Below are positions 1-64,000 of a stretch of 64,000 nt of DNA, in pieces. A model generated the notes under the pieces. It saw nothing but the letters and a program-made list of their open reading frames with translations, made no database searches and was not told where the DNA came from. Both the position numbers and the translations under genes were made by a program. Source of the stretch: Spirilliplanes yamanashiensis (GTDB taxonomy: Bacteria; Actinomycetota; Actinomycetes; Mycobacteriales; Micromonosporaceae); the NCBI RefSeq assembly GCF_016863475.1, contig NZ_BOOY01000033.1, forward strand, positions 62,001 through 126,000. The letters run 5' to 3'. How positions within the stretch are numbered: the stretch's first letter is position 1; every line of letters begins with the position of its first letter.

Positions 1-967
1 CCAGGTCGAGGGCGTACCCGGTGAGCCGCAGCGACTTGGCGCGGATCGCCGCGATGCCCGCCCGCTCGATCAGGTCGAGGCTCGCCGCGAGCGGCACCAT
101 GCCCAGGATCGGCGGGGTGCCGCTGATCAGGGCGCGGGCGCCGGGGGCGGGCACGTGCTCGGGGCCCATCGCGAACGGCTCGGCGGTGCCCAGCCAGCCG
201 CGGATCGGCTGGCGCACGTCGAGCCCGGCCCGCACGTACGCGTACGCGGGCGCGCCCGGCCCGCCGTTGAGGTACTTGTACGTGCACCCGGCGGCCAGGT
301 CGGCGCCCCAGTCGTCGAGCGCCACCTCGACGGAGCCGCCGGAGTGGCTGAGGTCCCACAGCGTCAGCGCCCCCGCGTCGTGGGCGATACGGGTGATGGC
401 GGCCGCGTCGGCGATCCAGCCCGACCGGTACGCCACGTGGCTGAAGCTGACCAGCGCCGTGTCCGGGCCCACCGCGGCGGCCACCTGCTCGGGGCGGATC
501 CCCTCGGCCGGGTCGGTCTCGATCCAGTCCAGGTGCAGGCCGCGCTCGGCGGCGACGCCGGCCAGCACGTACCGGTCGGTGGGGAAGTTGTCGGTGTCCA
601 GCACGATGCGGGTGCGCCCGGGGCGGGCGTCGACGGCGGCCCGGGCCAGCTTGTAGAGCAGCACGGTGGTGGAGTCGGCGACGACGACCTGGCCGGCGGC
701 GGCGCCCAGCACGGCCCGGCCCAGCCGGTCACCGAGCGTCTGCGGCCAGTCCAGCCAGCCGTCGGTCCACCCGCGGATGAGCCGGCCGGCCCACTCGTCG
801 GCGACGAACGCGGCGAGCCGCTCGGCCGCGGCCCGGGGCGGGCGGCCCAGCGAGTTGCCGTCGAGGTAGGCGAGCACGTCGCCGCTGGGCAGGAACTCGT
901 CGCGGAACCCGGCCAGGGGGTCGCCCCGGTCGAGCTCGTCCGCTCTGTCGCGCGCACCGTCGGTCAC
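1..967 (-). CDS. kynU: Kynureninase, C-terminus cut by the window edge
   Basis: A PLP-dependent hydrolase that cleaves kynurenine to anthranilate and alanine (tryptophan catabolism or supply of anthranilate-derived metabolites). The 322 visible residues have the class V aminotransferase fold signature: an early YLDGNSLGRPP substrate-pocket segment, WDLSHSGG carrying the Asp that contacts the PLP ring nitrogen, and CTYKYLNGGPG carrying the Schiff-base lysine. The family is usually 400-420 aa, so roughly 80-100 C-terminal residues lie left of base 1. GTG at 967 was chosen because it precedes the conserved N-terminus and the upstream gene diverges from 1035. The start has no obvious Shine-Dalgarno. 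No other kyn gene is visible in the window, so pathway partners are unknown. Confidence 0.93.
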   Translation of the reverse strand, partial: MTDGARDRADELDRGDPLAGFRDEFLPSGDVLAYLDGNSLGRPPRAAAERLAAFVADEWAGRLIRGWTDGWLDWPQTLGDRLGRAVLGAAAGQVVVADSTTVLLYKLARAAVDARPGRTRIVLDTDNFPTDRYVLAGVAAERGLHLDWIETDPAEGIRPEQVAAAVGPDTALVSFSHVAYRSGWIADAAAITRIAHDAGALTLWDLSHSGGSVEVALDDWGADLAAGCTYKYLNGGPGAPAYAYVRAGLDVRQPIRGWLGTAEPFAMGPEHVPAPGARALISGTPPILGMVPLAASLDLIERAGIAAIRAKSLRLTGYALDL

Positions 968-1021
968 GACTCACCAGCATCGCGGCCCTTACGCCGCGGG
1001 GCAAGCGTTGCGCGGCGGCGC

Positions 1022-1027
1022 TACCGT
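1022..1027 (+). promoter_or_regulatory. -10 element of a leaderless promoter
   Basis: TACCGT ends 7 nt before the GTG at 1035. A TAnnnT hexamer at this distance puts the transcription start on the first base of the start codon, as is common in actinomycetes; no Shine-Dalgarno is present. Confidence 0.6.
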
Positions 1028-1034
1028 TCGCGTC

Positions 1035-1298
1035 GTGCTGGTCGCGGTGCTGTGGCTCGGGGCGTTCGTCGGTGGTCTCGCCGACGTGTCCCCCGCCGCC
1101 GTGCTGACCGGGGCGCTGGTGCTGCTGGTGGCCGCCGTCGCGGCCCGCGCCGTGCTGCGCGCGGCGGCGGGCGGCGCCCGGCCGTGGGTGGCGGCGCGGC
1201 ACCGGCAGCGCGCCGCGGGCGTGCCCCGGCACCGCGACCCCGACGCGGCGGGCCGCTCGCGCCCCCGGGCCCCGGCGGCGGTCCCGGCGACCCCCTGA
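1035..1298 (+). CDS. Small membrane protein upstream of a YidC paralogue
   Basis: Predicted 87-aa protein. Residues about 3-45 are hydrophobic (two likely membrane segments around VAVLWLGAFVGGLADV and LTGALVLLVAAVAARAVL), followed by a basic, proline-rich cytoplasmic tail. An upstream TTG at 1008 is in frame, but GTG 1035 sits exactly downstream of a leaderless -10 and is preferred. It is followed after about 70 nt by a YidC/Oxa1-like insertase gene on the same strand. Small membrane proteins of this look are often found beside short YidC paralogues in actinomycetes (recollection, possibly the DUF6412 family). The function is unknown; a role in membrane protein insertion is only suggested by position. 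Confidence 0.65.
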   Translation: MLVAVLWLGAFVGGLADVSPAAVLTGALVLLVAAVAARAVLRAAAGGARPWVAARHRQRAAGVPRHRDPDAAGRSRPRAPAAVPATP

Positions 1299-1367
1299 CC
1301 CGCCCCGCGGCGGGCGCGGTCGCCCTCAGGATCCGTCCTGTTTGACCGCCGCCCGAGGAGCACCCCC

Positions 1368-2026
1368 GTGTCCATTCCCGTGCTGGACGACGTCGTCGCC
1401 GCCGTGTCCCCCCTGATCGAGAGCCTGTCCCACCTGACCGGCGGCCCGGCCGCCGCCATCGTGCTGTGCACGGCCGCGCTGCGGCTGGCGCTGCTGCCGC
1501 TGACCCTCGCGGCCGTGCGCGGCGAACGCGCCCGCGCCGCCCTCGCCCCGCGCGCCGCCGAACTGCGCCGCGCCCACGCCGACGACCCCGCCCGCTACGC
1601 CGCCGAGCTGACCGCCCTGCACCGCGACGCCGGGGTGTCGCTGTTCGCGGGGGTGCTGCCGATGCTGGCGCAGGCGCCGTTCCTCCTGCTCTGGTACCGG
1701 ATCTTCAGCACCGGCCTGCTGTCCGGCACGCTGCTCGGCGCGCCGCTGTCGGCCCACCTGACCGCCGCCCCGCTGGCGTTCCTGCCGCTGGTGGCGGTCC
1801 TGGTCGCCCTCGGGGTCGTCACGGCGTGGCGGTCCCGCCGCGTCGCGGCGGCCACCGGCAACCCGCCGCCGCCGGCGCTGATCGCGGCGCTGCCGCTGCT
1901 GAGCGCGGTGACGGCGCTGTTCCTGCCACTGGCCGCCGCCCTCTACCTGACGACGACGGTCGCCTGGAGCACCGGCGAGTCGTTCGCACTGCGCCGCGGT
2001 CTGCCCGCCCGGTCCGCGCCGGCCGG

Positions 2027-2030
<4 letters not shown>
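1368..2030 (+). CDS. YidC/Oxa1-family membrane protein insertase, short paralogue
   Basis: Predicted 220-aa polytopic membrane protein that would help insert or fold proteins in the cytoplasmic membrane. It has an N-terminal membrane segment (about residues 25-45), an arginine/alanine-rich cytoplasmic hairpin (about 48-85) typical of the YidC C1 loop, and then four hydrophobic segments, including [17 protein letters not shown] and [24 protein letters not shown]. It lacks the large periplasmic domain, and the C-terminal tail is short. It is smaller than the main actinobacterial YidC (over 300 aa), so this is a second copy. GTG 1368 has GAGGAG about 10 nt upstream. The stop codon shares four bases with the convergent thiolase stop. 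Confidence 0.85.
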
Positions 2031-3229
<1,199 letters not shown>

Positions 3230-3237
3230 GACTCGGC

Positions 3238-3243
3238 AGCTTA
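3238..3243 (-). promoter_or_regulatory. Possible leaderless -10 of the thiolase gene
   Basis: TAAGCT on the minus strand with 8 nt to the ATG at 3229. The gap is slightly longer than the 6-7 nt seen at most other leaderless starts in this window. Confidence 0.4.
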
Positions 3244-3307
3244 CGCCGAACGGGCGGCCCGCCGCAGTGGCGGACCGCCCGTGGCCGGCTGCCGTGCCGC
3301 GCCCACG

Positions 3308-3538
3308 TCAGCGGTGGGCGATCGCGGAACGCCGGCGCGCGGCCTGCTCCTGGAGGATCTCCTCCATCTCGCGGATGTCCTCGGCGCTGTGCCGGCTCAT
3401 CAGCATCTCCAGCTCGGCCAGCTCGGCCGGGGTGGTGTAGCCGGCGAGCTCACGCTCGAGGCGGCGCCGCTCGTCGCGGCGGGCGCGGTGCGCGTCCAGG
3501 TCGGCGCGCAGTCCGTTCAGTGCGGTGGCGATGCTCAT
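3308..3538 (-). CDS. Small charged, probably helical protein, unknown function
   Basis: 76-aa protein with no membrane segment. Nearly all of it is predicted helix rich in Glu, Arg, Leu and Ala (RRDERRRLERELAG, then EMLMSRHSAEDIREMEEIL), suggesting a coiled coil or helical hairpin. ATG 3538 is preceded by AGGTGAGGA, a good ribosome binding site that also contains the stop codon of the upstream small ORF (3550). The two are therefore probably cotranscribed and translationally coupled. I do not recognise the family. A longer in-frame extension to 3688 exists but lacks a ribosome site and overlaps the neighbour. Confidence 0.7.
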   Translation of the reverse strand: MSIATALNGLRADLDAHRARRDERRRLERELAGYTTPAELAELEMLMSRHSAEDIREMEEILQEQAARRRSAIAHR

Positions 3539-3549
3539 CGGTGTTGTCC

Positions 3550-3714
3550 TCACCTTTCGTCGGGGCGCCGGTACGACGCGGGGAAGTGCGGGTTGAAATG
3601 GAAGGCCGTCCAGTCGTCCAGCCATTTTCCGAAGCGGCGCACAGGCCACTCCTTCCAGGTCGGTGCAGGATTGCCCGGCGGTGGCCACGTTGCCTCGCCG
3701 TCCCTGTCAACCAT
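3550..3714 (-). CDS. Small Trp/Phe-rich protein coupled to the next gene, unknown function
   Basis: Predicted 54-aa protein with an unusual aromatic composition. The core FGKWLDDWTAFHFNPHFPAS and surrounding WPPP and WKEWPVRRF segments look too specific for a chance reading frame. It ends 11 nt before the next small gene, and its TGA lies inside that gene's Shine-Dalgarno. ATG 3714 is preferred; an upstream GTG at 3792 would add 26 residues, including a TTA codon and an AT-rich stretch that looks like promoter DNA. No strong ribosome site is seen at 3714. Family not recognised. Conservation across relatives would be the test of reality. Confidence 0.5.
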   Translation of the reverse strand: MVDRDGEATWPPPGNPAPTWKEWPVRRFGKWLDDWTAFHFNPHFPASYRRPDER

Positions 3715-3857
3715 CCGGGTTCTGCGTTGCGATGCCACGACTAAATAGTTAAAGGCGGGCGACGACACATTCTCGGCAGTGGTGCGCGCCACGTTTTCCG
3801 GGTTATTTCTCAGGTCCGAAACAATGCGGTGACAATGCCCGCCGGCGGGACCGCCGG

Positions 3858-3863
3858 TACGGT
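3858..3863 (+). promoter_or_regulatory. -10 element of a leaderless promoter
   Basis: TACGGT ends 6 nt before the ATG at 3870, with no Shine-Dalgarno. Confidence 0.65.
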
Positions 3864-3869
3864 GGCGGC

Positions 3870-4775
3870 ATGAAGGTCGGGATCGGGTTACCGGTGTCCG
3901 GGGCGTGGGCGCAGCCCGCGTCGGTGGTGCGCGTCGCGGAGCTGGCGGAGTCGCTCGGCTACCACAGCGTGTGGACGTTCCAGCGGCTGCTGGTGGGCCG
4001 CGACCAGGACCTCGACCCGGTGTACCGCAGCGTGCTCGACCCGATGACGGCGCTGGCGTACGTGGCCGCCCGCACGTCGCGGGTGCGCCTGGGCGTCGCG
4101 GTGGTCAACGCGCCGATGGTGCACCCGGTGCCGCTGGCGAAGCAGGCGGGCACCCTCGACGTGCTGTCCGGCGGCCGGCTCGACCTGGGGCTGGGCACCG
4201 GCTGGTCGGAGGTGGAGTTCGCGGCGACGGGCAGCTCCCCGGAGCGCCGGGGGGCGCTGCTGGAGGAGTACCTGGCGGTGCTGCGCACCCTGTTCGCCGA
4301 CGACGTGAGCGCGTTCGACGGCGAGTTCTACCGGCTGCCGCCGAGCCGGATGCGGCCGCTGCCGGTGCAGCCGGGCGGCCCGCCGGTGCTGCTGGGCGGC
4401 ACGGCCGACGCGGCGCTGCGCCGGGCCGGCCGGGCGAGCGCCGGGTGGATCAGCGGCAGCACGGCCAGCCTGGAGCAGATCACGCGCGGGGTGCGGGTGG
4501 TGCGCGAGGCGGCGGAGCGGGCCGGCCGCGACCCGGCCGCGGTGCGGGTGGCCTGCCGGGGCACCCTGCACCTGGGCGAGCCGCAGCCGGACCGGCCGCT
4601 GTCGGGCTCGTACGAGCAGGTCCGCGCGGGCGCGGCGGAGCTGGCCGCCCGGGGCGTCGACGAGCTGTTCTACGACCTGAACTGGGACCCGCTGATCGGG
4701 TCCCCGGACGCGGACCCGGAGGCGGCCGTGGAGCGGGCCGCGGAGATCATCACCACACTGGCTCCGGGCGGCTGA
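3870..4775 (+). CDS. LLM-class F420-dependent oxidoreductase
   Basis: 301-aa luciferase-like monooxygenase-fold enzyme (TIM barrel) of the kind that uses reduced coenzyme F420 in actinomycetes. Visible family features are the N-terminal KVGIGLPVSG strand, RLGVAVVNAPMVHPVPLAKQ, the LDVLSGGRLDLGLGTGWSEVEF signature (about residues 91-112) and PVLLGGTADAALRRAGR, a typical phosphate-binding segment. The substrate cannot be predicted. ATG 3870 is at the beginning of the fold and directly behind a leaderless -10. It stands alone; the next gene on the strand has its own ribosome site after 104 nt. Confidence 0.9.
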   Translation: MKVGIGLPVSGAWAQPASVVRVAELAESLGYHSVWTFQRLLVGRDQDLDPVYRSVLDPMTALAYVAARTSRVRLGVAVVNAPMVHPVPLAKQAGTLDVLSGGRLDLGLGTGWSEVEFAATGSSPERRGALLEEYLAVLRTLFADDVSAFDGEFYRLPPSRMRPLPVQPGGPPVLLGGTADAALRRAGRASAGWISGSTASLEQITRGVRVVREAAERAGRDPAAVRVACRGTLHLGEPQPDRPLSGSYEQVRAGAAELAARGVDELFYDLNWDPLIGSPDADPEAAVERAAEIITTLAPGG

Positions 4776-4879
4776 GCGCGAACCGACGCAGGCCTCGTAC
4801 TTTCGGTTGGTCACCGCTCCATCGTTCAGCTAGCTTCGTTGCCGGTAGACAAACATTCCACCAGGCAAGGGAGCGGCCC

Positions 4880-5665
4880 GTGAGCGTGACCACGACGCAC
4901 GTCGACTCGTACCGCGACGCCGAGGAGCTGCAGGCCGACGAGCTGATGCAGCAGCTGGCGACACTGCCCGCCGGCACGCCGGGCCGCGAGCGACTGCGGG
5001 CCCGCGCCATCGAGGCCTGGGTGCCGATGGCCAACCGCCTCGCCCGCCGCTTCTCCGGCCGCGGCGAGCCGTCCGACGACCTGCAGCAGACCGCGATGGT
5101 CGGGCTCATCAAGGCCGTCGACCGCTACGACGCCGACCGCGGCATCGACTTCGCCGCCTACGCCATCCCCACCATCATCGGCGAGATCAAGCGCCACTTC
5201 CGCGACCGCACCTGGTCCGTCCGCGTCCCCCGCCGCCTCCAGGAACTGCGCCTGGCCATCAACGACGCCAACAACGTCCTCACCCACACCCTCGGCCGCG
5301 CCCCCACCGTCGCCGACATCGCGGCGCACCTCGGCGTCACCGAGGAAGAGGTGCTCGAAGGCCTCGAAGGCGCCCGCGCCTACCAGGCCACCTCCCTGGC
5401 CACCCCCACCGGCGGCGACACCGGCACCATGGAACTCGGCGACACCCTCGGCGAGGACGACCACGGCTTCGCACTGGCCGAGCTGCGCCTCGACCTCGGC
5501 CCCGCCATGGCCACCCTCGACGAGCGCGAACGCCGCATCCTCACCCTGCGCTTCTACGGCAACCAGACCCAGACCCAGATCGCCGAGCAGATCGGCATCT
5601 CCCAGATGCACGTCTCACGCCTGATCACCCGCGCCCTCGGCAAGCTGCGCACCCAGCTGGCGTGA
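4880..5665 (+). CDS. RNA polymerase sigma factor, SigB/SigF type (group 3 sigma-70)
   Basis: 261-aa alternative sigma factor. Region 2 is clear in RGEPSDDLQQTAMVGLIKAVDRYD followed by GIDFAAYAIPTIIGEIKRHF, the hallmark of the SigB/SigF stress and sporulation family. Region 3 (HTLGRAPTVADIAAHLGV) and region 4 with its helix-turn-helix (TQTQIAEQIGISQMHVSRLI) follow. GTG 4880 has AAGGGAG 8 nt upstream; GTG 4886 is a possible alternative. No anti-sigma or anti-anti-sigma gene is adjacent, which is common for the multiple SigF paralogues of filamentous actinomycetes. Confidence 0.93.
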   Translation: MSVTTTHVDSYRDAEELQADELMQQLATLPAGTPGRERLRARAIEAWVPMANRLARRFSGRGEPSDDLQQTAMVGLIKAVDRYDADRGIDFAAYAIPTIIGEIKRHFRDRTWSVRVPRRLQELRLAINDANNVLTHTLGRAPTVADIAAHLGVTEEEVLEGLEGARAYQATSLATPTGGDTGTMELGDTLGEDDHGFALAELRLDLGPAMATLDERERRILTLRFYGNQTQTQIAEQIGISQMHVSRLITRALGKLRTQLA

Positions 5666-5679
5666 CCCGCCGGCGCCGC

Positions 5680-5695
5680 CGGCCCCACGGGGCCG
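5680..5695 (+). terminator. Possible terminator hairpin after the sigma gene
   Basis: CGGCCC-CACG-GGGCCG, 15 nt after the stop codon. It is short, very GC-rich and has no U-tract, as often seen in actinomycetes. It is immediately followed by the promoter of the next gene. Confidence 0.4.
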
Positions 5696-5701
5696 CGGCG
5701 C

Positions 5702-5707
5702 TAGGGT
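5702..5707 (+). promoter_or_regulatory. -10 element of a leaderless promoter
   Basis: TAGGGT ends 6 nt before ATG 5714. Confidence 0.65.
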
Positions 5708-5713
5708 CCGGTC

Positions 5714-5914
5714 ATGCATGACGAGGGCGTGGACTTCCCCCGGGCCGCCGGCCGGCCCGCCCGCCGGGCGCTCGCCGCCGTGGGCCTGCGCGAGCTGGCC
5801 CAGGTGGCCGGGCGATCCCGCGCCGAGCTGCTGGCGATCCACGGCGTCGGGCCCCGGGCGCTGGACGCCATCGAGGCGGCGCTGGCGGAGCGCGGGCTGC
5901 GGCCGCTCACCTGA
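5714..5914 (+). CDS. Helix-hairpin-helix mini-protein
   Basis: 66-aa protein made almost entirely of a helix-hairpin-helix unit like the C-terminal domain of RNA polymerase alpha. The segment RALAAVGLRELAQVAGRSR leads into ELLAIHGVGPRALDAIEAAL, where the hairpin is HGVGPRA. Such units bind the DNA or RNA backbone without sequence preference, or act as protein contacts. The start is fixed by a leaderless -10. It is flanked by a sigma gene and a convergent membrane protein gene; being next to the sigma gene may be coincidence because it has its own promoter. Function unknown. Confidence 0.75.
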   Translation: MHDEGVDFPRAAGRPARRALAAVGLRELAQVAGRSRAELLAIHGVGPRALDAIEAALAERGLRPLT

Positions 5915-5921
5915 GCGGCGG

Positions 5922-6563
5922 TCAGCGCCAGCCGGGCGGCGCCGGCGGGCGGCGGTTGTCGCTGAGGCCCGGCAGCAGCGTCAGGGCCGCCGCGATCGGC
6001 CCCACCACCACGGCCAGGTACATGAAGAACAGGCCCAGGTCCGCGCCCGCCGCCACCACGAGCAGGCCGAACACCCCGCCGACCAGTGCGGTGCCGACGG
6101 CGACCACGGCGGCCACCGCCTTCTGCGCGCCCGTCCACCGCGGGGAGCCCATCGCCACCAGCAGGCCGGACAGCGGACCCACCACCGGCAGCAGCACGGC
6201 CCCGCCGGTCAGCAGGGCGATGGCCGTGTACTCGGAGGCGCGCGACTCGCCCCGCGGCGCCGGCGGGCGCGGCGCCGGCGGTGGCGGCCGGAGCGGGCCG
6301 GTCAGGTGCACCGGCATGCGGCCGCGGCGGGCCGCCGCCACCAGGGACTCCGGCGGGCCGAGCAGGCGCAGCACGTACTCCGGGTCGTCGCCCGGGCCGG
6401 TGCGGCGCAGCGCGATGTAGTCGGCCACGACGCCCATCAGCTCGTCGCGGGTGTCCGGGGTCAGCTCCTCGGCGGCCGCCCACAGCGCGGCCAGGTAGTC
6501 CAGCACGAGGACGTCGGTGTGGGCGAGCGGCGCCGGGACCGGCCGGTGATCTGCTGTCGTCAT
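5922..6563 (-). CDS. HAAS/DUF1700-like membrane protein
   Basis: 213-aa protein. The N-terminal ~85 residues are soluble and helical, with LDYLAALWAAAEELTPDTRDELMGVVADYI and YVLRLLGPPESLVAAAR, matching the short HAAS-type (DUF1700-like) alpha-helical domain. A proline-rich linker (PPPPAPRPPAPRG) leads to four hydrophobic segments: AIALLTGGAVLLPVVGPLSG, AVAAVVAVGTALVGGVFGLL, AGADLGLFFMYLAVVVG and PIAAALTLLPGL. Proteins of this type usually sit beside PadR regulators and have envelope-stress or sensing roles; no PadR gene is nearby. ATG 6563 was chosen as the only start before the helical domain. It converges with the HhH gene 8 nt away. Confidence 0.7.
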   Translation of the reverse strand: MTTADHRPVPAPLAHTDVLVLDYLAALWAAAEELTPDTRDELMGVVADYIALRRTGPGDDPEYVLRLLGPPESLVAAARRGRMPVHLTGPLRPPPPAPRPPAPRGESRASEYTAIALLTGGAVLLPVVGPLSGLLVAMGSPRWTGAQKAVAAVVAVGTALVGGVFGLLVVAAGADLGLFFMYLAVVVGPIAAALTLLPGLSDNRRPPAPPGWR

Positions 6564-6694
6564 CGTTCCCCCAGTGGTGGTGTGCGGTCCGCGCGGATGG
6601 CGACCAGCCTGCCCGGGGCGGGCGGCGACGCGTATCCGCCCGCGGACCGGAAACGCCCGCGCGGCCTCTGCCTTTCGGCCGATGCCCGGCCCTG

Positions 6695-7621
6695 CTAGGC
6701 GCCCAGCGCCAGGTCGGCGACCGTGTCGGCGCACCCCCACGACAGGGTCATGCCGGCGCCGCCGTGGCCGTACGCGTGCACCACCCGGGTGCCGCCGGCG
6801 GTCTCGCGCTCCACCCGCGGGCCACCCGTGCGGACCGGGCGCAGGCCGGTGCGCTCGGCCAGGACCGGCGCCCCGGCCAGCTCCGGGACCAGGGCGACGC
6901 ACCGGCGCACGATCGCCGCCGACACGGCCGGGTCCGGGCGCACGTCCCACTCCCCCGGCTCGTACGTGCCGCCGAGCACCACGTCGCGGGCGCGCGGGTG
7001 CACGTAGGTGACCGGGTCGCCTTCGGCGCGCACCGACACGTCGATGCCCGGGTTGGCGACCAGCACGACCCGGCCGCGGGCGGGGTGCACCGCCGCGTCG
7101 CCGCACAGCTCGCGGGCGGCCAGCCCGGTCGCGTTCACGACCACCGGGGCGGCGCCGGACAGCTCGGCGAGGCGGCGCACCCGGCGGCGCTCCACCCGGC
7201 CGCCCGCGGCGCTGACCCGGCCCGCCAGCCACGGCAGGTACGCGCCCATCTCGGCCAGCGGCGCGGTGAACCGGACCTCCGCGCCGGCCAGCACCACGCC
7301 GCCGGCGGCGGGCGCCCACCACGGCGCGGCGGCGGCCGGGGCGGCCAGCAGGTTCCGGGTCGGGTGCAGGGACACCCCGGGCACCCCGGTGGCCGCCTGC
7401 CGGGTGAACTCGGCGTACGTGGCGGCCGCCCACGACAGCACCCGCGGGTCCGGGTCGGTGCGGGTCGGGTACCAGACCGCGGCCGCCACCGACGACACGA
7501 CGTCCGCCGGGTCGTCCGCGGTCAGCACGGTCACCCGGGCGCCGCGCTCCAGCAGCCGCACCGCCGCGGTGAGCCCGACGACGCCCCCGCCCACCACGAT
7601 CACGTCCGTTGCGCCGGTCAC
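6695..7621 (-). CDS. D-amino-acid oxidase family FAD-dependent oxidoreductase
   Basis: 308-aa flavoprotein of the DAO family. The N-terminus holds the dinucleotide-binding motif VGGGVVGLTAAVRLLERG, followed by VSSVAAAVWYPTR and NATGLAARELCGD. The C-terminal FAD contact is YGHGGAGMTLSWGCADTVADL. Length and motif order fit D-amino-acid oxidases, which deaminate neutral D-amino acids to 2-oxo acids with release of hydrogen peroxide. GTG 7621 begins 5 codons before the flavin motif; a CACGAT hexamer 6 nt upstream could be a degenerate leaderless -10. It is divergent from the secreted hydrolase gene and has no cotranscribed partner. Confidence 0.87.
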   Translation of the reverse strand: MTGATDVIVVGGGVVGLTAAVRLLERGARVTVLTADDPADVVSSVAAAVWYPTRTDPDPRVLSWAAATYAEFTRQAATGVPGVSLHPTRNLLAAPAAAAPWWAPAAGGVVLAGAEVRFTAPLAEMGAYLPWLAGRVSAAGGRVERRRVRRLAELSGAAPVVVNATGLAARELCGDAAVHPARGRVVLVANPGIDVSVRAEGDPVTYVHPRARDVVLGGTYEPGEWDVRPDPAVSAAIVRRCVALVPELAGAPVLAERTGLRPVRTGGPRVERETAGGTRVVHAYGHGGAGMTLSWGCADTVADLALGA

Positions 7622-7662
7622 CCGGACATCGTGTCCCGGGCGGGGGGGTTGCGCGACAGTCC

Positions 7663-7668
7663 TATACA
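7663..7668 (+). promoter_or_regulatory. Candidate -10 of the secreted hydrolase gene
   Basis: TATACA lies 32 nt before ATG 7700 and 20 nt before the GGGGAGGA ribosome site. No convincing -35 at normal spacing is visible. Confidence 0.35.
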
Positions 7669-7699
7669 GAGTCCGGACATCGACGGGGAGGACTCTGTG

Positions 7700-10456
7700 A
7701 TGCGTACCCGCGCAATCTTGGTGCCGCTGCTGGTCACGGGCCTGGCGGCCGCCGGGCTGGCCGCACCGGCCCAGGCCGAGGCACCACCGCAACCACCGGG
7801 GGTGGCCGCCGCGCTGCCGTCCGGGTGGCAGATCACCGACAGTCCGGACGGGCCGCGGCTCGTCTGGACGGCCGCCGAGCGCGTGCCGATGGGCGACGCG
7901 GCGGTCGAGTTCTGGGCGGGCGGCAAGCCGCTCGGCCGGCCGCTCGCCGACCGGGGGCACCGCACGTTCACGCTGGACGCCGCCGGCCTCGGGATGCGGG
8001 AGCTGCGCTCGCTGGAGGTGCGCGCCGCGGGCCGCCGGCTCGACGCCGCCGCCCCGCAGGCCGCCGCCCGGCGCGCCGCGCTGCCGCCGATCGACCTGCC
8101 GCCGCCCGCACAGCGGCACACCGTCGACCCCGGGCAGCCGGGGCCGTACCGGACCACCACCGGCGAGTACACCGTCACGCCCGTCGCGCTGCCCGGCTTC
8201 GCGCAGCCCGTCGAGATGCAGGGCGTCGTCGTCGCGCCGCGCGGCGCGCCCGGCAGCCGGCCCCTCGCGCTGTTCCTGCACGGCCGCCACTACACCTGCT
8301 TCGAGGGCGACGACCCGGAGAAGATCACCGGCGACTGGCCGTGCGCGCCCGGCGCCGAGCCGGTGCCCAGCCACCGCGGCTACCTGCAGGCCCAGCGGCT
8401 GCTGGCCTCGCAGGGGTACGTGACGGTCTCCATCTCCGCCAACGGCATCAACGGCCAGGACTACCAGGCCGAGGACGGCGGCGCCCAGGCCCGCTCGTCG
8501 CTCGTGCGCCACCACCTGGCCCGCTGGGCGGACTGGGCCGGGGCCGGCCGCGCCGGCGCCCCCGCCGCGGTGCGCGCCGCCCCGCCCGCCGACCTCGGCC
8601 GGGTGTTCCTCGTCGGGCACTCCCGCGGCGGCGAGGGCGTCAACCGCGCCGCCATGGACAGCCTCACCCCGCCGCCCGCCGTCCCGGCGAGCCCGGTGCA
8701 GGACGGCTACCGCGGCCCGGTCCGCTGGTCCATCCGCGGCACCCTGCTCATCGGCCCGACGATCTTCGGCCACAACCCGGCCCCCGACGTGCCGTCGGCC
8801 ACCATCCTGCCCGGCTGCGACGGCGACGTCTCCGACCTGCAGGGCCAGCAGTACGTCGACGCCACCCGCGGCGTCAGCCGCGGCACGGCCCTGCACAGCG
8901 CCATCTACCTGATCGGCGCCAACCACAACTTCTTCAACACCGAGTGGACGCCGGGCCAGTCGGTCGCGCCGTCCTTCGACGACTTCTACAGCGGCGACGA
9001 GCCCGACCCGGTCTGCACGCCCGGCCACGCCCGGGCCCGGCTCACCGCCGCGCAGCAGCAGACCGCCGGCGCCACGTACATCGCGGCGGCCGCGCGGCTG
9101 TTCGTCACCGACGACGACCGGGTGCTGCCGCTGTTCGACGGCTCCGGCGTCCGCGCCCCGTCCGCCGATCCGGCGCGCGCCCTGACGCACGCGCTCGGCG
9201 GCGCCCGCACCCCGTTCGTGACGCCCGCGGAGCGCACCCGGGTCACCGGGGCGCGGCTGTGCGACCAGGTCACGACGTGCCTGGACCGGGAGAAGGACGC
9301 GCAGTCGCCGCACTTCATCCCGTTCGGCTGGTTCGGCGCCGAGCCGGGCCGCACCGCCGTCGCCCTGTCGTGGCGGGCCGCGGGCGGCCGCGTCACGGTG
9401 GCCGGCCGCACCGCCGACCTGTCCCGCGACAGCTCCCTCGCGCTGCGCGTGGCGGTGCCGCCGAACAGCGCCGAGACCCGCTTCACCGTCGCGGTCAAGG
9501 ACTCCCGCGGCCGCCGCGCCACCCTCGGCACGGTGCGCCTGAAGGGCCTGCCGGCCGGCCCGTACTCGGCCGCGGTGTGGGGCCAGGAGCTGCGGGTGAA
9601 GCTGCCCGCGAAGTCCCGCGCCGACCTGCGCCGCATCACCACGCTAGAGCTGGTCCCGCAGACCCGTAACGGGCGGGCGTGGCTGGTCGACGCGCACGGC
9701 CGCCGCGCCGGCACCCCGCCGCCGCGCCCGGTCGCCCTGCCCCGGGTGGACATCGGCGACCTCACCGTCGACGAGGGCGACTCGGGCACCCGCACGTACC
9801 GGGTGCCGATCCGGGTGACCGGCAGCGGCACCGGCGCGGTGCGCCTGTTCATCACCACCGGCGACCGGATCACCACCCGGCTGGCCGGGGTCCGGCCGGG
9901 GCAGCGCGAGATCCGCGTCGACGTCCCGGTCACCGGCAACACCCGCTACGGCGGCGACCGCACCCACGAGGTCGCCGCGAAGGCCGTCCGGGGCACGGTG
10001 GTCGGCGACTACACCGGCGGCGTGTACGTCCGCGAGGACGACCCGATGCCGACGATCACCGTCTCCCCCGTGGCCAACGCCGTCACCGAGGGCGGGAGCC
10101 TGAGCTGGCGGTTCACGCTGTCGCAGGTGGCCGACACGGAGGTGTGGGGCGTCCTGGTGCCGCGCGTGCCGGACCTCGGGCCGGAGCTGTCCAGCGTGGA
10201 CGTCGACCCGGACTGGTTCAGCGAGAACGCCTACGAGGACCCGGCCCCGGCCCGGCCCCTGTCGGGCACGCGGCTGGAGCTGCTGATGCTGGTGCCGGCG
10301 GGCGCCCGCAGCGTGGACGTCGCCGTGCCGACCGTCGCCGACACGGCGGCCGAGCCGGCCGAGCACGTCCGGTTGCAGCTGATGACGTGGCCGGACTTCT
10401 CGTCGGACCCGGTGCCCGGGCCGGAGTTCGTCGGCACGGTCACCGACCGCCGCTGA
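7700..10456 (+). CDS. Large secreted alpha/beta hydrolase with C-terminal Calx-beta domains
   Basis: 918-aa exported protein. A Sec signal peptide (MRTRAIL, hydrophobic core, cut after APAQA) precedes a beta-rich N-terminal domain. An alpha/beta hydrolase domain follows (about residues 150-480), with an LALFLHGRHYTCFEG oxyanion region and the nucleophile elbow GHSRGGEG (Ser about 308). A late histidine in IGANHNFFNTEW may be catalytic. The C-terminus carries two Calx-beta-like modules starting at VDIGDLTVDEGDSGTRTY and ITVSPVANAVTEGGSLSW, usually adhesion or spacer units in surface enzymes. The substrate is unknown: esterase, lipase and polymer hydrolase are all possible. ATG 7700 has GGGGAGGA 9 nt upstream. 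A strong terminator follows directly. Confidence 0.85.
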   Translation: MRTRAILVPLLVTGLAAAGLAAPAQAEAPPQPPGVAAALPSGWQITDSPDGPRLVWTAAERVPMGDAAVEFWAGGKPLGRPLADRGHRTFTLDAAGLGMRELRSLEVRAAGRRLDAAAPQAAARRAALPPIDLPPPAQRHTVDPGQPGPYRTTTGEYTVTPVALPGFAQPVEMQGVVVAPRGAPGSRPLALFLHGRHYTCFEGDDPEKITGDWPCAPGAEPVPSHRGYLQAQRLLASQGYVTVSISANGINGQDYQAEDGGAQARSSLVRHHLARWADWAGAGRAGAPAAVRAAPPADLGRVFLVGHSRGGEGVNRAAMDSLTPPPAVPASPVQDGYRGPVRWSIRGTLLIGPTIFGHNPAPDVPSATILPGCDGDVSDLQGQQYVDATRGVSRGTALHSAIYLIGANHNFFNTEWTPGQSVAPSFDDFYSGDEPDPVCTPGHARARLTAAQQQTAGATYIAAAARLFVTDDDRVLPLFDGSGVRAPSADPARALTHALGGARTPFVTPAERTRVTGARLCDQVTTCLDREKDAQSPHFIPFGWFGAEPGRTAVALSWRAAGGRVTVAGRTADLSRDSSLALRVAVPPNSAETRFTVAVKDSRGRRATLGTVRLKGLPAGPYSAAVWGQELRVKLPAKSRADLRRITTLELVPQTRNGRAWLVDAHGRRAGTPPPRPVALPRVDIGDLTVDEGDSGTRTYRVPIRVTGSGTGAVRLFITTGDRITTRLAGVRPGQREIRVDVPVTGNTRYGGDRTHEVAAKAVRGTVVGDYTGGVYVREDDPMPTITVSPVANAVTEGGSLSWRFTLSQVADTEVWGVLVPRVPDLGPELSSVDVDPDWFSENAYEDPAPARPLSGTRLELLMLVPAGARSVDVAVPTVADTAAEPAEHVRLQLMTWPDFSSDPVPGPEFVGTVTDRR

Positions 10457-10463
10457 CCGCACG

Positions 10464-10498
10464 GGAGCGGGCCACCGGTCGTGCCGGTGGCCCGCTCC
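10464..10498 (+). terminator. Strong hairpin terminator, possibly bidirectional
   Basis: Perfect 15-bp stem GGAGCGGGCCACCGG with a 5-nt loop, 8 nt after the hydrolase stop and 16 nt from the end of the convergent membrane gene. It is well placed to stop both transcripts. Confidence 0.85.
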
Positions 10499-10513
10499 TC
10501 CGCGTCACACCCG

Positions 10514-11803
10514 CTAGACCGTCCTAGGATCATGGGCCGGGACCGGCTCCCGCGGCGCCTCGGCGGCCGAGGCCGGGTCCGGCACCGTGCGGGCCGCCGT
10601 GGCGAACGCCGCGAGCAGCAGCAGCGGGCCGGTCACCCCGATCAGGCCGAGCCCGAGCAGCAGGAACGCCGCCAGGCCGGCCACCGTCAGCGCCGGCACC
10701 CACCAGCGCACCACCCGGTCGGCGGCCGCGCCCGCCGTCACCGCGATCAGGCCGAGCAGGCTCAGCGCCATGCCGGGCAGCGCCCAGCCCAGCGAGAAGA
10801 ACGGCAGGCCGCCGAACGCCTCCGAGACGCGGTCCGCGGTGGCCGGGTCGAGGACCTGGCGGGCGGCGAGGTCGGCGGAGTCGCCCACCATCAGCGCGCT
10901 GAAGTTGATCAGGGCGACGGCCGTCACCCCGCCGGCCACCATGGTGAAGCGGCGGCCGCGGGCGGCCAGGCCCAGGACCGCCGGCACGAACAGCACCCAC
11001 CCCAGGTGCAGCAGGAACGCGCTGATCTGGGTCTGCACGGGGTGCGCGACGGAGTCGGCGACGTCGCCGGTGACGTCCGGGACCGTGGCCATGCCCGCGG
11101 CGAACGACAGCGGGGCGGCCACCATGCACACCCGCGCGGCGCGCCGCCGGAACCGGCCGTAGGAGTCGGGCTCGGCGGCGGCGCCCGCGGCGCCCGCGCC
11201 GCCCCGCACCAGCTGCCGGGCCGCCGCGGTGTAGCCGACCGCCATCACGGCCGGGCCGATGAGGCACAGCGGGACAGGCGAGATGGCGAAGACGAAGTAC
11301 AGGGCGGTGCCGGCCAGCGCCGTCGCCGCCGCCCACCAGCGGATGACGCCCGCGCGGGCCGCCGCGAGCGGCGCGAGCAGCAGCGCGAGGCCCCAGCCGA
11401 GCAGGCCGGGCCACTGCCAGCCGGCCACCGTCCAGGTCAGCCCCTGGAAGCGGGTGTCGACGGCCTCGACCTGGGCGTCGGGCAGGGTCTGCTCGAGGGC
11501 GAGCAGGAAGAAGTCGAAGGCCATCAGCGCCGAGAACGTGGTCAGGCCGACGACCACCGCCACCCACGCGACGCGGGCCAGGGCGGCGCCGCGCCGGCGC
11601 ACCCCGGCGAGCAGGCCCAGCAGGCCGGGGACGAACAGCACCCACGCCCAGTGCAGCAGCAGCGAGTGCCACTGCACCGCCGTGGGGTGGGCGCGGTAGA
11701 CGCCGTAGCCCTGGTCGTCGCCCAGGGCGGGGTCGACGCCGGTGGCGACCGCCAGCAGGATCGGGGCGGCCACCAGGCAGCCGGCCGCAGCTCTACGCCA
11801 CAT
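10514..11803 (-). CDS. Polytopic membrane protein with an internal duplication
   Basis: 429-aa integral membrane protein with about ten to twelve hydrophobic segments. The two halves repeat each other: the first contains LLLHWAWVLFVPGLLGLL after HPTAVQWHS, and the second contains FLLHLGWVLFVPAVLGLA after HPVQTQISA. Both continue into similar FSALM segments, an F(Q)GL element and a W...G...LL pattern. It therefore arose by duplication of a roughly 210-residue unit. No catalytic motif is visible and the family is not recognised; a sensory or transport role beside the two-component genes is conceivable. ATG 11803 has AAGGAGG 5 nt upstream. Confidence 0.75.
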   Translation of the reverse strand: MWRRAAAGCLVAAPILLAVATGVDPALGDDQGYGVYRAHPTAVQWHSLLLHWAWVLFVPGLLGLLAGVRRRGAALARVAWVAVVVGLTTFSALMAFDFFLLALEQTLPDAQVEAVDTRFQGLTWTVAGWQWPGLLGWGLALLLAPLAAARAGVIRWWAAATALAGTALYFVFAISPVPLCLIGPAVMAVGYTAAARQLVRGGAGAAGAAAEPDSYGRFRRRAARVCMVAAPLSFAAGMATVPDVTGDVADSVAHPVQTQISAFLLHLGWVLFVPAVLGLAARGRRFTMVAGGVTAVALINFSALMVGDSADLAARQVLDPATADRVSEAFGGLPFFSLGWALPGMALSLLGLIAVTAGAAADRVVRWWVPALTVAGLAAFLLLGLGLIGVTGPLLLLAAFATAARTVPDPASAAEAPREPVPAHDPRTV

Positions 11804-11948
11804 CGTGGCCTCCTTGAGGATCGGGTTCGGCGACGGACGCTACGGACGCCCGGCCGCGGGGTAACCCGTACGCGGGCGGAACGGCCGTCCCCCGGGCGGC
11901 GGACGCCGTGTCCCCCGCGAGGCGGGCGAGTCCGGCGGGCGGCGCCCG

Positions 11949-11954
11949 TACCGT
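11949..11954 (+). promoter_or_regulatory. -10 element of a leaderless promoter
   Basis: TACCGT ends 6 nt before GTG 11961 of the histidine kinase gene. Confidence 0.6.
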
Positions 11955-11960
11955 CAGGGG

Positions 11961-13085
11961 GTGCGCCGCATTCGCCCGATGGACTACGCCCTGGCCGGGG
12001 CGTTCGCCGCGTTCGCGCTGGTCGAGGAGCTGCTGGTCCGGATGCCCGGCTGGTGGTGGCCGTACGTGCTCGTCGTCGCGGCGGCCCTCGTGGCGGCCCG
12101 CCGGGTGCTGCCGCTGAGCGGGCTGGTGTTCGCGATCGCGACGAGCCTGCCGTACTTCGCGGGCCGGGAGGAGGTGACGTTCCGGCTGTGGCAGGTCGTG
12201 GCGATGATGATCTCCGCGTACACGCTGGGGTCGCTGTTCCCGCCCCCCGGCCGGGACCGGGCGACGCGGCTCCGGGCCGGCGCGGGCGCCGCGCTGCTGG
12301 CGGCGCAGGCGCTGAGCTACTGGACCCTGGACCCGACCGACCCGATGGCGGCTTTCCTGTTCCCGGCGGCGCCGTACGGCCTCGGCATCGCCGTGGCCGC
12401 GCAGGCCCGCCGGCTGGGCGAGGCGGCCGAGGCGCAGGCGGCGGTGCGCGAGCGGCAGGCGCGGGCGGCCGTCACGGAGGAGCGGGTGCGGCTGGCGCGC
12501 GAGCTGCACGACCTGGTGGCGCACAGCGTGACGGTGATGGTGGTGCAGGCGGGCGCGGTGCGCCGGCGGCTGGACGCGGGCCTGCCGGTGGACCCGGAGC
12601 TGCTGCGCGGCATCGAGGAGGCGGGCCGGGACGCGGTCGGCGAGCTGCGCCGCACGCTGGGGCTGCTGCGGGGCGAGGGGGCGCCGGACGCCCCGGCCGG
12701 GCTGGACCGGCTGGACGAGCTGGTCGCGCAGGTGCGCGAGGCGGGGCTGGCGGTGACGGTGCGGCGCACCGGCGAGCCGGTGCCGCTGCTGCCGGCGGTG
12801 GACGTGTCGGCGTACCGGATCGTGCAGGAGGCCCTGACCAACGTGCTGAAGCACGCCGGGCCCGCGTCGGTCACGGTCGGCATCGGGTACGGGCCGCGCG
12901 GGCTGGAGCTGACCGTGGAGGACGACGGCCGCCCGGCCGCGGCGCCGCACGGCGGCGGGCAGGGGCTGATCGGGATGCGGGAGCGGGTGGGGATGTTCGG
13001 CGGCGAGCTGTCGGCGGGCCCGCGCGACGGCGGCGGTTTCGCCGTGCGCGCCCGGCTGCCGGTGGCGGCGGTGGCATCCCGGTGA
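11961..13085 (+). CDS. NarL/DesK-type sensor histidine kinase
   Basis: 374-aa membrane kinase. Four to five hydrophobic segments fill residues about 8-145 with almost no extracytoplasmic loop, so it probably senses within the membrane. The HisKA_3 dimerisation helix has LARELHDLVAHSVTVMVVQ, with the phosphorylated His about residue 183. The ATPase domain shows YRIVQEALTNVLKHA (N box), LTVEDDGR (G1) and GGGQGLIGMRERVGMFGG (G2). The stop overlaps the GTG of the response regulator by 4 nt, so the pair is translationally coupled. The start is set by a leaderless -10. The neighbouring divergent duplicated membrane protein could be a target or accessory; that is inference. Confidence 0.92.
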   Translation: MRRIRPMDYALAGAFAAFALVEELLVRMPGWWWPYVLVVAAALVAARRVLPLSGLVFAIATSLPYFAGREEVTFRLWQVVAMMISAYTLGSLFPPPGRDRATRLRAGAGAALLAAQALSYWTLDPTDPMAAFLFPAAPYGLGIAVAAQARRLGEAAEAQAAVRERQARAAVTEERVRLARELHDLVAHSVTVMVVQAGAVRRRLDAGLPVDPELLRGIEEAGRDAVGELRRTLGLLRGEGAPDAPAGLDRLDELVAQVREAGLAVTVRRTGEPVPLLPAVDVSAYRIVQEALTNVLKHAGPASVTVGIGYGPRGLELTVEDDGRPAAAPHGGGQGLIGMRERVGMFGGELSAGPRDGGGFAVRARLPVAAVASR

Positions 13086-13735
13086 GCATTTCCGTCGTCA
13101 TCGCGGACGACCAGCGGATGCTGCGCACCGGGCTGCGCATGGTGATCGAGACGGAGCCGGACCTGGCGGTGGTGGGCGAGGCGGGCGACGGCGTGGAGGC
13201 GGTCGCGCTGGCCCGCCGGCTGCGCCCCGACGTGGTGCTGATGGACATCGCGATGCCCCGGCAGGACGGCCTGGCGGCGACGCGGGCGCTGCTGGCCACG
13301 CCCGACCCGCCGCGGGTCATCGTGCTGACCACGTTCGACACCGACGAGAACCTGTTCAACGCGTTGCAGGCCGGGGCGAGCGGGTTCCTGCTGAAGGTGT
13401 CGTCGCCGGAGCACCTCATCACGGCGATCCGGGTGGTGGCCGGCGGCGAGGCGCTGCTGGACCCGGCGGTGACGACCCGGGTCATCGAGGCGTTCGCGCA
13501 CCGGCCCGGGCCGACGCCGCCCGCCGCGCTGGGCGACCTCACGCCGCGCGAGACGGACGTGCTGCGGCTGCTGGCGCGCGGGCTGTCCAACGCGGAGATC
13601 TCGGCGCAGCTGGTGGTGGGCGAGGCGACGGTGAAGACGCACGTGGCGCGGGTGCTGATGAAGCTGGGGCTGCGCGACCGCGTCCAGGCGGTGGTGTTCG
13701 CCTACGAGTCGGGGCTGGTCCGGGCCGGCGGCTGA
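13082..13735 (+). CDS. NarL/LuxR-family response regulator
   Basis: 217-aa DNA-binding partner of the preceding kinase. The receiver domain has the acidic pair in IADDQRM, the phospho-acceptor Asp about residue 55 in VVLMDIAMPRQDG, the Thr in VIVLTTFD and Lys in GFLLKVSSPEHL. The output domain is a LuxR-type helix-turn-helix: LTPRETDVLRLLARGLSNAE and then VGEATVKTHVARVLMKLGL. GTG 13082 overlaps the kinase stop (GTGA). The 3' end overlaps the convergent EamA gene by 34 nt. Confidence 0.93.
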   Translation: MSISVVIADDQRMLRTGLRMVIETEPDLAVVGEAGDGVEAVALARRLRPDVVLMDIAMPRQDGLAATRALLATPDPPRVIVLTTFDTDENLFNALQAGASGFLLKVSSPEHLITAIRVVAGGEALLDPAVTTRVIEAFAHRPGPTPPAALGDLTPRETDVLRLLARGLSNAEISAQLVVGEATVKTHVARVLMKLGLRDRVQAVVFAYESGLVRAGG

Positions 13736-14634
13736 GCGGCGGCGGCGGCCGCGGCGGGCTCGGGCACCGCCGGCGCCTCGGGGCGGCGGCGGCCGGCCGC
13801 GAGCACCGAGCCGGCCAGGATGAGCGCGAACGCCACCACCATCTGCACCGTCACCGGCTCGTCCAGCACCAGCGCGCCGGCGGCCACCGCGACGGCCGGG
13901 TTGACGTAGGTGATGACGACGGCGCGCGGCCCGCCCACCTCGCGGATCAGCGAGAAGAACAGGACCATGGCCAGCGCCGTGCACACCAGCGCGAGGGCGG
14001 CGAGGGCGACCAGCACGTCGGCCGCGGGCCACGCCGAGGGCCAGGTGACGACGGCCGCGGGCGTGTACACGACGGTGGCCACGGCGAGGCAGACGGCGGT
14101 CAGCGGCAGCGACGGCACGTCGGCGAGGTGACGCGACGCGATGATCGGCGCGACGGCGTAGCAGACGGCGACGATCAGCACCTCGGCGATGGGCCAGGGC
14201 GCGCCCCCGGCCAGGGCGGGCCCGGCGAGCACGGCGACGCCGCCGAAGCCGACGGCCAGGCCGGCCCAGCGCAGCGGCCCGAGCCGTTCCCGGTCGCCGG
14301 TGAGCCGGGCGGCGACCACCGCGACGACGGGCGTGGCGGCGATCAGCAGCCCGGTGAGCGAGCTGGTGATGTGCTGCTCGGCGTCCGACAGCAGGAACCA
14401 CGGGACCATGATCTCGATGGCGGCGAAGGCGAGCACGGGCCGCCAGTGCCGGCGCACCCCGGCCAGGGCGTTGCCGCGCAGGGCGAGCGGCAGCAGCACG
14501 GCGGCGCCGACGGCGGTGCGGGCGAACACCAGCACGGGCACCGGCAGGCCCTCGACGGCGATCTTGATGAGCAGGTACGGGATGCCCCAGATGAGGCTCA
14601 TCGCCGCGAACAGGATCCAGCCCCGGCGGCTCAC
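13702..14634 (-). CDS. EamA/DMT-family transporter (RhtA-like exporter)
   Basis: 310-aa protein with ten predicted membrane segments arranged as two EamA repeats. The first begins GWILFAAMSLIWGIPYLLIK and the second follows WPIAEVLIVAVCYAVAPIIA; the late YVNPAVAVAAGALVLDEPV is the EamA signature. Members export amino acids and metabolites; RhtA of E. coli exports threonine and homoserine. GTG 14634 is chosen because the reading frame has no closer start and a short upstream ORF ends in TGA overlapping it (GTGA). Alternatively, a one-base indel in the G-rich stretch at 14636-14646 would join that ORF to this gene. The C-terminal tail is Ala/Pro-rich and overlaps the response-regulator gene. 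Confidence 0.87.
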   Translation of the reverse strand: MSRRGWILFAAMSLIWGIPYLLIKIAVEGLPVPVLVFARTAVGAAVLLPLALRGNALAGVRRHWRPVLAFAAIEIMVPWFLLSDAEQHITSSLTGLLIAATPVVAVVAARLTGDRERLGPLRWAGLAVGFGGVAVLAGPALAGGAPWPIAEVLIVAVCYAVAPIIASRHLADVPSLPLTAVCLAVATVVYTPAAVVTWPSAWPAADVLVALAALALVCTALAMVLFFSLIREVGGPRAVVITYVNPAVAVAAGALVLDEPVTVQMVVAFALILAGSVLAAGRRRPEAPAVPEPAAAAAAAQPPARTSPDS

Positions 14635-14660
14635 GCCCGGCCCCGCGTCGTCGTGGTCAT
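14631..14660 (-). CDS. Leaderless mini-ORF with four threonine codons before the EamA gene
   Basis: ATG 14660 opens a nine-codon ORF, MTTTTRGRA, read as ATG-ACC-ACG-ACG-ACG and ending in TGA at 14633-14631. The TGA overlaps the EamA GTG start at 14634-14632. A TAGGTT hexamer lies 6 nt before the ATG, so transcription probably starts on this ATG. That would make EamA translation depend on termination and re-initiation after the Thr codons. The alternative is a sequencing indel in the G-run, in which case this is simply the true N-terminus of the transporter. Confidence 0.45.
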   Translation of the reverse strand: MTTTTRGRA

Positions 14661-14666
14661 GCCGCC

Positions 14667-14672
14667 AACCTA
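14667..14672 (-). promoter_or_regulatory. -10 element of a leaderless promoter
   Basis: TAGGTT ends 6 nt before ATG 14660 of the Thr-codon mini-ORF, not before the EamA GTG at 14634. Confidence 0.55.
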
Positions 14673-14722
14673 CGGCCCCGCCGGGCTGGAACGGCAGCCG
14701 CGGGCCCGGCACGATGGTCGGT

Positions 14723-15952
14723 GTGAGACCCCTGCTGCACTTCACCCCGCGCACCGGCTGGATCAACGACCCGCACGGCGTCGTGCACGCCGACGGCCGC
14801 TACCACCTGTTCTTCCAGCACAACCCGGCCGGCTCGGTGTGGGCGGAGGCCATCCACTGGGGGCACGCCGTCTCGGACGACCTGCTGACGTGGGAGGAGC
14901 TGCCCGTCGCGCTGTCCCCGGACGGCGGCGAGGCCGGCTGCTGGTCGGGCTCGCTGGTGCTGGACGGCGGCGAGCCGGTGCTGTTCTACACCCGGGTGCG
15001 GCAGCCGGACTGGGCGGTGGGGCAGGTCGCCGTGGCGCGCGGGTCGAAGGACCTGGAGACGTGGCGGCGCGAGCCGGTCGACGCGGTCGTCCCCGGGCCG
15101 CCGCCGGAGCTGGGCGTGACCGCGTTCCGCGACCCGGCCGTGTGGCGGGCGGGCGACGGGTGGCGGATGCTCGTCGGGGCCAGCCTGGCCGGCGTCGACG
15201 GCGCCGCCCTGCAGTACTCGTCGGACGACCTGCTGGGCTGGCGGTTCGACGGGGTGGTCGCGCAGCGCCCCACCACGGCCCGCGAGGGCACCCGCACCGG
15301 CGCGATGTGGGAGTGCCCGCACCTGTTCGAGCTGGACGGCTCGTGGGTGCTGCTGTTCAGCGTGTGGGCGGACGAGACGCTGCACCACGTGGCGTACGGC
15401 GTCGGCGACTACGACGGGGTGGCGTTCACGGCCCGGTCGTGGCACCGGTTCGGCCACGGCGAGCAGATGTACGCGACCACCACGTTCCTGGACGCCGACG
15501 GCCGCCGCTGCGTGCTGTCCTGGCTGCGCGAGCACGCGGACGCCGCGCCGGGCGACCGGGCGGGCGCGCACAGCCTGCCGTGGGTGCTGAGGCTGGACGG
15601 CGACACGCTGGTGGCGACGCCGCACCCGAATCTGTGCGGTGAGCCCGCCCCGCCGGCGGGCGCCCTGGGCCCGGCCGCGCAGGTCGTGCTGGCGGCCGAC
15701 GGCCCCGCCACGGTGACCCGCGGCGCCCTGACGCTGACCACCGACCCGGCCGCGGGCACGGTGACGGTCGCCGAGGGCGGCGCGCCGCGCCTGACGATGC
15801 CGTGGGGGCCGCGGGTGCGGCTGATCGTGGACGCGGACATCGTCGAGGTGGCCGTCGACGGGGTGGCGGGGGTCGGCTCGACCCGCTGCGCCCCGGAGCC
15901 GGACGCGCCGCTGGCCGTCGAGGGCGGCACCGTGGCGGTGACCCGGTACTAG
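14723..15952 (+). CDS. Glycoside hydrolase family 32 (sucrose/fructan hydrolase)
   Basis: 409-aa beta-fructosidase. It has the GH32 landmarks in order: WINDPHG near the N-terminus with the nucleophile Asp, WGHAVSDDLLTWEELPVAL, the WSGS segment, FRDP with the transition-state Asp, and WECPHLFELDG with the acid/base Glu. A C-terminal beta-sandwich follows (about residues 310-409). No signal peptide is present, so it is an intracellular sucrose or fructo-oligosaccharide hydrolase. GTG 14723 is preferred; ATG 14714 would add three residues. A CACGAT hexamer lies 7 nt upstream. The last four bases (CTAG) are shared with the convergent M56 gene. Confidence 0.93.
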   Translation: MRPLLHFTPRTGWINDPHGVVHADGRYHLFFQHNPAGSVWAEAIHWGHAVSDDLLTWEELPVALSPDGGEAGCWSGSLVLDGGEPVLFYTRVRQPDWAVGQVAVARGSKDLETWRREPVDAVVPGPPPELGVTAFRDPAVWRAGDGWRMLVGASLAGVDGAALQYSSDDLLGWRFDGVVAQRPTTAREGTRTGAMWECPHLFELDGSWVLLFSVWADETLHHVAYGVGDYDGVAFTARSWHRFGHGEQMYATTTFLDADGRRCVLSWLREHADAAPGDRAGAHSLPWVLRLDGDTLVATPHPNLCGEPAPPAGALGPAAQVVLAADGPATVTRGALTLTTDPAAGTVTVAEGGAPRLTMPWGPRVRLIVDADIVEVAVDGVAGVGSTRCAPEPDAPLAVEGGTVAVTRY

Positions 15953-16848
15953 AGCGGCCAGTTGCCGAGCGCGGTGTCGAGCCACGGCACGACGAGGAAC
16001 ACGGTCGGCAGCACGAGCACCCCGGCCGCGGCGGCGAGCACCGCCGCCGCGAGCCGCCGGTCGGGGCCGGGGGCGCCGGGGCGCAGCCGTTCCAGCCGGC
16101 GCCGGCGTTCGGCCTGCTCGTCGCGGCCGCCGTCGGTCTCCGGCGTGGTGGTCGCGTCGCCCATGGTGGTCAGGGCGTCGCGCAGGGCGGCGTCGCCGTG
16201 GGCGCGCCGGGCCGCGTCGTCGGCGAGCATCTCCAGCAGCAGGTGGACGGCGTCGAGCGGGCGGCGGCTGCGCAGCGGCCGGGGCACCGCCCGGTGGAAC
16301 GCGGTGAACGACTCGGTGACCAGGTCGTGCCGGCGGCGCAGGTGCGCCTGCTCGTGGGCGATGACCGCGGCGACCTGCTCGGCGGTCAGCACCTGCAGGG
16401 CGCCGTCGCTGACGACCACGCGCGGCGAGCGGCCGGGCAGGCAGTAGGCGAACGGCAGGGGGCCGTCGAGGACGCGCACCTCGTCGGTGAGGCCGGCGCG
16501 GCGCTCGGCGCGGTCGAGCAGGTCGACGAGCGTGCGGTGCCGCTCGCGGCGGGCCCGCGAGCGGTACATGACGCCGCCGAGGCACCACAGCAGGCGCACG
16601 ACGATGACGGCGGCGACGGCGAGCGCGCCGATGAGCGCCGCCTCGGCGCCGCGCCCGGTGGCGCGGACCAGCTCCTCGGGGGCGGCGAGCACCACGCCGA
16701 CGGCCGACAGCACGGCGGCCAGGGTGATGGCCTGCCAGAGGGCGACGGCGGCGGCGGGCACGCGGGCGGTCCACCGGGCGCGGGCCAGCGGCCGGGGCAC
16801 GAGCAGCGAGAGGGTCAGCCCGAGGGCGCCCAGCAGCAGCGCGGTCAC
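15949..16848 (-). CDS. M56-family metallopeptidase (BlaR1-like sensor protease)
   Basis: 299-aa membrane protease. N-terminal hydrophobic segments (about residues 3-20, 33-58, 70-92) precede a cytoplasmic gluzincin domain. The zinc motif HEQAH (His about 163) lies in VIAHEQAHLRRRHDLV, and a downstream EMLADDAA supplies the third ligand. A C-terminal membrane segment follows (LAAAVLAAAAGVLVLPTVFLVV). Unlike staphylococcal BlaR1 there is no penicillin-binding sensor domain, so the signal is unlikely to be a beta-lactam bound outside. It lies 4 nt behind blaI and is presumably the protease that inactivates that repressor. Confidence 0.88.
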   Translation of the reverse strand: MTALLLGALGLTLSLLVPRPLARARWTARVPAAAVALWQAITLAAVLSAVGVVLAAPEELVRATGRGAEAALIGALAVAAVIVVRLLWCLGGVMYRSRARRERHRTLVDLLDRAERRAGLTDEVRVLDGPLPFAYCLPGRSPRVVVSDGALQVLTAEQVAAVIAHEQAHLRRRHDLVTESFTAFHRAVPRPLRSRRPLDAVHLLLEMLADDAARRAHGDAALRDALTTMGDATTTPETDGGRDEQAERRRRLERLRPGAPGPDRRLAAAVLAAAAGVLVLPTVFLVVPWLDTALGNWPL

Positions 16849-16852
16849 GCGC

Positions 16853-17224
16853 TCAGGCGCGGTTCCGGGCGGCTTCCAGGGCGCGGCTCAGCGCGGCCGC
16901 GCCGTCGGGGCCGACCCGGCCGACGAAGTGCGCGAGGGCGGCGTCGCGGGCGGCGCCGTCGGGGGCGGAGCTGAGCGCGTCGAGCATGAGCGCGGCGGTC
17001 ATCTCCTCGCGGGTCTGGGTGGCGGCGTACCGGTAGGCGCGGTCGGCGCGCTCCTGGGTGACGACGCCCTTCTTGGCGAGCCGGTCGAGCACGGTCATGA
17101 CCGTGGTGTACGCGAGGTCGCGCTCGCGGCTGAGCCGGTCGAAGACCTGCCGCACGGTGAGCGGCTCGCCCGCGTCCCACAGCTGCGCCATCACGTCGCG
17201 TTCGAGGTCGCCGAGTCCCGCCAT
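16853..17224 (-). CDS. blaI: BlaI/MecI-family transcriptional repressor
   Basis: 123-aa winged-helix repressor. The DNA-binding part has LGDLERDVMAQLWDAGEPLT followed by the recognition region RDLAYTTVMTVLDRLAKKGVV. The C-terminal helices (EEMTAALMLDALSSAP) dimerise and hold the site usually cleaved by the paired protease. It is the first gene of a two-gene operon with the M56 protease. The start is leaderless: TAGGAT lies 6 nt upstream. Two dyads with TACTACG/CGTAGTA and CTACGA/TCGTAG arms stand between it and the divergent cydA, so autoregulation and control of cytochrome bd oxidase are both likely. Confidence 0.92.
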   Translation of the reverse strand: MAGLGDLERDVMAQLWDAGEPLTVRQVFDRLSRERDLAYTTVMTVLDRLAKKGVVTQERADRAYRYAATQTREEMTAALMLDALSSAPDGAARDAALAHFVGRVGPDGAAALSRALEAARNRA

Positions 17225-17230
17225 GCGTCC

Positions 17231-17236
17231 ATCCTA
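17231..17236 (-). promoter_or_regulatory. -10 element of the leaderless blaI promoter
   Basis: TAGGAT on the minus strand, 6 nt before ATG 17224. The centre of the nearest dyad is 43 bp upstream of the start. Confidence 0.65.
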
Positions 17237-17258
17237 GCGGCCCGTACGGACGCCGTCG

Positions 17259-17275
17259 TACTACGTGGCGTAGTA
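17259..17275. promoter_or_regulatory. Dyad operator 1, probable BlaI site
   Basis: Perfect inverted repeat TACTACG-TGG-CGTAGTA between blaI and cydA. It overlaps the presumed cydA -10 (17271-17276) and lies about where the blaI -35 should be, so one bound dimer could shut off both promoters. Confidence 0.7.
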
Positions 17276-17276
17276 T
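17271..17276 (+). promoter_or_regulatory. Candidate -10 of the cyd operon
   Basis: TAGTAT, 34 nt before the cydA ATG and embedded in the right arm of dyad 1. No clear -35 is visible. Confidence 0.4.
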
Positions 17277-17279
17277 CTA

Positions 17280-17295
17280 CTACGAGACGTCGTAG
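17280..17295. promoter_or_regulatory. Dyad operator 2, probable BlaI site
   Basis: Inverted repeat CTACGA-GACG-TCGTAG, 5 bp after dyad 1. It would fall at the transcription start of cydA. Confidence 0.55.
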
Positions 17296-17310
17296 AGAGG
17301 GGCCTCCCGG

Positions 17311-18651
17311 ATGGACGTGCTCGACCTGACCCGCCTCCAGTTCGCGGTCGTGACGATCTACCACTACCTGTTCGTGCCCCTGTCGATCAGCCTCGCCGGG
17401 GTCGCCGCCGGGCTGGAGATCGCCGGCCGGCGCACCCTGGCGATCTTCGTCGGCAAGCTGCTCATCGTGACGTTCGCCGTCGGCGTCGTCACCGGGCTCG
17501 TCCAGGAGTTCCAGTTCGGCCTCGGCTGGAGCGCGTTCGCCACCTTCTACGGCGACGTCTTCGGCCCCACCCTCGCCATCGAGGGCATGCTCGCGTTCTT
17601 CCTCGAGGCCACGTTCCTCGGGCTGTGGTACTTCGGCCGCGACCGGCTGCCCCGGGCGCTGCACGTCGCCACCATCGTCGTCGTGTTCGTCGGCACCCTG
17701 CTCAGCGCGTTCATCATCCTGGCCGCGAACTCGTTCATGCAGAACCCCGTCGCGTACACCCTGGACCCGGACACCGGCCGGGCCCGCCTCGACAGCTTCA
17801 CCGGGCTGCTGCTCAACGAGGTCAACCTCGCCGCCTTCCCGCACACCATGGCCGGGGCCGCCATGGTCGGCGGCGCCCTGCTGCTCGGCATCGCGGTGTG
17901 GCGCCGCGCCGACGCCGGGTTCGCCCCGCTCGCCCGCGTGGGCGCCTGGATCACCCTCGCCGGCGGGGCGCTGACCGCCCTCACCGGCGACCACCTCGGC
18001 AAGGTCATCACCCGGGTGCAGCCGATGAAGATGGCCGCCGCCGAGGCCCTCTACGCCACCACCACCGGCGCGCCGTTCTCCGTGTTCGCCGCCGGGCGCC
18101 CCGGCGAGGAGCCGTTCGTCAGCATCGAGATCCCCCGGCTGCTGTCGTTCCTGGTCGCGGGCGACCCGGACGCCACCGTGCAGGGCATCAACGACCTGCA
18201 GGCCCAGTACACCGCCGCCTACGGCCCCGGCAGCTACGTGCCGATGGTGCCCGTCGCGTTCTGGTCATTCCGGCTCATGATCGGCGCCGGGGTGCTCGCC
18301 GCCGTGCTCGCCGCCGCGTACCTGTGGTTCCACCGCCGCGGCGGCCTCCCGCGGTGGCTGCTGCAGGCGCTGCCGCTCGTGCCCGCGCTGCCCGCGCTCG
18401 CCAACACCTTCGGCTGGGTCTTCACCGAGACCGCCCGGCAGCCGTGGCTCGCCTTCGGCATCTCCACGACCGCCGAGGGCGTCTCCCCCGGCCTCACCGT
18501 GCCCGAGGTGGTCGCCTCACTGGCCGGCTTCACCCTCGTGTACGGGGTGCTCGCCGTCGTCTGGCTGCGCCTGGTGCGGCACCTGTCGAGGCAGCCGCTC
18601 GACCCCGCGCCCGCCCCGGCCCCCGCCGCCGAGTCCGCACCCGTCTACTGA
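17311..18651 (+). CDS. cydA: Cytochrome bd ubiquinol oxidase subunit I
   Basis: 446-aa haem-carrying subunit of the high-affinity quinol oxidase, in the cytoplasmic membrane. Haem ligands and proton-path residues are recognisable: the N-terminal His in VTIYHYLFVPLSIS, the acidic pair in EGMLAFFLEATFLGLWYFGR, the haem His in FPHTMAGAAMVGG, the KMAAAEALY element of the quinol site and the late RQPW motif. It is shorter than the 522-aa E. coli protein, so the Q-loop is of the short type. ATG 17311 follows GAGAGGGG. It is first in cydA-cydB-cydDC and lies downstream of the two BlaI-type dyads. Confidence 0.96.
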   Translation: MDVLDLTRLQFAVVTIYHYLFVPLSISLAGVAAGLEIAGRRTLAIFVGKLLIVTFAVGVVTGLVQEFQFGLGWSAFATFYGDVFGPTLAIEGMLAFFLEATFLGLWYFGRDRLPRALHVATIVVVFVGTLLSAFIILAANSFMQNPVAYTLDPDTGRARLDSFTGLLLNEVNLAAFPHTMAGAAMVGGALLLGIAVWRRADAGFAPLARVGAWITLAGGALTALTGDHLGKVITRVQPMKMAAAEALYATTTGAPFSVFAAGRPGEEPFVSIEIPRLLSFLVAGDPDATVQGINDLQAQYTAAYGPGSYVPMVPVAFWSFRLMIGAGVLAAVLAAAYLWFHRRGGLPRWLLQALPLVPALPALANTFGWVFTETARQPWLAFGISTTAEGVSPGLTVPEVVASLAGFTLVYGVLAVVWLRLVRHLSRQPLDPAPAPAPAAESAPVY

Positions 18652-18662
18652 GGAGCCCCGCG

Positions 18663-19631
18663 TTGATCGACCTGTGGTTCTGGCTCGTCGTCCTGTGCTG
18701 GGTGCTGTTCCTCGTCCTGGAGGGCTTCGACTTCGGCGTCGGCATGCTGGCCCCGCTGCTCGGCCGCGACGAGCACGAGCGGGCCGCCGCCGTGCGCACC
18801 GTCGGGCCGTTCTGGGACGGCAACGAGGTGTGGCTCGTCGCCGCGATCGGCGTCACCTACGCCGCCTTCCCCGCCTGGTACGCGGCGCTGCTCGCCGGCA
18901 CGTACCTGCCGCTGGTGCTCCTGCTGCTGCTGCTCGCCGGGCGCGGCGTCGCACTGGAGTTCCGCGGCAAGGGCGACGGGGCGCGCTGGCGGCGCACCTG
19001 CGACGCGGTGCTGGCCGCCTCCTCCGCCGGCACCGTGCTCGTCCTCGGCGCCGTGCTGGCCGTGTTCGCCCGCGGCCTCGCCCTCGGCCCCGGTGGCACG
19101 GTCACCGGCGCCGGCCTCGGCCGCTCGCTCGGCGCGGTGCTGACATGGCCCGCCCTCGCCGGCGCCGTGCTGGCCCTGCTCGCGTCGCTGCTGCTCGGCG
19201 CCACCTTCCTCGCCCTGCGCACCACCGGGCCCGTCCGGCTGCGCGCCCGGCGGGCCGCCGGCGCCGCCGCCGTGCCGCTCGGCCTCGCCGGGTTCGTTCT
19301 CGGCCCGCTGCCCGGCCTGCTCACCGCGGCGGCGTGCGCGGCCGCCGCCCTGTGCGCGCGGTCCGGCCGCGAGGCCGCCGCCTTCGCGCTCACCGCGACC
19401 GGGGTGGCCGCCGCCGTCGTCGCCGTCCTCACCGCCAACGGCGACGTCGTGCTGCCGAGCACCCTCGACCCCGCGTGGTCGCTCACCCGCACCGGCGCCG
19501 CCGCCACCGACGGCGCGCTCGGCCTGCTCACCGCCGTCGGCGCCGTCGTCCTGCCCGGCGTGCTCGCGTACCAGGCGTTCTCGTACTGGGTGTTCCGCCG
19601 CCGCGTCGCCAGCGGCCGGGAGGCGACGTGA
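18663..19631 (+). CDS. cydB: Cytochrome bd ubiquinol oxidase subunit II
   Basis: 322-aa membrane subunit. The N-terminus LIDLWFWLVVLCWVLFLVLE leads into GFDFGVGMLAPLLG and GPFWDGNEVWLVAAIGVTYAAFP, the most conserved CydB block; about eight membrane segments follow. The start is TTG 18663, 11 nt after the cydA stop. It is supported by TGAGGAG upstream and by the conserved N-terminus; no ATG or GTG is available. The stop overlaps the GTG of cydDC by 3 nt. Confidence 0.95.
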   Translation: MIDLWFWLVVLCWVLFLVLEGFDFGVGMLAPLLGRDEHERAAAVRTVGPFWDGNEVWLVAAIGVTYAAFPAWYAALLAGTYLPLVLLLLLLAGRGVALEFRGKGDGARWRRTCDAVLAASSAGTVLVLGAVLAVFARGLALGPGGTVTGAGLGRSLGAVLTWPALAGAVLALLASLLLGATFLALRTTGPVRLRARRAAGAAAVPLGLAGFVLGPLPGLLTAAACAAAALCARSGREAAAFALTATGVAAAVVAVLTANGDVVLPSTLDPAWSLTRTGAAATDGALGLLTAVGAVVLPGVLAYQAFSYWVFRRRVASGREAT

Positions 19632-22600
19632 GCGGCCCGCTCGACCCGCGGCTGCTGCGCCGCGCCCCGGCGGCCGCCGCCGGGCTGGCCGCGCTCGGCG
19701 CCGCCCAGGCCGCCTGCGCGATCGCCGTCGCCGCCGCCCTCACCGGCCTGATCGCGTGGGGGTCGCCCTGGGCGCCGCCGCTGCTCGCCGCCGCCCTCGC
19801 CACCCGGGCCGCGCTCGCCTGGGCCGACCAGGTCGTCGCCCACCGCGCCGCCGCCCGCGTCACCGACGCCCTGCGCCGCGACGCCCTCGCCGCCGCCCTG
19901 CGCCACGGCCCCGCCTGGCTCGCCGGGTACGGCCCCGGCCGCCTCACCGCCGCCCTCACCACCGGCCTCGACGCGCTGCGCCCCTGGTTCGCCGGCTACC
20001 TGCCGTCGGTCGTCCTCGGGGTGCTGCTGCCGCCGCTGGTCGTGCTGCTGCTGTTCGCCGTCGACCCGGCGTCGGCCGTCGTCGTGCTGCTGACCCTGCC
20101 GCTCGTCCCGCTGTTCGGCGCCCTCATCGGCTGGGCCACCCAGCGCCGCGCCGCGGCCCGCTGGGCGGCCGGGGTGCGCCTCGCCGGCCACTTCCTCGAC
20201 GTCGTCCACGGCCTCGGCACCCTGCGCCTGTACGGCCGCGCCCACCGCCAGGCCGCCGCCGTGGCCGCCATGTCCGACCGGCACCGCACCGCCACGATGG
20301 GCGTGCTGCGGGTCGCGTTCCTGTCGTCCACCGCCCTCGACCTCGTCGGCACCCTGTCCGTGGGCGTGGTGGCGGTCGGCGCGGGCGTCCGCGTCGCCAC
20401 CGGCGACATGCCCCTCGCCCCGGCCCTGCTCGCCATCCTGCTCGCCCCCGAGGCGTACCGCCCCCTGCGCGAGATGGCCGCCCGCTACCACGCCACCACC
20501 GACGCGTCCGCCGTCGTCACCGACCTCGACGAGATCCTGCGCGCCACCCCGGCACCCCCGCCCGCCCCACCCGGCGGCCGGCCCTCCATCGTGGCCACCG
20601 GCCTGCGCGTACGCCACCCCGGCGCCCCCGCCGACACCCTCACCCTCGACCACCTCGCCGTCGCCCCCGGCGAGGTGGTGGCGCTGCGCGGCGCCAGCGG
20701 CGCCGGCAAGACCACCGCCCTGCGGGTCCTGGCCGGCCTGCAGACCCCGACGGCCGGCACGACCACCGTCACCGGCACCGTCCACTACCTCCCGCAACGC
20801 CCGGCCCTGCCCCACGCCCGCACCGTCGCCGACGCCCTGGGCGACGACCTCCCCCCGGCCACGGTGCGCCGCCTGCTGCACCCGGTCGCCCTCGACACCG
20901 AACTCCCCGACCCCACCACCCCCCTCGCGGACGACGGCCACGGCATCTCCTCCGGCCAGCGCCAACGCCTCGCCCTGGCCCGCCTCCTGCACGACGCCGC
21001 CCTCACCCCCGCCGTCCTCCTCCTCGACGAACCCACCGCCCACCTCGACGCCACCGCCGAACACAGGGTGGTGGACCTGCTGCGGTCGGCGGCTGCGCGC
21101 GGCTGCGCGGTCCTGGTGGTCGCCCACCGCCCAGCGGTCCTGACCGCCGCCGACCGCATCGTGGACGTGACCCGCCCGGCCCCTGCAGACGGGCCCTCAC
21201 CCTCCGCCGCCTCAGCCGGACCAACCTCATCACCTCTCAACGCCGCTGGGCCCGACTTTTCTCCCACCGCCGCCGGGCTTGAGCCTTCCCCCACCACCTG
21301 GCCTGAGCCTTCCCCTACCGCCGCCGGGCCGGGCCCCTTCCCCGCCGCCGCCGGACCTCGCCCTTCCTCCGCCGCCGCCGGGCCGTCCACCACCACCGTG
21401 CCGGATCCTCTCGCCGCCGCCGGCGGGCCGGCCTCGTCACCCAGCGCGGCCATTGCCGCCAGCCCATCACCCATCACCGCGCCGTCCGTGGCCGGCAGGC
21501 GGCGTGGGTGGGGGGTCGCGGCTGTCGGGTTCGGGGCCGGGTCGTGGGTGGCCGGGGTGGTGCTGACCGCGGCCGCCGGGTGGTTGCTCGTGCGGGCCGC
21601 GGCGTTGCCGCCGATCCTCACCCTGTCCACCGCGGTGGTCCTGGTCCGCGGGTCGGCGGTGGCCCGGCCGCTGCTGCGCTACCTGGAGCGGCTCGTCGCG
21701 CACGACGTGGCGTTCGCGCGGCTCGGCGGGTGGCGGGCCGAGGTGTACGCGGCGCTCGTGCCCGGGGCCGGGCGGGTGCGGCGCGGCGAGGTGCTGACCC
21801 GCGCCGTCGACGACGTGGACGCCCGGGTCGACGGCCTGCTGCGGGGACGGCTGCCCGCCGCCGCGGCCGGGCTGGCGCTCGCCGCGGGCGTCGCCGCACT
21901 CGCCGCGGTCGCGCCGGCGACGGCCACGGTGGTGGCGGCGGGGTTCGCCGTCGCCGGGCTGCTCGCGCCCGCGCTGGCCGGGTGGCTCGCGGGGCGGCTC
22001 GACGCGCGCACCGGGCAGGCCCGGGCCGCACTGCGCGACGCCGTCGTCGAGACCGCCGCCGGCCTGGAGGAACTGGCCGGGCGCGCCGACGCGCTCGCCG
22101 TACCCGATCGGCGCAGCCGGGATCTGTCCACCCTGGAGTCGCGGGCGGCCTGGTCGTCGGGGGCGGCGGCCGCGCTCGCCCACCTGGGGTGCGCGGCGGC
22201 GGTGCTGGGCACGGCCGCCACGACCGGCGGCCTTCCGGCGGAGGTGGCGGCGCTGGTCCTGCTCGCGGTCGTGGCGCTCACCGAGCCCGCCCTCACGCTG
22301 CCGGAGGCGGCGGTGGCCCGGCGCCGGGCCCGCGGCGCCCACACCCGCCTCGCCACCCTCACCACCCTCACCACCCCACCGGCCGCGACCGCCCAGCCGG
22401 CCGCGACCACCGCGACCACCGCGGACGCACTCGTCCTCGACGGTGTCGTCGCCGGGTGGGATCCGCGCACACCCGCCCTCCGCGGCCTGACCCTGCGCAT
22501 CCCCGCCGGCGGCAGCGTCGCCGTCGTAGGCCCGTCGGGGGCGGGCAAGTCGACGCTCGCCGCCGTGGCGGCCGGGCTGCTGACGCCGGCGGGCGGGCGG

Positions 22601-23047
22601 GTCCGGCGGGCGGGGCGGGTGGCGCTGGTCGGGGACGGGTTCGATCATGTCTTCGCGTCCACCGTGCGGGAGAACCTGCGGCTGGCGCGGCCGGGCGCCA
22701 GCGACGCGGAGCTGGTCGCGGTGCTGCGGCGGGTGCGGCTCGGCGAATGGCTCGCCGGGCTGCCCGCGGGGCTCGGCACGTGGCTGGGGACCGGCGGGGC
22801 GACGATGTCGGGCGGGGAGCGGCGGCGGTTCGTCACCGCGCGGGCGCTGCTCGTCGAGCCGGACCTGCTGATCCTCGACGAGCCGACCGAAGGGCTGGAC
22901 GAGCCGGCCGCGGAGGCGCTGATGGCGGACCTGCTCGGCGCCGGCGGCCCGGCGGTGCTGCTGCTGACGCACCGGCAGGAGGGCCTGGACCGGGTGGACG
23001 CGGTGCGCGAGCTGGGGGCGGTCAGCCGTCCGTACGCCACTGCATGA
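19628..23047 (+). CDS. cydDC: Fused CydD-CydC heterodimeric ABC exporter
   Basis: 1139-aa protein joining both halves of the thiol (cysteine/glutathione) exporter needed to assemble cytochrome bd. The CydD half (1-517) has six membrane segments, Walker A GASGAGKT (about 355), signature ISSGQRQRLALAR (about 438) and Walker B AVLLLDEPTAHLD. The CydC half (about 622-1139) has its own membrane domain, Walker A GPSGAGKS (about 968), MSGGERRRF (about 1060) and LLILDEPTEGLDE. Between them is a Pro/Ala/Ser-rich linker of about 100 residues built from degenerate PSPTAAGP-like units. GTG 19628 overlaps the cydB stop. Fused CydDC is common in actinobacteria; the linker is unusually long. Confidence 0.95.
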   Translation: MSGPLDPRLLRRAPAAAAGLAALGAAQAACAIAVAAALTGLIAWGSPWAPPLLAAALATRAALAWADQVVAHRAAARVTDALRRDALAAALRHGPAWLAGYGPGRLTAALTTGLDALRPWFAGYLPSVVLGVLLPPLVVLLLFAVDPASAVVVLLTLPLVPLFGALIGWATQRRAAARWAAGVRLAGHFLDVVHGLGTLRLYGRAHRQAAAVAAMSDRHRTATMGVLRVAFLSSTALDLVGTLSVGVVAVGAGVRVATGDMPLAPALLAILLAPEAYRPLREMAARYHATTDASAVVTDLDEILRATPAPPPAPPGGRPSIVATGLRVRHPGAPADTLTLDHLAVAPGEVVALRGASGAGKTTALRVLAGLQTPTAGTTTVTGTVHYLPQRPALPHARTVADALGDDLPPATVRRLLHPVALDTELPDPTTPLADDGHGISSGQRQRLALARLLHDAALTPAVLLLDEPTAHLDATAEHRVVDLLRSAAARGCAVLVVAHRPAVLTAADRIVDVTRPAPADGPSPSAASAGPTSSPLNAAGPDFSPTAAGLEPSPTTWPEPSPTAAGPGPFPAAAGPRPSSAAAGPSTTTVPDPLAAAGGPASSPSAAIAASPSPITAPSVAGRRRGWGVAAVGFGAGSWVAGVVLTAAAGWLLVRAAALPPILTLSTAVVLVRGSAVARPLLRYLERLVAHDVAFARLGGWRAEVYAALVPGAGRVRRGEVLTRAVDDVDARVDGLLRGRLPAAAAGLALAAGVAALAAVAPATATVVAAGFAVAGLLAPALAGWLAGRLDARTGQARAALRDAVVETAAGLEELAGRADALAVPDRRSRDLSTLESRAAWSSGAAAALAHLGCAAAVLGTAATTGGLPAEVAALVLLAVVALTEPALTLPEAAVARRRARGAHTRLATLTTLTTPPAATAQPAATTATTADALVLDGVVAGWDPRTPALRGLTLRIPAGGSVAVVGPSGAGKSTLAAVAAGLLTPAGGRVRRAGRVALVGDGFDHVFASTVRENLRLARPGASDAELVAVLRRVRLGEWLAGLPAGLGTWLGTGGATMSGGERRRFVTARALLVEPDLLILDEPTEGLDEPAAEALMADLLGAGGPAVLLLTHRQEGLDRVDAVRELGAVSRPYATA
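21181..21490 (+). repeat. Degenerate Pro/Ala/Ser-coding repeats in the CydDC linker
   Basis: The stretch encodes loosely repeated units such as SPTAAGLEPSPTT, SPTAAGPGPFP, AAAGPRPSS and AAAGPS. It has pyrimidine-rich DNA (CCTTCCCC followed by CCGCCGCCGGGCC) that differs from the flanking coding sequence. Confidence 0.6.
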
Positions 23048-23606
23048 CGTTGCAGAACAGGTCGGCCTGCTCGATGGCGTCGTCGAGGGCGTGGTGGGTG
23101 TGCGGGCGGTCGCTGAGCAGCTCGCGCGGCATGGACCGCTTGCCGACGGCGCGGACCGGCACCCCGGCCCGGGTGGCGTACAGCGTCTTGACGTCGACGT
23201 GGCCGGAGTGGCCGAACGGCGAGCCGCCGGTGAACCGGACGTGGTACCAGTACACGAACATCCAGTCGAAGCCCAGCGGGTACGCCACGAACACCGGCCG
23301 GGCCCGGTGCCGGTCGGCGACGCCGGCGATCCAGGCGACGTTCGCGGCCATCGCCTCGGCGGGCGGGGCGCCGGTGCGGGCCAGCTCGTCGCGGTTCAGG
23401 CCGCTGACGGCGGCGGCCGCCGGCTCGAAGCGGTCGGAGATGGGGCGCAGCTCGCGGTAGAACGTGTCGGCGGCCGGGTCGAGGCGGGTGAACGTGGTGC
23501 CGTCGAACGTGGCGGCGGCCGCCATCCCGACCGACGACATGGAGTACGGGCCGGGGATGGGCCCGTCGGCCTCGACGTCGGCGGAGATGTACAGCTCGCG
23601 CGGCAT
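23022..23606 (-). CDS. 3'-5' exonuclease family protein (DEDD-like)
   Basis: 194-aa protein with an RNase T/DnaQ-like layout. LYISADVEADGPIPGPYSM supplies the first two acidic residues, FVAYPLGFDWMFVYWY holds the third (in a VAYP...D context), and HHALDDAIEQADLF gives the last His and Asp. It probably trims nucleic acid 3' ends; the substrate is unknown. ATG 23606 is preceded at 7 nt by TAGGCT, so the transcript is leaderless. The 3' end overlaps the convergent cydDC end by 26 nt. Confidence 0.82.
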   Translation of the reverse strand: MPRELYISADVEADGPIPGPYSMSSVGMAAAATFDGTTFTRLDPAADTFYRELRPISDRFEPAAAAVSGLNRDELARTGAPPAEAMAANVAWIAGVADRHRARPVFVAYPLGFDWMFVYWYHVRFTGGSPFGHSGHVDVKTLYATRAGVPVRAVGKRSMPRELLSDRPHTHHALDDAIEQADLFCNVMQWRTDG

Positions 23607-23613
23607 GGCGGTC

Positions 23614-23619
23614 AGCCTA
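23614..23619 (-). promoter_or_regulatory. -10 element of a leaderless promoter
   Basis: TAGGCT on the minus strand, 7 nt before ATG 23606. Confidence 0.6.
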
Positions 23620-23663
23620 CGATCGCCCCGGCGCGGGCGGCTGCCGGGAGAGCCGGCGATGGC

Positions 23664-24008
23664 TCAGGGGGCGTCCGGCGGGTGGTCCGCGAGTTCGTCG
23701 GTGACGAGCAGGTCGCGGCGGACCTGGCCGGTGCGGTACGCGGCGCGGCCCGCCATGTGCGCCGCCACCGGTGCCGTGACCAGCGCGAACGCGCCGACGA
23801 GCACGAGGGTGGTGATGTCGACGGCGGTGCGCAGCCGCAGCCCGCAGCCGATCAGCACGAGCAGCAGGCCGAGCACCTGCGGCTTGGCGGTGGCGTGCAT
23901 GCGCGACAGCAGGTCGGGGAAGCGGACCAGCGCGATGCCCGCCGCGAGGCACAGCAGCCCCCCGCTGACGAGGGCGACGGCGGCGAGCACGTCGAGGACG
24001 GCGGTCAC
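23664..24008 (-). CDS. mnhG: Mrp-type Na+/H+ antiporter subunit G
   Basis: 114-aa subunit with three membrane segments. It contains the family block LVRFPDLLSRMHATAKPQVLG, followed by TTLVLVGAFALVTAPVAAHM. It is last in the mnhA-C-D-E-F-G operon; GTG 24008 overlaps the mnhF stop by 4 nt. The complex exports Na+ (or Li+/K+) in exchange for protons. Confidence 0.93.
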   Translation of the reverse strand: MTAVLDVLAAVALVSGGLLCLAAGIALVRFPDLLSRMHATAKPQVLGLLLVLIGCGLRLRTAVDITTLVLVGAFALVTAPVAAHMAGRAAYRTGQVRRDLLVTDELADHPPDAP

Positions 24009-24310
24009 CGGTCCGGCTCCGCGGCGGAGGCGGGGGAAGGAGTAGCGGAGGGCGGGGCTGCGCCGGTGGAGAAGCGGGCGACGCTGACCGAGCCGACGAA
24101 GCCGAGCACGCTCAGCACCACGAGCACCGGCAGGGCGGTGGCGTCGCGGTGGTAGGCGGCGTCCGCGGCGACGGCGGCCACGATGATGGCGAGCAGCACG
24201 TCGGTGGCGATGACGCGGTCGAGGACGGACGGCCCGCGCAGGATGCGCACGAGGGTCAGTGCCCCGGCGAGTCCGAGCAGGACGGTGAGGCAGACGGCGA
24301 CGGCTCTCAT
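24005..24310 (-). CDS. mnhF: Mrp-type Na+/H+ antiporter subunit F
   Basis: 101-aa subunit with three membrane segments. The motif RILRGPSVLDRVIATDVLLA is diagnostic for MrpF. A disordered Ala/Pro/Ser tail follows the last helix. ATG 24310 overlaps the mnhE stop by 4 nt, and its own stop overlaps mnhG. Confidence 0.93.
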   Translation of the reverse strand: MRAVAVCLTVLLGLAGALTLVRILRGPSVLDRVIATDVLLAIIVAAVAADAAYHRDATALPVLVVLSVLGFVGSVSVARFSTGAAPPSATPSPASAAEPDR

Positions 24311-24852
24311 CGGGGTGCTCCCTCCGGGTCCAGGGCGGCGAGTTCCGCCGCCGAGCCGATGGCGCGCACGATGCGCGCCTCCAGGTCCAGCACCCCGGCG
24401 CGGGCGCGTTCGACGCCGGCGGGGCCGGTGACGCCGAGGACGTGCACGTAGAGGGTGCCGGTGCGCCGGTCGGCCTCGACGATGAGGCTGCCGGGGATCA
24501 GTGACACCGCCTCGGCGGTCAGCGTGAGGTTGAGGTCGGAGCCCACGCGCAGCGGCACGGCGATGATCGCGCTGCGCGGCGGCGGCCCGGGCCGGATCGC
24601 CAGCCAGGCGATCTGGGCGCTGGCGAGCAGCAGGTCGCGCAGGAACAGGGCGGTGAACACGGCGATCGGCCACGGCCGCAGGCGCCCGGCGAACGTGACG
24701 GGCGGCAGCGGGAACACGGCCAGCACGACGAGCGCCAGGACGATCCCGCCGGCGAGGGTGAGCGGGGTGAACGAGCCCCACAGCAGCAGCCACACGGCGA
24801 CGAGCCCGGCGACGGCGACGATGCGGTTGCGGCGGCGCAGGCGCGGGGTCAC
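24307..24852 (-). CDS. mnhE: Mrp-type Na+/H+ antiporter subunit E
   Basis: 181-aa subunit. Two or three N-terminal membrane segments (IVAVAGLVAVWLLLWGSF and so on) are followed by the conserved cytoplasmic part: LLASAQIAWLAIRPGPPP, LTLTAEAVSLIPGSLIVEAD and LYVHVLGV. GTG 24852 overlaps mnhD by 4 nt. Confidence 0.92.
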   Translation of the reverse strand: MTPRLRRRNRIVAVAGLVAVWLLLWGSFTPLTLAGGIVLALVVLAVFPLPPVTFAGRLRPWPIAVFTALFLRDLLLASAQIAWLAIRPGPPPRSAIIAVPLRVGSDLNLTLTAEAVSLIPGSLIVEADRRTGTLYVHVLGVTGPAGVERARAGVLDLEARIVRAIGSAAELAALDPEGAPR

Positions 24853-26345
24853 GGGATCACCGCCGACACGTACGGGGTGCGCTGGAGCAGGTCCTCGGCG
24901 GCGGTGGCGCTGACGTCGAACAGCGGCCCGGCGACGAGCGTCAGCCCGGCGCCGAACACCACCAGGGCCAGCGTGGAGCCGACCATCATGCGCGGCATCA
25001 GCCGGGTGGGGCCGGGGGCGGGCAGCGACGGGTGCGGGGTGCGCCAGAAGGCGAGGTTCCACACCCGGGCGATGGCGTACAGGGTGAGCAGGCTCGTGAC
25101 GACGCCGCCGGCGACGAGCGTCCAGGCCAGCGGGCCGCCCGTCTCGACGCCGGCCTGCAGCAGGCCGAGCTTGCCGAGGAAGCCGCTGAACGGCGGGATG
25201 CCGGCCAGGTTGAGCGCGGGCACGAGGAACAGCACGGCCAGCAGCGGCGACACCCGGGCCAGCCCGCCGAGCCGGTCGAGCGCGGTGGAGCCGCCGCGGC
25301 GCTCGACGAGGCCGGCGGCGAGGAACAGCGTGGTCTGCACGACGATGTGGTGCACGACGTAGAAGATGGCGCTGGACAGGCCGAGGCCGGTGCTGAGGCC
25401 GACGCCGAACAGCATGTAGCCGATGTGGCTGATGAGGGTGAACGACAGCAGCCGCTTGAGGTCGGCCTGGGCGACGGCGCCGAGGATGCCGACGACCATC
25501 GTCAGCAGCGCGACGATCATCAGCAGGTCGGCGACCCGGCCGCCGGGGAACAGCAGCGTCTCGGTGCGGATGATGGCGTACACCCCGACCTTGGTGAGCA
25601 GCCCGGCGAAGACGGCGGTGACGGGCGCGGGCGCGGTCGGGTAGCTGTCGGGCAGCCACGCCGACAGCGGGAACACGGCCGCCTTGATACCGAACGCGAG
25701 CAGCAGCATGGCCTGCAGCACCAGGCGCAGGCCGTCGGGCAGCGCGTCGAGGCGGCCGACGAGCTGGGCCAGGTTGAGCGTGCCGGTGGCGGCGTACACG
25801 AGCCCGATGGCGGTGAGGAAGATCAGCGAGGAGAGCAGGCTGACCACCACGTACGTGGTGCCGGCCCGGATCCGCGGCGCGGTGCTGCCGAGGGTCAGCA
25901 GCACGTACGAGGCGACGAGCAGGATCTCGAAGCCGACGTACAGGTTGAACAGGTCGCCGGACAGGAACGCGTTCATGACACCGGCGGTGAGGATCAGGTA
26001 CGTCGGGTGGTACACCGACAGCGGCGTCTCCTCGTCGCCGTCGGCCATGCCCTGGCCGATGGAGTAGACGAGCACGCACAGCGTCACGGCGGCGGACACC
26101 ACGCACATGAGCGCGGCCAGCTGGTCGGCGACGAGCACGATGCCGAGCGGCCCCCAGCCGCCGACGGCGACGACGAGCGCGCCCTCGCCGGTGGCCAGCC
26201 ACAGCAGCGCGCACGCCACGACGAGGGTGGCGGTGAGCACGGTGAGGCTGACGGTGCGCTGGGCCCGGGGGCGGCGCACGAGCAGCAGGGTCAGGGCCGC
26301 ACCGAGCAGCGGCATGACCACGGGCAGCGGGACGAGCCACGTCAT
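24849..26345 (-). CDS. mnhD: Mrp-type Na+/H+ antiporter subunit D
   Basis: 498-aa NuoM/N-like proton-translocating subunit with about 14 membrane helices. Key family elements are FEILLVASYVLLTLGS with the proton-path Glu, the conserved lysine in GIKAAVFPLSAWLPDSYP, LLTKVGVYAIIRTETL, and ADLKRLLSFTLISHIGYMLF. ATG 26345 overlaps mnhC by 4 nt. Confidence 0.95.
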   Translation of the reverse strand: MTWLVPLPVVMPLLGAALTLLLVRRPRAQRTVSLTVLTATLVVACALLWLATGEGALVVAVGGWGPLGIVLVADQLAALMCVVSAAVTLCVLVYSIGQGMADGDEETPLSVYHPTYLILTAGVMNAFLSGDLFNLYVGFEILLVASYVLLTLGSTAPRIRAGTTYVVVSLLSSLIFLTAIGLVYAATGTLNLAQLVGRLDALPDGLRLVLQAMLLLAFGIKAAVFPLSAWLPDSYPTAPAPVTAVFAGLLTKVGVYAIIRTETLLFPGGRVADLLMIVALLTMVVGILGAVAQADLKRLLSFTLISHIGYMLFGVGLSTGLGLSSAIFYVVHHIVVQTTLFLAAGLVERRGGSTALDRLGGLARVSPLLAVLFLVPALNLAGIPPFSGFLGKLGLLQAGVETGGPLAWTLVAGGVVTSLLTLYAIARVWNLAFWRTPHPSLPAPGPTRLMPRMMVGSTLALVVFGAGLTLVAGPLFDVSATAAEDLLQRTPYVSAVIP

Positions 26346-26755
26346 GCGCTGCCCCGCACGTGCTCGTCGGAGGTGTCGGCGGTGCCGGGTCCCTCGTCGC
26401 GCTCGGCGAGCACCATGATGCGCCGGTCCTCGACGTCGTCCTGCACCTCGTCGTGGCCGACCAGGTGGCGGCTGCGGTAGGCGAGGGCGAGCAGGAACGC
26501 GGTCATGCCGAGGGTGATGACGATGGCGGTGAGGATCATGGCCTGGGGCAGCGGGTCGCTCATGCCCTCCTCCGGGGTGGCGCCGACGATCGGGGCGTCG
26601 CCGGCCCGGCCGCCGAGCAGGATCAGGACGTTGGCGCCGTGGCCGAGCAGGATCACCCCGATGAGGACGCGGGTGAGGCTGCGTTCCAGCAGCAGCGTGA
26701 CCCCGGTGGCGAACAGCACGCCGACGAGCAGCACGTACACGAGGTTGGGGGTCAC
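26342..26755 (-). CDS. mnhC: Mrp-type Na+/H+ antiporter subunit C
   Basis: 137-aa NuoK-like subunit. Its three membrane segments include LVGVLFATGVTLLLERSLTR, IGVILLGHGANVLIL and AMILTAIVITLGMTAFLLAL. A charged cytoplasmic tail of about 35 residues (HDEVQDDVEDRRIMVL) follows. GTG 26755 overlaps mnhA by 4 nt. Confidence 0.94.
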   Translation of the reverse strand: MTPNLVYVLLVGVLFATGVTLLLERSLTRVLIGVILLGHGANVLILLGGRAGDAPIVGATPEEGMSDPLPQAMILTAIVITLGMTAFLLALAYRSRHLVGHDEVQDDVEDRRIMVLAERDEGPGTADTSDEHVRGSA

Positions 26756-29505
26756 GCGGCCTCCTCCGGTTCGGACATCTGGCGGTCCATCTCGGCGCCG
26801 AGGCTGCGCAGGATGTCGAGCACGAGCCCGACGACGATCAGGTACACCCCGATGTCGAAGAACGTGGACGTCACCAGGTGGACGTGGCCGAGCACCGGCA
26901 GGTGCAGGTCCACGATGGCGCTCTGCAGGATCTGCCCGCCGAACGGCAGCGCGGCCAGGCCGGTGCCGACGCTGACGAACAGCCCGGTGCCGAGCACCTT
27001 GCCGGCGTCGACGGGCGCGGCCGCGTTCAGCTCGTCGCGGCCGCCGGCCAGGTAGCGCACGGCCAGGGCGAGCGCGGCGACGAGGCCGCCCGCGAAGCCG
27101 CCGCCGGGCGCGTCGTGCCCGGAGAACAGGAGGTACAGCGAGAACAGCACGATGACGTGGAAGATCAGCCGCGTCACCACCTGCAGCACGATGGACTGCT
27201 GGGCGGCGCCGGTGGCGGTGCGCAGCCAGCCGGTGCCCGGGCCGGGCGGCGGGGCGGGCGCCCGCTGCCGCAGGTCCGCCGAGCGGCGGAAGATGAGGCT
27301 GGCGACGCCGGTCGCGGCGACCACCAGCACGGAGATCTCGCCCATGGTGTCCCAGGCGCGGATGTCGACGAGGATGACGTTGACGACGTTGTCGCCGCCG
27401 CCGTACGAGACGGCCAGGTCGGGGAAGCCGAGGCTGACCGGCCGCGCCTGCCGGCCGGCGGCCGCCACGTACGCCATCGCGGCGGCGACCGCGCCGACCG
27501 CGACGCCGATGGCGACCCGCACCAGGCGGCTGCCGCGCAGCGGCCGCTCGGAGAACGTGGCGGGCAGGCGGCGCAGCACCAGCACGAACATGACGATCGT
27601 GGCGGTCTCGACGAGCGCCTGGGTGAGCGCCAGGTCGGGCGCGCCGTGCAGGATGAACAGGACCGCGACGGCGTACCCGGCGACCCCGACGAGGATCATG
27701 GCGGTGAGCCGCCGGTGGGCGCGGGCCGCGCCGATCGCGGCGACGGCGACCACCGCGCCGACCACGGCCTGCAGCGGGGTGTCCCAGGGGCGCAGCGCCA
27801 CCGGCCACGGGGCGCCGGCCAGCAGCGCCACCCCGGCCAGCACCACCATGACCAGCAGGATCACGCCGAGGTAGAACGGCAGCGAGCCGCGCTGGGTGGC
27901 GCCGGTCAGCTCGACGGCGAGCCGGTCGACGCCGTGCATCAGCCGGTCGTAGGCCGCGGTGCCGGCGGGCGGACGCTCGGCGGCGTCGCGCGAGCGCCGC
28001 CGGGTGGCGGCGAAGACGGCGGCCCCGGCCGTGACGGCCACGGCCGACAGCCCGAGGGGTACGGACAGGCCGTGCCACAGCGCCAGGTGGTAGCCGGGGC
28101 CGGGCAGCCCGGCCGCGTACGGGGCGAGCAGCCCGTCCACCACGGGCGCGGCCAGGCCGGCGGCGAGCCCGGCGGCGGCGAGCAGGGCGGCGGGGGCGAG
28201 CAGCGCCGGCCCGGGCGGCAGCGCCTCCGACGGCTTGGCGCCGCCGAACGCGCCCCACACGAAGCGGGCGCTGTACGCGACGGTGAGCGCGGACCCGGCG
28301 ACGAGCCCGGCCAGCACGGCGGTGTCCAGCGGCGCGCCGGTGGCGAACGCGGCGAACACGGCCTCCTTGCCGACGAACCCGGCCAGCGGCGGCAGCCCGG
28401 CCATGGACGCCGCGGCCAGCACGCCGACCGCCGCCAGCGCGGGCATCCGCCGCCCGAGGCCGGACAGCTCGCGCAGGTCGCGGGTGCCGGTGACGTGGTC
28501 GACGACGCCGACGACCAGGAACAGGGCGCTCTTGAACAGGGCGTGCGCCAGCACCATGGCGGCGCCGGCGAGCGCGGCGGTGCGGGTGCCGGTGCCGAGC
28601 ACCGCCACGAGCAGCCCGAGCTGGCTGACCGTGCCGTACGCCAGCAGCAGTTTCAGGTCGTGCTCGCGCAGCGCGCGCCACCCGCCGTACAGCAGGGTGG
28701 CCAGCCCGGCGGTGACCGCGACCGCCTGCCAGACCGCGCTCACGGCGAACGCCGGGGTGAGCAGCGCGACCAGGAAGACGCCGGCCTTGACCATCGCGGC
28801 GGCGTGCAGGTACGCGCTGACCGGGGTGGGCGCCGCCATCGCCGCGGGCAGCCAGAACTGGAACGGCACGAGCGCGGACTTGCTGAGCGCGCCGAGCAGG
28901 ATCAGCACGGCCGCCACGGTGAGCAGCGGACCGGACGGCAGGTCGCCCGCGATCACCGACCAGCGGTACGACCCGGCGTGCTCGCCCAGCACGATGAACC
29001 CGACCAGCATCGCCAGCCCGCCGAACGTGGTGACCAGCAGCGCCTGCAGGGCGGCCCGCCGGCCGGCCCGGCGGGCGGCGTCGTGGCCGATGAGCAGGTA
29101 CGACAGGACGGTGGTGAGCTCCCAGAAGACGTAGAGCAGCAGCAGGTCGTCGGCGACGACGAGCCCGAGCATGGCCCCGGCGAACGCGACGAACAGCGCG
29201 GCGAACCGGCCCAGCCCCGCGTCGTCGGGGGCGAAGTAGCGGGCGCTGTAGGCGAGCACCAGCGCGCCGACGCCGCCGACCAGCACGACCATCAGCCGCC
29301 CCAGCGCGCCCATGTGCAGCGCCACCTCGAGGCCGAGCTGCGGCACCCACGGGTGGGTCTCGGTGGCGGTGGCGGTGGTCAGCGCCCAGCCGAGCGCGGC
29401 GGCGGGCGCCAGGGCGAGCAGGTAGAGGGCGCGCCGGCCGAGCGCCCGCACCAGCGACGGGGCGAGGACGGCGGCGAGCGCGTGGACAGCCAGCAGTACG
29501 AGCAC
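26752..29505 (-). CDS. mnhA: Mrp-type Na+/H+ antiporter subunit A with fused subunit B domain
   Basis: 917-aa core subunit. The first ~500 residues are NuoL-like, with FWELTTVLSYLLIGHD, ALSKSALVPFQFWLPAAMAA and LLAYGTVSQLGLLV. The MrpA-specific part has DLALTQALVETATIVMFVLV and VNVILVDIRAWDTMGEI. The last ~140 residues are MrpB (VTRLIFHVIVLFSLYLLFSG then APGGGFAGGLVAALALAV), explaining why no separate B gene exists. GTG 29505 follows a GGGGGG ribosome site. It is first of the tightly overlapping antiporter genes and lies 39 nt behind a KhtT-like gene on the same strand. Confidence 0.95.
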   Translation of the reverse strand: MLVLLAVHALAAVLAPSLVRALGRRALYLLALAPAAALGWALTTATATETHPWVPQLGLEVALHMGALGRLMVVLVGGVGALVLAYSARYFAPDDAGLGRFAALFVAFAGAMLGLVVADDLLLLYVFWELTTVLSYLLIGHDAARRAGRRAALQALLVTTFGGLAMLVGFIVLGEHAGSYRWSVIAGDLPSGPLLTVAAVLILLGALSKSALVPFQFWLPAAMAAPTPVSAYLHAAAMVKAGVFLVALLTPAFAVSAVWQAVAVTAGLATLLYGGWRALREHDLKLLLAYGTVSQLGLLVAVLGTGTRTAALAGAAMVLAHALFKSALFLVVGVVDHVTGTRDLRELSGLGRRMPALAAVGVLAAASMAGLPPLAGFVGKEAVFAAFATGAPLDTAVLAGLVAGSALTVAYSARFVWGAFGGAKPSEALPPGPALLAPAALLAAAGLAAGLAAPVVDGLLAPYAAGLPGPGYHLALWHGLSVPLGLSAVAVTAGAAVFAATRRRSRDAAERPPAGTAAYDRLMHGVDRLAVELTGATQRGSLPFYLGVILLVMVVLAGVALLAGAPWPVALRPWDTPLQAVVGAVVAVAAIGAARAHRRLTAMILVGVAGYAVAVLFILHGAPDLALTQALVETATIVMFVLVLRRLPATFSERPLRGSRLVRVAIGVAVGAVAAAMAYVAAAGRQARPVSLGFPDLAVSYGGGDNVVNVILVDIRAWDTMGEISVLVVAATGVASLIFRRSADLRQRAPAPPPGPGTGWLRTATGAAQQSIVLQVVTRLIFHVIVLFSLYLLFSGHDAPGGGFAGGLVAALALAVRYLAGGRDELNAAAPVDAGKVLGTGLFVSVGTGLAALPFGGQILQSAIVDLHLPVLGHVHLVTSTFFDIGVYLIVVGLVLDILRSLGAEMDRQMSEPEEAA

Positions 29506-29544
29506 ACGCCCCCCAGGCGGTAGCCCCGCGCGGTGGGGGCAGGA

Positions 29545-30018
29545 TCAGGACATCGTCAGCAGCGCGCCGAGCGCGGCCGTTCCGGCGGTCGTGCCGGCGG
29601 CCACCACCTCGTCGTCGCGGTCCAGCGCGAGGTCGGCGGCCGGGGCCGGGATCACCCGGCCGTCCCGGACGACCGCGATCACGGACACTTCGGGGGGCAG
29701 CGGGTCGGGCAGCGGCAGCCCGTCGTACGGGGACCCGGCCGGCACCCGGACGCGGACCACGGCCATGCCGGGCACCTGCCGTTCCAGGTCGGCGACGTGC
29801 TCCCGGGTCACCTCGGCGCAGAGCAGGTCGGCGGCGGCGTGCGCCTCGTCGCGCTCCAGCACGACGGTGTGCAGCACCGCGTCGCCGTCGTCGGGGTGGT
29901 AGATCACCACCTCGCGGCGGCCGCTCAGGTGGGACACGACGCCGACCGTCTGGCCGTGGGCGGTGCCGAAGCGCTGCACCACGCCGAGGCCGGGCAGCAC
30001 GCTGCGTTCCAGTTCCAC
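29545..30018 (-). CDS. KhtT-like cation/proton antiporter regulatory subunit
   Basis: 157-aa soluble protein. The N-terminus ELERSVLPGLGVVQRFGTAHG matches KhtT/YhaT-type regulators. The C-terminal ~70 residues form a TrkA-C (RCK-C) domain: PYDGLPLPDPLPPEVSVIAV, then DLALDRDDEVVAAG. KhtT proteins regulate the K+/H+ antiporter KhtU and respond to pH and nucleotides. No KhtU gene is present here; the gene lies 39 nt before mnhA on the same strand and is probably cotranscribed. A regulatory role on the Mrp complex is therefore an attractive inference. GTG 30018 follows GGAGG. Confidence 0.85.
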   Translation of the reverse strand: MELERSVLPGLGVVQRFGTAHGQTVGVVSHLSGRREVVIYHPDDGDAVLHTVVLERDEAHAAADLLCAEVTREHVADLERQVPGMAVVRVRVPAGSPYDGLPLPDPLPPEVSVIAVVRDGRVIPAPAADLALDRDDEVVAAGTTAGTAALGALLTMS

Positions 30019-30164
30019 GCCCCGACCTCCCGTCCGGCTCTGCGGTGTCCGGCTCCCAGGTTGCCCGGGCGGTTTGACGGGCCTCCCCCGGCTTCGTGAC
30101 GGTCTCGTGACACCCGGCGATCCCCGGGCCGCGGCGCCGGTGGCCCGCGCCGCGCCGGCCGTGT

Positions 30165-30170
30165 GACAGT
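30165..30170 (+). promoter_or_regulatory. Possible leaderless -10 of the GMC oxidoreductase gene
   Basis: GACAGT, a weak match to TAnnnT, with 6 nt to GTG 30177. Confidence 0.3.
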
Positions 30171-30176
30171 GGGGGC

Positions 30177-31856
30177 GTGACCGACTACGACGTGGTGGTC
30201 GTCGGCAGCGGGTTCGGCGGCAGCGTGGCCGCGCTGCGGCTGGCGGAGAAGGGCTACCGGGTGGGCGTGCTGGAGGCCGGCCGCCGGTTCACCCCCGCGA
30301 CGATGCCGCGCACGTCGTGGGACCTGCGCACCTTCCTCTGGGCGCCGCGGCTGGGGCTGCGCGGGATGCAGCGGATCACCCTGCTGCGCGACGTGGTGGT
30401 GCTGTCGGCGGCGGGCGTCGGCGGCGGCTCGCTGGTGTACGCCAACACGCTCTACACCCCGCCGCCGGAGGTGTACGCGGACCCGCAGTGGGCGCACATC
30501 ACCGACTGGGCGGCCGAGCTGGCGCCGCACTACGCGCAGGCGTCGCGGATGCTGGGCGTGGTCGAGCAGCCGTCGACGACGCCGGCGGACGCCGTGATGG
30601 CGCGGGTGGCGGCCGAGATGGGCGTGGGCCACACGTTCCGGCGTACCCCGGTGGGGGTGTTCTTCGGCGCCCCGGGCGTGCGGGTGCCCGACCCGTACTT
30701 CGGCGGGGCCGGCCCGGCGCGCACCGGGTGCCTGGAGTGCGGCGACTGCATGATCGGCTGCCGGTACGGGGCGAAGAACCGGCTCGACCTCAACTACCTG
30801 CACCTGGCCGAGGGGCTGGGCGCGGAGGTGCACCCGGACACGACGGTGACGGCGCTGCGGCCCGCGCCGGGCGGCTGGGCGGTGCACGCCGGCCCGCGGG
30901 TGTTCCGGTGCCGCGACGTGGTGCTGGCCGCCGGGGCGCTGGGCACCCAGCGGCTGCTGCACGCCATGCGGGACACCGGCGTGCTGCCCGGGCTGTCGGA
31001 CCGGCTGGGGGCGCTGACCCGCACCAACTCCGAGGCGCTGCTCGGCGCCACCGCGCCGCGGGTGCCGGCGGCGCCGTTCTCGCGCGGGGTGGCGATCACG
31101 TCGTCGTTCCACCCGGAGCCGCACACCCACGTCGAACCCGTCCGGTACGGCCCCGGCAGCAACGCCATGGGCCTGCTGTCGACGCTGCTCGTGGACGGCG
31201 GCGGCGGGCGGGCCCGACGGCTGGCCCGGTTCGCCGGCCAGGCGCTGCGGCACCCGCGGCGGCTGCTGCGCACGCTGGACCGCCGGCGGTGGAGCGAGCG
31301 CACCGTCATCGCCCTGGTGATGCAGAGCGTCGACAACTCGCTGACGGTGCGGCGCACCCGGCGCGGGCGGCTGACGACCGGGCGCGGGCACGGCCCGCCG
31401 AACCCGGTGTGGCTGCCGGTCGGCCACGAGGTGGTGCGCCGGGTCGCCGCCCACCTCGGCGGGGTCGCCGGCGGCTCGATGTTCGACCTGGTCAACGTGC
31501 CGATGACCGCGCACGTGCTGGGCGGCGCGGTGATCGGCGACTCCCCCGCCACCGGCGTGGTCGACCCGTACCACCGGGTGTACGGGTACCCGGGCCTGCA
31601 CGTCGCCGACGGCGCGGCGGTGCCCGCGAACCTGGGCGTGAACCCGGCGCTGACGATCACGGCGCTCGCCGAGCGGGCGTTCGCGCTGTGGCCGAACGCG
31701 GGCGAGGCCGACCCGCGCCCCACCACCGGCTACGTGCGGCTCGACCCGGTGCCGCCGCGTCGGCCCGCCGTCCCGCCGCACGCCCCGGCCGCGCTGCGGC
31801 TGCGGCCGCGCGACACTGTGCGGGACCCATCCCCCACCGGCACGGAGGCTCCCTGA
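30177..31856 (+). CDS. GMC-family oxidoreductase (cholesterol oxidase-like)
   Basis: 559-aa FAD enzyme. The N-terminal Rossmann motif VVVVGSGFGGSVAALRLAEKG is followed by AAGVGGGSLVYANTLY. A cysteine cluster, CLECGDCMIGCRYGAKNRLD (about 184-203), marks the actinobacterial cholesterol-oxidase-like branch. The C-terminal flavin segment is LHVADGAAVPANLGVNPALT. No signal peptide is present. The substrate could be a steroid or another secondary alcohol. The TGA overlaps the ATG of the downstream SDR by one base, so the two probably act in one pathway. Confidence 0.88.
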   Translation: MTDYDVVVVGSGFGGSVAALRLAEKGYRVGVLEAGRRFTPATMPRTSWDLRTFLWAPRLGLRGMQRITLLRDVVVLSAAGVGGGSLVYANTLYTPPPEVYADPQWAHITDWAAELAPHYAQASRMLGVVEQPSTTPADAVMARVAAEMGVGHTFRRTPVGVFFGAPGVRVPDPYFGGAGPARTGCLECGDCMIGCRYGAKNRLDLNYLHLAEGLGAEVHPDTTVTALRPAPGGWAVHAGPRVFRCRDVVLAAGALGTQRLLHAMRDTGVLPGLSDRLGALTRTNSEALLGATAPRVPAAPFSRGVAITSSFHPEPHTHVEPVRYGPGSNAMGLLSTLLVDGGGGRARRLARFAGQALRHPRRLLRTLDRRRWSERTVIALVMQSVDNSLTVRRTRRGRLTTGRGHGPPNPVWLPVGHEVVRRVAAHLGGVAGGSMFDLVNVPMTAHVLGGAVIGDSPATGVVDPYHRVYGYPGLHVADGAAVPANLGVNPALTITALAERAFALWPNAGEADPRPTTGYVRLDPVPPRRPAVPPHAPAALRLRPRDTVRDPSPTGTEAP

Positions 31857-32650
31857 TGGATCTGCAGCTGCGCGACAAGGTCGCCGTGGTCACCGGCGGC
31901 AGCGCCGGCATCGGCCTGGCCGTGGCGGCCGGGCTGGCCGCCGAGGGCGTGCACGTGGCGATCTGCGGCCGCGACCCCGGCCGGCTGGCCGAGGCGGCCG
32001 ACGGGCTGCGCGCCGCGCACGGCGTGCGGGTGCTGCCGGTCGAGGCGGACGTGGCCGCCGCCGACGGCACCGACCGGCTCGCCGCCGCCGTGGCCGCCGA
32101 GTTCGGCGGCGCCGACATCCTCGTCAACAACGCCGGCACCGGCAGCGAGGAGACCATCCTGGCCGCGCCGGACGAGCGCTGGCAGGCGTACTGGGACCTG
32201 CACGTCATGGCCGCGGTGCGGCTGGCGCGCACCCTCGCGCCGGGCATGCAGGCCCGCGGCGGCGGGGTGATCCTGCACAACGCGTCCATCTGCGCCACCC
32301 AGCCGCTGTACTACGAGCCGATCTACAACGTGACCAAGGCGGCGCTGGTGATGTTCTCCAAGTGCCTCGCCGCCGAGCTGATCGGCTCGAACATCCGGGT
32401 CAACGCCGTCAACCCTGGCCTGGTCATGACCGGCGACTGGGTGAAGACCGCCAAGGCGCTCACCGCGGGCACCGACCAGACCTGGGAGCAGTACCTGCAG
32501 AAGATCGCCGACGACAACGCGCCGATCGGGCGGTTCGCCACCCCCGAGGAGGTGGCCGACACGTTCGTCTTCCTCTGCTCGCCGCGGGCCGGCTACACGG
32601 TGGGCTCCACCGTCTACGTCGACGGCGGCTGGCTGCGCACCACCACCTAG
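31856..32650 (+). CDS. Short-chain dehydrogenase/reductase
   Basis: 264-aa classical SDR. It has the NAD(P) motif VVTGGSAGIGLAVA, the structural NNAG in ILVNNAGTG, the catalytic Asn/Ser region HNASIC, and YNVTK carrying the catalytic Tyr and Lys. The end GSTVYVDGGWLR is typical. CGRDP after the second strand suggests NADP preference (inference). ATG 31856 follows GGAGG and overlaps the GMC gene stop. Confidence 0.93.
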   Translation: MDLQLRDKVAVVTGGSAGIGLAVAAGLAAEGVHVAICGRDPGRLAEAADGLRAAHGVRVLPVEADVAAADGTDRLAAAVAAEFGGADILVNNAGTGSEETILAAPDERWQAYWDLHVMAAVRLARTLAPGMQARGGGVILHNASICATQPLYYEPIYNVTKAALVMFSKCLAAELIGSNIRVNAVNPGLVMTGDWVKTAKALTAGTDQTWEQYLQKIADDNAPIGRFATPEEVADTFVFLCSPRAGYTVGSTVYVDGGWLRTTT

Positions 32651-32655
32651 CAGGG

Positions 32656-32684
32656 CTTTCAGCCGGCGTTAGGTGGGCTGAAAG
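32656..32684 (+). terminator. Hairpin after the GMC-SDR pair
   Basis: CTTTCAGCC and GGCTGAAAG form a perfect 9-bp stem with an 11-nt loop, 5 nt after the SDR stop. No U-tract follows. It could also be an operator for the next operon. Confidence 0.55.
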
Positions 32685-32707
32685 AGGGCGGCCGCAGAGT
32701 TCCCGGC

Positions 32708-33373
32708 ATGACCAACACCTCACTGCACAAGCTCACCGGCGCCGCACTGATCGGCTCCTTCGTCCTGTCCCTCGCCGGCGGCGTCGCCCACCCGATCGTC
32801 GACGGCCAGTCGCACTCCGTCGCCGCCCTGACCGCCCCCGCCTCGCCGTGGGCGCAGCTGCTCATCTACGCGGGCGCCCTGCTGCTCATGGTCGGCCTGC
32901 CCGGCATGTTCGTGTGGCTGCGGCCGCACGTCGGCCGCGTCGGCATGATCGGCATCGCGCTCTACTTCCTGGGCAACGCGCTCAGCGCGCAGAGCCACCT
33001 CGTCGTCGAGGCGTTCGTCGCCCCGGCCATCGCCGCCGACCCGGCCGCCCGGCACCTCATCGCCTCCGACGGCACCATCGTCGACTCGCCGGCGTTCCTC
33101 GCCCTCATGCTCGGCGGCGCCCTGGTCTTCCAGCTGGGCCTCGTGCTCACCGGCATCGGCCTGTTCCGCTCCGGCGTCGTGTCGCGCTGGGTCGGCGTCC
33201 TGGTCACCGGCGGGGCGCTGCTCACGCTCGTGCCGCTGCCCGAGATCCCCGTCGTCAGCGGCCTCATCATCGAGCTGCCCCGCGGGCTGGCCGTCGCGAT
33301 CGTCGGCTACCTGATGATCCGCGCCGCGGGCGCCGTCCGGACCCCCGCCACCCGGGAGCTGGTGACCGCGTGA
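32708..33373 (+). CDS. Six-TM membrane protein paired with hemerythrin
   Basis: 221-aa protein with six likely membrane helices: about 10-30, 48-70, 77-95, 130-152, 160-180 and 187-208. A periplasmic stretch lies between helices three and four. It resembles DUF4386-like proteins in layout but has no diagnostic motif I can vouch for. Its stop overlaps the GTG of the hemerythrin gene, implying coupled synthesis and a possible shared role in oxygen, nitric oxide or iron handling (inference). ATG 32708 has CAGAGT 7 nt upstream and no Shine-Dalgarno. Confidence 0.7.
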   Translation: MTNTSLHKLTGAALIGSFVLSLAGGVAHPIVDGQSHSVAALTAPASPWAQLLIYAGALLLMVGLPGMFVWLRPHVGRVGMIGIALYFLGNALSAQSHLVVEAFVAPAIAADPAARHLIASDGTIVDSPAFLALMLGGALVFQLGLVLTGIGLFRSGVVSRWVGVLVTGGALLTLVPLPEIPVVSGLIIELPRGLAVAIVGYLMIRAAGAVRTPATRELVTA

Positions 33374-34008
33374 CCGCCGCCGCCGGCACCACCGAACCCA
33401 CCGGGCTGCTGCTCGCCCACCGGGCCATGCTGCGCGACCTCGACCGCCTCACCGGCCTGCTCGCCGGCACCACCCGGTTCGGCCGCAAACGGGGCGCTGC
33501 CGTCGCCGGCTACCTCGACGACCTGTGCACCTCCATCCACCACCACCACAGCGCCGAGGACGAGGTGCTGTGGCCGGTGCTGGAACGCTCCGCCGGCGCG
33601 CACGTCGACCTCACCGAGCTGACCGACGACCACGCCGTGCTCGACCCCAAGCTGCACCGGGTCCGCGCCGGGGCCGCCGCCCTGCGGGCGTCCGGCGTCG
33701 CGCCGGCCGCCCTGGCGGCCGACATGACGGACCTGCGCGACACCCTGCACGAGCACATCGCCGACGAGGAGCGCACGATCGTCCCGCTCATCCGCCGGTA
33801 CGTGACGCCGCGGGACTGGGCGGCCGTCGAGGCGCGGATCCGGCGGCGCGGCGCCAAGATGACCTTCGAGGCGCCGCGGGTGCTGGCCGTCGCGTCCGCC
33901 GCCGAGCTGGCCGAGATCCGGCGCGACGGCGGCGCCGCCGTCACGGTCATGCTGGCCGTGCTGCCGCGGCTGTTCCGCCGCCGGGAACGCCTCGTCTTCG
34001 GGGCCTAG
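33370..34008 (+). CDS. Hemerythrin-domain protein
   Basis: 212-aa protein with a four-helix HHE domain in residues about 12-150. The di-iron ligands are visible as His in LLLAHRAMLRDL, HHHHSAEDEVLWPVLE, DDHAVLDPKL and HEHIADEERTIVPL. Hemerythrins bind oxygen or nitric oxide, or act in iron-centre repair. A C-terminal extension of about 60 residues ends in RLFRRRERL, possibly membrane-proximal. GTG 33370 overlaps the membrane protein gene by 4 nt. It ends head-on with the AfsR-like gene, sharing CTAG. Confidence 0.87.
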   Translation: MTAAAGTTEPTGLLLAHRAMLRDLDRLTGLLAGTTRFGRKRGAAVAGYLDDLCTSIHHHHSAEDEVLWPVLERSAGAHVDLTELTDDHAVLDPKLHRVRAGAAALRASGVAPAALAADMTDLRDTLHEHIADEERTIVPLIRRYVTPRDWAAVEARIRRRGAKMTFEAPRVLAVASAAELAEIRRDGGAAVTVMLAVLPRLFRRRERLVFGA

Positions 34009-37000
34009 ACCGGCGCCGCCAGGGCCGCCGCCACCTGTTCGCGCAGGTGCGCGGCGGCCGCGCGGCGTCGCGCCGCCTCCTCGGGGCGGCCCAGCGCCTC
34101 GGCGAGGGCGGCAAGCGCGTCGTCGACCGGGCCCGCGTACAGGGTGCCCGAGTCGAGCCCGGCGATCCGGCCCGCGTACGGCAGCAGCTCGTCGTACAGC
34201 AGCCGCGCCTCCGCCACGTCGCCCAGCCGGCCCGCCACGTGCGCGCGCAGCGCCGTGAACCCCAGCCAGTAGTAGTCGCGCACCCGGCGCCGGCGGGCCG
34301 CCCACACCCGGCGGGCGTCGTCCTCGCGGCCCTCGTCCAGCAGGGCCAGCGCGACCAGCTCCCCCATCCCGCCCGGGTACAGGCTCTCCACGTACTCCAG
34401 CTCGGGGCGCAGCGGGCTCAGGTCGCCCCGGTACACCGCCACGCCGATCCGGCCCACCATCGCCATCAGCCCGCCGTTGACGGCGCCGTGCTCGATCAGG
34501 CGGCGCGACACCTCCTCGTACCGGGCGGCCGCCGCGTCCAGCCGCCCCGCGAGCACCTCCAGCAGGGCCTGGAAGATCGCCACCGTGGCGAGCAGCGCCC
34601 CCAGCTGGCCGGTGCCGGCCCGGGCCACCGCGAGCGTCATCTCCGCCCGCGCCGCCGCCAGGTCCGTGCGCGACGCCGCCTCCAGGAACAGCAGCCAGTG
34701 CGCGACCGCCTCGTGGTCCACCTCGCCCGCCGCCGCGGCCACCGCCACCAGCTCGTCCTCCAGCGCCCGCCGCTCGTCGCGCAGGTCCGGGCCCAGCGCC
34801 GTGTACGCCCGGGCGTTCAGCGCCAGGCACAGCAGCCGCGGATCGTCCACGGTGCGCGCCAGCGCCAGCGCCTCCCCGGTGACGGCGATCGCCGCCGGCA
34901 CGTCGTGGCCCTCGTGCTCGCGGAACAGCGCCAGCAGCAGCCGCACCCGCGTCGCGGCCGGCAGGTCCGGCTCGGCGAGGAATTCGGCGGCCGCCGCCAG
35001 CACACCGGCGTCCGGCTCCGGGTTGGCGCGGGTCGTCCACACCAGCGGGGCGTCCCACGCACACAGCACCCCCAGCCGGTCGCGCCCCTGCGCCGCCGCG
35101 ACCGCCCGCACGTACGCCGCGCGCGCCCCCGCCGTGTCGCCCGAGCGGGCCAGCGCCGTCACCGCCGGGGTCAGCAGCGCCACCAGCGCCTCCTGCTGCT
35201 GCGCGGCCGGGCCGGCGCGCCGCTCGGCCAGCTCGTGCAGGCGCAGCGCCGACGCCCACCGGCGGGCCGCCTCGCCCCACGCGCCCACCGCCTGCGCCTC
35301 CCGGGCCGCCGCCACCGCGTACGGCACCGCCTCGTGCGCCGTCGCGGGCCCGGCCGCCGCCTCCGCGTGGTGCGCCAGCGTCGCCGCGTCCGCGGTGCCG
35401 GCCAGCACCCGCAGCGCCGCCGTGTGCAGCCGGGCGCGGCGCAGCAGCGGGGTGTCCTCGTACAGGGTGTCGCGCACCAGCGCGTGGGTGAACCGCACCC
35501 GGCCCGGGGCGGGCTCGTCCAGCAGCCCGGCCAGCACCGCCACCTCGAGGGCGTCCAGCAGGTCGTCCGGGTCGCGGCCGGCCACCTCGGCCAGCACGTC
35601 CACGTCGACGTCGCGGCCCAGCACCGCCGCCTGCCGCAGCGCCGTCGTCGCCGGGCCGGGCAGCCGCGCCACCCGCCGCCGCAGCGTCTCGCGCACCCCC
35701 GCCGGCACCACCGTGTGCGCCGCCCGCGGCCCCTCGGCCGTGATCAGCCGCGCCAGCTCCCGCACGAACAGCGGGTTGCCGCCGGTGCGCTCCGCCAGTG
35801 CCGCCAGCACCGCCGGGTCCGCGTCCGTCAGCCCCTGCTCCCGCGCCAGCACCCCGACCGCGACGGGGTCGAGCCCGCCGAGGACCAGGTGCGCGGCGGT
35901 CGCGCCGAGCAGCGCCCCCACCGCGGCCGCCAGCTCGTCGGGCGCCTCGTTGCCCCGGTACGTGGCCACCACCAGCAGCGGCCGCCCGGCCAGCTGCGCC
36001 AGCACCTGCCGCAGCAGCTGCAACGTCAGGTCGTCGCCCCGGTGCACGTCATCGAGCAGCACCACCACCGGCGCGGCGGCGTCGATCACCGCGGCCACGG
36101 CCCGCCCCAGCCGGAACGGGCTGGGCTCCCCCTCCGGCAACAGCCCGGCGAGCGCATCCTCGGAATCCGCGCCCGGCGCCCCCAGCGCCCGGACCACCTC
36201 CGACCACGCCCACCCCGGCGGCGCCCCGGCCACCTCGGGACACCGCCCGCGCGCCACCCGCCACCCCGCCCCGGCCAGCTCCCCGACGGCCGCCTCGGCC
36301 AGCGTGGTCTTCCCACCCCCGGCCTCCCCGACGACCCACACGACCCGCGCCCCGGCCCGCCTCGCCTCGTCGGCAGCGGCTTGGACGGCGGCGATCTCGG
36401 CGGCGCGGCCGAGCGCGGTGGCCCCCATCGACGGCCGCCCCGGCCCGCCGGCCGCGGTCCCGGTCGCCGTTGTTCCCGCCGCCGTTGTCCCGGCGCCTTC
36501 CCCGGTCCCGGCCGTCGTGGTCCCGCTCGGCGCGGGCCCGGCCGTCGTGGTCCCGGCCGTCGCGCGGTCCCGGCCGGTCGACTGCCCCGCCGGCCCCGGG
36601 GCCGGGCCGTCCAGGGTCGGCGCCTGGGCCAGCACGTCCGCCTCCAGGGCCCGCAGCGCCGGCCCCGGATCCACCCCCAGCTCCTCGGCCAGGTGCTCCC
36701 GCGCCCGCCGCAGCACCCCCAGCGCGTCGCCCTGCCGCCCGGTCCGGTACAGGGCGAGTGCCAGCAGCCGCACCGCCTCCTCGCGGCCGGGGTGGTCGTG
36801 CAGGTGCCGCTCCAGCTCCGGCACCGCCCCGGCGGCCCGGCCCAGGTCCAGCGCGGCGGCCGCCCGCGCCTCCACGGCGGTGAGCCGCAGCTCGGTCAGC
36901 CGGGCCGCCTCCGGCGCCGCCCACGCCGCGTCGGCGACCTCCGCGTACGCGCCGCCCCGCCAGCACCCGAGCGCCGCGGTCAGCGCCGCGTGCCGCTGCC

Positions 37001-37382
37001 CGGCGTCGCCGGCCTCGGCCGCGGAGCGCACCAGGTCCTCGAACCGCCGGGCGTCGAGCCCGGCGCCGACCCGCAGCGCGTACCCGGGCGCGGCGCTGAC
37101 CAGCACGGTCGCGGGCGCGCGGCGGGCCCGGCCGGGCTCCAGGGCGCGCCGCAGGTGCGACACGTGCACCTGCAGCACGGCGAGCGCCTTGGCGGGCGCC
37201 TCCGCGGCGTCCCACAGGTCGTGCACGAGCCGGTCGGTGGAGACCACCTCGCCGCCGGCGACGGCGAGCCGCGCCAGCACGGCCCGCGGCCGGGGCCCGC
37301 CCAGGTCGGCCTCGCACCCCCCGACGGCCGCGACGACCGGTCCGAGCACCCCGACCGTGACGTCGCTCTGAGCCCCCTGCAC
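34005..37382 (-). CDS. AfsR/SARP-like transcriptional regulator with BTAD, ATPase and TPR parts
   Basis: 1125-aa regulator. The N-terminus is an OmpR-type winged helix (VTVGVLGPVVAAVGG to about residue 95), followed by the BTAD domain with LDARRFEDLVRSAAEAGD and HLAEELGVDPGPALRALE. A Thr/Ala/Gly-rich linker (about 265-320) leads to an AAA/STAND ATPase with Walker A GEAGGGKTTL (about 351) and Walker B VVVLLDDVHRGDD. The C-terminal half is TPR-like helical repeats. Such proteins control antibiotic or morphological genes in response to a bound effector. GTG 37382 is selected by TACCGT 7 nt upstream; GTG 37391 would add three residues. Confidence 0.9.
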   Translation of the reverse strand: MQGAQSDVTVGVLGPVVAAVGGCEADLGGPRPRAVLARLAVAGGEVVSTDRLVHDLWDAAEAPAKALAVLQVHVSHLRRALEPGRARRAPATVLVSAAPGYALRVGAGLDARRFEDLVRSAAEAGDAGQRHAALTAALGCWRGGAYAEVADAAWAAPEAARLTELRLTAVEARAAAALDLGRAAGAVPELERHLHDHPGREEAVRLLALALYRTGRQGDALGVLRRAREHLAEELGVDPGPALRALEADVLAQAPTLDGPAPGPAGQSTGRDRATAGTTTAGPAPSGTTTAGTGEGAGTTAAGTTATGTAAGGPGRPSMGATALGRAAEIAAVQAAADEARRAGARVVWVVGEAGGGKTTLAEAAVGELAGAGWRVARGRCPEVAGAPPGWAWSEVVRALGAPGADSEDALAGLLPEGEPSPFRLGRAVAAVIDAAAPVVVLLDDVHRGDDLTLQLLRQVLAQLAGRPLLVVATYRGNEAPDELAAAVGALLGATAAHLVLGGLDPVAVGVLAREQGLTDADPAVLAALAERTGGNPLFVRELARLITAEGPRAAHTVVPAGVRETLRRRVARLPGPATTALRQAAVLGRDVDVDVLAEVAGRDPDDLLDALEVAVLAGLLDEPAPGRVRFTHALVRDTLYEDTPLLRRARLHTAALRVLAGTADAATLAHHAEAAAGPATAHEAVPYAVAAAREAQAVGAWGEAARRWASALRLHELAERRAGPAAQQQEALVALLTPAVTALARSGDTAGARAAYVRAVAAAQGRDRLGVLCAWDAPLVWTTRANPEPDAGVLAAAAEFLAEPDLPAATRVRLLLALFREHEGHDVPAAIAVTGEALALARTVDDPRLLCLALNARAYTALGPDLRDERRALEDELVAVAAAAGEVDHEAVAHWLLFLEAASRTDLAAARAEMTLAVARAGTGQLGALLATVAIFQALLEVLAGRLDAAAARYEEVSRRLIEHGAVNGGLMAMVGRIGVAVYRGDLSPLRPELEYVESLYPGGMGELVALALLDEGREDDARRVWAARRRRVRDYYWLGFTALRAHVAGRLGDVAEARLLYDELLPYAGRIAGLDSGTLYAGPVDDALAALAEALGRPEEAARRRAAAAHLREQVAAALAAPV

Positions 37383-37389
37383 GTCGCAC

Positions 37390-37395
37390 ACGGTA
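37390..37395 (-). promoter_or_regulatory. -10 element of a leaderless promoter
   Basis: TACCGT on the minus strand, 7 nt before GTG 37382. Confidence 0.55.
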
Positions 37396-37472
37396 CCGCC
37401 GGCGGATCTTCCTGACCCTCGCCCGCGCGGCCACGTCAGACTGACCGCTTCCGCCGAACCGGAAGGAGTCGC

Positions 37473-38015
37473 ATGGAGGTCGCGGGCACGGTCGTCACCG
37501 GCGCGGGGATGTGCGGGCTGTGGTCCCCCGCCGCCTTCTCCGCCGTGGTGGACCTGGACACCTGGGAGGAGGCGCTGCTGGCCGACGATGACATTGCCGC
37601 ACACGTCGCCGCCGGCGCGTTCGTGCCGCTCAACGTCGGCGCCGACGGCGCGTTCGGCGTCGTCGCGCGGGTGGGCACGGTGGACACCCCGGCCCGGTTG
37701 ACCCCGCGCGAGGGGGTTCACCTGCTCGTCGAGTCCGAGCCGTACCTGTTCGTCTCGGCCGGGACGGCGATGCTGAGCGGCATCGAGCACGTCGCCGCGG
37801 ACGCCCGCGAGGGGTTGCCGATGGCGGTGCCGCCGGGCCGGTGGCGGGTGACGGTGGCGCTGATCGAGTGGGACGCCGAGCCGGGCGCCCGCGACGGCTC
37901 GGGCGGGCCCGGCCCGGGCGCGCTGCCCGACTTCGTGGTGCTCGCCCACCCGGACACCGGCGCCGGGCCGTACCGCAGGTCGATCCTGACGTTCGATCAG
38001 CCGCGGGCCGCGTAG
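37473..38015 (+). CDS. Conserved-looking protein of unknown function
   Basis: 180-aa soluble protein, mainly beta and acidic. Notable segments are TVVTGAGMCGLWSPAAFSAV, LDTWEEALLADDDIAAHVAAG and WRVTVALIEWDAEPGA, and the tail ends in a typical globular YRRSILTFD. Neither signal peptide nor membrane segment is visible. ATG 37473 has GGAAGGAG 5 nt upstream, a strong ribosome site. It diverges from the AfsR-like gene and could be its target. Family not recognised; an immunity-protein-like fold is only a guess. Confidence 0.75.
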   Translation: MEVAGTVVTGAGMCGLWSPAAFSAVVDLDTWEEALLADDDIAAHVAAGAFVPLNVGADGAFGVVARVGTVDTPARLTPREGVHLLVESEPYLFVSAGTAMLSGIEHVAADAREGLPMAVPPGRWRVTVALIEWDAEPGARDGSGGPGPGALPDFVVLAHPDTGAGPYRRSILTFDQPRAA

Positions 38016-38030
38016 CGGCGCGCCGCGCCG

Positions 38031-38660
38031 TCAGGCCGGCAGGGCCGCCGCGACGACCCCCGCCAGGTCCGCCGGGTCCCAGGCGCCGGTCACGCCGGGG
38101 CGGCCGAGGAGGTAGGTGGTGATCTGGGTGGCGTCCCAGTGGTGCGACTCGTGCAGGCCGCGGGCCAGCATGCCGAGGTACGCGGGGGCGGGGCGGGCAG
38201 GCTCGCCGTCGGCGCGGCCGAAGCCGGCGGTGAACGTCAGCATCGGGTGGCCGGAGCGGGCGCCCGCGTACACCAGGGTCTCGTAGCGGCCCGGGCCCAG
38301 GGTGAGCCGGCCGGTGCGGACGACCTCGCCGAGGTCGGCGAGGTCGGCGCCGGGCGGGCGGTACATCTCCTGGGCGACCAGGTCGGCGAACTGGCCGGCG
38401 GTGAGCAGGTACGCGCGGGCGGCGGCCGCGCCCGGCAGCAACGGGTCGTAGAGGGCGTAGCCGCCGGTCCAGGCGGCGGACTCGCCGGTGAACCAGATGC
38501 CGCCGGGCAGCATCACCGGGGCGGTGGCGCGGGGGTCGGCGGGGTCGCGGCAGCCGGGGTACGTGCGCAGGCCGCCCGGCGGGGTGCCGCCGCGCAGGTA
38601 GTGGCGCAGCCGGTCGGCGTGCATGTTCGAGCCGTACGCCGCGTACCAGACCAGGGTCAT
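38031..38660 (-). CDS. Gamma-glutamylcyclotransferase-like (AIG2/GGCT fold) protein
   Basis: 209-aa protein starting with VWYAAYGSNMHADRL, the glycine-rich opening of the GGCT fold. The later YLLTAGQFADLVAQEMYRP and RYETLVYAG segments match the barrel. The usual catalytic Glu after the central strand is not obvious, so activity on gamma-glutamyl peptides is uncertain. ATG 38660 overlaps the -10 of the divergent phosphoesterase gene. It ends 15 nt from the convergent unknown gene. Confidence 0.78.
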   Translation of the reverse strand: MTLVWYAAYGSNMHADRLRHYLRGGTPPGGLRTYPGCRDPADPRATAPVMLPGGIWFTGESAAWTGGYALYDPLLPGAAAARAYLLTAGQFADLVAQEMYRPPGADLADLGEVVRTGRLTLGPGRYETLVYAGARSGHPMLTFTAGFGRADGEPARPAPAYLGMLARGLHESHHWDATQITTYLLGRPGVTGAWDPADLAGVVAAALPA

Positions 38661-38665
38661 AGGCT
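38660..38665 (+). promoter_or_regulatory. -10 element of a leaderless promoter
   Basis: TAGGCT ends 6 nt before GTG 38672. The hexamer overlaps the start codon of the divergent GGCT-like gene, so the two transcription starts are back to back. Confidence 0.6.
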
Positions 38666-38671
38666 GGCCCG

Positions 38672-39025
38672 GTGAGCGACCGGCCCGCGTTCGTGCTGCA
38701 CGAGCACCGCACGCCGCGGCACCACTTCGACCTGCGGCTGGCCGAGGGCGGGGTGCTGCGCTCGTGGGCGCTGCCGCGGGGGCTGCCGACGGATCCGCGC
38801 GGCAACCGGCTGGCGGTGGCGGTGCCCGATCACGACTACGCGCACCTGACGTACACCGACGCGGACAAGGACATCGCCGACACCGGGTGGTGGGAGGAGC
38901 ACGACCGCACGGAGCGCCGGATGCTGTTCACGCTGCACGGGCGGGCGGGCAGCCGCCGGTACGCGCTGATCCGCACCGGCCGGGACTGGCTGCTGCACCT
39001 CACGAAGGAGCAACCAGCACCTTGA
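38672..39025 (+). CDS. Stand-alone LigD-type 3'-phosphoesterase
   Basis: 117-aa protein corresponding to just the phosphoesterase (PE) domain of bacterial NHEJ ligase LigD. Family marks are the N-terminal FVLHEHRTPRHHFDLRL with the metal-binding His/His/Asp, LRSWALPRGLPTDP, HDYAHLTYTDADKD and the closing RYALIRTGRDWLLHLTK. PE removes 3'-phosphates and ribonucleotides before end joining. No ligase, polymerase or Ku gene is nearby. The start is leaderless. The last 26 nt overlap the convergent dehydrogenase gene. Confidence 0.88.
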   Translation: MSDRPAFVLHEHRTPRHHFDLRLAEGGVLRSWALPRGLPTDPRGNRLAVAVPDHDYAHLTYTDADKDIADTGWWEEHDRTERRMLFTLHGRAGSRRYALIRTGRDWLLHLTKEQPAP

Positions 39026-40013
39026 CGTGCGCGCCGCTTTCGGCGTCGGCGAACGCGGCCGCCGCGTCGGTGATCGGGTGCACGGCGGTGACGACCCGGT
39101 CGACGGGCACGGCGCCGGCGGTGAGCAGCCGGGTGGCCTCGGCGAAGTCGGCGGGCAGGTAGGTGGCGCTGCCCTGCAGGCGCAGCTGGGCGTCCTGGAC
39201 GAGGTGCAGCGGCACGGTGACGTCGCCGGGCGGGACGCCGACCACGACGATCGTCGCGCCCTTGGCGCCGATGCCGGCGGCCTGCCGGATGGTGGACTCC
39301 TCGGCGACGCAGTCGAACACCACGTCGGCGCTCTCCCCCAGCGCGGCCCGGACCTGCTCGACGGCGTCGGCGGCGCGCGCGTCCACCACGGCGTCCGCGC
39401 CGAACTCCAGCGCTCGCGTCCGGCGGGCCTCGGACCGGGCGGTGACGACGACCCGCCGGGCGCCGCCGGCCTTCGCGACGAGCAGGGTGAGCAGCCCGAT
39501 CGTGCCCGCGCCCAGGATCGCGACGGCCCGGCCCTCGACGCCGCCCGCCAACCCGGCCGCGTGCACCGGTGTGGCCAGGGGTTCGATGAGGGCGGCGGCC
39601 CGGTCGTCGAGCTCGTCGGGCACGGCGTGCAGGCGGCGGATGTCCAGCGTGAACGCGTCGGCGAGGCCGCCCTGCGGGTGGCCGCAGCCGAAAAAGCCGA
39701 GGTTCTCGCAGATGTTCTCCCGGCCGGCGAGGCACTGCTTGCAGTTCCAGCACGGCAGGTAGGGCTCGAGCGTGACCCGCTGGCCGGGCGCGAACGACTC
39801 GACGCCCTCGCCGACCGCCTCGACGACGCCGACGACCTCGTGGCCGGGGTGGAACGGCAGCGCCACGAACGGGTGCCGGCCGTGCAGGGCGTGCACGTCG
39901 GAGCCGCAGACGCCGGCCAGGGTGGTGCGGATCAGCGCCTCGCCGGGCCCAGGGTGCGGGGTCTCCGCCTCGACGACGGTGACTCCGGACGCGGTGACGA
40001 CGACGCGGCGCAT
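39000..40013 (-). CDS. Zinc-dependent medium-chain alcohol dehydrogenase
   Basis: 337-aa MDR enzyme. The catalytic zinc site is CGSDVHALHGRHPF and GHEVVGVVEAVGEGV, the structural zinc cluster is CWNCKQCLAGRENICEN, and the nucleotide fold is AVAILGAGTIGLLTLLVAKA. The overall pattern fits sorbitol/threonine-dehydrogenase-like enzymes; substrate unknown. ATG 40013 has CAGGTT 6 nt upstream, giving a probable leaderless start. It overlaps the convergent phosphoesterase gene by 26 nt. Confidence 0.92.
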   Translation of the reverse strand: MRRVVVTASGVTVVEAETPHPGPGEALIRTTLAGVCGSDVHALHGRHPFVALPFHPGHEVVGVVEAVGEGVESFAPGQRVTLEPYLPCWNCKQCLAGRENICENLGFFGCGHPQGGLADAFTLDIRRLHAVPDELDDRAAALIEPLATPVHAAGLAGGVEGRAVAILGAGTIGLLTLLVAKAGGARRVVVTARSEARRTRALEFGADAVVDARAADAVEQVRAALGESADVVFDCVAEESTIRQAAGIGAKGATIVVVGVPPGDVTVPLHLVQDAQLRLQGSATYLPADFAEATRLLTAGAVPVDRVVTAVHPITDAAAAFADAESGAHVKVLVAPS

Positions 40014-40019
40014 GGGGTC

Positions 40020-40025
40020 AACCTG
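40020..40025 (-). promoter_or_regulatory. Probable leaderless -10 of the dehydrogenase gene
   Basis: CAGGTT on the minus strand, 6 nt before ATG 40013. Confidence 0.45.
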
Positions 40026-40045
40026 TCAGGCCGCCGGGCCGGTTG

Positions 40046-40441
40046 TCACGAGCGCGCCTTGGCGGTGCTCTTGCGGTTGGCCTTCTTGATGGCGTCCACC
40101 AGCTCAGCCTTGGTCATCTTCGACCGGCCGCGGATGTCGAGCCGCTTGGCGAGGTCCTGCAGGTGGGTCTTCGAGGCGTTCGCGTCGACGCCCTCGGCGG
40201 TCGGCGCCTTCGTCGACCGGCCACCCGCCGCCTTGGCGTCGCTGGGGCCCTTCTTCGCCTTCGGCTCCCAGTGGTCGCCGACCTTCTCGAACGAGTGCTT
40301 GACCGCGGAGAACGCGGTGCGGTGCGCCCGCTCGCCCTCGCCGTACTGCTCGACGGCGGAGTCGTGCGTCTCGGCCCAGGTGTCCTGCGCCTTCTTCGGC
40401 GACCGCTTCAGGGTGCTCGGCATGTCCTTGCGTGCAGGCAT
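40046..40441 (-). CDS. ChaB-domain protein with a C-terminal Rho-N/SAP-like helix
   Basis: 131-aa basic protein. Residues about 6-62 match ChaB (MPSTLKRSPKKAQDTWAETH, then HRTAFSAVKHSFEKVGDHWE), named after the E. coli cation-transport regulator. The tail has a Rho N-terminal-like nucleic-acid-binding motif (HLQDLAKRLDIRGRSKMTKA) and a lysine-rich end. Actinomycetes often carry such short proteins with unknown, possibly nucleic-acid, roles. ATG 40441 has GGAG upstream. It lies 29 nt behind the erythromycin-esterase-like gene on the same strand. Confidence 0.83.
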   Translation of the reverse strand: MPARKDMPSTLKRSPKKAQDTWAETHDSAVEQYGEGERAHRTAFSAVKHSFEKVGDHWEPKAKKGPSDAKAAGGRSTKAPTAEGVDANASKTHLQDLAKRLDIRGRSKMTKAELVDAIKKANRKSTAKARS

Positions 40442-40470
40442 GCGGTTCTCCGTTCCCGGCCCCGGCCGGG

Positions 40471-41715
40471 TCAAACCCCGCTCGGGTACGTCTCGGGCGC
40501 CAGCGCGTCCACGCCGTGGGTGTGCAGCGGGCGCACCGCCCGGCTGCGGTCGAACCACAGGAACGCGTCGTAGCGCTCGCCCAGCACGGTCGGCACGTAG
40601 TTGGCGTGCGCGTCGCGCTCCGGCCGGTAGACCACCCCGATGGCCCGGTGCCCCAGCTCGTCGGTGAGCAGCGCGGGCCGCCCGGTGCGCGGGAACACGT
40701 ACAGGGCCTGCGGCGGCGCGGCGGCGTGCAGCACGTCCTCCAGCGAGCCGGGGCGCGCCGGCGGCACCGGCATCACCCGCATCGGCTCGCCCCAGCCGGA
40801 CCCGGCGACGACGGCGCCGGCGTGGCTGCCGAACCCGACGAGCAGCACCGCGCCGGGACCCCAGCGCTCGCGCGCCAGCCGGCCCAGGTTGACCTCGCCG
40901 TGCCGGGCCATGTCGGTGGCGGCGGAGTCCCCGACGTGGGTGTTGTGCGCCCAGACGACGGCCTTCGCGCCCGGGCCGTAGTGGGTGAGCAGGCGGTCGA
41001 GGGTGTCGTCCATGTGCCGGTCGCGCACGTTCCACGACTCCGGCCTGCCGCGCACCATCGCCCGGTAGTACCGCTCGGCGCCTGCCACCACCTCGGCGTT
41101 CTGCCACGGCGTCAGGCCGGTGCCGCGCAGCCGGGCCAGCAGCGTGACCACCTCGTCCTCGCAGGTCTGCGGGACCAGCCGGGTGGCCCACGCGTACTCC
41201 TGCGGGTCCTCGCCGTACGGCTCGAAGCACCGGTACGCGGCCAGCGCCGCCGGAACCTGGTCCGGGTCGTGCTCGCGCAGGTGGACGAGGATCTCGCGCA
41301 GCGAGTCCCACAGCGAGTACACGTCGAGGCCGTGGAAGCCGACCGGCGCCGCGGCGGCGGCGTTGTGCGCGCGCAGCCACCGGCAGAAGTCGGCGACCTC
41401 CTCGTTCGCCCACATCCAGGTGGGCCAGCGGATGAACTCCCGCAGCGCCTCCCGCGGGTCGCCGCCGCCGGGGCGCACGGCGCGGTCGACGCGGGCGCAG
41501 TCCGGCCAGTCGCCCTCGACGGCCACGAACGAGAAGCCCAGCTCCTCGACGAGGCGCCGGGTGATCGCCGCGCGCCACGCGTAGAACTCGTGGGTGCCGT
41601 GGCTGGCCTCGCCGAGCAGCACCACGCGGGCGTCGCGGGCCCGGTCGAGCAGCACGTCGAGGTCGTCCGGGCCGGTCAGGGGTGCCGCCAGGGCGGCGGC
41701 CTCGTCGCCGTACAT
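40471..41715 (-). CDS. Erythromycin esterase-family hydrolase
   Basis: 414-aa Ere-like enzyme. Family motifs are VVLLGEASHGTHEFYAWRA (metal/catalytic Glu and His near the N-terminus), FVAVEGDWPDC and VVWAHNTHVGDS with the conserved histidines. True Ere enzymes open the macrolide lactone; most genomic homologues have unknown substrates. ATG 41715 follows GGAGG. It is the middle gene of an aph-like / ere-like / chaB group with 36 and 29-nt gaps. Confidence 0.87.
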   Translation of the reverse strand: MYGDEAAALAAPLTGPDDLDVLLDRARDARVVLLGEASHGTHEFYAWRAAITRRLVEELGFSFVAVEGDWPDCARVDRAVRPGGGDPREALREFIRWPTWMWANEEVADFCRWLRAHNAAAAAPVGFHGLDVYSLWDSLREILVHLREHDPDQVPAALAAYRCFEPYGEDPQEYAWATRLVPQTCEDEVVTLLARLRGTGLTPWQNAEVVAGAERYYRAMVRGRPESWNVRDRHMDDTLDRLLTHYGPGAKAVVWAHNTHVGDSAATDMARHGEVNLGRLARERWGPGAVLLVGFGSHAGAVVAGSGWGEPMRVMPVPPARPGSLEDVLHAAAPPQALYVFPRTGRPALLTDELGHRAIGVVYRPERDAHANYVPTVLGERYDAFLWFDRSRAVRPLHTHGVDALAPETYPSGV

Positions 41716-41751
41716 GTCCTCCGCATACCCACCCCGGGCGGGTCACACCTG

Positions 41752-42633
41752 TCAGCCGGCGCGGCGCAGCGACCCCTCCGCGACGGTGACCAGCCCAGCC
41801 GGGGAGTGCAGTCCGTCGAGGTAGGACCACTCGCCCCGGTCGGCGAAGTCGAGGACGTCCTCCAGCGCCCGCACGCACTGGTGGTACGCGATCCGCTCCG
41901 GGTCGGCGGCGACCGGGCCGTACCCGTCGCCGAACGCCTCCTGCGCCGCCGCCGTCACCGGCGCGAACCCCAGCACCCCGCCGGTGAAGAACATCAGGTC
42001 GCGTTCGGCGGGCGCCAGCATCGCGTCGTCGAAGTCGAGCAGCCACACCCCGTCGTCGCCGTCCAGCAGCACGTTGCCGACGTGCGGGTCGGCGTGGCAC
42101 ACCACGTCGCGCCGGGGCCGGTCGCGCAGCCGCGCGGCCAGGGCGTCGGCCCCGCGCAGCAGCCCCAGCATCCGCTCCGGCGCGGGCAGCCGGCCGGCGA
42201 CCCGCTCGTACACCGCCCACCACGCCGCGTGGTCGTGCTCCTCACGGGGCAGTCCCGGCACGGGCGGCGCCGCGTGCACCGCCCGCAGCACCCGCCCCAG
42301 CGACCGCCAGTGCGCCGCCGTCATCGGACCGTCCACGGCGCGCGCCCCGGCCAGCCACGGCACCACCGACAGCCGGCGCCCGTCGCGGTCGCTCCACGCC
42401 CGCCCGTCACCCGCCGCGAGCGGTCCCGCGATCCCGGGTACGCAGTGCGCGGCCAGGTGCGCCGCCACCACCAGCCCGGCCGCGGTGCCGCCGCCGCTGA
42501 GCTTCACCGCGTACGCGTCCCCGCCGGCCGTCACCCCGCGCCACAGGCGGGCCCGGTGGTCGGAGCCCAGCCGCACCTCCTCGGCCGCGACCAGGTCCAC
42601 ACCGAAGTCCGCCCGCACCCACTGGCCGATCAC
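41752..42633 (-). CDS. Aminoglycoside phosphotransferase-family kinase (spectinomycin kinase-like)
   Basis: 293-aa APH-fold kinase. The N-lobe has YAVKLSGGG with the ATP-binding Lys; the catalytic loop is VVCHADPHVGNVLLDGDDG with the base Asp and Asn, and the metal-binding LLDFDDAML follows. The HADPH form and the overall look resemble APH(9)-type spectinomycin kinases, but many such enzymes act on other small molecules. GTG 42633 is the start used; the ribosome site is weak. It is first in a three-gene group with the ere-like and chaB genes. Confidence 0.87.
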   Translation of the reverse strand: MIGQWVRADFGVDLVAAEEVRLGSDHRARLWRGVTAGGDAYAVKLSGGGTAAGLVVAAHLAAHCVPGIAGPLAAGDGRAWSDRDGRRLSVVPWLAGARAVDGPMTAAHWRSLGRVLRAVHAAPPVPGLPREEHDHAAWWAVYERVAGRLPAPERMLGLLRGADALAARLRDRPRRDVVCHADPHVGNVLLDGDDGVWLLDFDDAMLAPAERDLMFFTGGVLGFAPVTAAAQEAFGDGYGPVAADPERIAYHQCVRALEDVLDFADRGEWSYLDGLHSPAGLVTVAEGSLRRAG

Positions 42634-42704
42634 GATCCCGCCCTGTTTCGATTCCCGTCGGCGTTTCTGCGCCCGCCCGGACGCTGATCCCGCACAATCC
42701 TCGG

Positions 42705-44354
42705 ATGGCGCTCTGGATCCTCCAATGCAACCCGAAGACCTGGCGCATCCGCGACTTCTTCGCCGACGGCCACACCACCACCGTCTGGCCGGTCCGGCGG
42801 CACCGCCAGGACATCGCCGCCGGTGACGAGTTCGCCGTCTGGGTGAGCGGCCCGGGCGGCGGCGCGGTCGCGCGCGGCACCGTCCTCGGCCCCCCGACGG
42901 ACGCCCCGCTCCCGCCGGACCACCTGAAGTACGCCACCGAGCCGCCCCGCCCCGACGAGCCGGCCCTGTCGGTGCCCGTCCGCTTCGACCACGTCTTCAT
43001 CGACGAGCCGGTCGGCCGCGCGGCGCTGAAGGCGGACCCGCGCTTCGCCCAGGCCGCGATCATGCGCGCCCCCATGGGCGGCAACCCGTTCCCGCTCGAC
43101 GAGGCCGCGTGGGCGGCCCTGACGGAACGCACCCCCGCCACCGCCGGGAACGGCACCGCCGCGGCGGCCGCGGCCGTCAGCGAGGCGCTGGCCGCCGCCC
43201 CGGTCCAGCCGGCGAAGAAGACGACGGGCCGCAAGACGGCCCCCGCCAAGGCGGCGACGCCGGAGGCGGCGGTCGCGGAGGCGACGGCGGCCACGCCGGC
43301 CGCACCCGTGGCACCGGCCGCGAAGGACGCGAAGAAGGCACCCGCGAAGCGGACCCCCGCGGCGAAGAAGACGGCCGCCACGGCCGCGGCGGACCAGGCC
43401 GCTCCCCCGGCCGACGGCGCCGAGTCCGCGACCGCGGCGGCGGCCGCCCCGGCGGCGGCGAAGGCGACGCGGGCCCGGAAGGCCCCGGCGAAGAAGGCGA
43501 CCCCCACCCCGGACCCGGTCGCAGCCCCCGCAGCCCACGCAGCCCCCGCAGCCCCCGCGACCACCTCGGCCGCGGCATCCGCGGCCACCTCGGCCGCGAC
43601 CCCTGCGGCCTCCTCGGTGGAGACCCTCACCGGGTTCCCCGCCGAGACCTCTGCCAAGGCCCCCACCGGCACCGCCACGGGGACCATCGGTTCCACCACC
43701 GACTCGACCACCGGGCCGGCCACCGGGTCACCTGCCGGGTCCGCCGTGGGATCCGCCGCCGAGACCTCGACCGGATTCCCGGCCGAGACGACCCCCGAGC
43801 CCACCACCGGGTTGATCACCGAGACCCCCGCCGGGTCGGTCGCCGAGACCCCCGCCGGGTCGGTCGCCGAGACTCCCACCGGCTCGGTCGCCGAGACCCC
43901 CGCCGGGTCGGTCGCCGACACTCCCACCGGGTTCCCGGCCGAGACCTCGGCCCCGGCCGAGACCTCCACCGTGGCCCGCACGGCCACGAGCCCGGCGGAT
44001 GTCGCGGCCGGTATCCCCGCCGAGATCCCGGGCCCGGCCGAGACCCGGGCCGCCGCGCCGCGGGCCGAGGCGGAGACCACCGCGGAGATCGCCGCCGACC
44101 TGCCCACGCCGGCTCCGGCCGAGGCCGCAGCGACGGCCGCGGAGACGGCCGCGGGGCCCGCCACGGGCCTGACGGTCCGCGACGCGGCGCCCGAGGGCGC
44201 GCCTGCCGGGAGTGGCGCGGAGGAGATCGCCGCCGCCGTCGAGGAGCGGCCCGTCGGTGAGGCGCCGGCCGAGGGAACCATGCCGGAGAAGAAGCCGGGG
44301 CTGGGCGGTCGGATCCGGGCGGCGTGGCGGAAGGTCGTGCGGAGCAACCGGTAG
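42705..44354 (+). CDS. EVE-domain protein with a long histone H1-like, repeat-bearing tail
   Basis: 549-aa protein. Residues about 1-140 form a PUA-like EVE domain (LWILQCNPKTWRIRDF, AAGDEFAVWVSGPGGG, then FDHVFIDEPVG), a fold that reads modified bases in DNA or RNA. The remaining ~400 residues are disordered. First comes an Ala/Lys/Pro block with AKKTTGRKTAPAK and KDAKKAPAKRTPAAKKTA (H1-like, positive). An acidic Thr/Pro/Glu stretch with tandem ETPAGSVA units follows, ending in basic GGRIRAAWRKVVRSNR. CACAAT lies 6 nt before ATG 42705 (degenerate leaderless -10). The tail may compact nucleoid DNA around the EVE module (inference). Confidence 0.82.
   Translation: MALWILQCNPKTWRIRDFFADGHTTTVWPVRRHRQDIAAGDEFAVWVSGPGGGAVARGTVLGPPTDAPLPPDHLKYATEPPRPDEPALSVPVRFDHVFIDEPVGRAALKADPRFAQAAIMRAPMGGNPFPLDEAAWAALTERTPATAGNGTAAAAAAVSEALAAAPVQPAKKTTGRKTAPAKAATPEAAVAEATAATPAAPVAPAAKDAKKAPAKRTPAAKKTAATAAADQAAPPADGAESATAAAAAPAAAKATRARKAPAKKATPTPDPVAAPAAHAAPAAPATTSAAASAATSAATPAASSVETLTGFPAETSAKAPTGTATGTIGSTTDSTTGPATGSPAGSAVGSAAETSTGFPAETTPEPTTGLITETPAGSVAETPAGSVAETPTGSVAETPAGSVADTPTGFPAETSAPAETSTVARTATSPADVAAGIPAEIPGPAETRAAAPRAEAETTAEIAADLPTPAPAEAAATAAETAAGPATGLTVRDAAPEGAPAGSGAEEIAAAVEERPVGEAPAEGTMPEKKPGLGGRIRAAWRKVVRSNR
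43821..43940 (+). repeat. Five tandem 24-bp units coding ETPAGSVA-like repeats
   Basis: Units begin at 43821, 43845, 43869, 43893 and 43917. Units 1, 2 and 4 are identical, unit 3 differs at three bases, and the last is more diverged. All are in frame. Looser copies (ETSTGFPA, ETLTGFPA) occur upstream. Confidence 0.9.
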
Positions 44355-44358
44355 GCGG

Positions 44359-45588
44359 TCAGCTGATCGGGGCCGGGTCGCGCGGGGCGTTCGTGTCCGG
44401 TGTGGTGCGGGGCGGGAACGCCGTGCGCGCGGCCAGGACCAGCGCGGCCGCGGTCAGCGTGACTGCGGCGCCGATCAGCGGGAGGGCGTCGAGGTGGCCG
44501 GCGCGGAAGAGGCGTTCGCCGAGGAGGGCGCCGCCGCCGATGCCGATCTGGAAGGCGACGACGTAGACGGCGGAGGCGGCGTCGCGGGCGTGCGGGGCGA
44601 CGCGCAGGATGGCGGCCTGCAGCACGACCGGTGACGCCGTGAACGCGGCGCCCCACAGCAGCACCGCGGGCACGGTGCCGACGGGGCCGGGGAACGCCGC
44701 GATGGTGGCGAGGGCGGCGGTCATGGCGACGGCCAGGGCGGTGAGCAGCCGGCCGGGGCTGCGGTCGACGTGGCGGCCGACGAGCCAGTTGCCGAGCAGG
44801 CCGGCGGCGCCGTAGCCGAGCAGCAGGGCGCTGAGGGCGACGCCGGTGGGGCCGCCGTCGCGGCGGGCCAGCGGGGCGATGTAGGTGTAGGCGACGAACT
44901 GGCCGACGACGAGCAGCACGGTGACGGCGCAGACGGCGGCGACGGGCCGGGCGCGCAGTACGGTCACCGCGCCGCGCAGCAGGGCGCCGAGGCGGGCGTC
45001 GCGGTCGTGGGGCAGGGCGGGCAGCGGGGGCAGCAGCCGCCAGATGGCGACGAGGCTGAGCGCGCCGGCGAGGGCGAACGCGCCGACGGCGACGCGCCAG
45101 CCGAGGGCCTGGCCGAGGGCGGTGCCGAGCGGGACGCCGAGGACGATGGCGGCGGAGTTGCCGAGGAACACCAGTGCGGTGGCGTGCCCGGCCCGGCCGG
45201 GTGGCACGAGCCGGGCGGCGACGGGCGCGATGGTGGACCAGAAGACGCCGTGGACGAGCGCGCAGACGAGCCGGGCGGCGGCGAGGGTGGCGAGGCTGGG
45301 CGCGAGGGCGGCGGCGGCCTGGGACGCGACGAAGACGGCGACAGTGAGCGCGAGGAGCCGGTGCCGCGGGATGCGCATGGTCAGCGCGGTGAGCGGGATG
45401 GCGCTGACGCCGGCGACGACGGCGTAGCTGGTGAGCAGCAGGCCGACGTCGGACTCGGCGGCGCCGAGGCCGGCGGCGATGTCCGGCAGCAGCCCGACCG
45501 GCAGGGTCTCGGCGGCGACGAAGGCGAAGGCCGAGGCGGCGAGCGCGGCGAGGGCCGCGCGCGGGGGCCGGTCGGGCGTGCGCGTCAT
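44359..45588 (-). CDS. MFS transporter (AraJ/YdhP-like exporter)
   Basis: 409-aa transporter with 12 predicted membrane helices. It opens with LAASAFAFVAAETLPVGLLP; after helix 2 come the loop LTMRIPRHRLLAL and the helix-4 motif RLVCALVHGVFWSTIAPVA, both typical of the DHA1 drug/sugar efflux subfamily. Ligand unknown. ATG 45588 has TATCGT 7 nt upstream (leaderless). It converges with the EVE gene, 4 nt apart. Confidence 0.92.
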   Translation of the reverse strand: MTRTPDRPPRAALAALAASAFAFVAAETLPVGLLPDIAAGLGAAESDVGLLLTSYAVVAGVSAIPLTALTMRIPRHRLLALTVAVFVASQAAAALAPSLATLAAARLVCALVHGVFWSTIAPVAARLVPPGRAGHATALVFLGNSAAIVLGVPLGTALGQALGWRVAVGAFALAGALSLVAIWRLLPPLPALPHDRDARLGALLRGAVTVLRARPVAAVCAVTVLLVVGQFVAYTYIAPLARRDGGPTGVALSALLLGYGAAGLLGNWLVGRHVDRSPGRLLTALAVAMTAALATIAAFPGPVGTVPAVLLWGAAFTASPVVLQAAILRVAPHARDAASAVYVVAFQIGIGGGALLGERLFRAGHLDALPLIGAAVTLTAAALVLAARTAFPPRTTPDTNAPRDPAPIS

Positions 45589-45595
45589 GCGCCCG

Positions 45596-45601
45596 ACGAT
45601 A
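45596..45601 (-). promoter_or_regulatory. -10 element of a leaderless promoter
   Basis: TATCGT on the minus strand, 7 nt before ATG 45588. Confidence 0.55.
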
Positions 45602-45610
45602 GGGCGTCGG

Positions 45611-46612
45611 TCAGCCGGCGACCTGGCGGCTGGTGAGCCGGGCGGCGACGGGCGCCTCGGCGCCGCGCGGCCGCAGCCGGCCCTTGGCGTCGACGATCGC
45701 GCGCTTGGCGGGGGCCAGCCGGTAGGAGGCGGCGTGCCAGGCGTACCGGGCGCGGTCACGCGGGCCGGGGACGGGGGTGCCGGACAGCTCGTACCCGAAC
45801 TGGACGAGACGGTGCCCGAACGCGGCCTCGCACATGCGGATCTCGTCGGGGGTGAGCCGGGTGCGCCAGCTCTGCACCCGCTCGGTGGTGACCTCGCCGT
45901 GCGTGAGCTTGTGCCAGACCTTGTACTCGGGGACGGCGACGCGGGCCTGCTCGCCGGGGCGGGCCATGGCGGGGTCGTAGTCCTCGTCGAGGAAGTCGCA
46001 CATCGCCCGCAGCGCGGGTTCGGGGTCGCGGACGAGGTCCTCGTAGCGGACCTGGTGGTAGGTGGCCGGGTCGAGGCGGCGGGCGGCGCGGCGGGTCTCG
46101 TCGGCGGCGCGGGCCCAGAAGTCGACGAGTTCGCCGAAGCCGCGCTGGCGCCAGGGCACCTCCTTGAGGGAGGCGACGCAGTCGCGGCCGTCGCGCACGA
46201 TGTTGATGATCTGCGCGTCGGGGAACAGCTTCTGGATGACGTCGAGGTGCCGCAGGTACGCGGGCCGCTTGTCGCCCCACCGCGGCTTGCCGAACTTCGC
46301 GGCGTACGCGCGCAGGACGGCCCCGAGGGCGGAGCCGAGGGTGGGCGGCGCGGCGACGACCTCCTCGACGACGTGGCCGGGGTCGAGGCCGAGGTCGCCG
46401 AAGGCGCGCTCGGCGACGATCCAGTCACCCAGCTTGCGGCGGTTGCCGGCGACGGTGAGGTCGCCGAAGTCGTGCCGGCGGGTGTAGGCGGGCAGCACGA
46501 AGCGGTTCTCGGGCGGCAGCGCGATGCGCGGGTGGGCGTGCAGCATCAGCTGGAGCATCGTGGTGCCGGAGCGCGGGCAGCCGACGACGAAGATCGGGCG
46601 GTCACTGGGCAC
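45611..46612 (-). CDS. PAPS-dependent sulfotransferase family protein
   Basis: 333-aa enzyme. The 5'-phosphosulfate loop is FVVGCPRSGTTMLQLML at the N-terminus and the 3'-phosphate site is INIVRDGRDCVASLKEVPW, both diagnostic. VRYEDLVRDPEPALRAMCDFL is the typical later block. The acceptor is unknown; a glycolipid, carbohydrate or secondary metabolite is possible. GTG 46612 has GGAGG 6 nt upstream. A TATGGT -10 lies 30 nt upstream, so unlike its neighbours this gene has a conventional leader. Confidence 0.92.
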   Translation of the reverse strand: MPSDRPIFVVGCPRSGTTMLQLMLHAHPRIALPPENRFVLPAYTRRHDFGDLTVAGNRRKLGDWIVAERAFGDLGLDPGHVVEEVVAAPPTLGSALGAVLRAYAAKFGKPRWGDKRPAYLRHLDVIQKLFPDAQIINIVRDGRDCVASLKEVPWRQRGFGELVDFWARAADETRRAARRLDPATYHQVRYEDLVRDPEPALRAMCDFLDEDYDPAMARPGEQARVAVPEYKVWHKLTHGEVTTERVQSWRTRLTPDEIRMCEAAFGHRLVQFGYELSGTPVPGPRDRARYAWHAASYRLAPAKRAIVDAKGRLRPRGAEAPVAARLTSRQVAG

Positions 46613-46642
46613 GGGGCACCTCCGGAGGAACGAACGACCGGC

Positions 46643-46648
46643 ACCATA
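46643..46648 (-). promoter_or_regulatory. Candidate -10 of the sulfotransferase gene
   Basis: TATGGT, with an AT-rich block (CCATATTAATTC) just upstream that stands out from the GC-rich surroundings. It would give a leader of about 25 nt containing the GGAGG site. Confidence 0.5.
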
Positions 46649-46698
46649 GCGAATTAATATGGCAAAACGGGCATCTCGGGTGTCGTGTCGCGGTTCGA

Positions 46699-46704
46699 TA
46701 CGGT
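46699..46704 (+). promoter_or_regulatory. -10 element of a leaderless promoter
   Basis: TACGGT ends 6 nt before GTG 46711. Confidence 0.65.
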
Positions 46705-46710
46705 GTCCCG

Positions 46711-47088
46711 GTGATCCACACAGGCCAGGCCGAGCTCGACGGCGTCGCCAACCAGGGCTGGCTGCTGGGCCACTTCATGCCGCCCGGCACGCCGCTGCAC
46801 AGCACCGCCGTCGAGGTGAAGTGGGGCGTGCACCCCGCCGGGCAGCGCCGCGCGGCGTGGGCGACCGCCGAGACCCGCACGGCGCTGCTCGTGCTGATCA
46901 GCGGCCGCTTCCACATGGAGATGCGCGACCGCACCGTGGTGCTGACCCGGCCCGGCGACTACCTCGTCTGGGGTCCCGGCGAGGACCACAGCTGGCACGC
47001 GCCCGCCGACGCGGTCGTGCTGACCGTGCGCTGGCCGTCCCTGCCGGGCTGGCGCCTCCCACCCCCACCGACCCAGGAGGACGCATGA
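46711..47088 (+). CDS. Cupin-fold protein
   Basis: 125-aa single-domain cupin. WGVHPAGQRRAAWAT begins the barrel, LLVLISGRFHMEMRDRTVVL is the first sheet, and RPGDYLVWGPGEDHSWHA is the second cupin motif with a metal-binding His. Such small cupins bind metals or signal in sugar and aromatic pathways; no specific role is visible. The stop overlaps the ATG of the VOC gene by 4 nt. The start is leaderless. Confidence 0.8.
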   Translation: MIHTGQAELDGVANQGWLLGHFMPPGTPLHSTAVEVKWGVHPAGQRRAAWATAETRTALLVLISGRFHMEMRDRTVVLTRPGDYLVWGPGEDHSWHAPADAVVLTVRWPSLPGWRLPPPPTQEDA

Positions 47089-47441
47089 GCGCCGCCCGGT
47101 TCAAGGACCTCTGCCTGGACGCCGCCGACCACCAGGCCCTCGCCGACTGGTGGTGCGCCGCGCTGGGCTACGTCCGGCACGAGGGCGAGGCCCCGGGCGA
47201 CCCGTCCGGGCCGGTGCCGATCGTGGACCCGGCGGGGCGCGGGCCGATGATCTGGCTCAACCCGGTGCCGGAGCCCAAGACGGTCAAGAACCGCCTGCAC
47301 TTCGACGTGGACGGCGACACCGGCGCGCTGCTCGCCGCCGGCGCCACCCTCGTGCGGGCGCGGGGCGGCGACATCAGCTGGGACGTCCTCGCCGACCCCG
47401 AGGGCAACGAGTTCTGCTGCTTCGCCCCCGAGGACGACTGA
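47085..47441 (+). CDS. VOC-superfamily (glyoxalase-like) protein
   Basis: 118-aa protein with paired beta-alpha-beta modules. FKDLCLDAADHQALADWWCA begins module one, and LHFDVDGDTGALLAAGATLV with ISWDVLADPEGNEFCCF closes module two. It matches the glyoxalase-like family common in actinomycetes, whose members bind drugs or act as small dioxygenases or epimerases; specificity is unknown. ATG 47085 overlaps the cupin stop and has AGGAGG upstream, so the pair is one operon. Confidence 0.87.
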   Translation: MSAARFKDLCLDAADHQALADWWCAALGYVRHEGEAPGDPSGPVPIVDPAGRGPMIWLNPVPEPKTVKNRLHFDVDGDTGALLAAGATLVRARGGDISWDVLADPEGNEFCCFAPEDD

Positions 47442-47519
47442 CGATTCAACCGCCCGCCCCCGCCCGGCCGTATCCCCGGGCGGCGCCCGGACCCGGGCGC
47501 GGACGGGGGGTGCGCTGCC

Positions 47520-48911
47520 GTGACGCGCCGGCTGCTGGTCACCTACCTGACGTTCGCGCTGCTCATCCTCGTCGCGCTGGAGGTGCCGCTGGGCTGGGTG
47601 TACCACCGCGGCGCGCAGCGGCAGGCCGCGGACGCCCTGGAGCACGACGCCGAGGTGCTGGCCGCGTTCGTCGACACCGCCCTCACCACCGGCCGCGGCG
47701 AGCAGGTGCACCTGCTGGCCCGGGAGGCGGCGCAGCGGCTCGGCGGGCAGGTCGACGTCGTCGGCGCGGGCGGGCGCCTGCTGTCCAGCACCCACCCCGA
47801 GCGGCACGCGCCGGGCGGGCCGGGCGCCGCGCCGGACGTGCGCGCCGTGCTGGCCGGGCGCGACCGGGTCACCGGGCGGGCGGCCGGGCCGGGAACGATC
47901 TCGGTGGCCGTGCCCGTGCACCCGGGCGTGGCGGCGCGCGGCGCGGTCCGGGTCAGCGTGCCGACGGCGCCGACGACGGCCCGCGTGCGCCGGTTCTGGC
48001 TGCTGCTGGCCGCCGCCGGCATCGCCGTGCTGCTCGCCGCCGCGCTCGTCGCGGTCGCGCTGGCGCGCTGGATCAGCCGGCCGGTGCGCGAGCTGGAGCG
48101 GGCCACCGCCCGGCTGCCGGGCGGCCCGCTGCCGCCGCCGCCCACGACCGGCCCGCCGGAGCTGCGCCGGCTCGCCGCCGCCTTCCACGCCACGGCGGGC
48201 CGGGTGCAGGGCCTGCTGGAGGCGCAGCGCGCGTTCGCCGGCCACGCGTCGCACCAGCTCAAGACCCCGCTGGCCGCGCTGCGGCTGCGGCTGGAGAACC
48301 TGGAGCCGGACGTCACCGCCGGCGGGGCGGCCGGCCTGCGCGCCGCCCTGGCCGAGACCGACCGGCTCGCCGGGCTGGTGGAGTCGCTGCTCGCCCTGGC
48401 CCGCGCCGAGCGGGGCACGCTGCCCCGGGAGCGGGTCGGCCTGCCCGGCGCCGTGGCCGGGCGGGTGGAGGTGTGGGCGCCGCTGGCCGCCGGGCGCGGC
48501 GTCGGCCTGGTCGCCGACGGCCCGGCCGACGCGCACGTCGCGGCCGTCCCCGGCGCCGTCGACCAGATCCTCGACAACCTGCTCGCCAACGCGCTGCGCG
48601 CCGCGCCGGCCGGCAGCGCCGTCACCGTTTCCTGGCGGCCCGGCCCGGCCGGGGACGTCGAGCTGCACGTCGCCGACCGCGGCCCCGGCCTGACCGACGA
48701 GCAGCGGGAACGGGCGCTCGACCCGTTCTGGCGCGCCCCCGGCGCCGCGCCCGGCGGCACCGGCCTCGGGCTGGCGCTGGTGCGCACGCTCGCCGAGGCG
48801 GGCGGGGGCGGCGCCGCCCTGCGCCCCGCGCCCGGCGGGTCGGGCCTCGACGCGGTCGTCACGTTCCCGGCCGGCCCCGCCGCCGCGCTCAGCCCAGGAC
48901 GACCAGCGTGA
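47520..48911 (+). CDS. Orphan sensor histidine kinase (HAMP-HisKA)
   Basis: 463-aa membrane kinase. The first membrane segment is residues about 5-25; an extracytoplasmic domain of about 125 residues and a second segment (FWLLLAAAGIAVLLAAALVAVALA) follow. HAMP begins WISRPVRELERATARL. The H-box is ASHQLKTPLAALRLRLENL (His about 244), the N-box QILDNLLANALRAAP, and G1/G2 VADRGPGLT and GGTGLGLALVRTLAEAGGG. No response regulator gene is adjacent. The extracytoplasmic LSSTHPERHAPGGPG style is seen in actinobacterial envelope sensors. The 3' end overlaps the convergent EamA gene by 23 nt. Confidence 0.92.
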   Translation: MTRRLLVTYLTFALLILVALEVPLGWVYHRGAQRQAADALEHDAEVLAAFVDTALTTGRGEQVHLLAREAAQRLGGQVDVVGAGGRLLSSTHPERHAPGGPGAAPDVRAVLAGRDRVTGRAAGPGTISVAVPVHPGVAARGAVRVSVPTAPTTARVRRFWLLLAAAGIAVLLAAALVAVALARWISRPVRELERATARLPGGPLPPPPTTGPPELRRLAAAFHATAGRVQGLLEAQRAFAGHASHQLKTPLAALRLRLENLEPDVTAGGAAGLRAALAETDRLAGLVESLLALARAERGTLPRERVGLPGAVAGRVEVWAPLAAGRGVGLVADGPADAHVAAVPGAVDQILDNLLANALRAAPAGSAVTVSWRPGPAGDVELHVADRGPGLTDEQRERALDPFWRAPGAAPGGTGLGLALVRTLAEAGGGGAALRPAPGGSGLDAVVTFPAGPAAALSPGRPA

Positions 48912-49740
48912 CCGCCACGCCCGCCGCCGCCAGCCCCACCGCCTGGACCGCGCGCAGCCGCTCGCGCAGCACGGTGGCCGCCAGCAGCACGGTCACCGCC
49001 GGGTAGAGGGCGGTGAGCACGGCGGCGACGGTCAGCTGGCCGCGCCCCGTCGCCGCCAGGAACAGCAGGTTCGCGGCGGCGCCCAGCAACCCGGACGGCA
49101 GCCCCCAGCGCACCGCCGGCCCCCACCCGGCCCGGTCCGCCCGGCGCATCGCCGGCCCGGCCAGCGCCGCCACGACGGCGACCGCGACGAGCTGGCCGGG
49201 CAGCAGCGGCCACGCCCCCGCCGCGGTGCCGGCCCGGTCGAGCGCGATGAACAGCAGCCCGAACCCGGTGCCGGCGAGCAGCCCGTACCGCACGTCGCGC
49301 AGCGGCTCCCCCGCGTCCGCGCCGCCCGGCTCGCGGGAGACCAGCGCGATCGCCGGCAGCGCGACGGCGACCCCGGCCCAGGCGAGCCCGGACAGCCGGT
49401 CGCCGTCGAGCACGCCGGCCAGGGCGGGCAGCAGCGCGGTCGTCACCGCCGACACCGGCGCCACCACGCTCATCCGGCCCAGGGCCAGGCCCCGGAACAG
49501 CGCGGCGTTGCCGATGCCGCTGCCGACGCCGCTCAGCGCGCCCCAGGCGAGCACCGCGGCCGTCGGCGCGCCGCCCGGCACGACCAGCACGGCGAGCGCG
49601 GCCGACAGCACCCCGACGACCTGGATGACGACGGTGACCAGCGCGGGCACGGTGCGCCGCCCGCCGACCCCGCCGACGAAGTCGCCGGCGCCGTAGCTCA
49701 CGGCCGCCAGCAGCGCCAGCAGAGCCCCCACGATCACCAC
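48889..49740 (-). CDS. EamA/DMT-family transporter
   Basis: 283-aa protein with ten predicted membrane segments in two EamA halves. The first opens VGALLALLAAVSYGAGDFVG, and the second ends VLTALYPAVTVLLAATVLRE, the EamA signature near the C-terminus. Substrate unknown. Several GTG codons are in frame at the start; 49740 is used. It is only distantly similar to the EamA gene at 13702. Confidence 0.88.
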   Translation of the reverse strand: MVIVGALLALLAAVSYGAGDFVGGVGGRRTVPALVTVVIQVVGVLSAALAVLVVPGGAPTAAVLAWGALSGVGSGIGNAALFRGLALGRMSVVAPVSAVTTALLPALAGVLDGDRLSGLAWAGVAVALPAIALVSREPGGADAGEPLRDVRYGLLAGTGFGLLFIALDRAGTAAGAWPLLPGQLVAVAVVAALAGPAMRRADRAGWGPAVRWGLPSGLLGAAANLLFLAATGRGQLTVAAVLTALYPAVTVLLAATVLRERLRAVQAVGLAAAGVAVTLVVLG

Positions 49741-49816
49741 CCCCGGCGCCCAGTCTCGCAGCCGCGCACCCCCGGGACCGGGTCGTCGCGCGGCGGCACG
49801 GCCCGCACCGGTGATC

Positions 49817-49822
49817 TAGGAT
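49817..49822 (+). promoter_or_regulatory. -10 element of a leaderless promoter
   Basis: TAGGAT ends 6 nt before ATG 49829. Confidence 0.65.
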
Positions 49823-49828
49823 GCGCCG

Positions 49829-50698
49829 ATGGCAATCGGGCGGTCGCCGCACCGCGATCTGGTGAAGAGCGCCTACATCGCGTGGGACCGCGAGGACTGG
49901 GCCGAGGCAGGCCGCCTGCTGGAACAGGCCGTGCGGGCGGCGCCCGACCAGCGGGGCAGCGAGCGGCTGTGGTTCGACGCCGCGCTGGCGTACAAGTTCC
50001 TGCGGGACTGGCCCAAGGCGTACGAGCTGGGCCGCGAGGCGGCGGCCCGGTCGCGGCGCGGCGCCGAGGACCCGGCGTTCTGGAACCTCGGCATCGCGGC
50101 CACCGCGCTGCGCGACTGGGCGACGGCCCGCGACTGCTGGGCCGGCTACGGCCTCGACCTGCCGCCCGGCACCGGCGAGATCACCGCGGACCTGGGGCCG
50201 ACCTGCGTGCGCATCGACACCCGGGACGGCCAGGAGGTCGTGTGGGCGGTGCGGCTCTGCCCGGCGCGCGCCCGGGTCATCAGCGTGCCGTTCGACCCCG
50301 GGCGCCGGTTCGGCGAGATTGTCCTGCACGACGGCGCCCCGAACGGCGAGCGCGTCGCCGGCGGCCGCACCCACCCGGTGTTCGACGAGCTGCTGCTGTT
50401 CGAGTCCTCGCCGACCGCCACCCTCGCCGCCACCGTCACCGCCCGCACCGGCGACGACCTGCGCGCCGCGGCGGAGGCGTTCCAGCTCGCCGGCTTCGGC
50501 GCCGAACCGCTGGACAGCGCCGACGTGCTGTGCCGGTGCTGCAGCGAGGGCACCCGCGAGGTGGCGGACCGGTTCGGCGCGGGCGAGCAGCAGCTGCTGG
50601 TGGCCGCCCCCGAGGAGCGCGCCGTCCGGCTGCTCGACGCGTGGGCCGCCGCCGACCCGGCCGCCCGCTCGTGGCGCGACCTGCACCCGGCGACCTGA
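49829..50698 (+). CDS. TPR-like protein with an unrecognised C-terminal domain
   Basis: 289-aa protein. Residues about 8-115 contain two to three tetratricopeptide-like helical pairs (SAYIAWDREDWAEAGRLLEQ, then WFDAALAYKFLRDWPKAYEL and WNLGIAATALRDWATARDCW). The C-terminal ~170 residues are beta-rich: a WAVRLCPARARVISVPFDPG strand pair, then a Cys-containing DVLCRCCSEG. No enzyme motif is seen. Proteins like this are scattered in actinomycetes without assigned function. The start is leaderless; a hairpin terminator follows. Confidence 0.8.
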   Translation: MAIGRSPHRDLVKSAYIAWDREDWAEAGRLLEQAVRAAPDQRGSERLWFDAALAYKFLRDWPKAYELGREAAARSRRGAEDPAFWNLGIAATALRDWATARDCWAGYGLDLPPGTGEITADLGPTCVRIDTRDGQEVVWAVRLCPARARVISVPFDPGRRFGEIVLHDGAPNGERVAGGRTHPVFDELLLFESSPTATLAATVTARTGDDLRAAAEAFQLAGFGAEPLDSADVLCRCCSEGTREVADRFGAGEQQLLVAAPEERAVRLLDAWAAADPAARSWRDLHPAT

Positions 50699-50709
50699 CG
50701 ACCGACGGA

Positions 50710-50737
50710 GGCTCGCCCGCCCCGCCGCGGGTGAGCC
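50710..50737 (+). terminator. Hairpin terminator after the TPR-like gene
   Basis: GGCTCGCCCGC and GCGGGTGAGCC form an 11-bp stem with one G-U pair and a 6-nt loop, 12 nt after the stop. No U-tract. Confidence 0.6.
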
Positions 50738-50826
50738 GCCACGGCACGAGGTCACCCGCGCCGCCCTCGCCGTGAGCGCCTGACCGGCGCGGCGAAACCC
50801 GGTCGCGGGGCCGGGCCGCCGCGCCG

Positions 50827-50832
50827 TACGGT
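50827..50832 (+). promoter_or_regulatory. -10 element of a leaderless promoter for the leader peptide
   Basis: TACGGT ends 6 nt before ATG 50839, the same geometry as at confirmed gene starts in this window. Confidence 0.65.
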
Positions 50833-50838
50833 CGCGGC

Positions 50839-50895
50839 ATGCAGCGCGCGGCAGCCGACACGACGACGCCGGGACACCCCGGCGGAGCGCGCTGA
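50839..50895 (+). CDS. Leader peptide with three consecutive Thr codons
   Basis: An 18-codon ORF, MQRAAADTTTPGHPGGAR, with ACG-ACG-ACG at 50860-50868. It begins at a leaderless promoter and ends 95 nt before a ThrRS-like gene. A 7-bp hairpin (50867-50884) begins at the last Thr codon, and a terminator-like stem (50910-50937) follows the stop. This is the arrangement of ribosome-mediated attenuation: stalling at Thr codons would cover the first hairpin's 5' arm and free its 3' arm (CCCCGG) to pair with CCGGGG in the terminator's 5' arm, allowing read-through. Inferred from sequence only. Confidence 0.6.
   Translation: MQRAAADTTTPGHPGGAR
50867..50884 (+). promoter_or_regulatory. Hairpin 1 of the putative threonine attenuator
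   Basis: CGCCGGG-ACAC-CCCGGCG, a perfect 7-bp stem that overlaps the last Thr codon of the leader peptide. Its 3' arm (CCCCGG at 50877-50882) can pair with CCGGGG (50915-50920) inside the terminator stem. Confidence 0.5.
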
Positions 50896-50909
50896 CGTCA
50901 TCGACTCAC

Positions 50910-50937
50910 CGGCCCCGGGGCGACATCCCCGGGGCCG
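50910..50937 (+). terminator. Terminator-like hairpin of the putative threonine attenuator
   Basis: CGGCCCCGGGG-CGACAT-CCCCGGGGCCG, a perfect 11-bp GC stem between the leader peptide stop (50895) and the ThrRS-like start (50990), followed by TCGTCGTCT with no long U-run. It is placed to end transcription before the synthetase gene. Confidence 0.65.
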
Positions 50938-50989
50938 TCGTCGTCTCCGAGGTGCGCCCGCGAGGCCCGTACCCGTGAAGGAGACCGTC

Positions 50990-52210
50990 ATGGTCGACCA
51001 CCGCAGGCTCGGCCGCGAGCTGGAGCTGTTCTGTTCGGACCCGCTCGCCGGCGCGGGACTGCCGATCTGGCTGCCCGCCGGCGCCGCCGCCCGGCACGCC
51101 GTCGAGGAGTACCTGCGCGAGAAGGAACGCCGGGCCGGGTACCGGCACGTGGTGTCGCCGCCGGTGGCCCGCCGGGAGCTGTTCGAGCTGTCCGGGCACC
51201 TGGATCACTTCGGCGACGACATGTTCCCGCCCATGCGGCTGTCCGGCGACGACGAGCTGATGCTGCGGCCGAGCCTGTGCCCGCACCACGCGCTGGTGTT
51301 CCGCGCCCGCGGGCGGTCGCACCGCGAGCTGCCGCTGCGGGTAGCCGAGCTGGGCGGCATGTACCGGGCCGAACGTTCCGGCGTGCTCGGCGGCCTGACC
51401 CGGGTGCGGGCGATCTCGCTCAACGACGGGCACACCTTCCGCGCCCCGGAGCAGGCCGTCGACGAGGTGAGCCGCGAGCTGGCGCTGATCCGCGAGGCGC
51501 ATGCCGACCTGGGGGTGCGGGCGTCGGGTGTCCGGCTGTCGCTGCGCGGGCCCGGCGGCGACTACGCCGGCGACGAGGCGATGTGGGCGGCGGCCGAGGG
51601 GGTGCTGCGGGACGCGCTGGCCCGGGCGGGCGTGGCGTACGCCGAGTCGCCGGGCGACGCCGCGTTCTACGGCCCGAAGATCGACGTGCAGGTGCGCGAC
51701 GACGCCGGCCGCGAGCAGACCCTGTCCACCGTGCAGGTCGACCACGGCCGGCCGCGGCGGTTCGGGCTGGAGTACACCGCCGCGGACGGCGGGCGCCGGG
51801 CGCCGGTGCTGATCCACCGCAGCATGGCCGGCAGCATGGAGCGGCTGTTCGCGCACCTCATCGAGGTGCACGCGGGGGCGTTCCCGGCCTGGTACGCGCC
51901 GGTGCAGCTGGTGGTGCTGCCGGTCGGCGCCGGCCAGGACGCCCCGGCCGCGGAGCTGGCCGCCGGCGCGGTGGCGGCCGGGCTGCGCGCCGAGGTGGCG
52001 CACGACGGCTCGCTGGGCGCGCGGGTGCGCGACGCCGCCCGCCGCCGGGTGCCGTACGTGGCGGTGATCGGCGGGCGGGAGGCCGCCGGCGGTGCGGCGG
52101 CCCTGCGCCTGCGCGACGGCCGGGAGCTGGGCCCCCGGCCGGTCGCGCAGGTGCTGGACCTGATCGGTCAGGTGGTGGCCGCGCGGTCGGCGGACCTGCT
52201 GCCCGGGTAG
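50990..52210 (+). CDS. ThrRS-like class II aminoacyl-tRNA synthetase lacking TGS/editing domains
   Basis: 406-aa protein aligned to the catalytic and anticodon-binding parts of threonyl-tRNA synthetase. Class II motifs 1-3 are present: motif 2 around ELGGMYRAERSGVLGGLTRV and motif 3 ending HRSMAGSMERLFAHLIE. The three zinc ligands are kept: Cys in LRPSLCPHH, His in SLNDGHTF and His in LIHRSM. Normal bacterial ThrRS is about 640-690 aa with N-terminal TGS and editing domains, which are absent. The usual FTQDDAH loop reads ISLNDGH. ATG 50990 has AAGGAG 7 nt upstream; GTG 50975 is an alternative. A Thr-codon leader and hairpin precede it. It is probably a second, specialised copy. Confidence 0.87.
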   Translation: MVDHRRLGRELELFCSDPLAGAGLPIWLPAGAAARHAVEEYLREKERRAGYRHVVSPPVARRELFELSGHLDHFGDDMFPPMRLSGDDELMLRPSLCPHHALVFRARGRSHRELPLRVAELGGMYRAERSGVLGGLTRVRAISLNDGHTFRAPEQAVDEVSRELALIREAHADLGVRASGVRLSLRGPGGDYAGDEAMWAAAEGVLRDALARAGVAYAESPGDAAFYGPKIDVQVRDDAGREQTLSTVQVDHGRPRRFGLEYTAADGGRRAPVLIHRSMAGSMERLFAHLIEVHAGAFPAWYAPVQLVVLPVGAGQDAPAAELAAGAVAAGLRAEVAHDGSLGARVRDAARRRVPYVAVIGGREAAGGAAALRLRDGRELGPRPVAQVLDLIGQVVAARSADLLPG

Positions 52211-52214
52211 CCGG

Positions 52215-53801
52215 TCAGCAGGCGCCGATCCACGAGCACTCCACGTCCTCGCCGGCGCGGGTGGCCACCGGGCCGGGCTTGACGGTGCCGCGGCTCAGCG
52301 CCGCCGCGCCGGCGGGGCCGCCCGAGCGGGCCAGCGCGTCGCCGACCTGGTCGAGGATGCCGTTGGCGTTGCTCAGGCCGTTGTTGACGACCATCGAGAA
52401 CACCAGGCGGCGGCCGCCGGCGTCGGTGACGTAGCCGGACAGCGCGTTGACGCCGGTGAGCGTGCCGGTCTTGGCGCGCAGGTTGTTCGCCGCCGGGCCG
52501 GTCGTCAGGCGGGATCGCAGCGTGCCGCCCTGGATGCGGTCGGGGTTGCCGGCGATCGGCAGGGCCGCGTACCAGCCGTCGAACCAGACCTTCGACTGGG
52601 CGGCCACGAGCAGGTTGGCGATCTGGCCGGTGGTGAGCCAGTCGCGGCGGCTCAGCCCGGAGCCGTCGACGGAGCGGATGACGGCGGTGTCGACGCCCAG
52701 CTTCGCCAGCGCGGCGTTGGCGGCGGCGAGCCCGGCCGGCCAGGTGCCGGTGTTGGAGACCTTGCGGCCCATCGTCTTCAGCAGGATCTCGGCGTGGCCG
52801 TTGTTGGACAGCTTGAGGAACGGCGTCATCAGGGTCGCCAGCGTCGGCGAGGTGCGGGTGGTGACCGTCTTGGCGGCGGCGGGCGTCGCCTTGTACTGGG
52901 TGGCCTTGGCGACCCGCACGCCGTGCTTGGCGAGGGCGGCCTTGAAGACGGTGGCCGCGTAGATCGTCGGGTTCTCCACCGACACGGCGTCGGTGGCGGC
53001 GCCGCCCAGCGGGACGGACCCGGTGACGACGATGGTGTTGGTGCCGTGGGTGCGGCCGGCGCCGACCGTCTCGGCGCTGCCGGACGCGCCGGTGGTGGTG
53101 CGGTTGACGACCGTGACGCCGCTGTTGGCGGGCGTGACGGTGACGGTGGCCGCGCGCCCCGCCGCCGTGGCCGGCTTCGTCGTCACGACGACGCTGTTGA
53201 GGTTGTAGTCGGCGTCGGCGGCCACGGTGAGGGCGCCGACCGGCGCGGACGACGCGTACGTCTCGTCCTCCCACGCCCAGTCGGTGCCGAGCCGGACGCC
53301 GTCGAACCAGGTGTCGTCGGCGACGAGCGAGCCGGTGACCGACCGGATGCCCGCGGTGGCGACGGCCTTGGCGAGCTTGTCGTACTCGGCGGCGGTGACC
53401 ATCGGGTCGCCGTAGCCCTTGAGGTAGAGGTCGCCGGTGAGCGTGGTGCCGCTCCGGGTGCCGGTGGACAGCACGGTGGTGTTCCAGCGGAACGACCGGC
53501 CGAGCACCTCGAGGGCCGCGGCGGAGGTCAGCAGCTTCATGTTCGACGCCGGGATGACCCGGTCGCCGGACTTCTGCGCGTAGACCGTGGCGCCGGCGGC
53601 GTCGCGCACCTGCAGGCCGGTGGTGGTGCCGGACAGCGCGCCGGTGGCGAGGATCTGGTCGAGGCGCGCGGTGAGCGCGGGGTCGGCGACGGCGACCGCC
53701 CGCGGGGCGGGATCGGCGAACGCGGACCGGGTGGCGACACCCCCGGCGACGACGGCTGCCGTGGCGGTGACCGCGACGACGACGGAGCGGACTGCCCGCA
53801 T
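52215..53801 (-). CDS. dacB: D-alanyl-D-alanine carboxypeptidase/endopeptidase, PBP4 (S13) family
   Basis: 528-aa exported low-molecular-weight penicillin-binding protein acting on peptidoglycan. The signal peptide (VVVAVTATAAVVAGGVATRS) is cut near AFA-DP. Active-site motifs are SNMK (Ser86), SNN in LKLSNNGHAEIL, and KTG in NLRAKTGTLTGVNA. The large insert between SxxK and SxN typical of PBP4 is present. The C-terminus CSWIGAC has two cysteines that could form a disulfide. ATG 53801 follows AGGGGGG. It ends 4 nt from the convergent ThrRS-like gene. Confidence 0.93.
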   Translation of the reverse strand: MRAVRSVVVAVTATAAVVAGGVATRSAFADPAPRAVAVADPALTARLDQILATGALSGTTTGLQVRDAAGATVYAQKSGDRVIPASNMKLLTSAAALEVLGRSFRWNTTVLSTGTRSGTTLTGDLYLKGYGDPMVTAAEYDKLAKAVATAGIRSVTGSLVADDTWFDGVRLGTDWAWEDETYASSAPVGALTVAADADYNLNSVVVTTKPATAAGRAATVTVTPANSGVTVVNRTTTGASGSAETVGAGRTHGTNTIVVTGSVPLGGAATDAVSVENPTIYAATVFKAALAKHGVRVAKATQYKATPAAAKTVTTRTSPTLATLMTPFLKLSNNGHAEILLKTMGRKVSNTGTWPAGLAAANAALAKLGVDTAVIRSVDGSGLSRRDWLTTGQIANLLVAAQSKVWFDGWYAALPIAGNPDRIQGGTLRSRLTTGPAANNLRAKTGTLTGVNALSGYVTDAGGRRLVFSMVVNNGLSNANGILDQVGDALARSGGPAGAAALSRGTVKPGPVATRAGEDVECSWIGAC

Positions 53802-53871
53802 GGGACCCCCCTGAGTGGACGACGGCGGCGGTCATCGTTGCACGCCGGTCCCACCCGTGTCCGCCCCGCTG

Positions 53872-55017
53872 TCAGGCTTGCGCCTCCCACACGAGCGCGG
53901 CCCCGGCCGTCAGGCCCACGGCGGCCGGGTCGCTGGACAGCGAGTACGTGATGCGGAACACCCGCGCCGCCCCGTTCGTCGCGGGGGTCCACGACGCACT
54001 CAGCCCGGAGGCGTAGGACGGGTACGCCGAGGCGTAGCCGCCGAGGGTGCCGTTGTACAGGGTGGCCGACGGCGTGAAGCCGGTGCAGCTGGCGAAGCCG
54101 CCGCCGGTGCCGGTCTCGACGGTCAGGTTCAGGTACGGCCCGAGCCCGGTGCCGGTCAGGGCGGTGGTGTAGAGCCGCACGGGCGCGGGGGCGTTGCCGG
54201 TGTAGGTGACGGTGATGCACCGGCTGGCGGGCGGGGCGGCCGAGGTGAGGCCGGTGACGGAGAACAGGGCGGTGCCCGTGGTCGGGGTGCCGCCGCCGTC
54301 GTCGTCGGAGATGGTGATCGTCCCGGCCGCCCAGTTCGACACCGGGTTGGCCGACGACGCCACGAACGCCGCGGACGACGTCTGGGCGCCGGCGGCGAGC
54401 ACGGCGCACAGCCCGGTGACGCCGGCCGCGACGATGCCGGCGGTGGCCCGGCGGCCGCGCCGGCGCCGGTGCCGGCGGCGCGCGGGGCGGGCGGTGGCCG
54501 CCACGGCCAGGGTGAGCAGGACGCCCAGGGCGGCGGTGGCGCCCGGGTGCCGGGCGGCCTCGACGGCGGGCAGGCCGAGGGCGGGCAGCCGCAGCCGGGC
54601 CACCCCCTCGACGGCGGCGGCGGGCACGGGGGTGGAGTCGGCGGTCAGGTTGGCGTCGCCGCGGGTGTGCACGAGGCCGGCGCCGTCCACGCCGGCGACC
54701 CGGTGCAGCAGGTGGCGGCCGGGGCGGGCGGGGTCGGGGAAGCGCACGACGTCGCCGGCGACGATCCGCCCGGCGGGCGCGGTGAGCACGATGTCGCCGG
54801 TGCGCACGGCCGGCGCCATGGAGTCGGAGCGCACCGTGGTGGCCTGCCAGCCGAACAGCCGCGGTCCGACGGAGACCACGCTGAGGACGCCGACGAGCAG
54901 CAGCGCGCCGGCCAGGGCGGCGGCCGCGGTGAACAGGACCAGCCGGCGCAGGGCGTCGACGGGCACGGCGAGGGCGTCGCCGGTGCGGCGAGCGTCGTTC
55001 CCGTGCCGGGCGGTCAT
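53872..55017 (-). CDS. SipW-type signal peptidase fused to a TasA/camelysin-like secreted domain
   Basis: 381-aa fusion. Residues about 18-165 are an ER/SipW-type signal peptidase I: a membrane segment (LVLFTAAAALAGALLLVGVL), Ser in TTVRSDSMAPAVRTGDIVL (about 64), His in HLLHRVAGV and the closing VHTRGDANLTAD, i.e. the Ser/His/Asp version rather than Ser/Lys. After another membrane segment and an RRRHRRRRGRR stop-transfer cluster comes AGIVAAGVTGLCAVLAAGAQ with TSSAAFVASSANPVSNWAAG, which looks like a SipW-dependent substrate signal. A beta-rich TasA-like domain of about 160 residues follows. Enzyme and putative substrate thus sit in one chain. ATG 55017 is used; the extension to 55134 lacks family residues. 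Confidence 0.78.
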   Translation of the reverse strand: MTARHGNDARRTGDALAVPVDALRRLVLFTAAAALAGALLLVGVLSVVSVGPRLFGWQATTVRSDSMAPAVRTGDIVLTAPAGRIVAGDVVRFPDPARPGRHLLHRVAGVDGAGLVHTRGDANLTADSTPVPAAAVEGVARLRLPALGLPAVEAARHPGATAALGVLLTLAVAATARPARRRHRRRRGRRATAGIVAAGVTGLCAVLAAGAQTSSAAFVASSANPVSNWAAGTITISDDDGGGTPTTGTALFSVTGLTSAAPPASRCITVTYTGNAPAPVRLYTTALTGTGLGPYLNLTVETGTGGGFASCTGFTPSATLYNGTLGGYASAYPSYASGLSASWTPATNGAARVFRITYSLSSDPAAVGLTAGAALVWEAQA

Positions 55018-55127
55018 GCCGCAGGTGATCGGCCGCCGGCGGCCTGACTTGAGGGCAACCGGCGCTGTCGCCCCGGTCACGCGTCGAAATCCCTCCGATC
55101 GCCGCGCCGGCCGCCGATTCGTTCCGC

Positions 55128-58100
55128 GTGGCACTCTCGCGGAGGCAGACGGTGCAGCGCCTGGCGCTGGCCGCGCTTCCGGCTGTCGGCCTGGCGGCGA
55201 CGGCGCTGTCGCTGAGCACGTCGTTCAGCGCGTTCTCCGGCGCCACCAGGAACCCGGGGAACCTGTGGTCGTCGACCACGCCGACGCTCAGCCTGGCCCG
55301 GACCGCCTTCAACGGCCCGGCGGTGACCACGGGCACGCTGTCCGGATTCGGCCCGGACGAGACGGTCACCTACCGCCTGGACGGGGCGACACCGCTGACC
55401 GGTTCGCCGTCGGCCGCCGGGCCGGGCGGGTCGGCCTCCATCACGTCGCTGTCGATCCCGTCGGCCGCCGAGGGCGCCCACACCGTGTACGCGCTCGGTG
55501 GCAGCGGCTCGCAGGCGTCGATCGCCATCGTCGTCGACACCACCGCGCCCACGGTGACCGCCGGGCTGTCCCCCGCGGCCAACGGGGCGGGCTGGAACAA
55601 CAGCAGCCCGGTGCAGGTCACGCTGACCTCGGGCGACGGCGCCGGCTCCGGCGTGCACCGGGTCTACTACACCACCGACGGCTCCGACCCCGTCGCGTCG
55701 GGCACGGCCACCACGTACGCGCTGCCGTTCAACCTCAACGCGACGACCACGCTGCGCTTCTACGCCGTCGACCACGCGGGCAACGCCTCCGCGGTCACCA
55801 CCCGGCAGGTGCGGATCGACACCGTCGCGCCCGCCAACGCCGTCACCGCCGCGACCGTCACCGGCACCGCGGTCAAGAGCGGCAGCACCGTCTGGTACCG
55901 GGGCGCGGGCACCGGGTCGCTGACGCTGACCAACGCCGTCGCCGACGCGGGCTCGGGCCCGGCGTCGAGCGCCACCGGCGCGCTGGGCGGCACGACGACC
56001 GGCTGGACGCACACCCCGTCGACCGTCACCAGCCCGGCCGGCGGGCCGTTCGTGTCGAACACGTTCTCGTGGGCCGCGTCGACCACCAGCTCGCCCACCG
56101 TCACGGTGACCGGCGCGGACGCGGCGGGCAACACCACCGCCACCGGCCTCACCTTCAGCAACGACTCCGCCGCCCCCACCGGCGGCTCCGTCGACGCGAC
56201 CGGCCTGACCGGCACCGGCACCCGCTACCGCACCGGCACCGCGGTCAGCGTGGCGTTCACCCCCGGCACCGACGCGGGCGCCGGGCTCGCCGCGAGCGGC
56301 CGGCAGCTGCTGCGGTCGACGGGCACCCTCAGCAACGGCGTGTGCAGCGCGTACGGCTCGTACACGCTGCTCGCCACCGACCCGGCGTCGCCGTACGCCG
56401 ACACGGTCACCGACCAGGCCTGCCACCGCTACCAGTACACGGTGCCGGACCTGCTCGGGAACACCGCCACGTACACCAGCGGCGACGTCAAGGTCGACAG
56501 CACGGCCCCGAGCACGCCGACCTGGGCGGCGTCCGCGTTCACCAACACCGCGGTGACCGGCACGACCGTCTACTACCGCTCGACCGCCACCAGCGGCTCG
56601 GTCACCCTGACCGGCAGTTCCACGGACGCCGCGTCGGGCGTCGCGAGCTACGCCTACCCGGCGCTCGGCACCGGCTGGTCGGCGACGGCCGGGACGCTCG
56701 GCGTCACCACGTACGCGTGGTCGAGCGCCGGCCCCGCCGCGCCCGGCACCCGGACGTTCACGGCGACCAACAACGCGGGCCTGGCGTCCGCGACGTCGTC
56801 GTTCACGATGACGGCCGACACCACCGCCCCGACGGGCGCGGCGGTCACCTACACCAACGGCTACCCCGCCGACCTCAACCCCGCGATCACGCTGACCGCC
56901 GCCACCGACGCCGGCGCCGGCCTCGACGCGGCGGCGGCCGTGCTCCAGCGCCAGCAGGCCCCGCTGTCCGCCGGCACCTGCGGCGCCTACGGCGGGTGGA
57001 CGACGATCGCGACGACCCCGGGCACGACCCACAACGACGCGACCGTGACGAACGGTTACTGCTACAGGTACCGCTACACCGTCGCCGACCGGGTCGGCAA
57101 CACCGCGACGGCCACCAGCATCAACGAGCTGAAGGTCGACTACCACTCGGCGGTCCGGGCCGACGCGGGCCTGTCCGGCTACTGGCGCTTCGGCGAGGCC
57201 AGCTACGGCCTGGACACGTTCACCGGCACCACCGGCGCGGCGGTGAACTCGCGCCCGGCCGACGACGGCACCACCTGGACGCTGAGCTCCGGCTCCGCCC
57301 CGGTCATCACGGCGGCCGACCGGATGCGCCGGGTCAGCGCCAACGGCTTCGACCTCTACAACAACGCCGCCCCGTCGTCGCCCGACTACGCGGTCGAGGC
57401 GGACATCCACGTCGCCAGCAACACCGGCACCTACTACCCGGGCATCCTGGGCCGGTTCAACCCGGCCACGAGCACCGCGTACTACGCGCAGCTCGCCCAG
57501 GGCAGCGGCTCGTGGCAGCTGTGGAAGAAGGTGAACGGCACCAGCACGCTGATCACGACGGCCGGCGCCACGGCCAGCATGACCGCCGGCGCCACCTACA
57601 CCCTGCGCCTGCAGATGACCGGCACACAGATCACCGTCTGGGTGAACGGCACGCAGGTCATCAGCGTGACCGACTCGTCGGTGACCGGGGCCGGCTACGG
57701 CGGCATGTTCATCTGGGGCAGCGGCACCCCCACCGACACCGATGGCCTGCACATGGACAACTACTCGCTGCGCCCGCGGGCGGCCGACGGCAAGGGCACC
57801 GCCACGGGCGACTACTTCTTCTCGCCCACGCTGGGTGTCACCGGGGCGCTCGGCGGCGCCGACACCGACACCGCGGTCCGGTTCGTCAACTCGAAGAGCT
57901 TCGTCACCGTCGCCGACAACGTGGCCCTGGACGTGGGCGACACGACGACGATCGAGTTCTGGTTCAAGCGGTCGACGACCGCCACGACCGGCTTCGAGAC
58001 CATCGTCGACAAGGGCACCGGCTCGTTCAAGGTGGCCCTCAACGCCGGGAAGCCGACGCTGTACAAGTCGCTGGGCGCGGGCGCCGGCACGTCGATCATC

Positions 58101-58367
58101 GGCGCCGTCACGCCCGTCACCGACACCAACTGGCACCACGTCGTCTTCGTCAAGGCGGGCGCCGGCACCTGCGTCTACTTCCTCGACGGCTTCCAGACGG
58201 CGAGCGCCAGCGGCTCGGGCAAGACGCTGGCCAACACGACCTCGCCGCTGATCGTCGGCGGGTCGGCGGCGGAGGCGTACGCCGGCAGCGTCGACGAGCT
58301 GGCCATCTACTCCACCGCGATGACCGCGGCGACCGTCACCCAGCACTACCGCTTCGGCGTGGGCTGA
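55128..58367 (+). CDS. Large secreted Ig-like/LamG repeat surface protein
   Basis: 1079-aa exported protein. The N-terminus (MALSRRQTVQRLALAALPAV, hydrophobic run, then SLSTSFSAFSGATRNPGN) resembles SipW-type signals and the fused substrate of the divergent gene. Residues about 60-680 hold several Ig-like/bacterial beta-sandwich modules separated by VDTTAPT-like joints (at VVDTTAPTVTAG, IDTVAPAN, VDSTAPSTPT and ADTTAPTGAA). A LamG/concanavalin-like C-terminus begins GYWRFGEAS (about 684), is interrupted by a second LamG-like domain (about 693-887), and resumes at KGTATGDYF to the end. No LPXTG or C-terminal anchor. It is likely a matrix or adhesion protein. GTG 55128 is assigned as the start. 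Confidence 0.82.
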   Translation: MALSRRQTVQRLALAALPAVGLAATALSLSTSFSAFSGATRNPGNLWSSTTPTLSLARTAFNGPAVTTGTLSGFGPDETVTYRLDGATPLTGSPSAAGPGGSASITSLSIPSAAEGAHTVYALGGSGSQASIAIVVDTTAPTVTAGLSPAANGAGWNNSSPVQVTLTSGDGAGSGVHRVYYTTDGSDPVASGTATTYALPFNLNATTTLRFYAVDHAGNASAVTTRQVRIDTVAPANAVTAATVTGTAVKSGSTVWYRGAGTGSLTLTNAVADAGSGPASSATGALGGTTTGWTHTPSTVTSPAGGPFVSNTFSWAASTTSSPTVTVTGADAAGNTTATGLTFSNDSAAPTGGSVDATGLTGTGTRYRTGTAVSVAFTPGTDAGAGLAASGRQLLRSTGTLSNGVCSAYGSYTLLATDPASPYADTVTDQACHRYQYTVPDLLGNTATYTSGDVKVDSTAPSTPTWAASAFTNTAVTGTTVYYRSTATSGSVTLTGSSTDAASGVASYAYPALGTGWSATAGTLGVTTYAWSSAGPAAPGTRTFTATNNAGLASATSSFTMTADTTAPTGAAVTYTNGYPADLNPAITLTAATDAGAGLDAAAAVLQRQQAPLSAGTCGAYGGWTTIATTPGTTHNDATVTNGYCYRYRYTVADRVGNTATATSINELKVDYHSAVRADAGLSGYWRFGEASYGLDTFTGTTGAAVNSRPADDGTTWTLSSGSAPVITAADRMRRVSANGFDLYNNAAPSSPDYAVEADIHVASNTGTYYPGILGRFNPATSTAYYAQLAQGSGSWQLWKKVNGTSTLITTAGATASMTAGATYTLRLQMTGTQITVWVNGTQVISVTDSSVTGAGYGGMFIWGSGTPTDTDGLHMDNYSLRPRAADGKGTATGDYFFSPTLGVTGALGGADTDTAVRFVNSKSFVTVADNVALDVGDTTTIEFWFKRSTTATTGFETIVDKGTGSFKVALNAGKPTLYKSLGAGAGTSIIGAVTPVTDTNWHHVVFVKAGAGTCVYFLDGFQTASASGSGKTLANTTSPLIVGGSAAEAYAGSVDELAIYSTAMTAATVTQHYRFGVG

Positions 58368-58371
58368 GCGC

Positions 58372-59064
58372 TCAAGCGCCGAGGCGGTTCAGGACGGTGC
58401 CGACGAGCCGCTTCCAGTCGGTGTCGAACTGCGGCGACGTGCTGGCCGCGCCGAGCCGGTAGACGGCGTACGCGTCGACGATGACGACGTTGCGCCGGGT
58501 CAGGACGGCGACCGCGGTGTCGGCGGTGCTCGGGTGGGCCGGGTCGTAGGTCTTGTGGCGGATGACCACGAAGCCGGTCCAGCCGCCCTCGTCCAGCGGG
58601 GTGGTCCGCACGGTCTCGGTGTAGGCGGGCTCGCGCCGCTGCGCGTCGTCGCGGGCGGGCATGGTGACCGTGGGCGGGCAGGCGTCGGCGACGGCGCGCA
58701 AGCTCGCCAGCCCGGCTGCGGCGGCCGCGGCGTCGGGGTAGACGAGCCCGGTCTGGTGCAGGGTCTGCGCGCCCTTGGTGCCCTCGTCGACGAGCGGCGC
58801 GGCGACGACCTGGGGCCCTGGCGGGACGACGGGCCCGGTGGTGTCGCCGCCGCAGAAGCTGACGAGCTGGTTCGCCGGGGGCGGTTCCTCGGGCGCGCGC
58901 CAGGTGGCGCCGATGTCGGTGGCCTGCAGCAGCGACCCGCGCACGGTGGCGACCTCGACGGGCGGGCCGGTCGGCGCGGGCGCGGGGTCGTCGCCGGAGC
59001 AGCCGGCGAGCGCGAGCCCCCCGGCGAGCGCGGCGGCCAGCACGGCGGCTCCTCTGCTCAGCAC
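58372..59064 (-). CDS. Secreted lipoprotein, possible sensor-domain family
   Basis: 230-aa lipoprotein. Signal peptide with lipobox LAGC (Cys about 21), then a short Pro-rich linker and a globular domain of about 190 residues. Its content (ATDIGATWRAPEEPPP, LVSFCGGD, ADACPPTV) resembles the extracellular PknH-like sensor domains found as free lipoproteins in actinomycetes; the two later cysteines could pair. Ligand unknown. GTG 59064 has CACTAT 6 nt upstream (leaderless). It converges with the LamG gene 4 nt away. Confidence 0.8.
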   Translation of the reverse strand: MLSRGAAVLAAALAGGLALAGCSGDDPAPAPTGPPVEVATVRGSLLQATDIGATWRAPEEPPPANQLVSFCGGDTTGPVVPPGPQVVAAPLVDEGTKGAQTLHQTGLVYPDAAAAAAGLASLRAVADACPPTVTMPARDDAQRREPAYTETVRTTPLDEGGWTGFVVIRHKTYDPAHPSTADTAVAVLTRRNVVIVDAYAVYRLGAASTSPQFDTDWKRLVGTVLNRLGA

Positions 59065-59070
59065 CCGGCA

Positions 59071-59076
59071 ATAGTG
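59071..59076 (-). promoter_or_regulatory. Probable leaderless -10 of the lipoprotein gene
   Basis: CACTAT on the minus strand, 6 nt before GTG 59064. Confidence 0.45.
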
Positions 59077-59101
59077 CCAGACGCGCGGCGGCCCGGGCCG
59101 G

Positions 59102-60058
59102 TCACAGCGTCAGGGTCGCCACGACGGGTGCGTGGTCGGAGCCGGGTGCGCCGCGGCGGGCGCCGGGGTCGTCGCCGATCGACGGCGGCGGCGGCCGGTC
59201 GACCAGCGCGTCGACGGCGCTGACGTGCGGCAGCAGCGCGTGGCTGACCAGCAGGTGGTCGATCAGCTCGGGCCGGCTGCGGTAGACCCGGGACCAGCGG
59301 CGCTCCGGCGCGATGCGGCCGGCGAGGTTCCACAGCCGGGCGCCGTCGCCGGCGTCCGGGCGGTCGAAGCCGCCGGTGCCGATCTCGGAGCCGGGCGGGC
59401 CCTGCAGCAGCTGGGTGGTGGCGGCGCCGGTCTCGTCGTTGAGGTCGCCCATGAGCACGACGCGTTCGGTGCGGCCGCGCCCGCCGAGCACGGCGTCGGC
59501 GAGGCCGCGCACCATGACGGCCTCGGCGGTGCGCCGGTAGAGCGCGTACGCGGCGACGCGGGCGCGCTCGCCCTCGTCGCGGGGCGCGAACCGGCTGCGG
59601 CCCGGCGCGGCGGGGTAGCTGAGCAGCTTCGACTTCAGGTGGCACACGATGACGGTGACGGCGCCCGGCCCGGCGGTGCGCACGGCGAGGGCCCCGCGTC
59701 CCGCGCCGGTGGTGAGCGCGCCGTCGTCGCCGGCCTGGACGCCGGCCAGCGGCGGCGGGAAGGCGGACACGTCGGCGACGATGCCGGCGCTCAGCCGGGT
59801 GAGGACGCCGACGCGGATCGGCCGGCGCGGCTCGAACCGCTCGGACAGCAGGACCCGCCAGCCGGCGCCGAGCTGGGCGGCGAGGTCGGCCGCGGCGCCG
59901 GCGGAGCCGACCTCCTGCACGCCGACCAGGTCGAGTCCGGCGTCGGCGATGGTGCCGGCCAGGGCGGTCAGCTTGGCCTTGTAGGCGGCGTCGTCGGCCG
60001 GTCCGCCGGCCTCGCCGGGGCGGAACAGGTTCTCGAGGTTCCAGGTACCCGCTCGCAC
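59102..60058 (-). CDS. Endonuclease/exonuclease/phosphatase-family hydrolase
   Basis: 318-aa EEP-fold enzyme. TWNLENLFRPGEAGG supplies the first Asn, DLVGVQEVGSAG the metal-binding Glu, VIVCHLKSKL the His, VVLMGDLNDE the catalytic Asp-Asn pair, and GSDHAPVVATL the final Asp-His. It could act on nucleic acids or phosphodiester lipids. No signal peptide is present with the chosen start, GTG 60058, which sits just before the first strand; an in-frame extension to 60208 covers the promoter region of the divergent GH3 gene and is rejected. No export signal is recognised. Confidence 0.87.
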   Translation of the reverse strand: MRAGTWNLENLFRPGEAGGPADDAAYKAKLTALAGTIADAGLDLVGVQEVGSAGAAADLAAQLGAGWRVLLSERFEPRRPIRVGVLTRLSAGIVADVSAFPPPLAGVQAGDDGALTTGAGRGALAVRTAGPGAVTVIVCHLKSKLLSYPAAPGRSRFAPRDEGERARVAAYALYRRTAEAVMVRGLADAVLGGRGRTERVVLMGDLNDETGAATTQLLQGPPGSEIGTGGFDRPDAGDGARLWNLAGRIAPERRWSRVYRSRPELIDHLLVSHALLPHVSAVDALVDRPPPPSIGDDPGARRGAPGSDHAPVVATLTL

Positions 60059-60160
60059 GCCCGCCAGTGAACGCCTCGGCCGCGCCGGGGGCAGCCGGAT
60101 CAACGACTGTCCAGAGATGTGGACGCTCGACATGCGGCTGGACGAAATCCTTGCGTTGAG

Positions 60161-60172
60161 GCATGTCCATGC
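60161..60172. promoter_or_regulatory. Short palindrome upstream of the GH3 tandem
   Basis: GCATG-TC-CATGC in the 167-nt intergenic region, 54 nt before the GH3 start. It is a possible operator for carbohydrate control, but it is short and a single copy. Confidence 0.25.
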
Positions 60173-60225
60173 ATCACGATCTGCGTGCCCCTTAATTCGC
60201 GTCTTCAACGAAGATGGAGGAGACT

Positions 60226-62856
60226 GTGCGCACTCCGAGAGCCCGGGCCGCCACCGCGGGCCTGGCCGCCGCGACGCTCATCGCGTCCGGACCGGCCGTT
60301 TTCCCGACCGCGGCGCAGGCCGCGCCCGGGGACGTCACCGTTGCCGCGGTGACGGGCGTACAGCTGACCGACGAGGGCGGGACGGCCCGCGTCGGTGTGC
60401 GGGTGACCGTGGAGGGCGGTGCCGCACTGGCCGCGCCGGTGGTTCTCCCCTGGACCACCGGCGCGGTCACGGACACGGCCACGCCCGGAGTGGACTATCG
60501 CGCCGCCCGGGGCACCCTGCGCTTCCCCACCGGCACCCGCTCCGGCAGCGTCCAGTACGTGCAGGTCCGCACCACCGCCGACCGGGCCGCCGAGACCGCC
60601 GAGACGATCACCGTCACCGCGGGCGCCGCCGTGACGCAGGTGGTCGTCAACGCGCACGGCCTGCCGTACCTGGACCCGGCCCTGCCCGTCGCCCGGCGGG
60701 TGAACGACCTCGTGAGCCGCATGACGCTCGCCGAGAAGGTCGGGCAGATGACCCAGGCCGAGCGCGCCGCCGTCACCGGCAACCCGGCGCTGATCACCAC
60801 CCAGCTGCTCGGCTCGCTGCTGTCCGGCGGCGGCTCCACCCCCGCCGGCAACACGCCCGAGGCGTGGGCCGACATGATCGACGCGTTCCAGACCCGCGCG
60901 CTGGCCACCCGCCTGCAGATCCCGATGATCTACGGCGTCGACTCCGTGCACGGCCACTCCAACCTGTACGGCGCGACGATCTTCCCGCACAACATCGGCC
61001 TCGGCGCCACCCGCAACCCGGCGCTGGTGAAGCGGACCGCGCACGTGACGGCCGAGGAGACCCGGGCCACCGGCGTGCCGTGGACGTTCGCGCCGTGCCT
61101 GTGCGTCGCCCGCGACACCCGCTGGGGCCGCACCTACGAGTCGTTCGGCGAGGACCCGGCCCTGCCGACCTCGATGGCCGGCACGATCGAGGGCTTCCAG
61201 GGCCGGCGCGCCGCCGACCTCGCCAAGGCCGACCGGGTGCTCGCCACCGCCAAGCACTTCGCGGGCGACGGCGACACCGAGTACGGCACCGGCGAGGGCA
61301 CCCGCAAGATCGACCAGGGCGACGTCATCACCACCCGCGCCGACTTCGAGCGCATCGACCTCGCGCCGTACTGGCCCGCGATCCGCAACCACCGCGCGGG
61401 CACCGTGATGCCGTCGTACTCGACCGTGGACTGGATCGAGGACGGGGTCGGCAACAAGCTCGACATGCACGAGCACCGCGAGCTGCTGACGGACTACCTC
61501 AAGGGCCGGATGGACTTCGACGGGTTCGTCATCAGCGACTGGGAGGGCATCCACGACAACGACGACGTCACCGGCCTCAGCGTCGAGGACGTGCGGCTCG
61601 GCGTGAACGCCGGCATCGACATGTTCATGCAGCCCAACAACGCCGGCCGGTTCATCGAGATCCTGCTCGCCGAGGTGGCCGCCGGCACCGTCAGCCAGGC
61701 CCGCATCGACGACGCGGTGCGCCGCATCCTCACCAAGAAGTTCGAGGTCGGGCTGTTCGCGCAGCCGTTCGCCGACCGCACCCACATCACCGAGATCGGC
61801 TCCGCGCCGCACCGCCGGGTCGCCCGGCAGGCCGTCGCCGAGTCGCAGGTGCTGCTGAAGAACGCGGGCGGCGTGCTGCCGCTGAAGAAGACCGCCAAGG
61901 TGTACGTCGCCGGCCGCAACGCCCACGACATCGGCAACCAGTCCGGCGGCTGGACCATCACCTGGCAGGGCGTCTCCGGGGCGATCCAGCCCGGCACCAC
62001 CGTGCTGGAGGGCATCCGGCAGGTGGCCCCCGGCGCCACCGTCACGTACAGCGCGGACGGCTCGGCGCCCGTCGACGGCAGCGACGTCGCCGTCGTGGTG
62101 GTCGGCGAGACCCCGTACTCGGAGGGCAACGGCGACGTCGGCGGCCCGGTCAGCAGCGACAACGGTGTGCCGCGCGAGCCCAAGCGGCTGGAGCTGCAGC
62201 CGGGCGACCAGGCCGTCGTGGACAAGGTCTGCGCCGCCACCCGGTGCGTCGTCGTGGTGGTCTCCGGCCGCCCGCAGGTCGTCGGCAACCTGGGCGACGT
62301 CGAGGGCCTGGTCGCCTCCTGGCTGCCCGGCACCGAGGGCGCCGGCGTCGCCGACGTGCTGTTCGGCCGGCGGCCGTTCACCGGCCGGCTGCCGATGACG
62401 TGGCCGCGCACCGCCGCCCAGGAGCCCATCAACGTGGGCGACGCGGCGTACGACCCGCAGTTCCCGTTCGGGTTCGGCCTGCGCACCGACAACGCCCGCG
62501 ACCGGCTCAACGACGCCACCCGCGCCGCGCTGGTGGCCCACCCGCGCGACCGCGACGTGCAGGCCGCCGTCGCCGCGGCCACCCGGGCGCTCGCCGCGCG
62601 CAACTGGACCCGCACGGGCGCCGTGAAGAACACGGCGGCCGTCGCGGCCCAGCTCGACCGGGCGCTGGTCCGGCTGGACCGCAGCGGCCGGGACGTGTCG
62701 GCGTTCGAGGGCGCCGTCGTGTCGGTGCTGCGCGACGTCGCGCAGCGGGCGTACGAGCCGGGCGACGGCACCGCCGCCCTCATCGGCGACGCCGACGTGG
62801 CGCTGCTCGACGGCGACGCCCTGGCCGCGGGCCGCCTGCTGGCCCGCGCGTTCTGA
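60226..62856 (+). CDS. Secreted GH3 glycosidase with N-terminal Calx-beta-like domain
   Basis: 876-aa exported beta-glucosidase/exo-glucanase type enzyme. The signal peptide ends at AAQA-APGD. A Calx-beta-like module (about 38-140; LTDEGGTARVGVRVTVEGG, GVDYRAARGTLRFPTG, TAETITVTAG) precedes GH3. The GH3 barrel shows LAEKVGQMTQAER, IPMIYGVDSVHGHSN, TAKHFAGDGDTEYGTGEGT and the nucleophile Asp in GFVISDWEGI. The second domain has ESQVLLKNAGGVLPL and ends FPFGFGLRTDN. About 100 extra helical residues follow. GTG 60226 is preferred over ATG 60214 because GGAGG (60216-60220) lies between them. It is the first of two tandem homologues. Confidence 0.93.
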   Translation: MRTPRARAATAGLAAATLIASGPAVFPTAAQAAPGDVTVAAVTGVQLTDEGGTARVGVRVTVEGGAALAAPVVLPWTTGAVTDTATPGVDYRAARGTLRFPTGTRSGSVQYVQVRTTADRAAETAETITVTAGAAVTQVVVNAHGLPYLDPALPVARRVNDLVSRMTLAEKVGQMTQAERAAVTGNPALITTQLLGSLLSGGGSTPAGNTPEAWADMIDAFQTRALATRLQIPMIYGVDSVHGHSNLYGATIFPHNIGLGATRNPALVKRTAHVTAEETRATGVPWTFAPCLCVARDTRWGRTYESFGEDPALPTSMAGTIEGFQGRRAADLAKADRVLATAKHFAGDGDTEYGTGEGTRKIDQGDVITTRADFERIDLAPYWPAIRNHRAGTVMPSYSTVDWIEDGVGNKLDMHEHRELLTDYLKGRMDFDGFVISDWEGIHDNDDVTGLSVEDVRLGVNAGIDMFMQPNNAGRFIEILLAEVAAGTVSQARIDDAVRRILTKKFEVGLFAQPFADRTHITEIGSAPHRRVARQAVAESQVLLKNAGGVLPLKKTAKVYVAGRNAHDIGNQSGGWTITWQGVSGAIQPGTTVLEGIRQVAPGATVTYSADGSAPVDGSDVAVVVVGETPYSEGNGDVGGPVSSDNGVPREPKRLELQPGDQAVVDKVCAATRCVVVVVSGRPQVVGNLGDVEGLVASWLPGTEGAGVADVLFGRRPFTGRLPMTWPRTAAQEPINVGDAAYDPQFPFGFGLRTDNARDRLNDATRAALVAHPRDRDVQAAVAAATRALAARNWTRTGAVKNTAAVAAQLDRALVRLDRSGRDVSAFEGAVVSVLRDVAQRAYEPGDGTAALIGDADVALLDGDALAAGRLLARAF

Positions 62857-62875
62857 TCCTCACCACCCCCCACGA

Positions 62876-62919
62876 GGACGGGGTCCGCAGCCCACGCCCC
62901 CGGGTTGCGGACCCCGTCC
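62876..62919 (+). terminator. Hairpin terminator between the GH3 genes
   Basis: GGACGGGGTCCGCA and its perfect complement form a 14-bp stem with a 16-nt GC-rich loop, 20 nt after the first GH3 stop and 31 nt before the second start. It may separate or attenuate transcription of the second gene. Confidence 0.75.
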
Positions 62920-62950
62920 CCATGTCCACCCGAGAAAAGCCGGAGGCACC

Positions 62951-64000
62951 GTGTCCCGAAGCAAACGCACCGCCGTCGTCGCCGCGGCGGCGGTGCTCAT
63001 CCCCGTCGCGGCGGCCGTCCCCGCGCAGGCCGCGCCGGGTGACGCCGGCACCGCCGTCACCGAGCCGGTGGTGCTGGTCGCCGAGGGCGGCACCGCCCGC
63101 GTCGGCGTGCGCCTCACGGTCGAGGGCGGCGGCACCCTGCCCGCCCCGCTCGCCGTGCCGTGGTCCACCGCGGCCGGCACCGCCACCGCGGGCGCCGACT
63201 TCCGGGCGGCCCGCGGCACCCTGCGGTTCCCCACCGGCACCCGGTCGGGGACGGTGCAGTACGTGCCGGTCCGGACCACCGCCGACCGGGCCGCCGAGAC
63301 CGCTGAGACGATCACGGTGACCGCCGGGACGGCCACGGCGCAGGTGGTGATCAACGCGCACGGCCTGCCGTACCTGGACGAGTCGCTGCCCGTGGCCCGG
63401 CGCGTCACCGACCTGCTGGCGCGGATGACGCTCGAGGAGAAGGCCGGCCAGATGGCGCAGGCCGAGCGCAACCAGGCGGCGCCGAACCCGGCCCTGATCA
63501 CCGACGCCAAGCTCGGGTCGATCCTCAACGGCGGCAGCTCGATGCCGGCCGTGAACACGCCCGAGGCGTGGGCCGACATGATCGACGGCTTCCAGCGCCG
63601 CGCGCTGGCCACCCGGCTGCAGATCCCGCTGATCTACGGCGTGGACTCGGTGCACGGCCGCGGCAACCTGTACGGCGCCACGATCTTCCCGCACAACCTG
63701 GGCCTCGGCGCGACCCGCGACCCGGCGCTGGTGTCGCGCACCGCGCACCTCACGGCCAAGGAGACCCGCGCCACCGGCATCCCGTGGAACTTCGCGCCGT
63801 GCCTGTGCGTGGCCCGCGACGACCGGTGGGGCCGCACGTACGAGTCCTTCGGCGAGACGCCGGAGCTGGTCACCACGTACGCGTCCAGTGTGGACGGCTT
63901 CCAGGGCACCCGGCCCGGCCAGCTGCGCGACGCCGACCGGGTGCTCGCCACCGCCAAGCACTTCGCGGGCGACGGCGACACCGAGTACGGCACCGGCGAG
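62951..64000 (+). CDS. Second tandem secreted GH3 glycosidase, truncated by the window end
   Basis: The first 350 codons of a paralogue of the preceding GH3 gene. Signal peptide VSRSKRTAVVAAAAVLIPVA ends near AQA-APGD. The Calx-beta-like module is close to the first copy (EGGTARVGVRLTVEGG, FRAARGTLRFPTGTRSG). The barrel begins LEEKAGQMAQAER and has IPLIYGVDSVHGRGN and TAKHFAGDGDTEYGTGE. Differences cluster in loops (MAQAERNQAAPNPAL, NGGSSMPAVN), suggesting altered substrate range. GTG 62951 follows CCGGAGG. The catalytic Asp lies beyond base 64000, so activity cannot be judged. Confidence 0.93.
   Translation, partial: MSRSKRTAVVAAAAVLIPVAAAVPAQAAPGDAGTAVTEPVVLVAEGGTARVGVRLTVEGGGTLPAPLAVPWSTAAGTATAGADFRAARGTLRFPTGTRSGTVQYVPVRTTADRAAETAETITVTAGTATAQVVINAHGLPYLDESLPVARRVTDLLARMTLEEKAGQMAQAERNQAAPNPALITDAKLGSILNGGSSMPAVNTPEAWADMIDGFQRRALATRLQIPLIYGVDSVHGRGNLYGATIFPHNLGLGATRDPALVSRTAHLTAKETRATGIPWNFAPCLCVARDDRWGRTYESFGETPELVTTYASSVDGFQGTRPGQLRDADRVLATAKHFAGDGDTEYGTGE

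Follow-up and report, generated by a model that had tools for sequence, protein, structure and literature searches.

In Bacillus subtilis, the second threonyl-tRNA synthetase (ThrRS) gene, thrZ, encodes a full-length enzyme and is induced by threonine starvation through antitermination at a T-box, the usual Firmicute device for ThrRS genes. The attenuators of actinobacterial trp, leuS, trpS2, and ilvB place a leader peptide and a terminator hairpin before the gene (PMC1262725), an arrangement resembled by the leader and terminator-like hairpin of the locus described here. For the threonine operons of the genomes it examined, the available part of that 2005 survey reports no conserved upstream RNA structure. 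In Streptomyces lividans TK24, thrL (SLIV_19412) precedes thrS (SLIV_19410), encodes the peptide MKRVRPFLETTPGFVPAR, and is transcribed leaderless (PMC8079986). One hairpin is described for thrL, and its authors call termination there unclear; the available part of their report sets out no antiterminator, start-to-stop helix, Shine-Dalgarno helix, promoter box, or distribution (PMC8079986). The consensus for promoters activated by WblC is GAAAWY 3 bp before the -35 element, a 16–19-nt spacer, and TANNNT (PMC7157823). Table 1 of WblC-activated genes includes thrS2 of Streptomyces coelicolor, for which the available part of that account mentions neither a leader nor an attenuator; uORF-mediated attenuation is said to operate at wblC itself (PMC7157823). 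A search largely outside subscription journals found no publication that joins thrS2, WblC, and a leader, and none that treats the element in more than one family.

The window analyzed here, a stretch of 64,000 nt from Spirilliplanes yamanashiensis, carries a locus that closely resembles S. lividans thrL: in both, the gap from a TAnnnT element to the threonine leader falls within 6–8 nt, and the leader lies directly upstream of a ThrRS gene, thrS2, with the same hairpins. The window has three threonine codons and S. lividans two. DNA encoding exactly the S. lividans peptide was found by pattern search in one of 394 genomes of family f20 (G845), where GAAATC (a WblC box) and TACCGT stand before the leader and the same two hairpins, then thrS2, come after it; judging from the peptide, G845 is presumably S. 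lividans or S. coelicolor, if not a close relative of theirs. Because S. lividans thrL is the same element, the kind is already known, and this precedent qualifies the view of an earlier, sequence-only reading of this DNA that a leaderless ThrRS attenuator would be unusual. We put the probability that this locus, as a leader of the thrL kind, controls an auxiliary ThrRS by ribosome-mediated attenuation at roughly 0.8. What is new is added anatomy, and the main surprises are the degree of leader conservation and the antibiotic-stress-type promoter ahead of the leader in most relatives.

The Auxiliary Synthetase Gene

thrS2 (50990–52210, plus strand) starts with the ATG at 50990 and encodes a 406-aa ThrRS with only two parts, the catalytic core and the anticodon-binding domain. 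Its product scores 394.2 bits against TIGR00418, an equivalog profile for threonine--tRNA ligase (cut-off 383.65), over profile positions 171–559 of 565 only, and lacks the N-terminal part of ThrRS. The gene had been called ThrRS-like from sequence alone; the profile supports the enzyme assignment, although the gene is a second, truncated paralogue and not the full-length ThrRS. The other ThrRS of this genome lies in an open frame of 710 aa, whose HSTAH motif we take to mark the editing domain. Since the genome has this second, full-length enzyme, the window gene is regarded as auxiliary and is named thrS2. Like thrZ of B. subtilis it is a second ThrRS gene; unlike thrZ, it is neither T-box-controlled nor full length. 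A genome search with R1, a covariance model of the leader described below, gave no match near the full-length gene.

The Leader Open Reading Frame

A -10 element, TACGGT (TAnnnT; 50827–50832, plus strand), is followed after 6 nt by an ATG at 50839 that opens an 18-codon leader ORF of leaderless type (50839–50895, plus strand; MQRAAADTTTPGHPGGAR*). The peptide includes Thr-Thr-Thr-Pro, and its three threonine codons, ACG ACG ACG (Thr1–Thr3), occupy 50860–50868 on the plus strand. TACGGT, the 6-nt gap, the 18-codon ORF, and the ACG run had been picked out in the sequence-only reading, and sequence and ORF reading agree with it. The leader was compared across 120 upstream regions, of which one is that of the window, 20 come from named genomes, and 99 come from family genomes, a survey that leaves out loci L031–L033 and L035–L091, mostly distant relatives. 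A frame-requiring script found the leader ORF and TAnnnT at the same promoter spacing in 116 of the 120, each with a TAnnnT, a start codon 6–8 nt on, in-frame threonine codons, and a stop; dropped were L016 and L028, without the motif, and L189 and L190, with no TAnnnT at the right distance. The gap from TAnnnT to ATG is 6 nt in 67 loci, 7 nt in 47, and 8 nt in two, and this near-constant spacing, together with the leaderless transcription of S. lividans thrL (PMC8079986), argues for the leaderless reading first made from the letters. The leaders at L013 and L127 are identical and probably represent one species, and further duplicates may remain among the 120 regions.

Because the first parse itself demanded the frame, the analysis was repeated with a frame-blind rule, which takes the start codon lying 6–7 nt after a TAnnnT and nearest to the ACGACGCCG motif. 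Five of 115 loci had no candidate start; in all of the 110 scored, the start picked regardless of frame is in phase with the threonine codons. Start-to-threonine distances take seven values (18, 21, 24, 27, 33, 36, and 48 nt), each a multiple of three, so leader indels come as whole codons. In 72 non-redundant loci, thinned to an alignment score of at most 0.88 (L138 and L141 were removed, having no hairpin in range), Thr1 is threonine in 70 (ACG 58, ACC 11, ACT 1) and not threonine in two, Thr2 is threonine in all 72 (ACG 69, with a synonymous change to ACC in three), and Thr3 is ACG in all 72. ACG fills 199 of these 216 positions, counts that are biased because the parse anchor includes part of the threonine motif, an anchor missing in only two of the 120 loci (L016 and L028). 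Neighboring ORFs prefer ACC over ACG twofold (238 to 112 in seven ORFs). Conservation of the frame suggests that the leader ORF is translated.

Short ORFs of 8–30 codons placed 6–7 nt after a TAnnnT number only two in the window, both with TTT in the peptide. The second, MTTTTRGRA (14634–14660, minus strand), lies 6 nt after TAGGTT and shares a GTGA overlap with the start of an EamA-type exporter gene. The idea that it is a threonine leader for the exporter was rejected: a start codon followed by three threonine codons within 150 nt upstream was found in none of 27 relatives. Elsewhere, the S. lividans metL leader peptide, encoded before metNIQ, contains TTTPGAR, near the motif of the threonine leader (PMC8079986, Table 4), and since it does, metL may also read threonine codons.

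The Promoter

Upstream of the -10 element lies GAAACC (50794–50799, plus strand), which matches the WblC/WhiB7-type consensus GAAAWY with one mismatch and starts 33 nt before the -10 element. The sequence-only reading had seen neither this box nor the start-to-stop helix and the helix over the Shine-Dalgarno site described below. The box sits 3 nt before a -35 position, itself poor (TCGCGG), with an 18-nt spacer; a single-sequence scan of the window locus found no consensus sigma-70 promoter. In placement, spacer, and TANNNT this candidate promoter fits the published consensus (PMC7157823), with the one mismatch in the box and a weak -35 element.

Comparison of relatives brings out the promoter box in most of them. 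At offset 33 from the -10 element, 68 of 116 loci match GAAAWY within one mismatch (30 exactly), and at offsets 31–34 the match is within one mismatch in 84 of 116 and exact in 33 of 116, with a background of 1.5%; apart from these, no offset between 20 and 59 has the box in more than four loci. Outside the training set of R1, 18 of 29 loci have the box. With the box missing in 32 of the 116 loci and in 11 of these 29, all leader-bearing, the promoter varies while the leader stays.

Ten of the 11 box-less outside loci read TGnTAnnnT, an extended -10 element, and TGCTAnnnT with an unchanged leader occurs at L200, L203, L206, L207, L209, L210, L214, L218, and L222. An extended -10 element without a WblC box may represent a shift from stress-driven to constitutive transcription. 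The broader idea that box-less loci generally have an extended -10 element was rejected, as only 6 of 32 in the first locus set do. Among the proteins of the S. yamanashiensis genome is a WhiB protein (L233) that we presume to be WhiB7 from its AT-hook, RGRPRK, and WhiB7 may control thrS2 in this strain.

A promoter of this type could mean that the leader is a general translation-stress sensor, in which any slowed leader ribosome, including one slowed by antibiotics, induces thrS2 within the WblC/WhiB7 response. The box stands at the published spacing in the 84 and 18 loci counted above, S. coelicolor thrS2 is WblC-activated, and wblC is said to use uORF-mediated attenuation (PMC7157823). However, the leader codons specify threonine, the enzyme's own amino acid, and the leader is kept without the box in the 11 outside loci and in the 32 of the larger set. 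We consider such a general sensor rather unlikely and favor threonine-specific attenuation. Threonine starvation is nevertheless probably not the only input, because thrS2 of the relatives has a WblC/WhiB7-type promoter.

Hairpins and Long-Range Pairings

Hairpin 1 (segments 1:2; 50867–50884, plus strand) has 7 bp and a loop of 4 nt (arms 50867–50873 and 50878–50884) and starts within the last ACG codon of the leader. Hairpin 2 (50910–50937, plus strand) is terminator-like, with 11 bp and a loop of 6 nt; its GC arms (50910–50920 and 50927–50937) are 100% complementary, TCGTCGTCT follows, and its end lies 52 nt before the start of thrS2. The 7-bp hairpin at the last threonine codon and the perfect 11-bp stem of the sequence-only reading are thus both present, as is the complementarity it pointed to between CCCCGG (50877–50882) and CCGGGG (50915–50920), which defines a candidate 2:3 antiterminator (50877–50920, plus strand). 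A long-range helix, P0 (50842–50894, plus strand), would pair 50842–50849 (CAGCGCGC) with 50887–50894 (GCGCGCTG), tying the region just after the leader start codon to the region over the stop codon. A Shine-Dalgarno-masking helix (50943–50985, plus strand) would pair GTCTCC at 50943–50948 with GGAGAC at 50980–50985.

These pairings were assessed by a swap test, in which native pairing partners were compared with partners exchanged between loci (5000 swaps, 72 thinned loci); the test ignores relatedness, so that its z values are optimistic even after thinning. Hairpin 2 gave the strongest signal of the pairings tested (z = -22.02, 0/5000 swaps as good), followed by hairpin 1 (z = -13.76, 0/5000), whose arms are nearly invariant, the Shine-Dalgarno helix (z = -9.56, 0/5000), and P0 (z = -7.43, 0/5000). 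The 2:3 antiterminator was weak (z = -1.98, 123/5000 as good), and in the redundant 115-locus set its covariation was absent, with 151 of 200 swaps as good. RNAalifold, applied to a 50-row alignment, found only the cores of hairpins 1 and 2; of its 14 predicted pairs, six, all in hairpin 2, change on both sides, and some of these changes may reflect alignment slips. RNAalifold missed P0 because columns of the alignment do not match up around the start and stop codons; the swap test and row reading argue for it. The window and several streptomycetes have P0 as CAGCGCG/CGCGCTG, L166 has it as CAGCAG/CTGCTG, and L180 as TGCAGGT/ACCTGCA. For the Shine-Dalgarno helix, the window has GTCTCC/GGAGAC and L166 has CGCTCTTC/GAAGAGCG.

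Within hairpin 2, the loop-side core of the 5' arm, CCGGG, is kept in 65 of 72 loci, compared with 6 of 54 control hairpins (other perfect hairpins in the examined loci and the window), and the outer stem drifts with compensatory changes. A kept core beside a drifting outer stem is what a shared alternative pairing would be expected to leave, although this is not proof of one.

The Shine-Dalgarno helix suggests another possibility, namely that the leader acts mainly on translation, hairpin 2 being no terminator and translation of the leader altering how the thrS2 Shine-Dalgarno helix folds. Besides its swap-test signal, given above, Shine-Dalgarno pairing averages 0.70 compared with 0.60 in shuffles and is higher in 50 of 67 loci (p = 1.4e-5), with the window's own value hardly above its shuffles (0.54 compared with 0.49). 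Moreover, the hairpin 2 tail has no real U-tract (mean 3.3 T per 10 nt, 66 loci), a single-sequence scan of the window locus found no U-tract terminator, and termination at S. lividans thrL is called unclear (PMC8079986). On the other hand, hairpin 2 carries the strongest swap-test signal of all, and an unsystematic look noticed no alternative pairing that would join leader segments to the Shine-Dalgarno helix. Its tail, furthermore, is imperfect in a way that is common in actinobacteria. We therefore judge a mainly translational leader improbable and retain transcriptional attenuation as the likelier principal mode. In L014 and L173, a very long helix of 13–19 bp stands beside the Shine-Dalgarno site and ends right at AGGAG.

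Ribosome Stalling and the Proposed Mechanism

In a ribosome-stall simulation, the ribosome was placed on the leader in 66 of the 72 loci, six mis-parsed second hairpins being excluded. With the A site on Thr1, and before the 3' arm of hairpin 2 is made, the inner 9 nt of its 5' arm were paired at 0.83; the same 9 nt were paired at 0.64 with the ribosome at Thr3, at 0.43 with it at the stop codon, and at 0.51 with no ribosome. By a margin of more than 0.1, pairing in the Thr1 stall exceeded that at the stop in 65 of 66 loci and that without a ribosome in 62 of 66. The difference between stall and stop was 0.41 for native sequences vs. 0.22 with the hairpin 2 arm shuffled, and was larger in 60 of 66 loci. 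Once the 3' arm was present, hairpin 2 formed at 0.96–0.97 whether the ribosome stalled or not. An antitermination switch would therefore have to be kinetic, since hairpin 2 forms at equilibrium regardless.

For this reason, with the simulation supportive and hairpin 2 forming in either case, attenuation by the leader is rated likely and the exact 2:3 antiterminator is offered as a working model. The antiterminator proposed in the sequence-only reading accordingly remains a candidate: complementarity, the CCGGG core, and the stall simulation speak for it, whereas covariation is weak in the 72 loci and absent in the 115.

In the mechanism we propose, a WblC/WhiB7-type promoter would start transcription right at the leader ATG or beside it, and the first ribosome would translate the 18-codon leader from the extreme 5' end of the RNA. 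With ample charged tRNA-Thr, it would reach the stop codon and cover the 3' side of hairpin 1, so that hairpin 2 would form and transcription would end. With charged tRNA-Thr scarce, it would halt on ACG ACG ACG, covering the 5' arm of hairpin 1; the freed 3' arm could then hold the loop-side half of the hairpin 2 5' arm, and polymerase would continue into thrS2. RNA that is not translated would keep P0, hairpin 1, and hairpin 2 and would terminate. The Shine-Dalgarno-masking helix probably adds a further threshold, at the level of translation. Under such a scheme, the spare ThrRS is probably made only when charged tRNA-Thr runs short.

Distribution of the Leader

Of the 72 loci, 63 were listed and 50 of those aligned to build R1, a covariance model that scores 69.1 bits at the window and 23.3 bits at the next best place in the genome. 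At a threshold of 1e-5, R1 matches 268 of 354 family genomes, or 30 of 44 when counted by genus, training genomes included. Among the 252 family genomes with a close thrS2 match (1e-130), training genomes again included, 251 have the leader; the lone exception, G330, has a thrS2 that starts 103 nt from a contig end. Relatives thus keep the synthetase together with its threonine codons and hairpins, the opposite of the loss that the sequence-only reading had said would count against it. The alignment of relatives that it proposed accordingly favors it, with the ORF in 116 of 120 regions, compensatory changes in hairpin 2, and the link to thrS2 in these 251 genomes.

In 17 family genomes the leader occurs with no thrS2 match at 1e-130, and 15 of these have a diverged, split, or partial thrS2. 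G187 and G241 have a leader match and, at 1e-20, only a full-length-type ThrRS, with no thrS2-type match; their leaders may be orphan attenuators. In G141, G149, G181, G284, G288, G304, and G305, thrS2 appears split, shifted, or partial despite the leader, reflecting either pseudogenes or sequencing errors.

Across the class, 109 of 296 genomes reach an E value of 0.01. A strong group of 47 matches scores at least 44 bits and carries the labels f1 and f18–f21, so that by label the leader is seen in five actinobacterial families; the long weak tail of class matches is probably chance. All of the 29 loci found with R1 in the class search (L199–L227) carry TAnnnT, a start codon, and TTTP in phase, and in 28 the next gene downstream, no more than about 300 nt away, is thrS2; in the remaining locus the contig stops too early. 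No leader among them is identical to any of the 50 training rows, the top similarity being 0.83.

Single-sequence statistics are indecisive because the region is so GC-rich (folding energy of the window locus z = -1.38, not striking), and the locus stands above chance because of its conservation across relatives, not from a single-sequence signal. Coincidence between a terminator-like hairpin of the upstream gene and a chance short ORF, to which these unremarkable statistics and the other TTT mini-ORF of the window might point, is refuted by the frame (110/110), by pairing kept through change in the swap tests, and by the leader in 268 of 354 family genomes, and the other mini-ORF is absent in 27 of 27 relatives. 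A T-box, the tRNA-binding riboswitch, would serve the same regulatory need but is hardly credible here, given that no Rfam family, T-box included, matched at gathering score anywhere in the window and that the leader RNA is about 110 nt long with a conserved ORF.

Possible Implications for Actinobacterial ThrRS Control and Stress Responses

With these observations, an entry known from a single Streptomyces becomes a conserved regulatory RNA with a testable mechanism in five actinobacterial families, and its covariance model would let annotators mark the leader and spot its loss. A broader reading, which we offer tentatively and hold to be possible rather than expected, is that the leader represents an RNA family widespread in actinobacteria and missing from the Rfam copy searched, in which a WhiB7 promoter, a leaderless threonine attenuator, and a masked ribosome-binding site act as serial gates; a spare ThrRS that lacks editing would then be made only under translation stress and charged tRNA-Thr shortage together. 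One setting for this joint trigger might be inhibition of the main ThrRS by a natural compound, for example borrelidin. The element would link two layers that the available accounts describe separately, antibiotic-stress control by WhiB7 (PMC7157823) and attenuation specific to one amino acid (PMC8079986). It also suggests a reason why these bacteria retain a second ThrRS without the N-terminal editing part.
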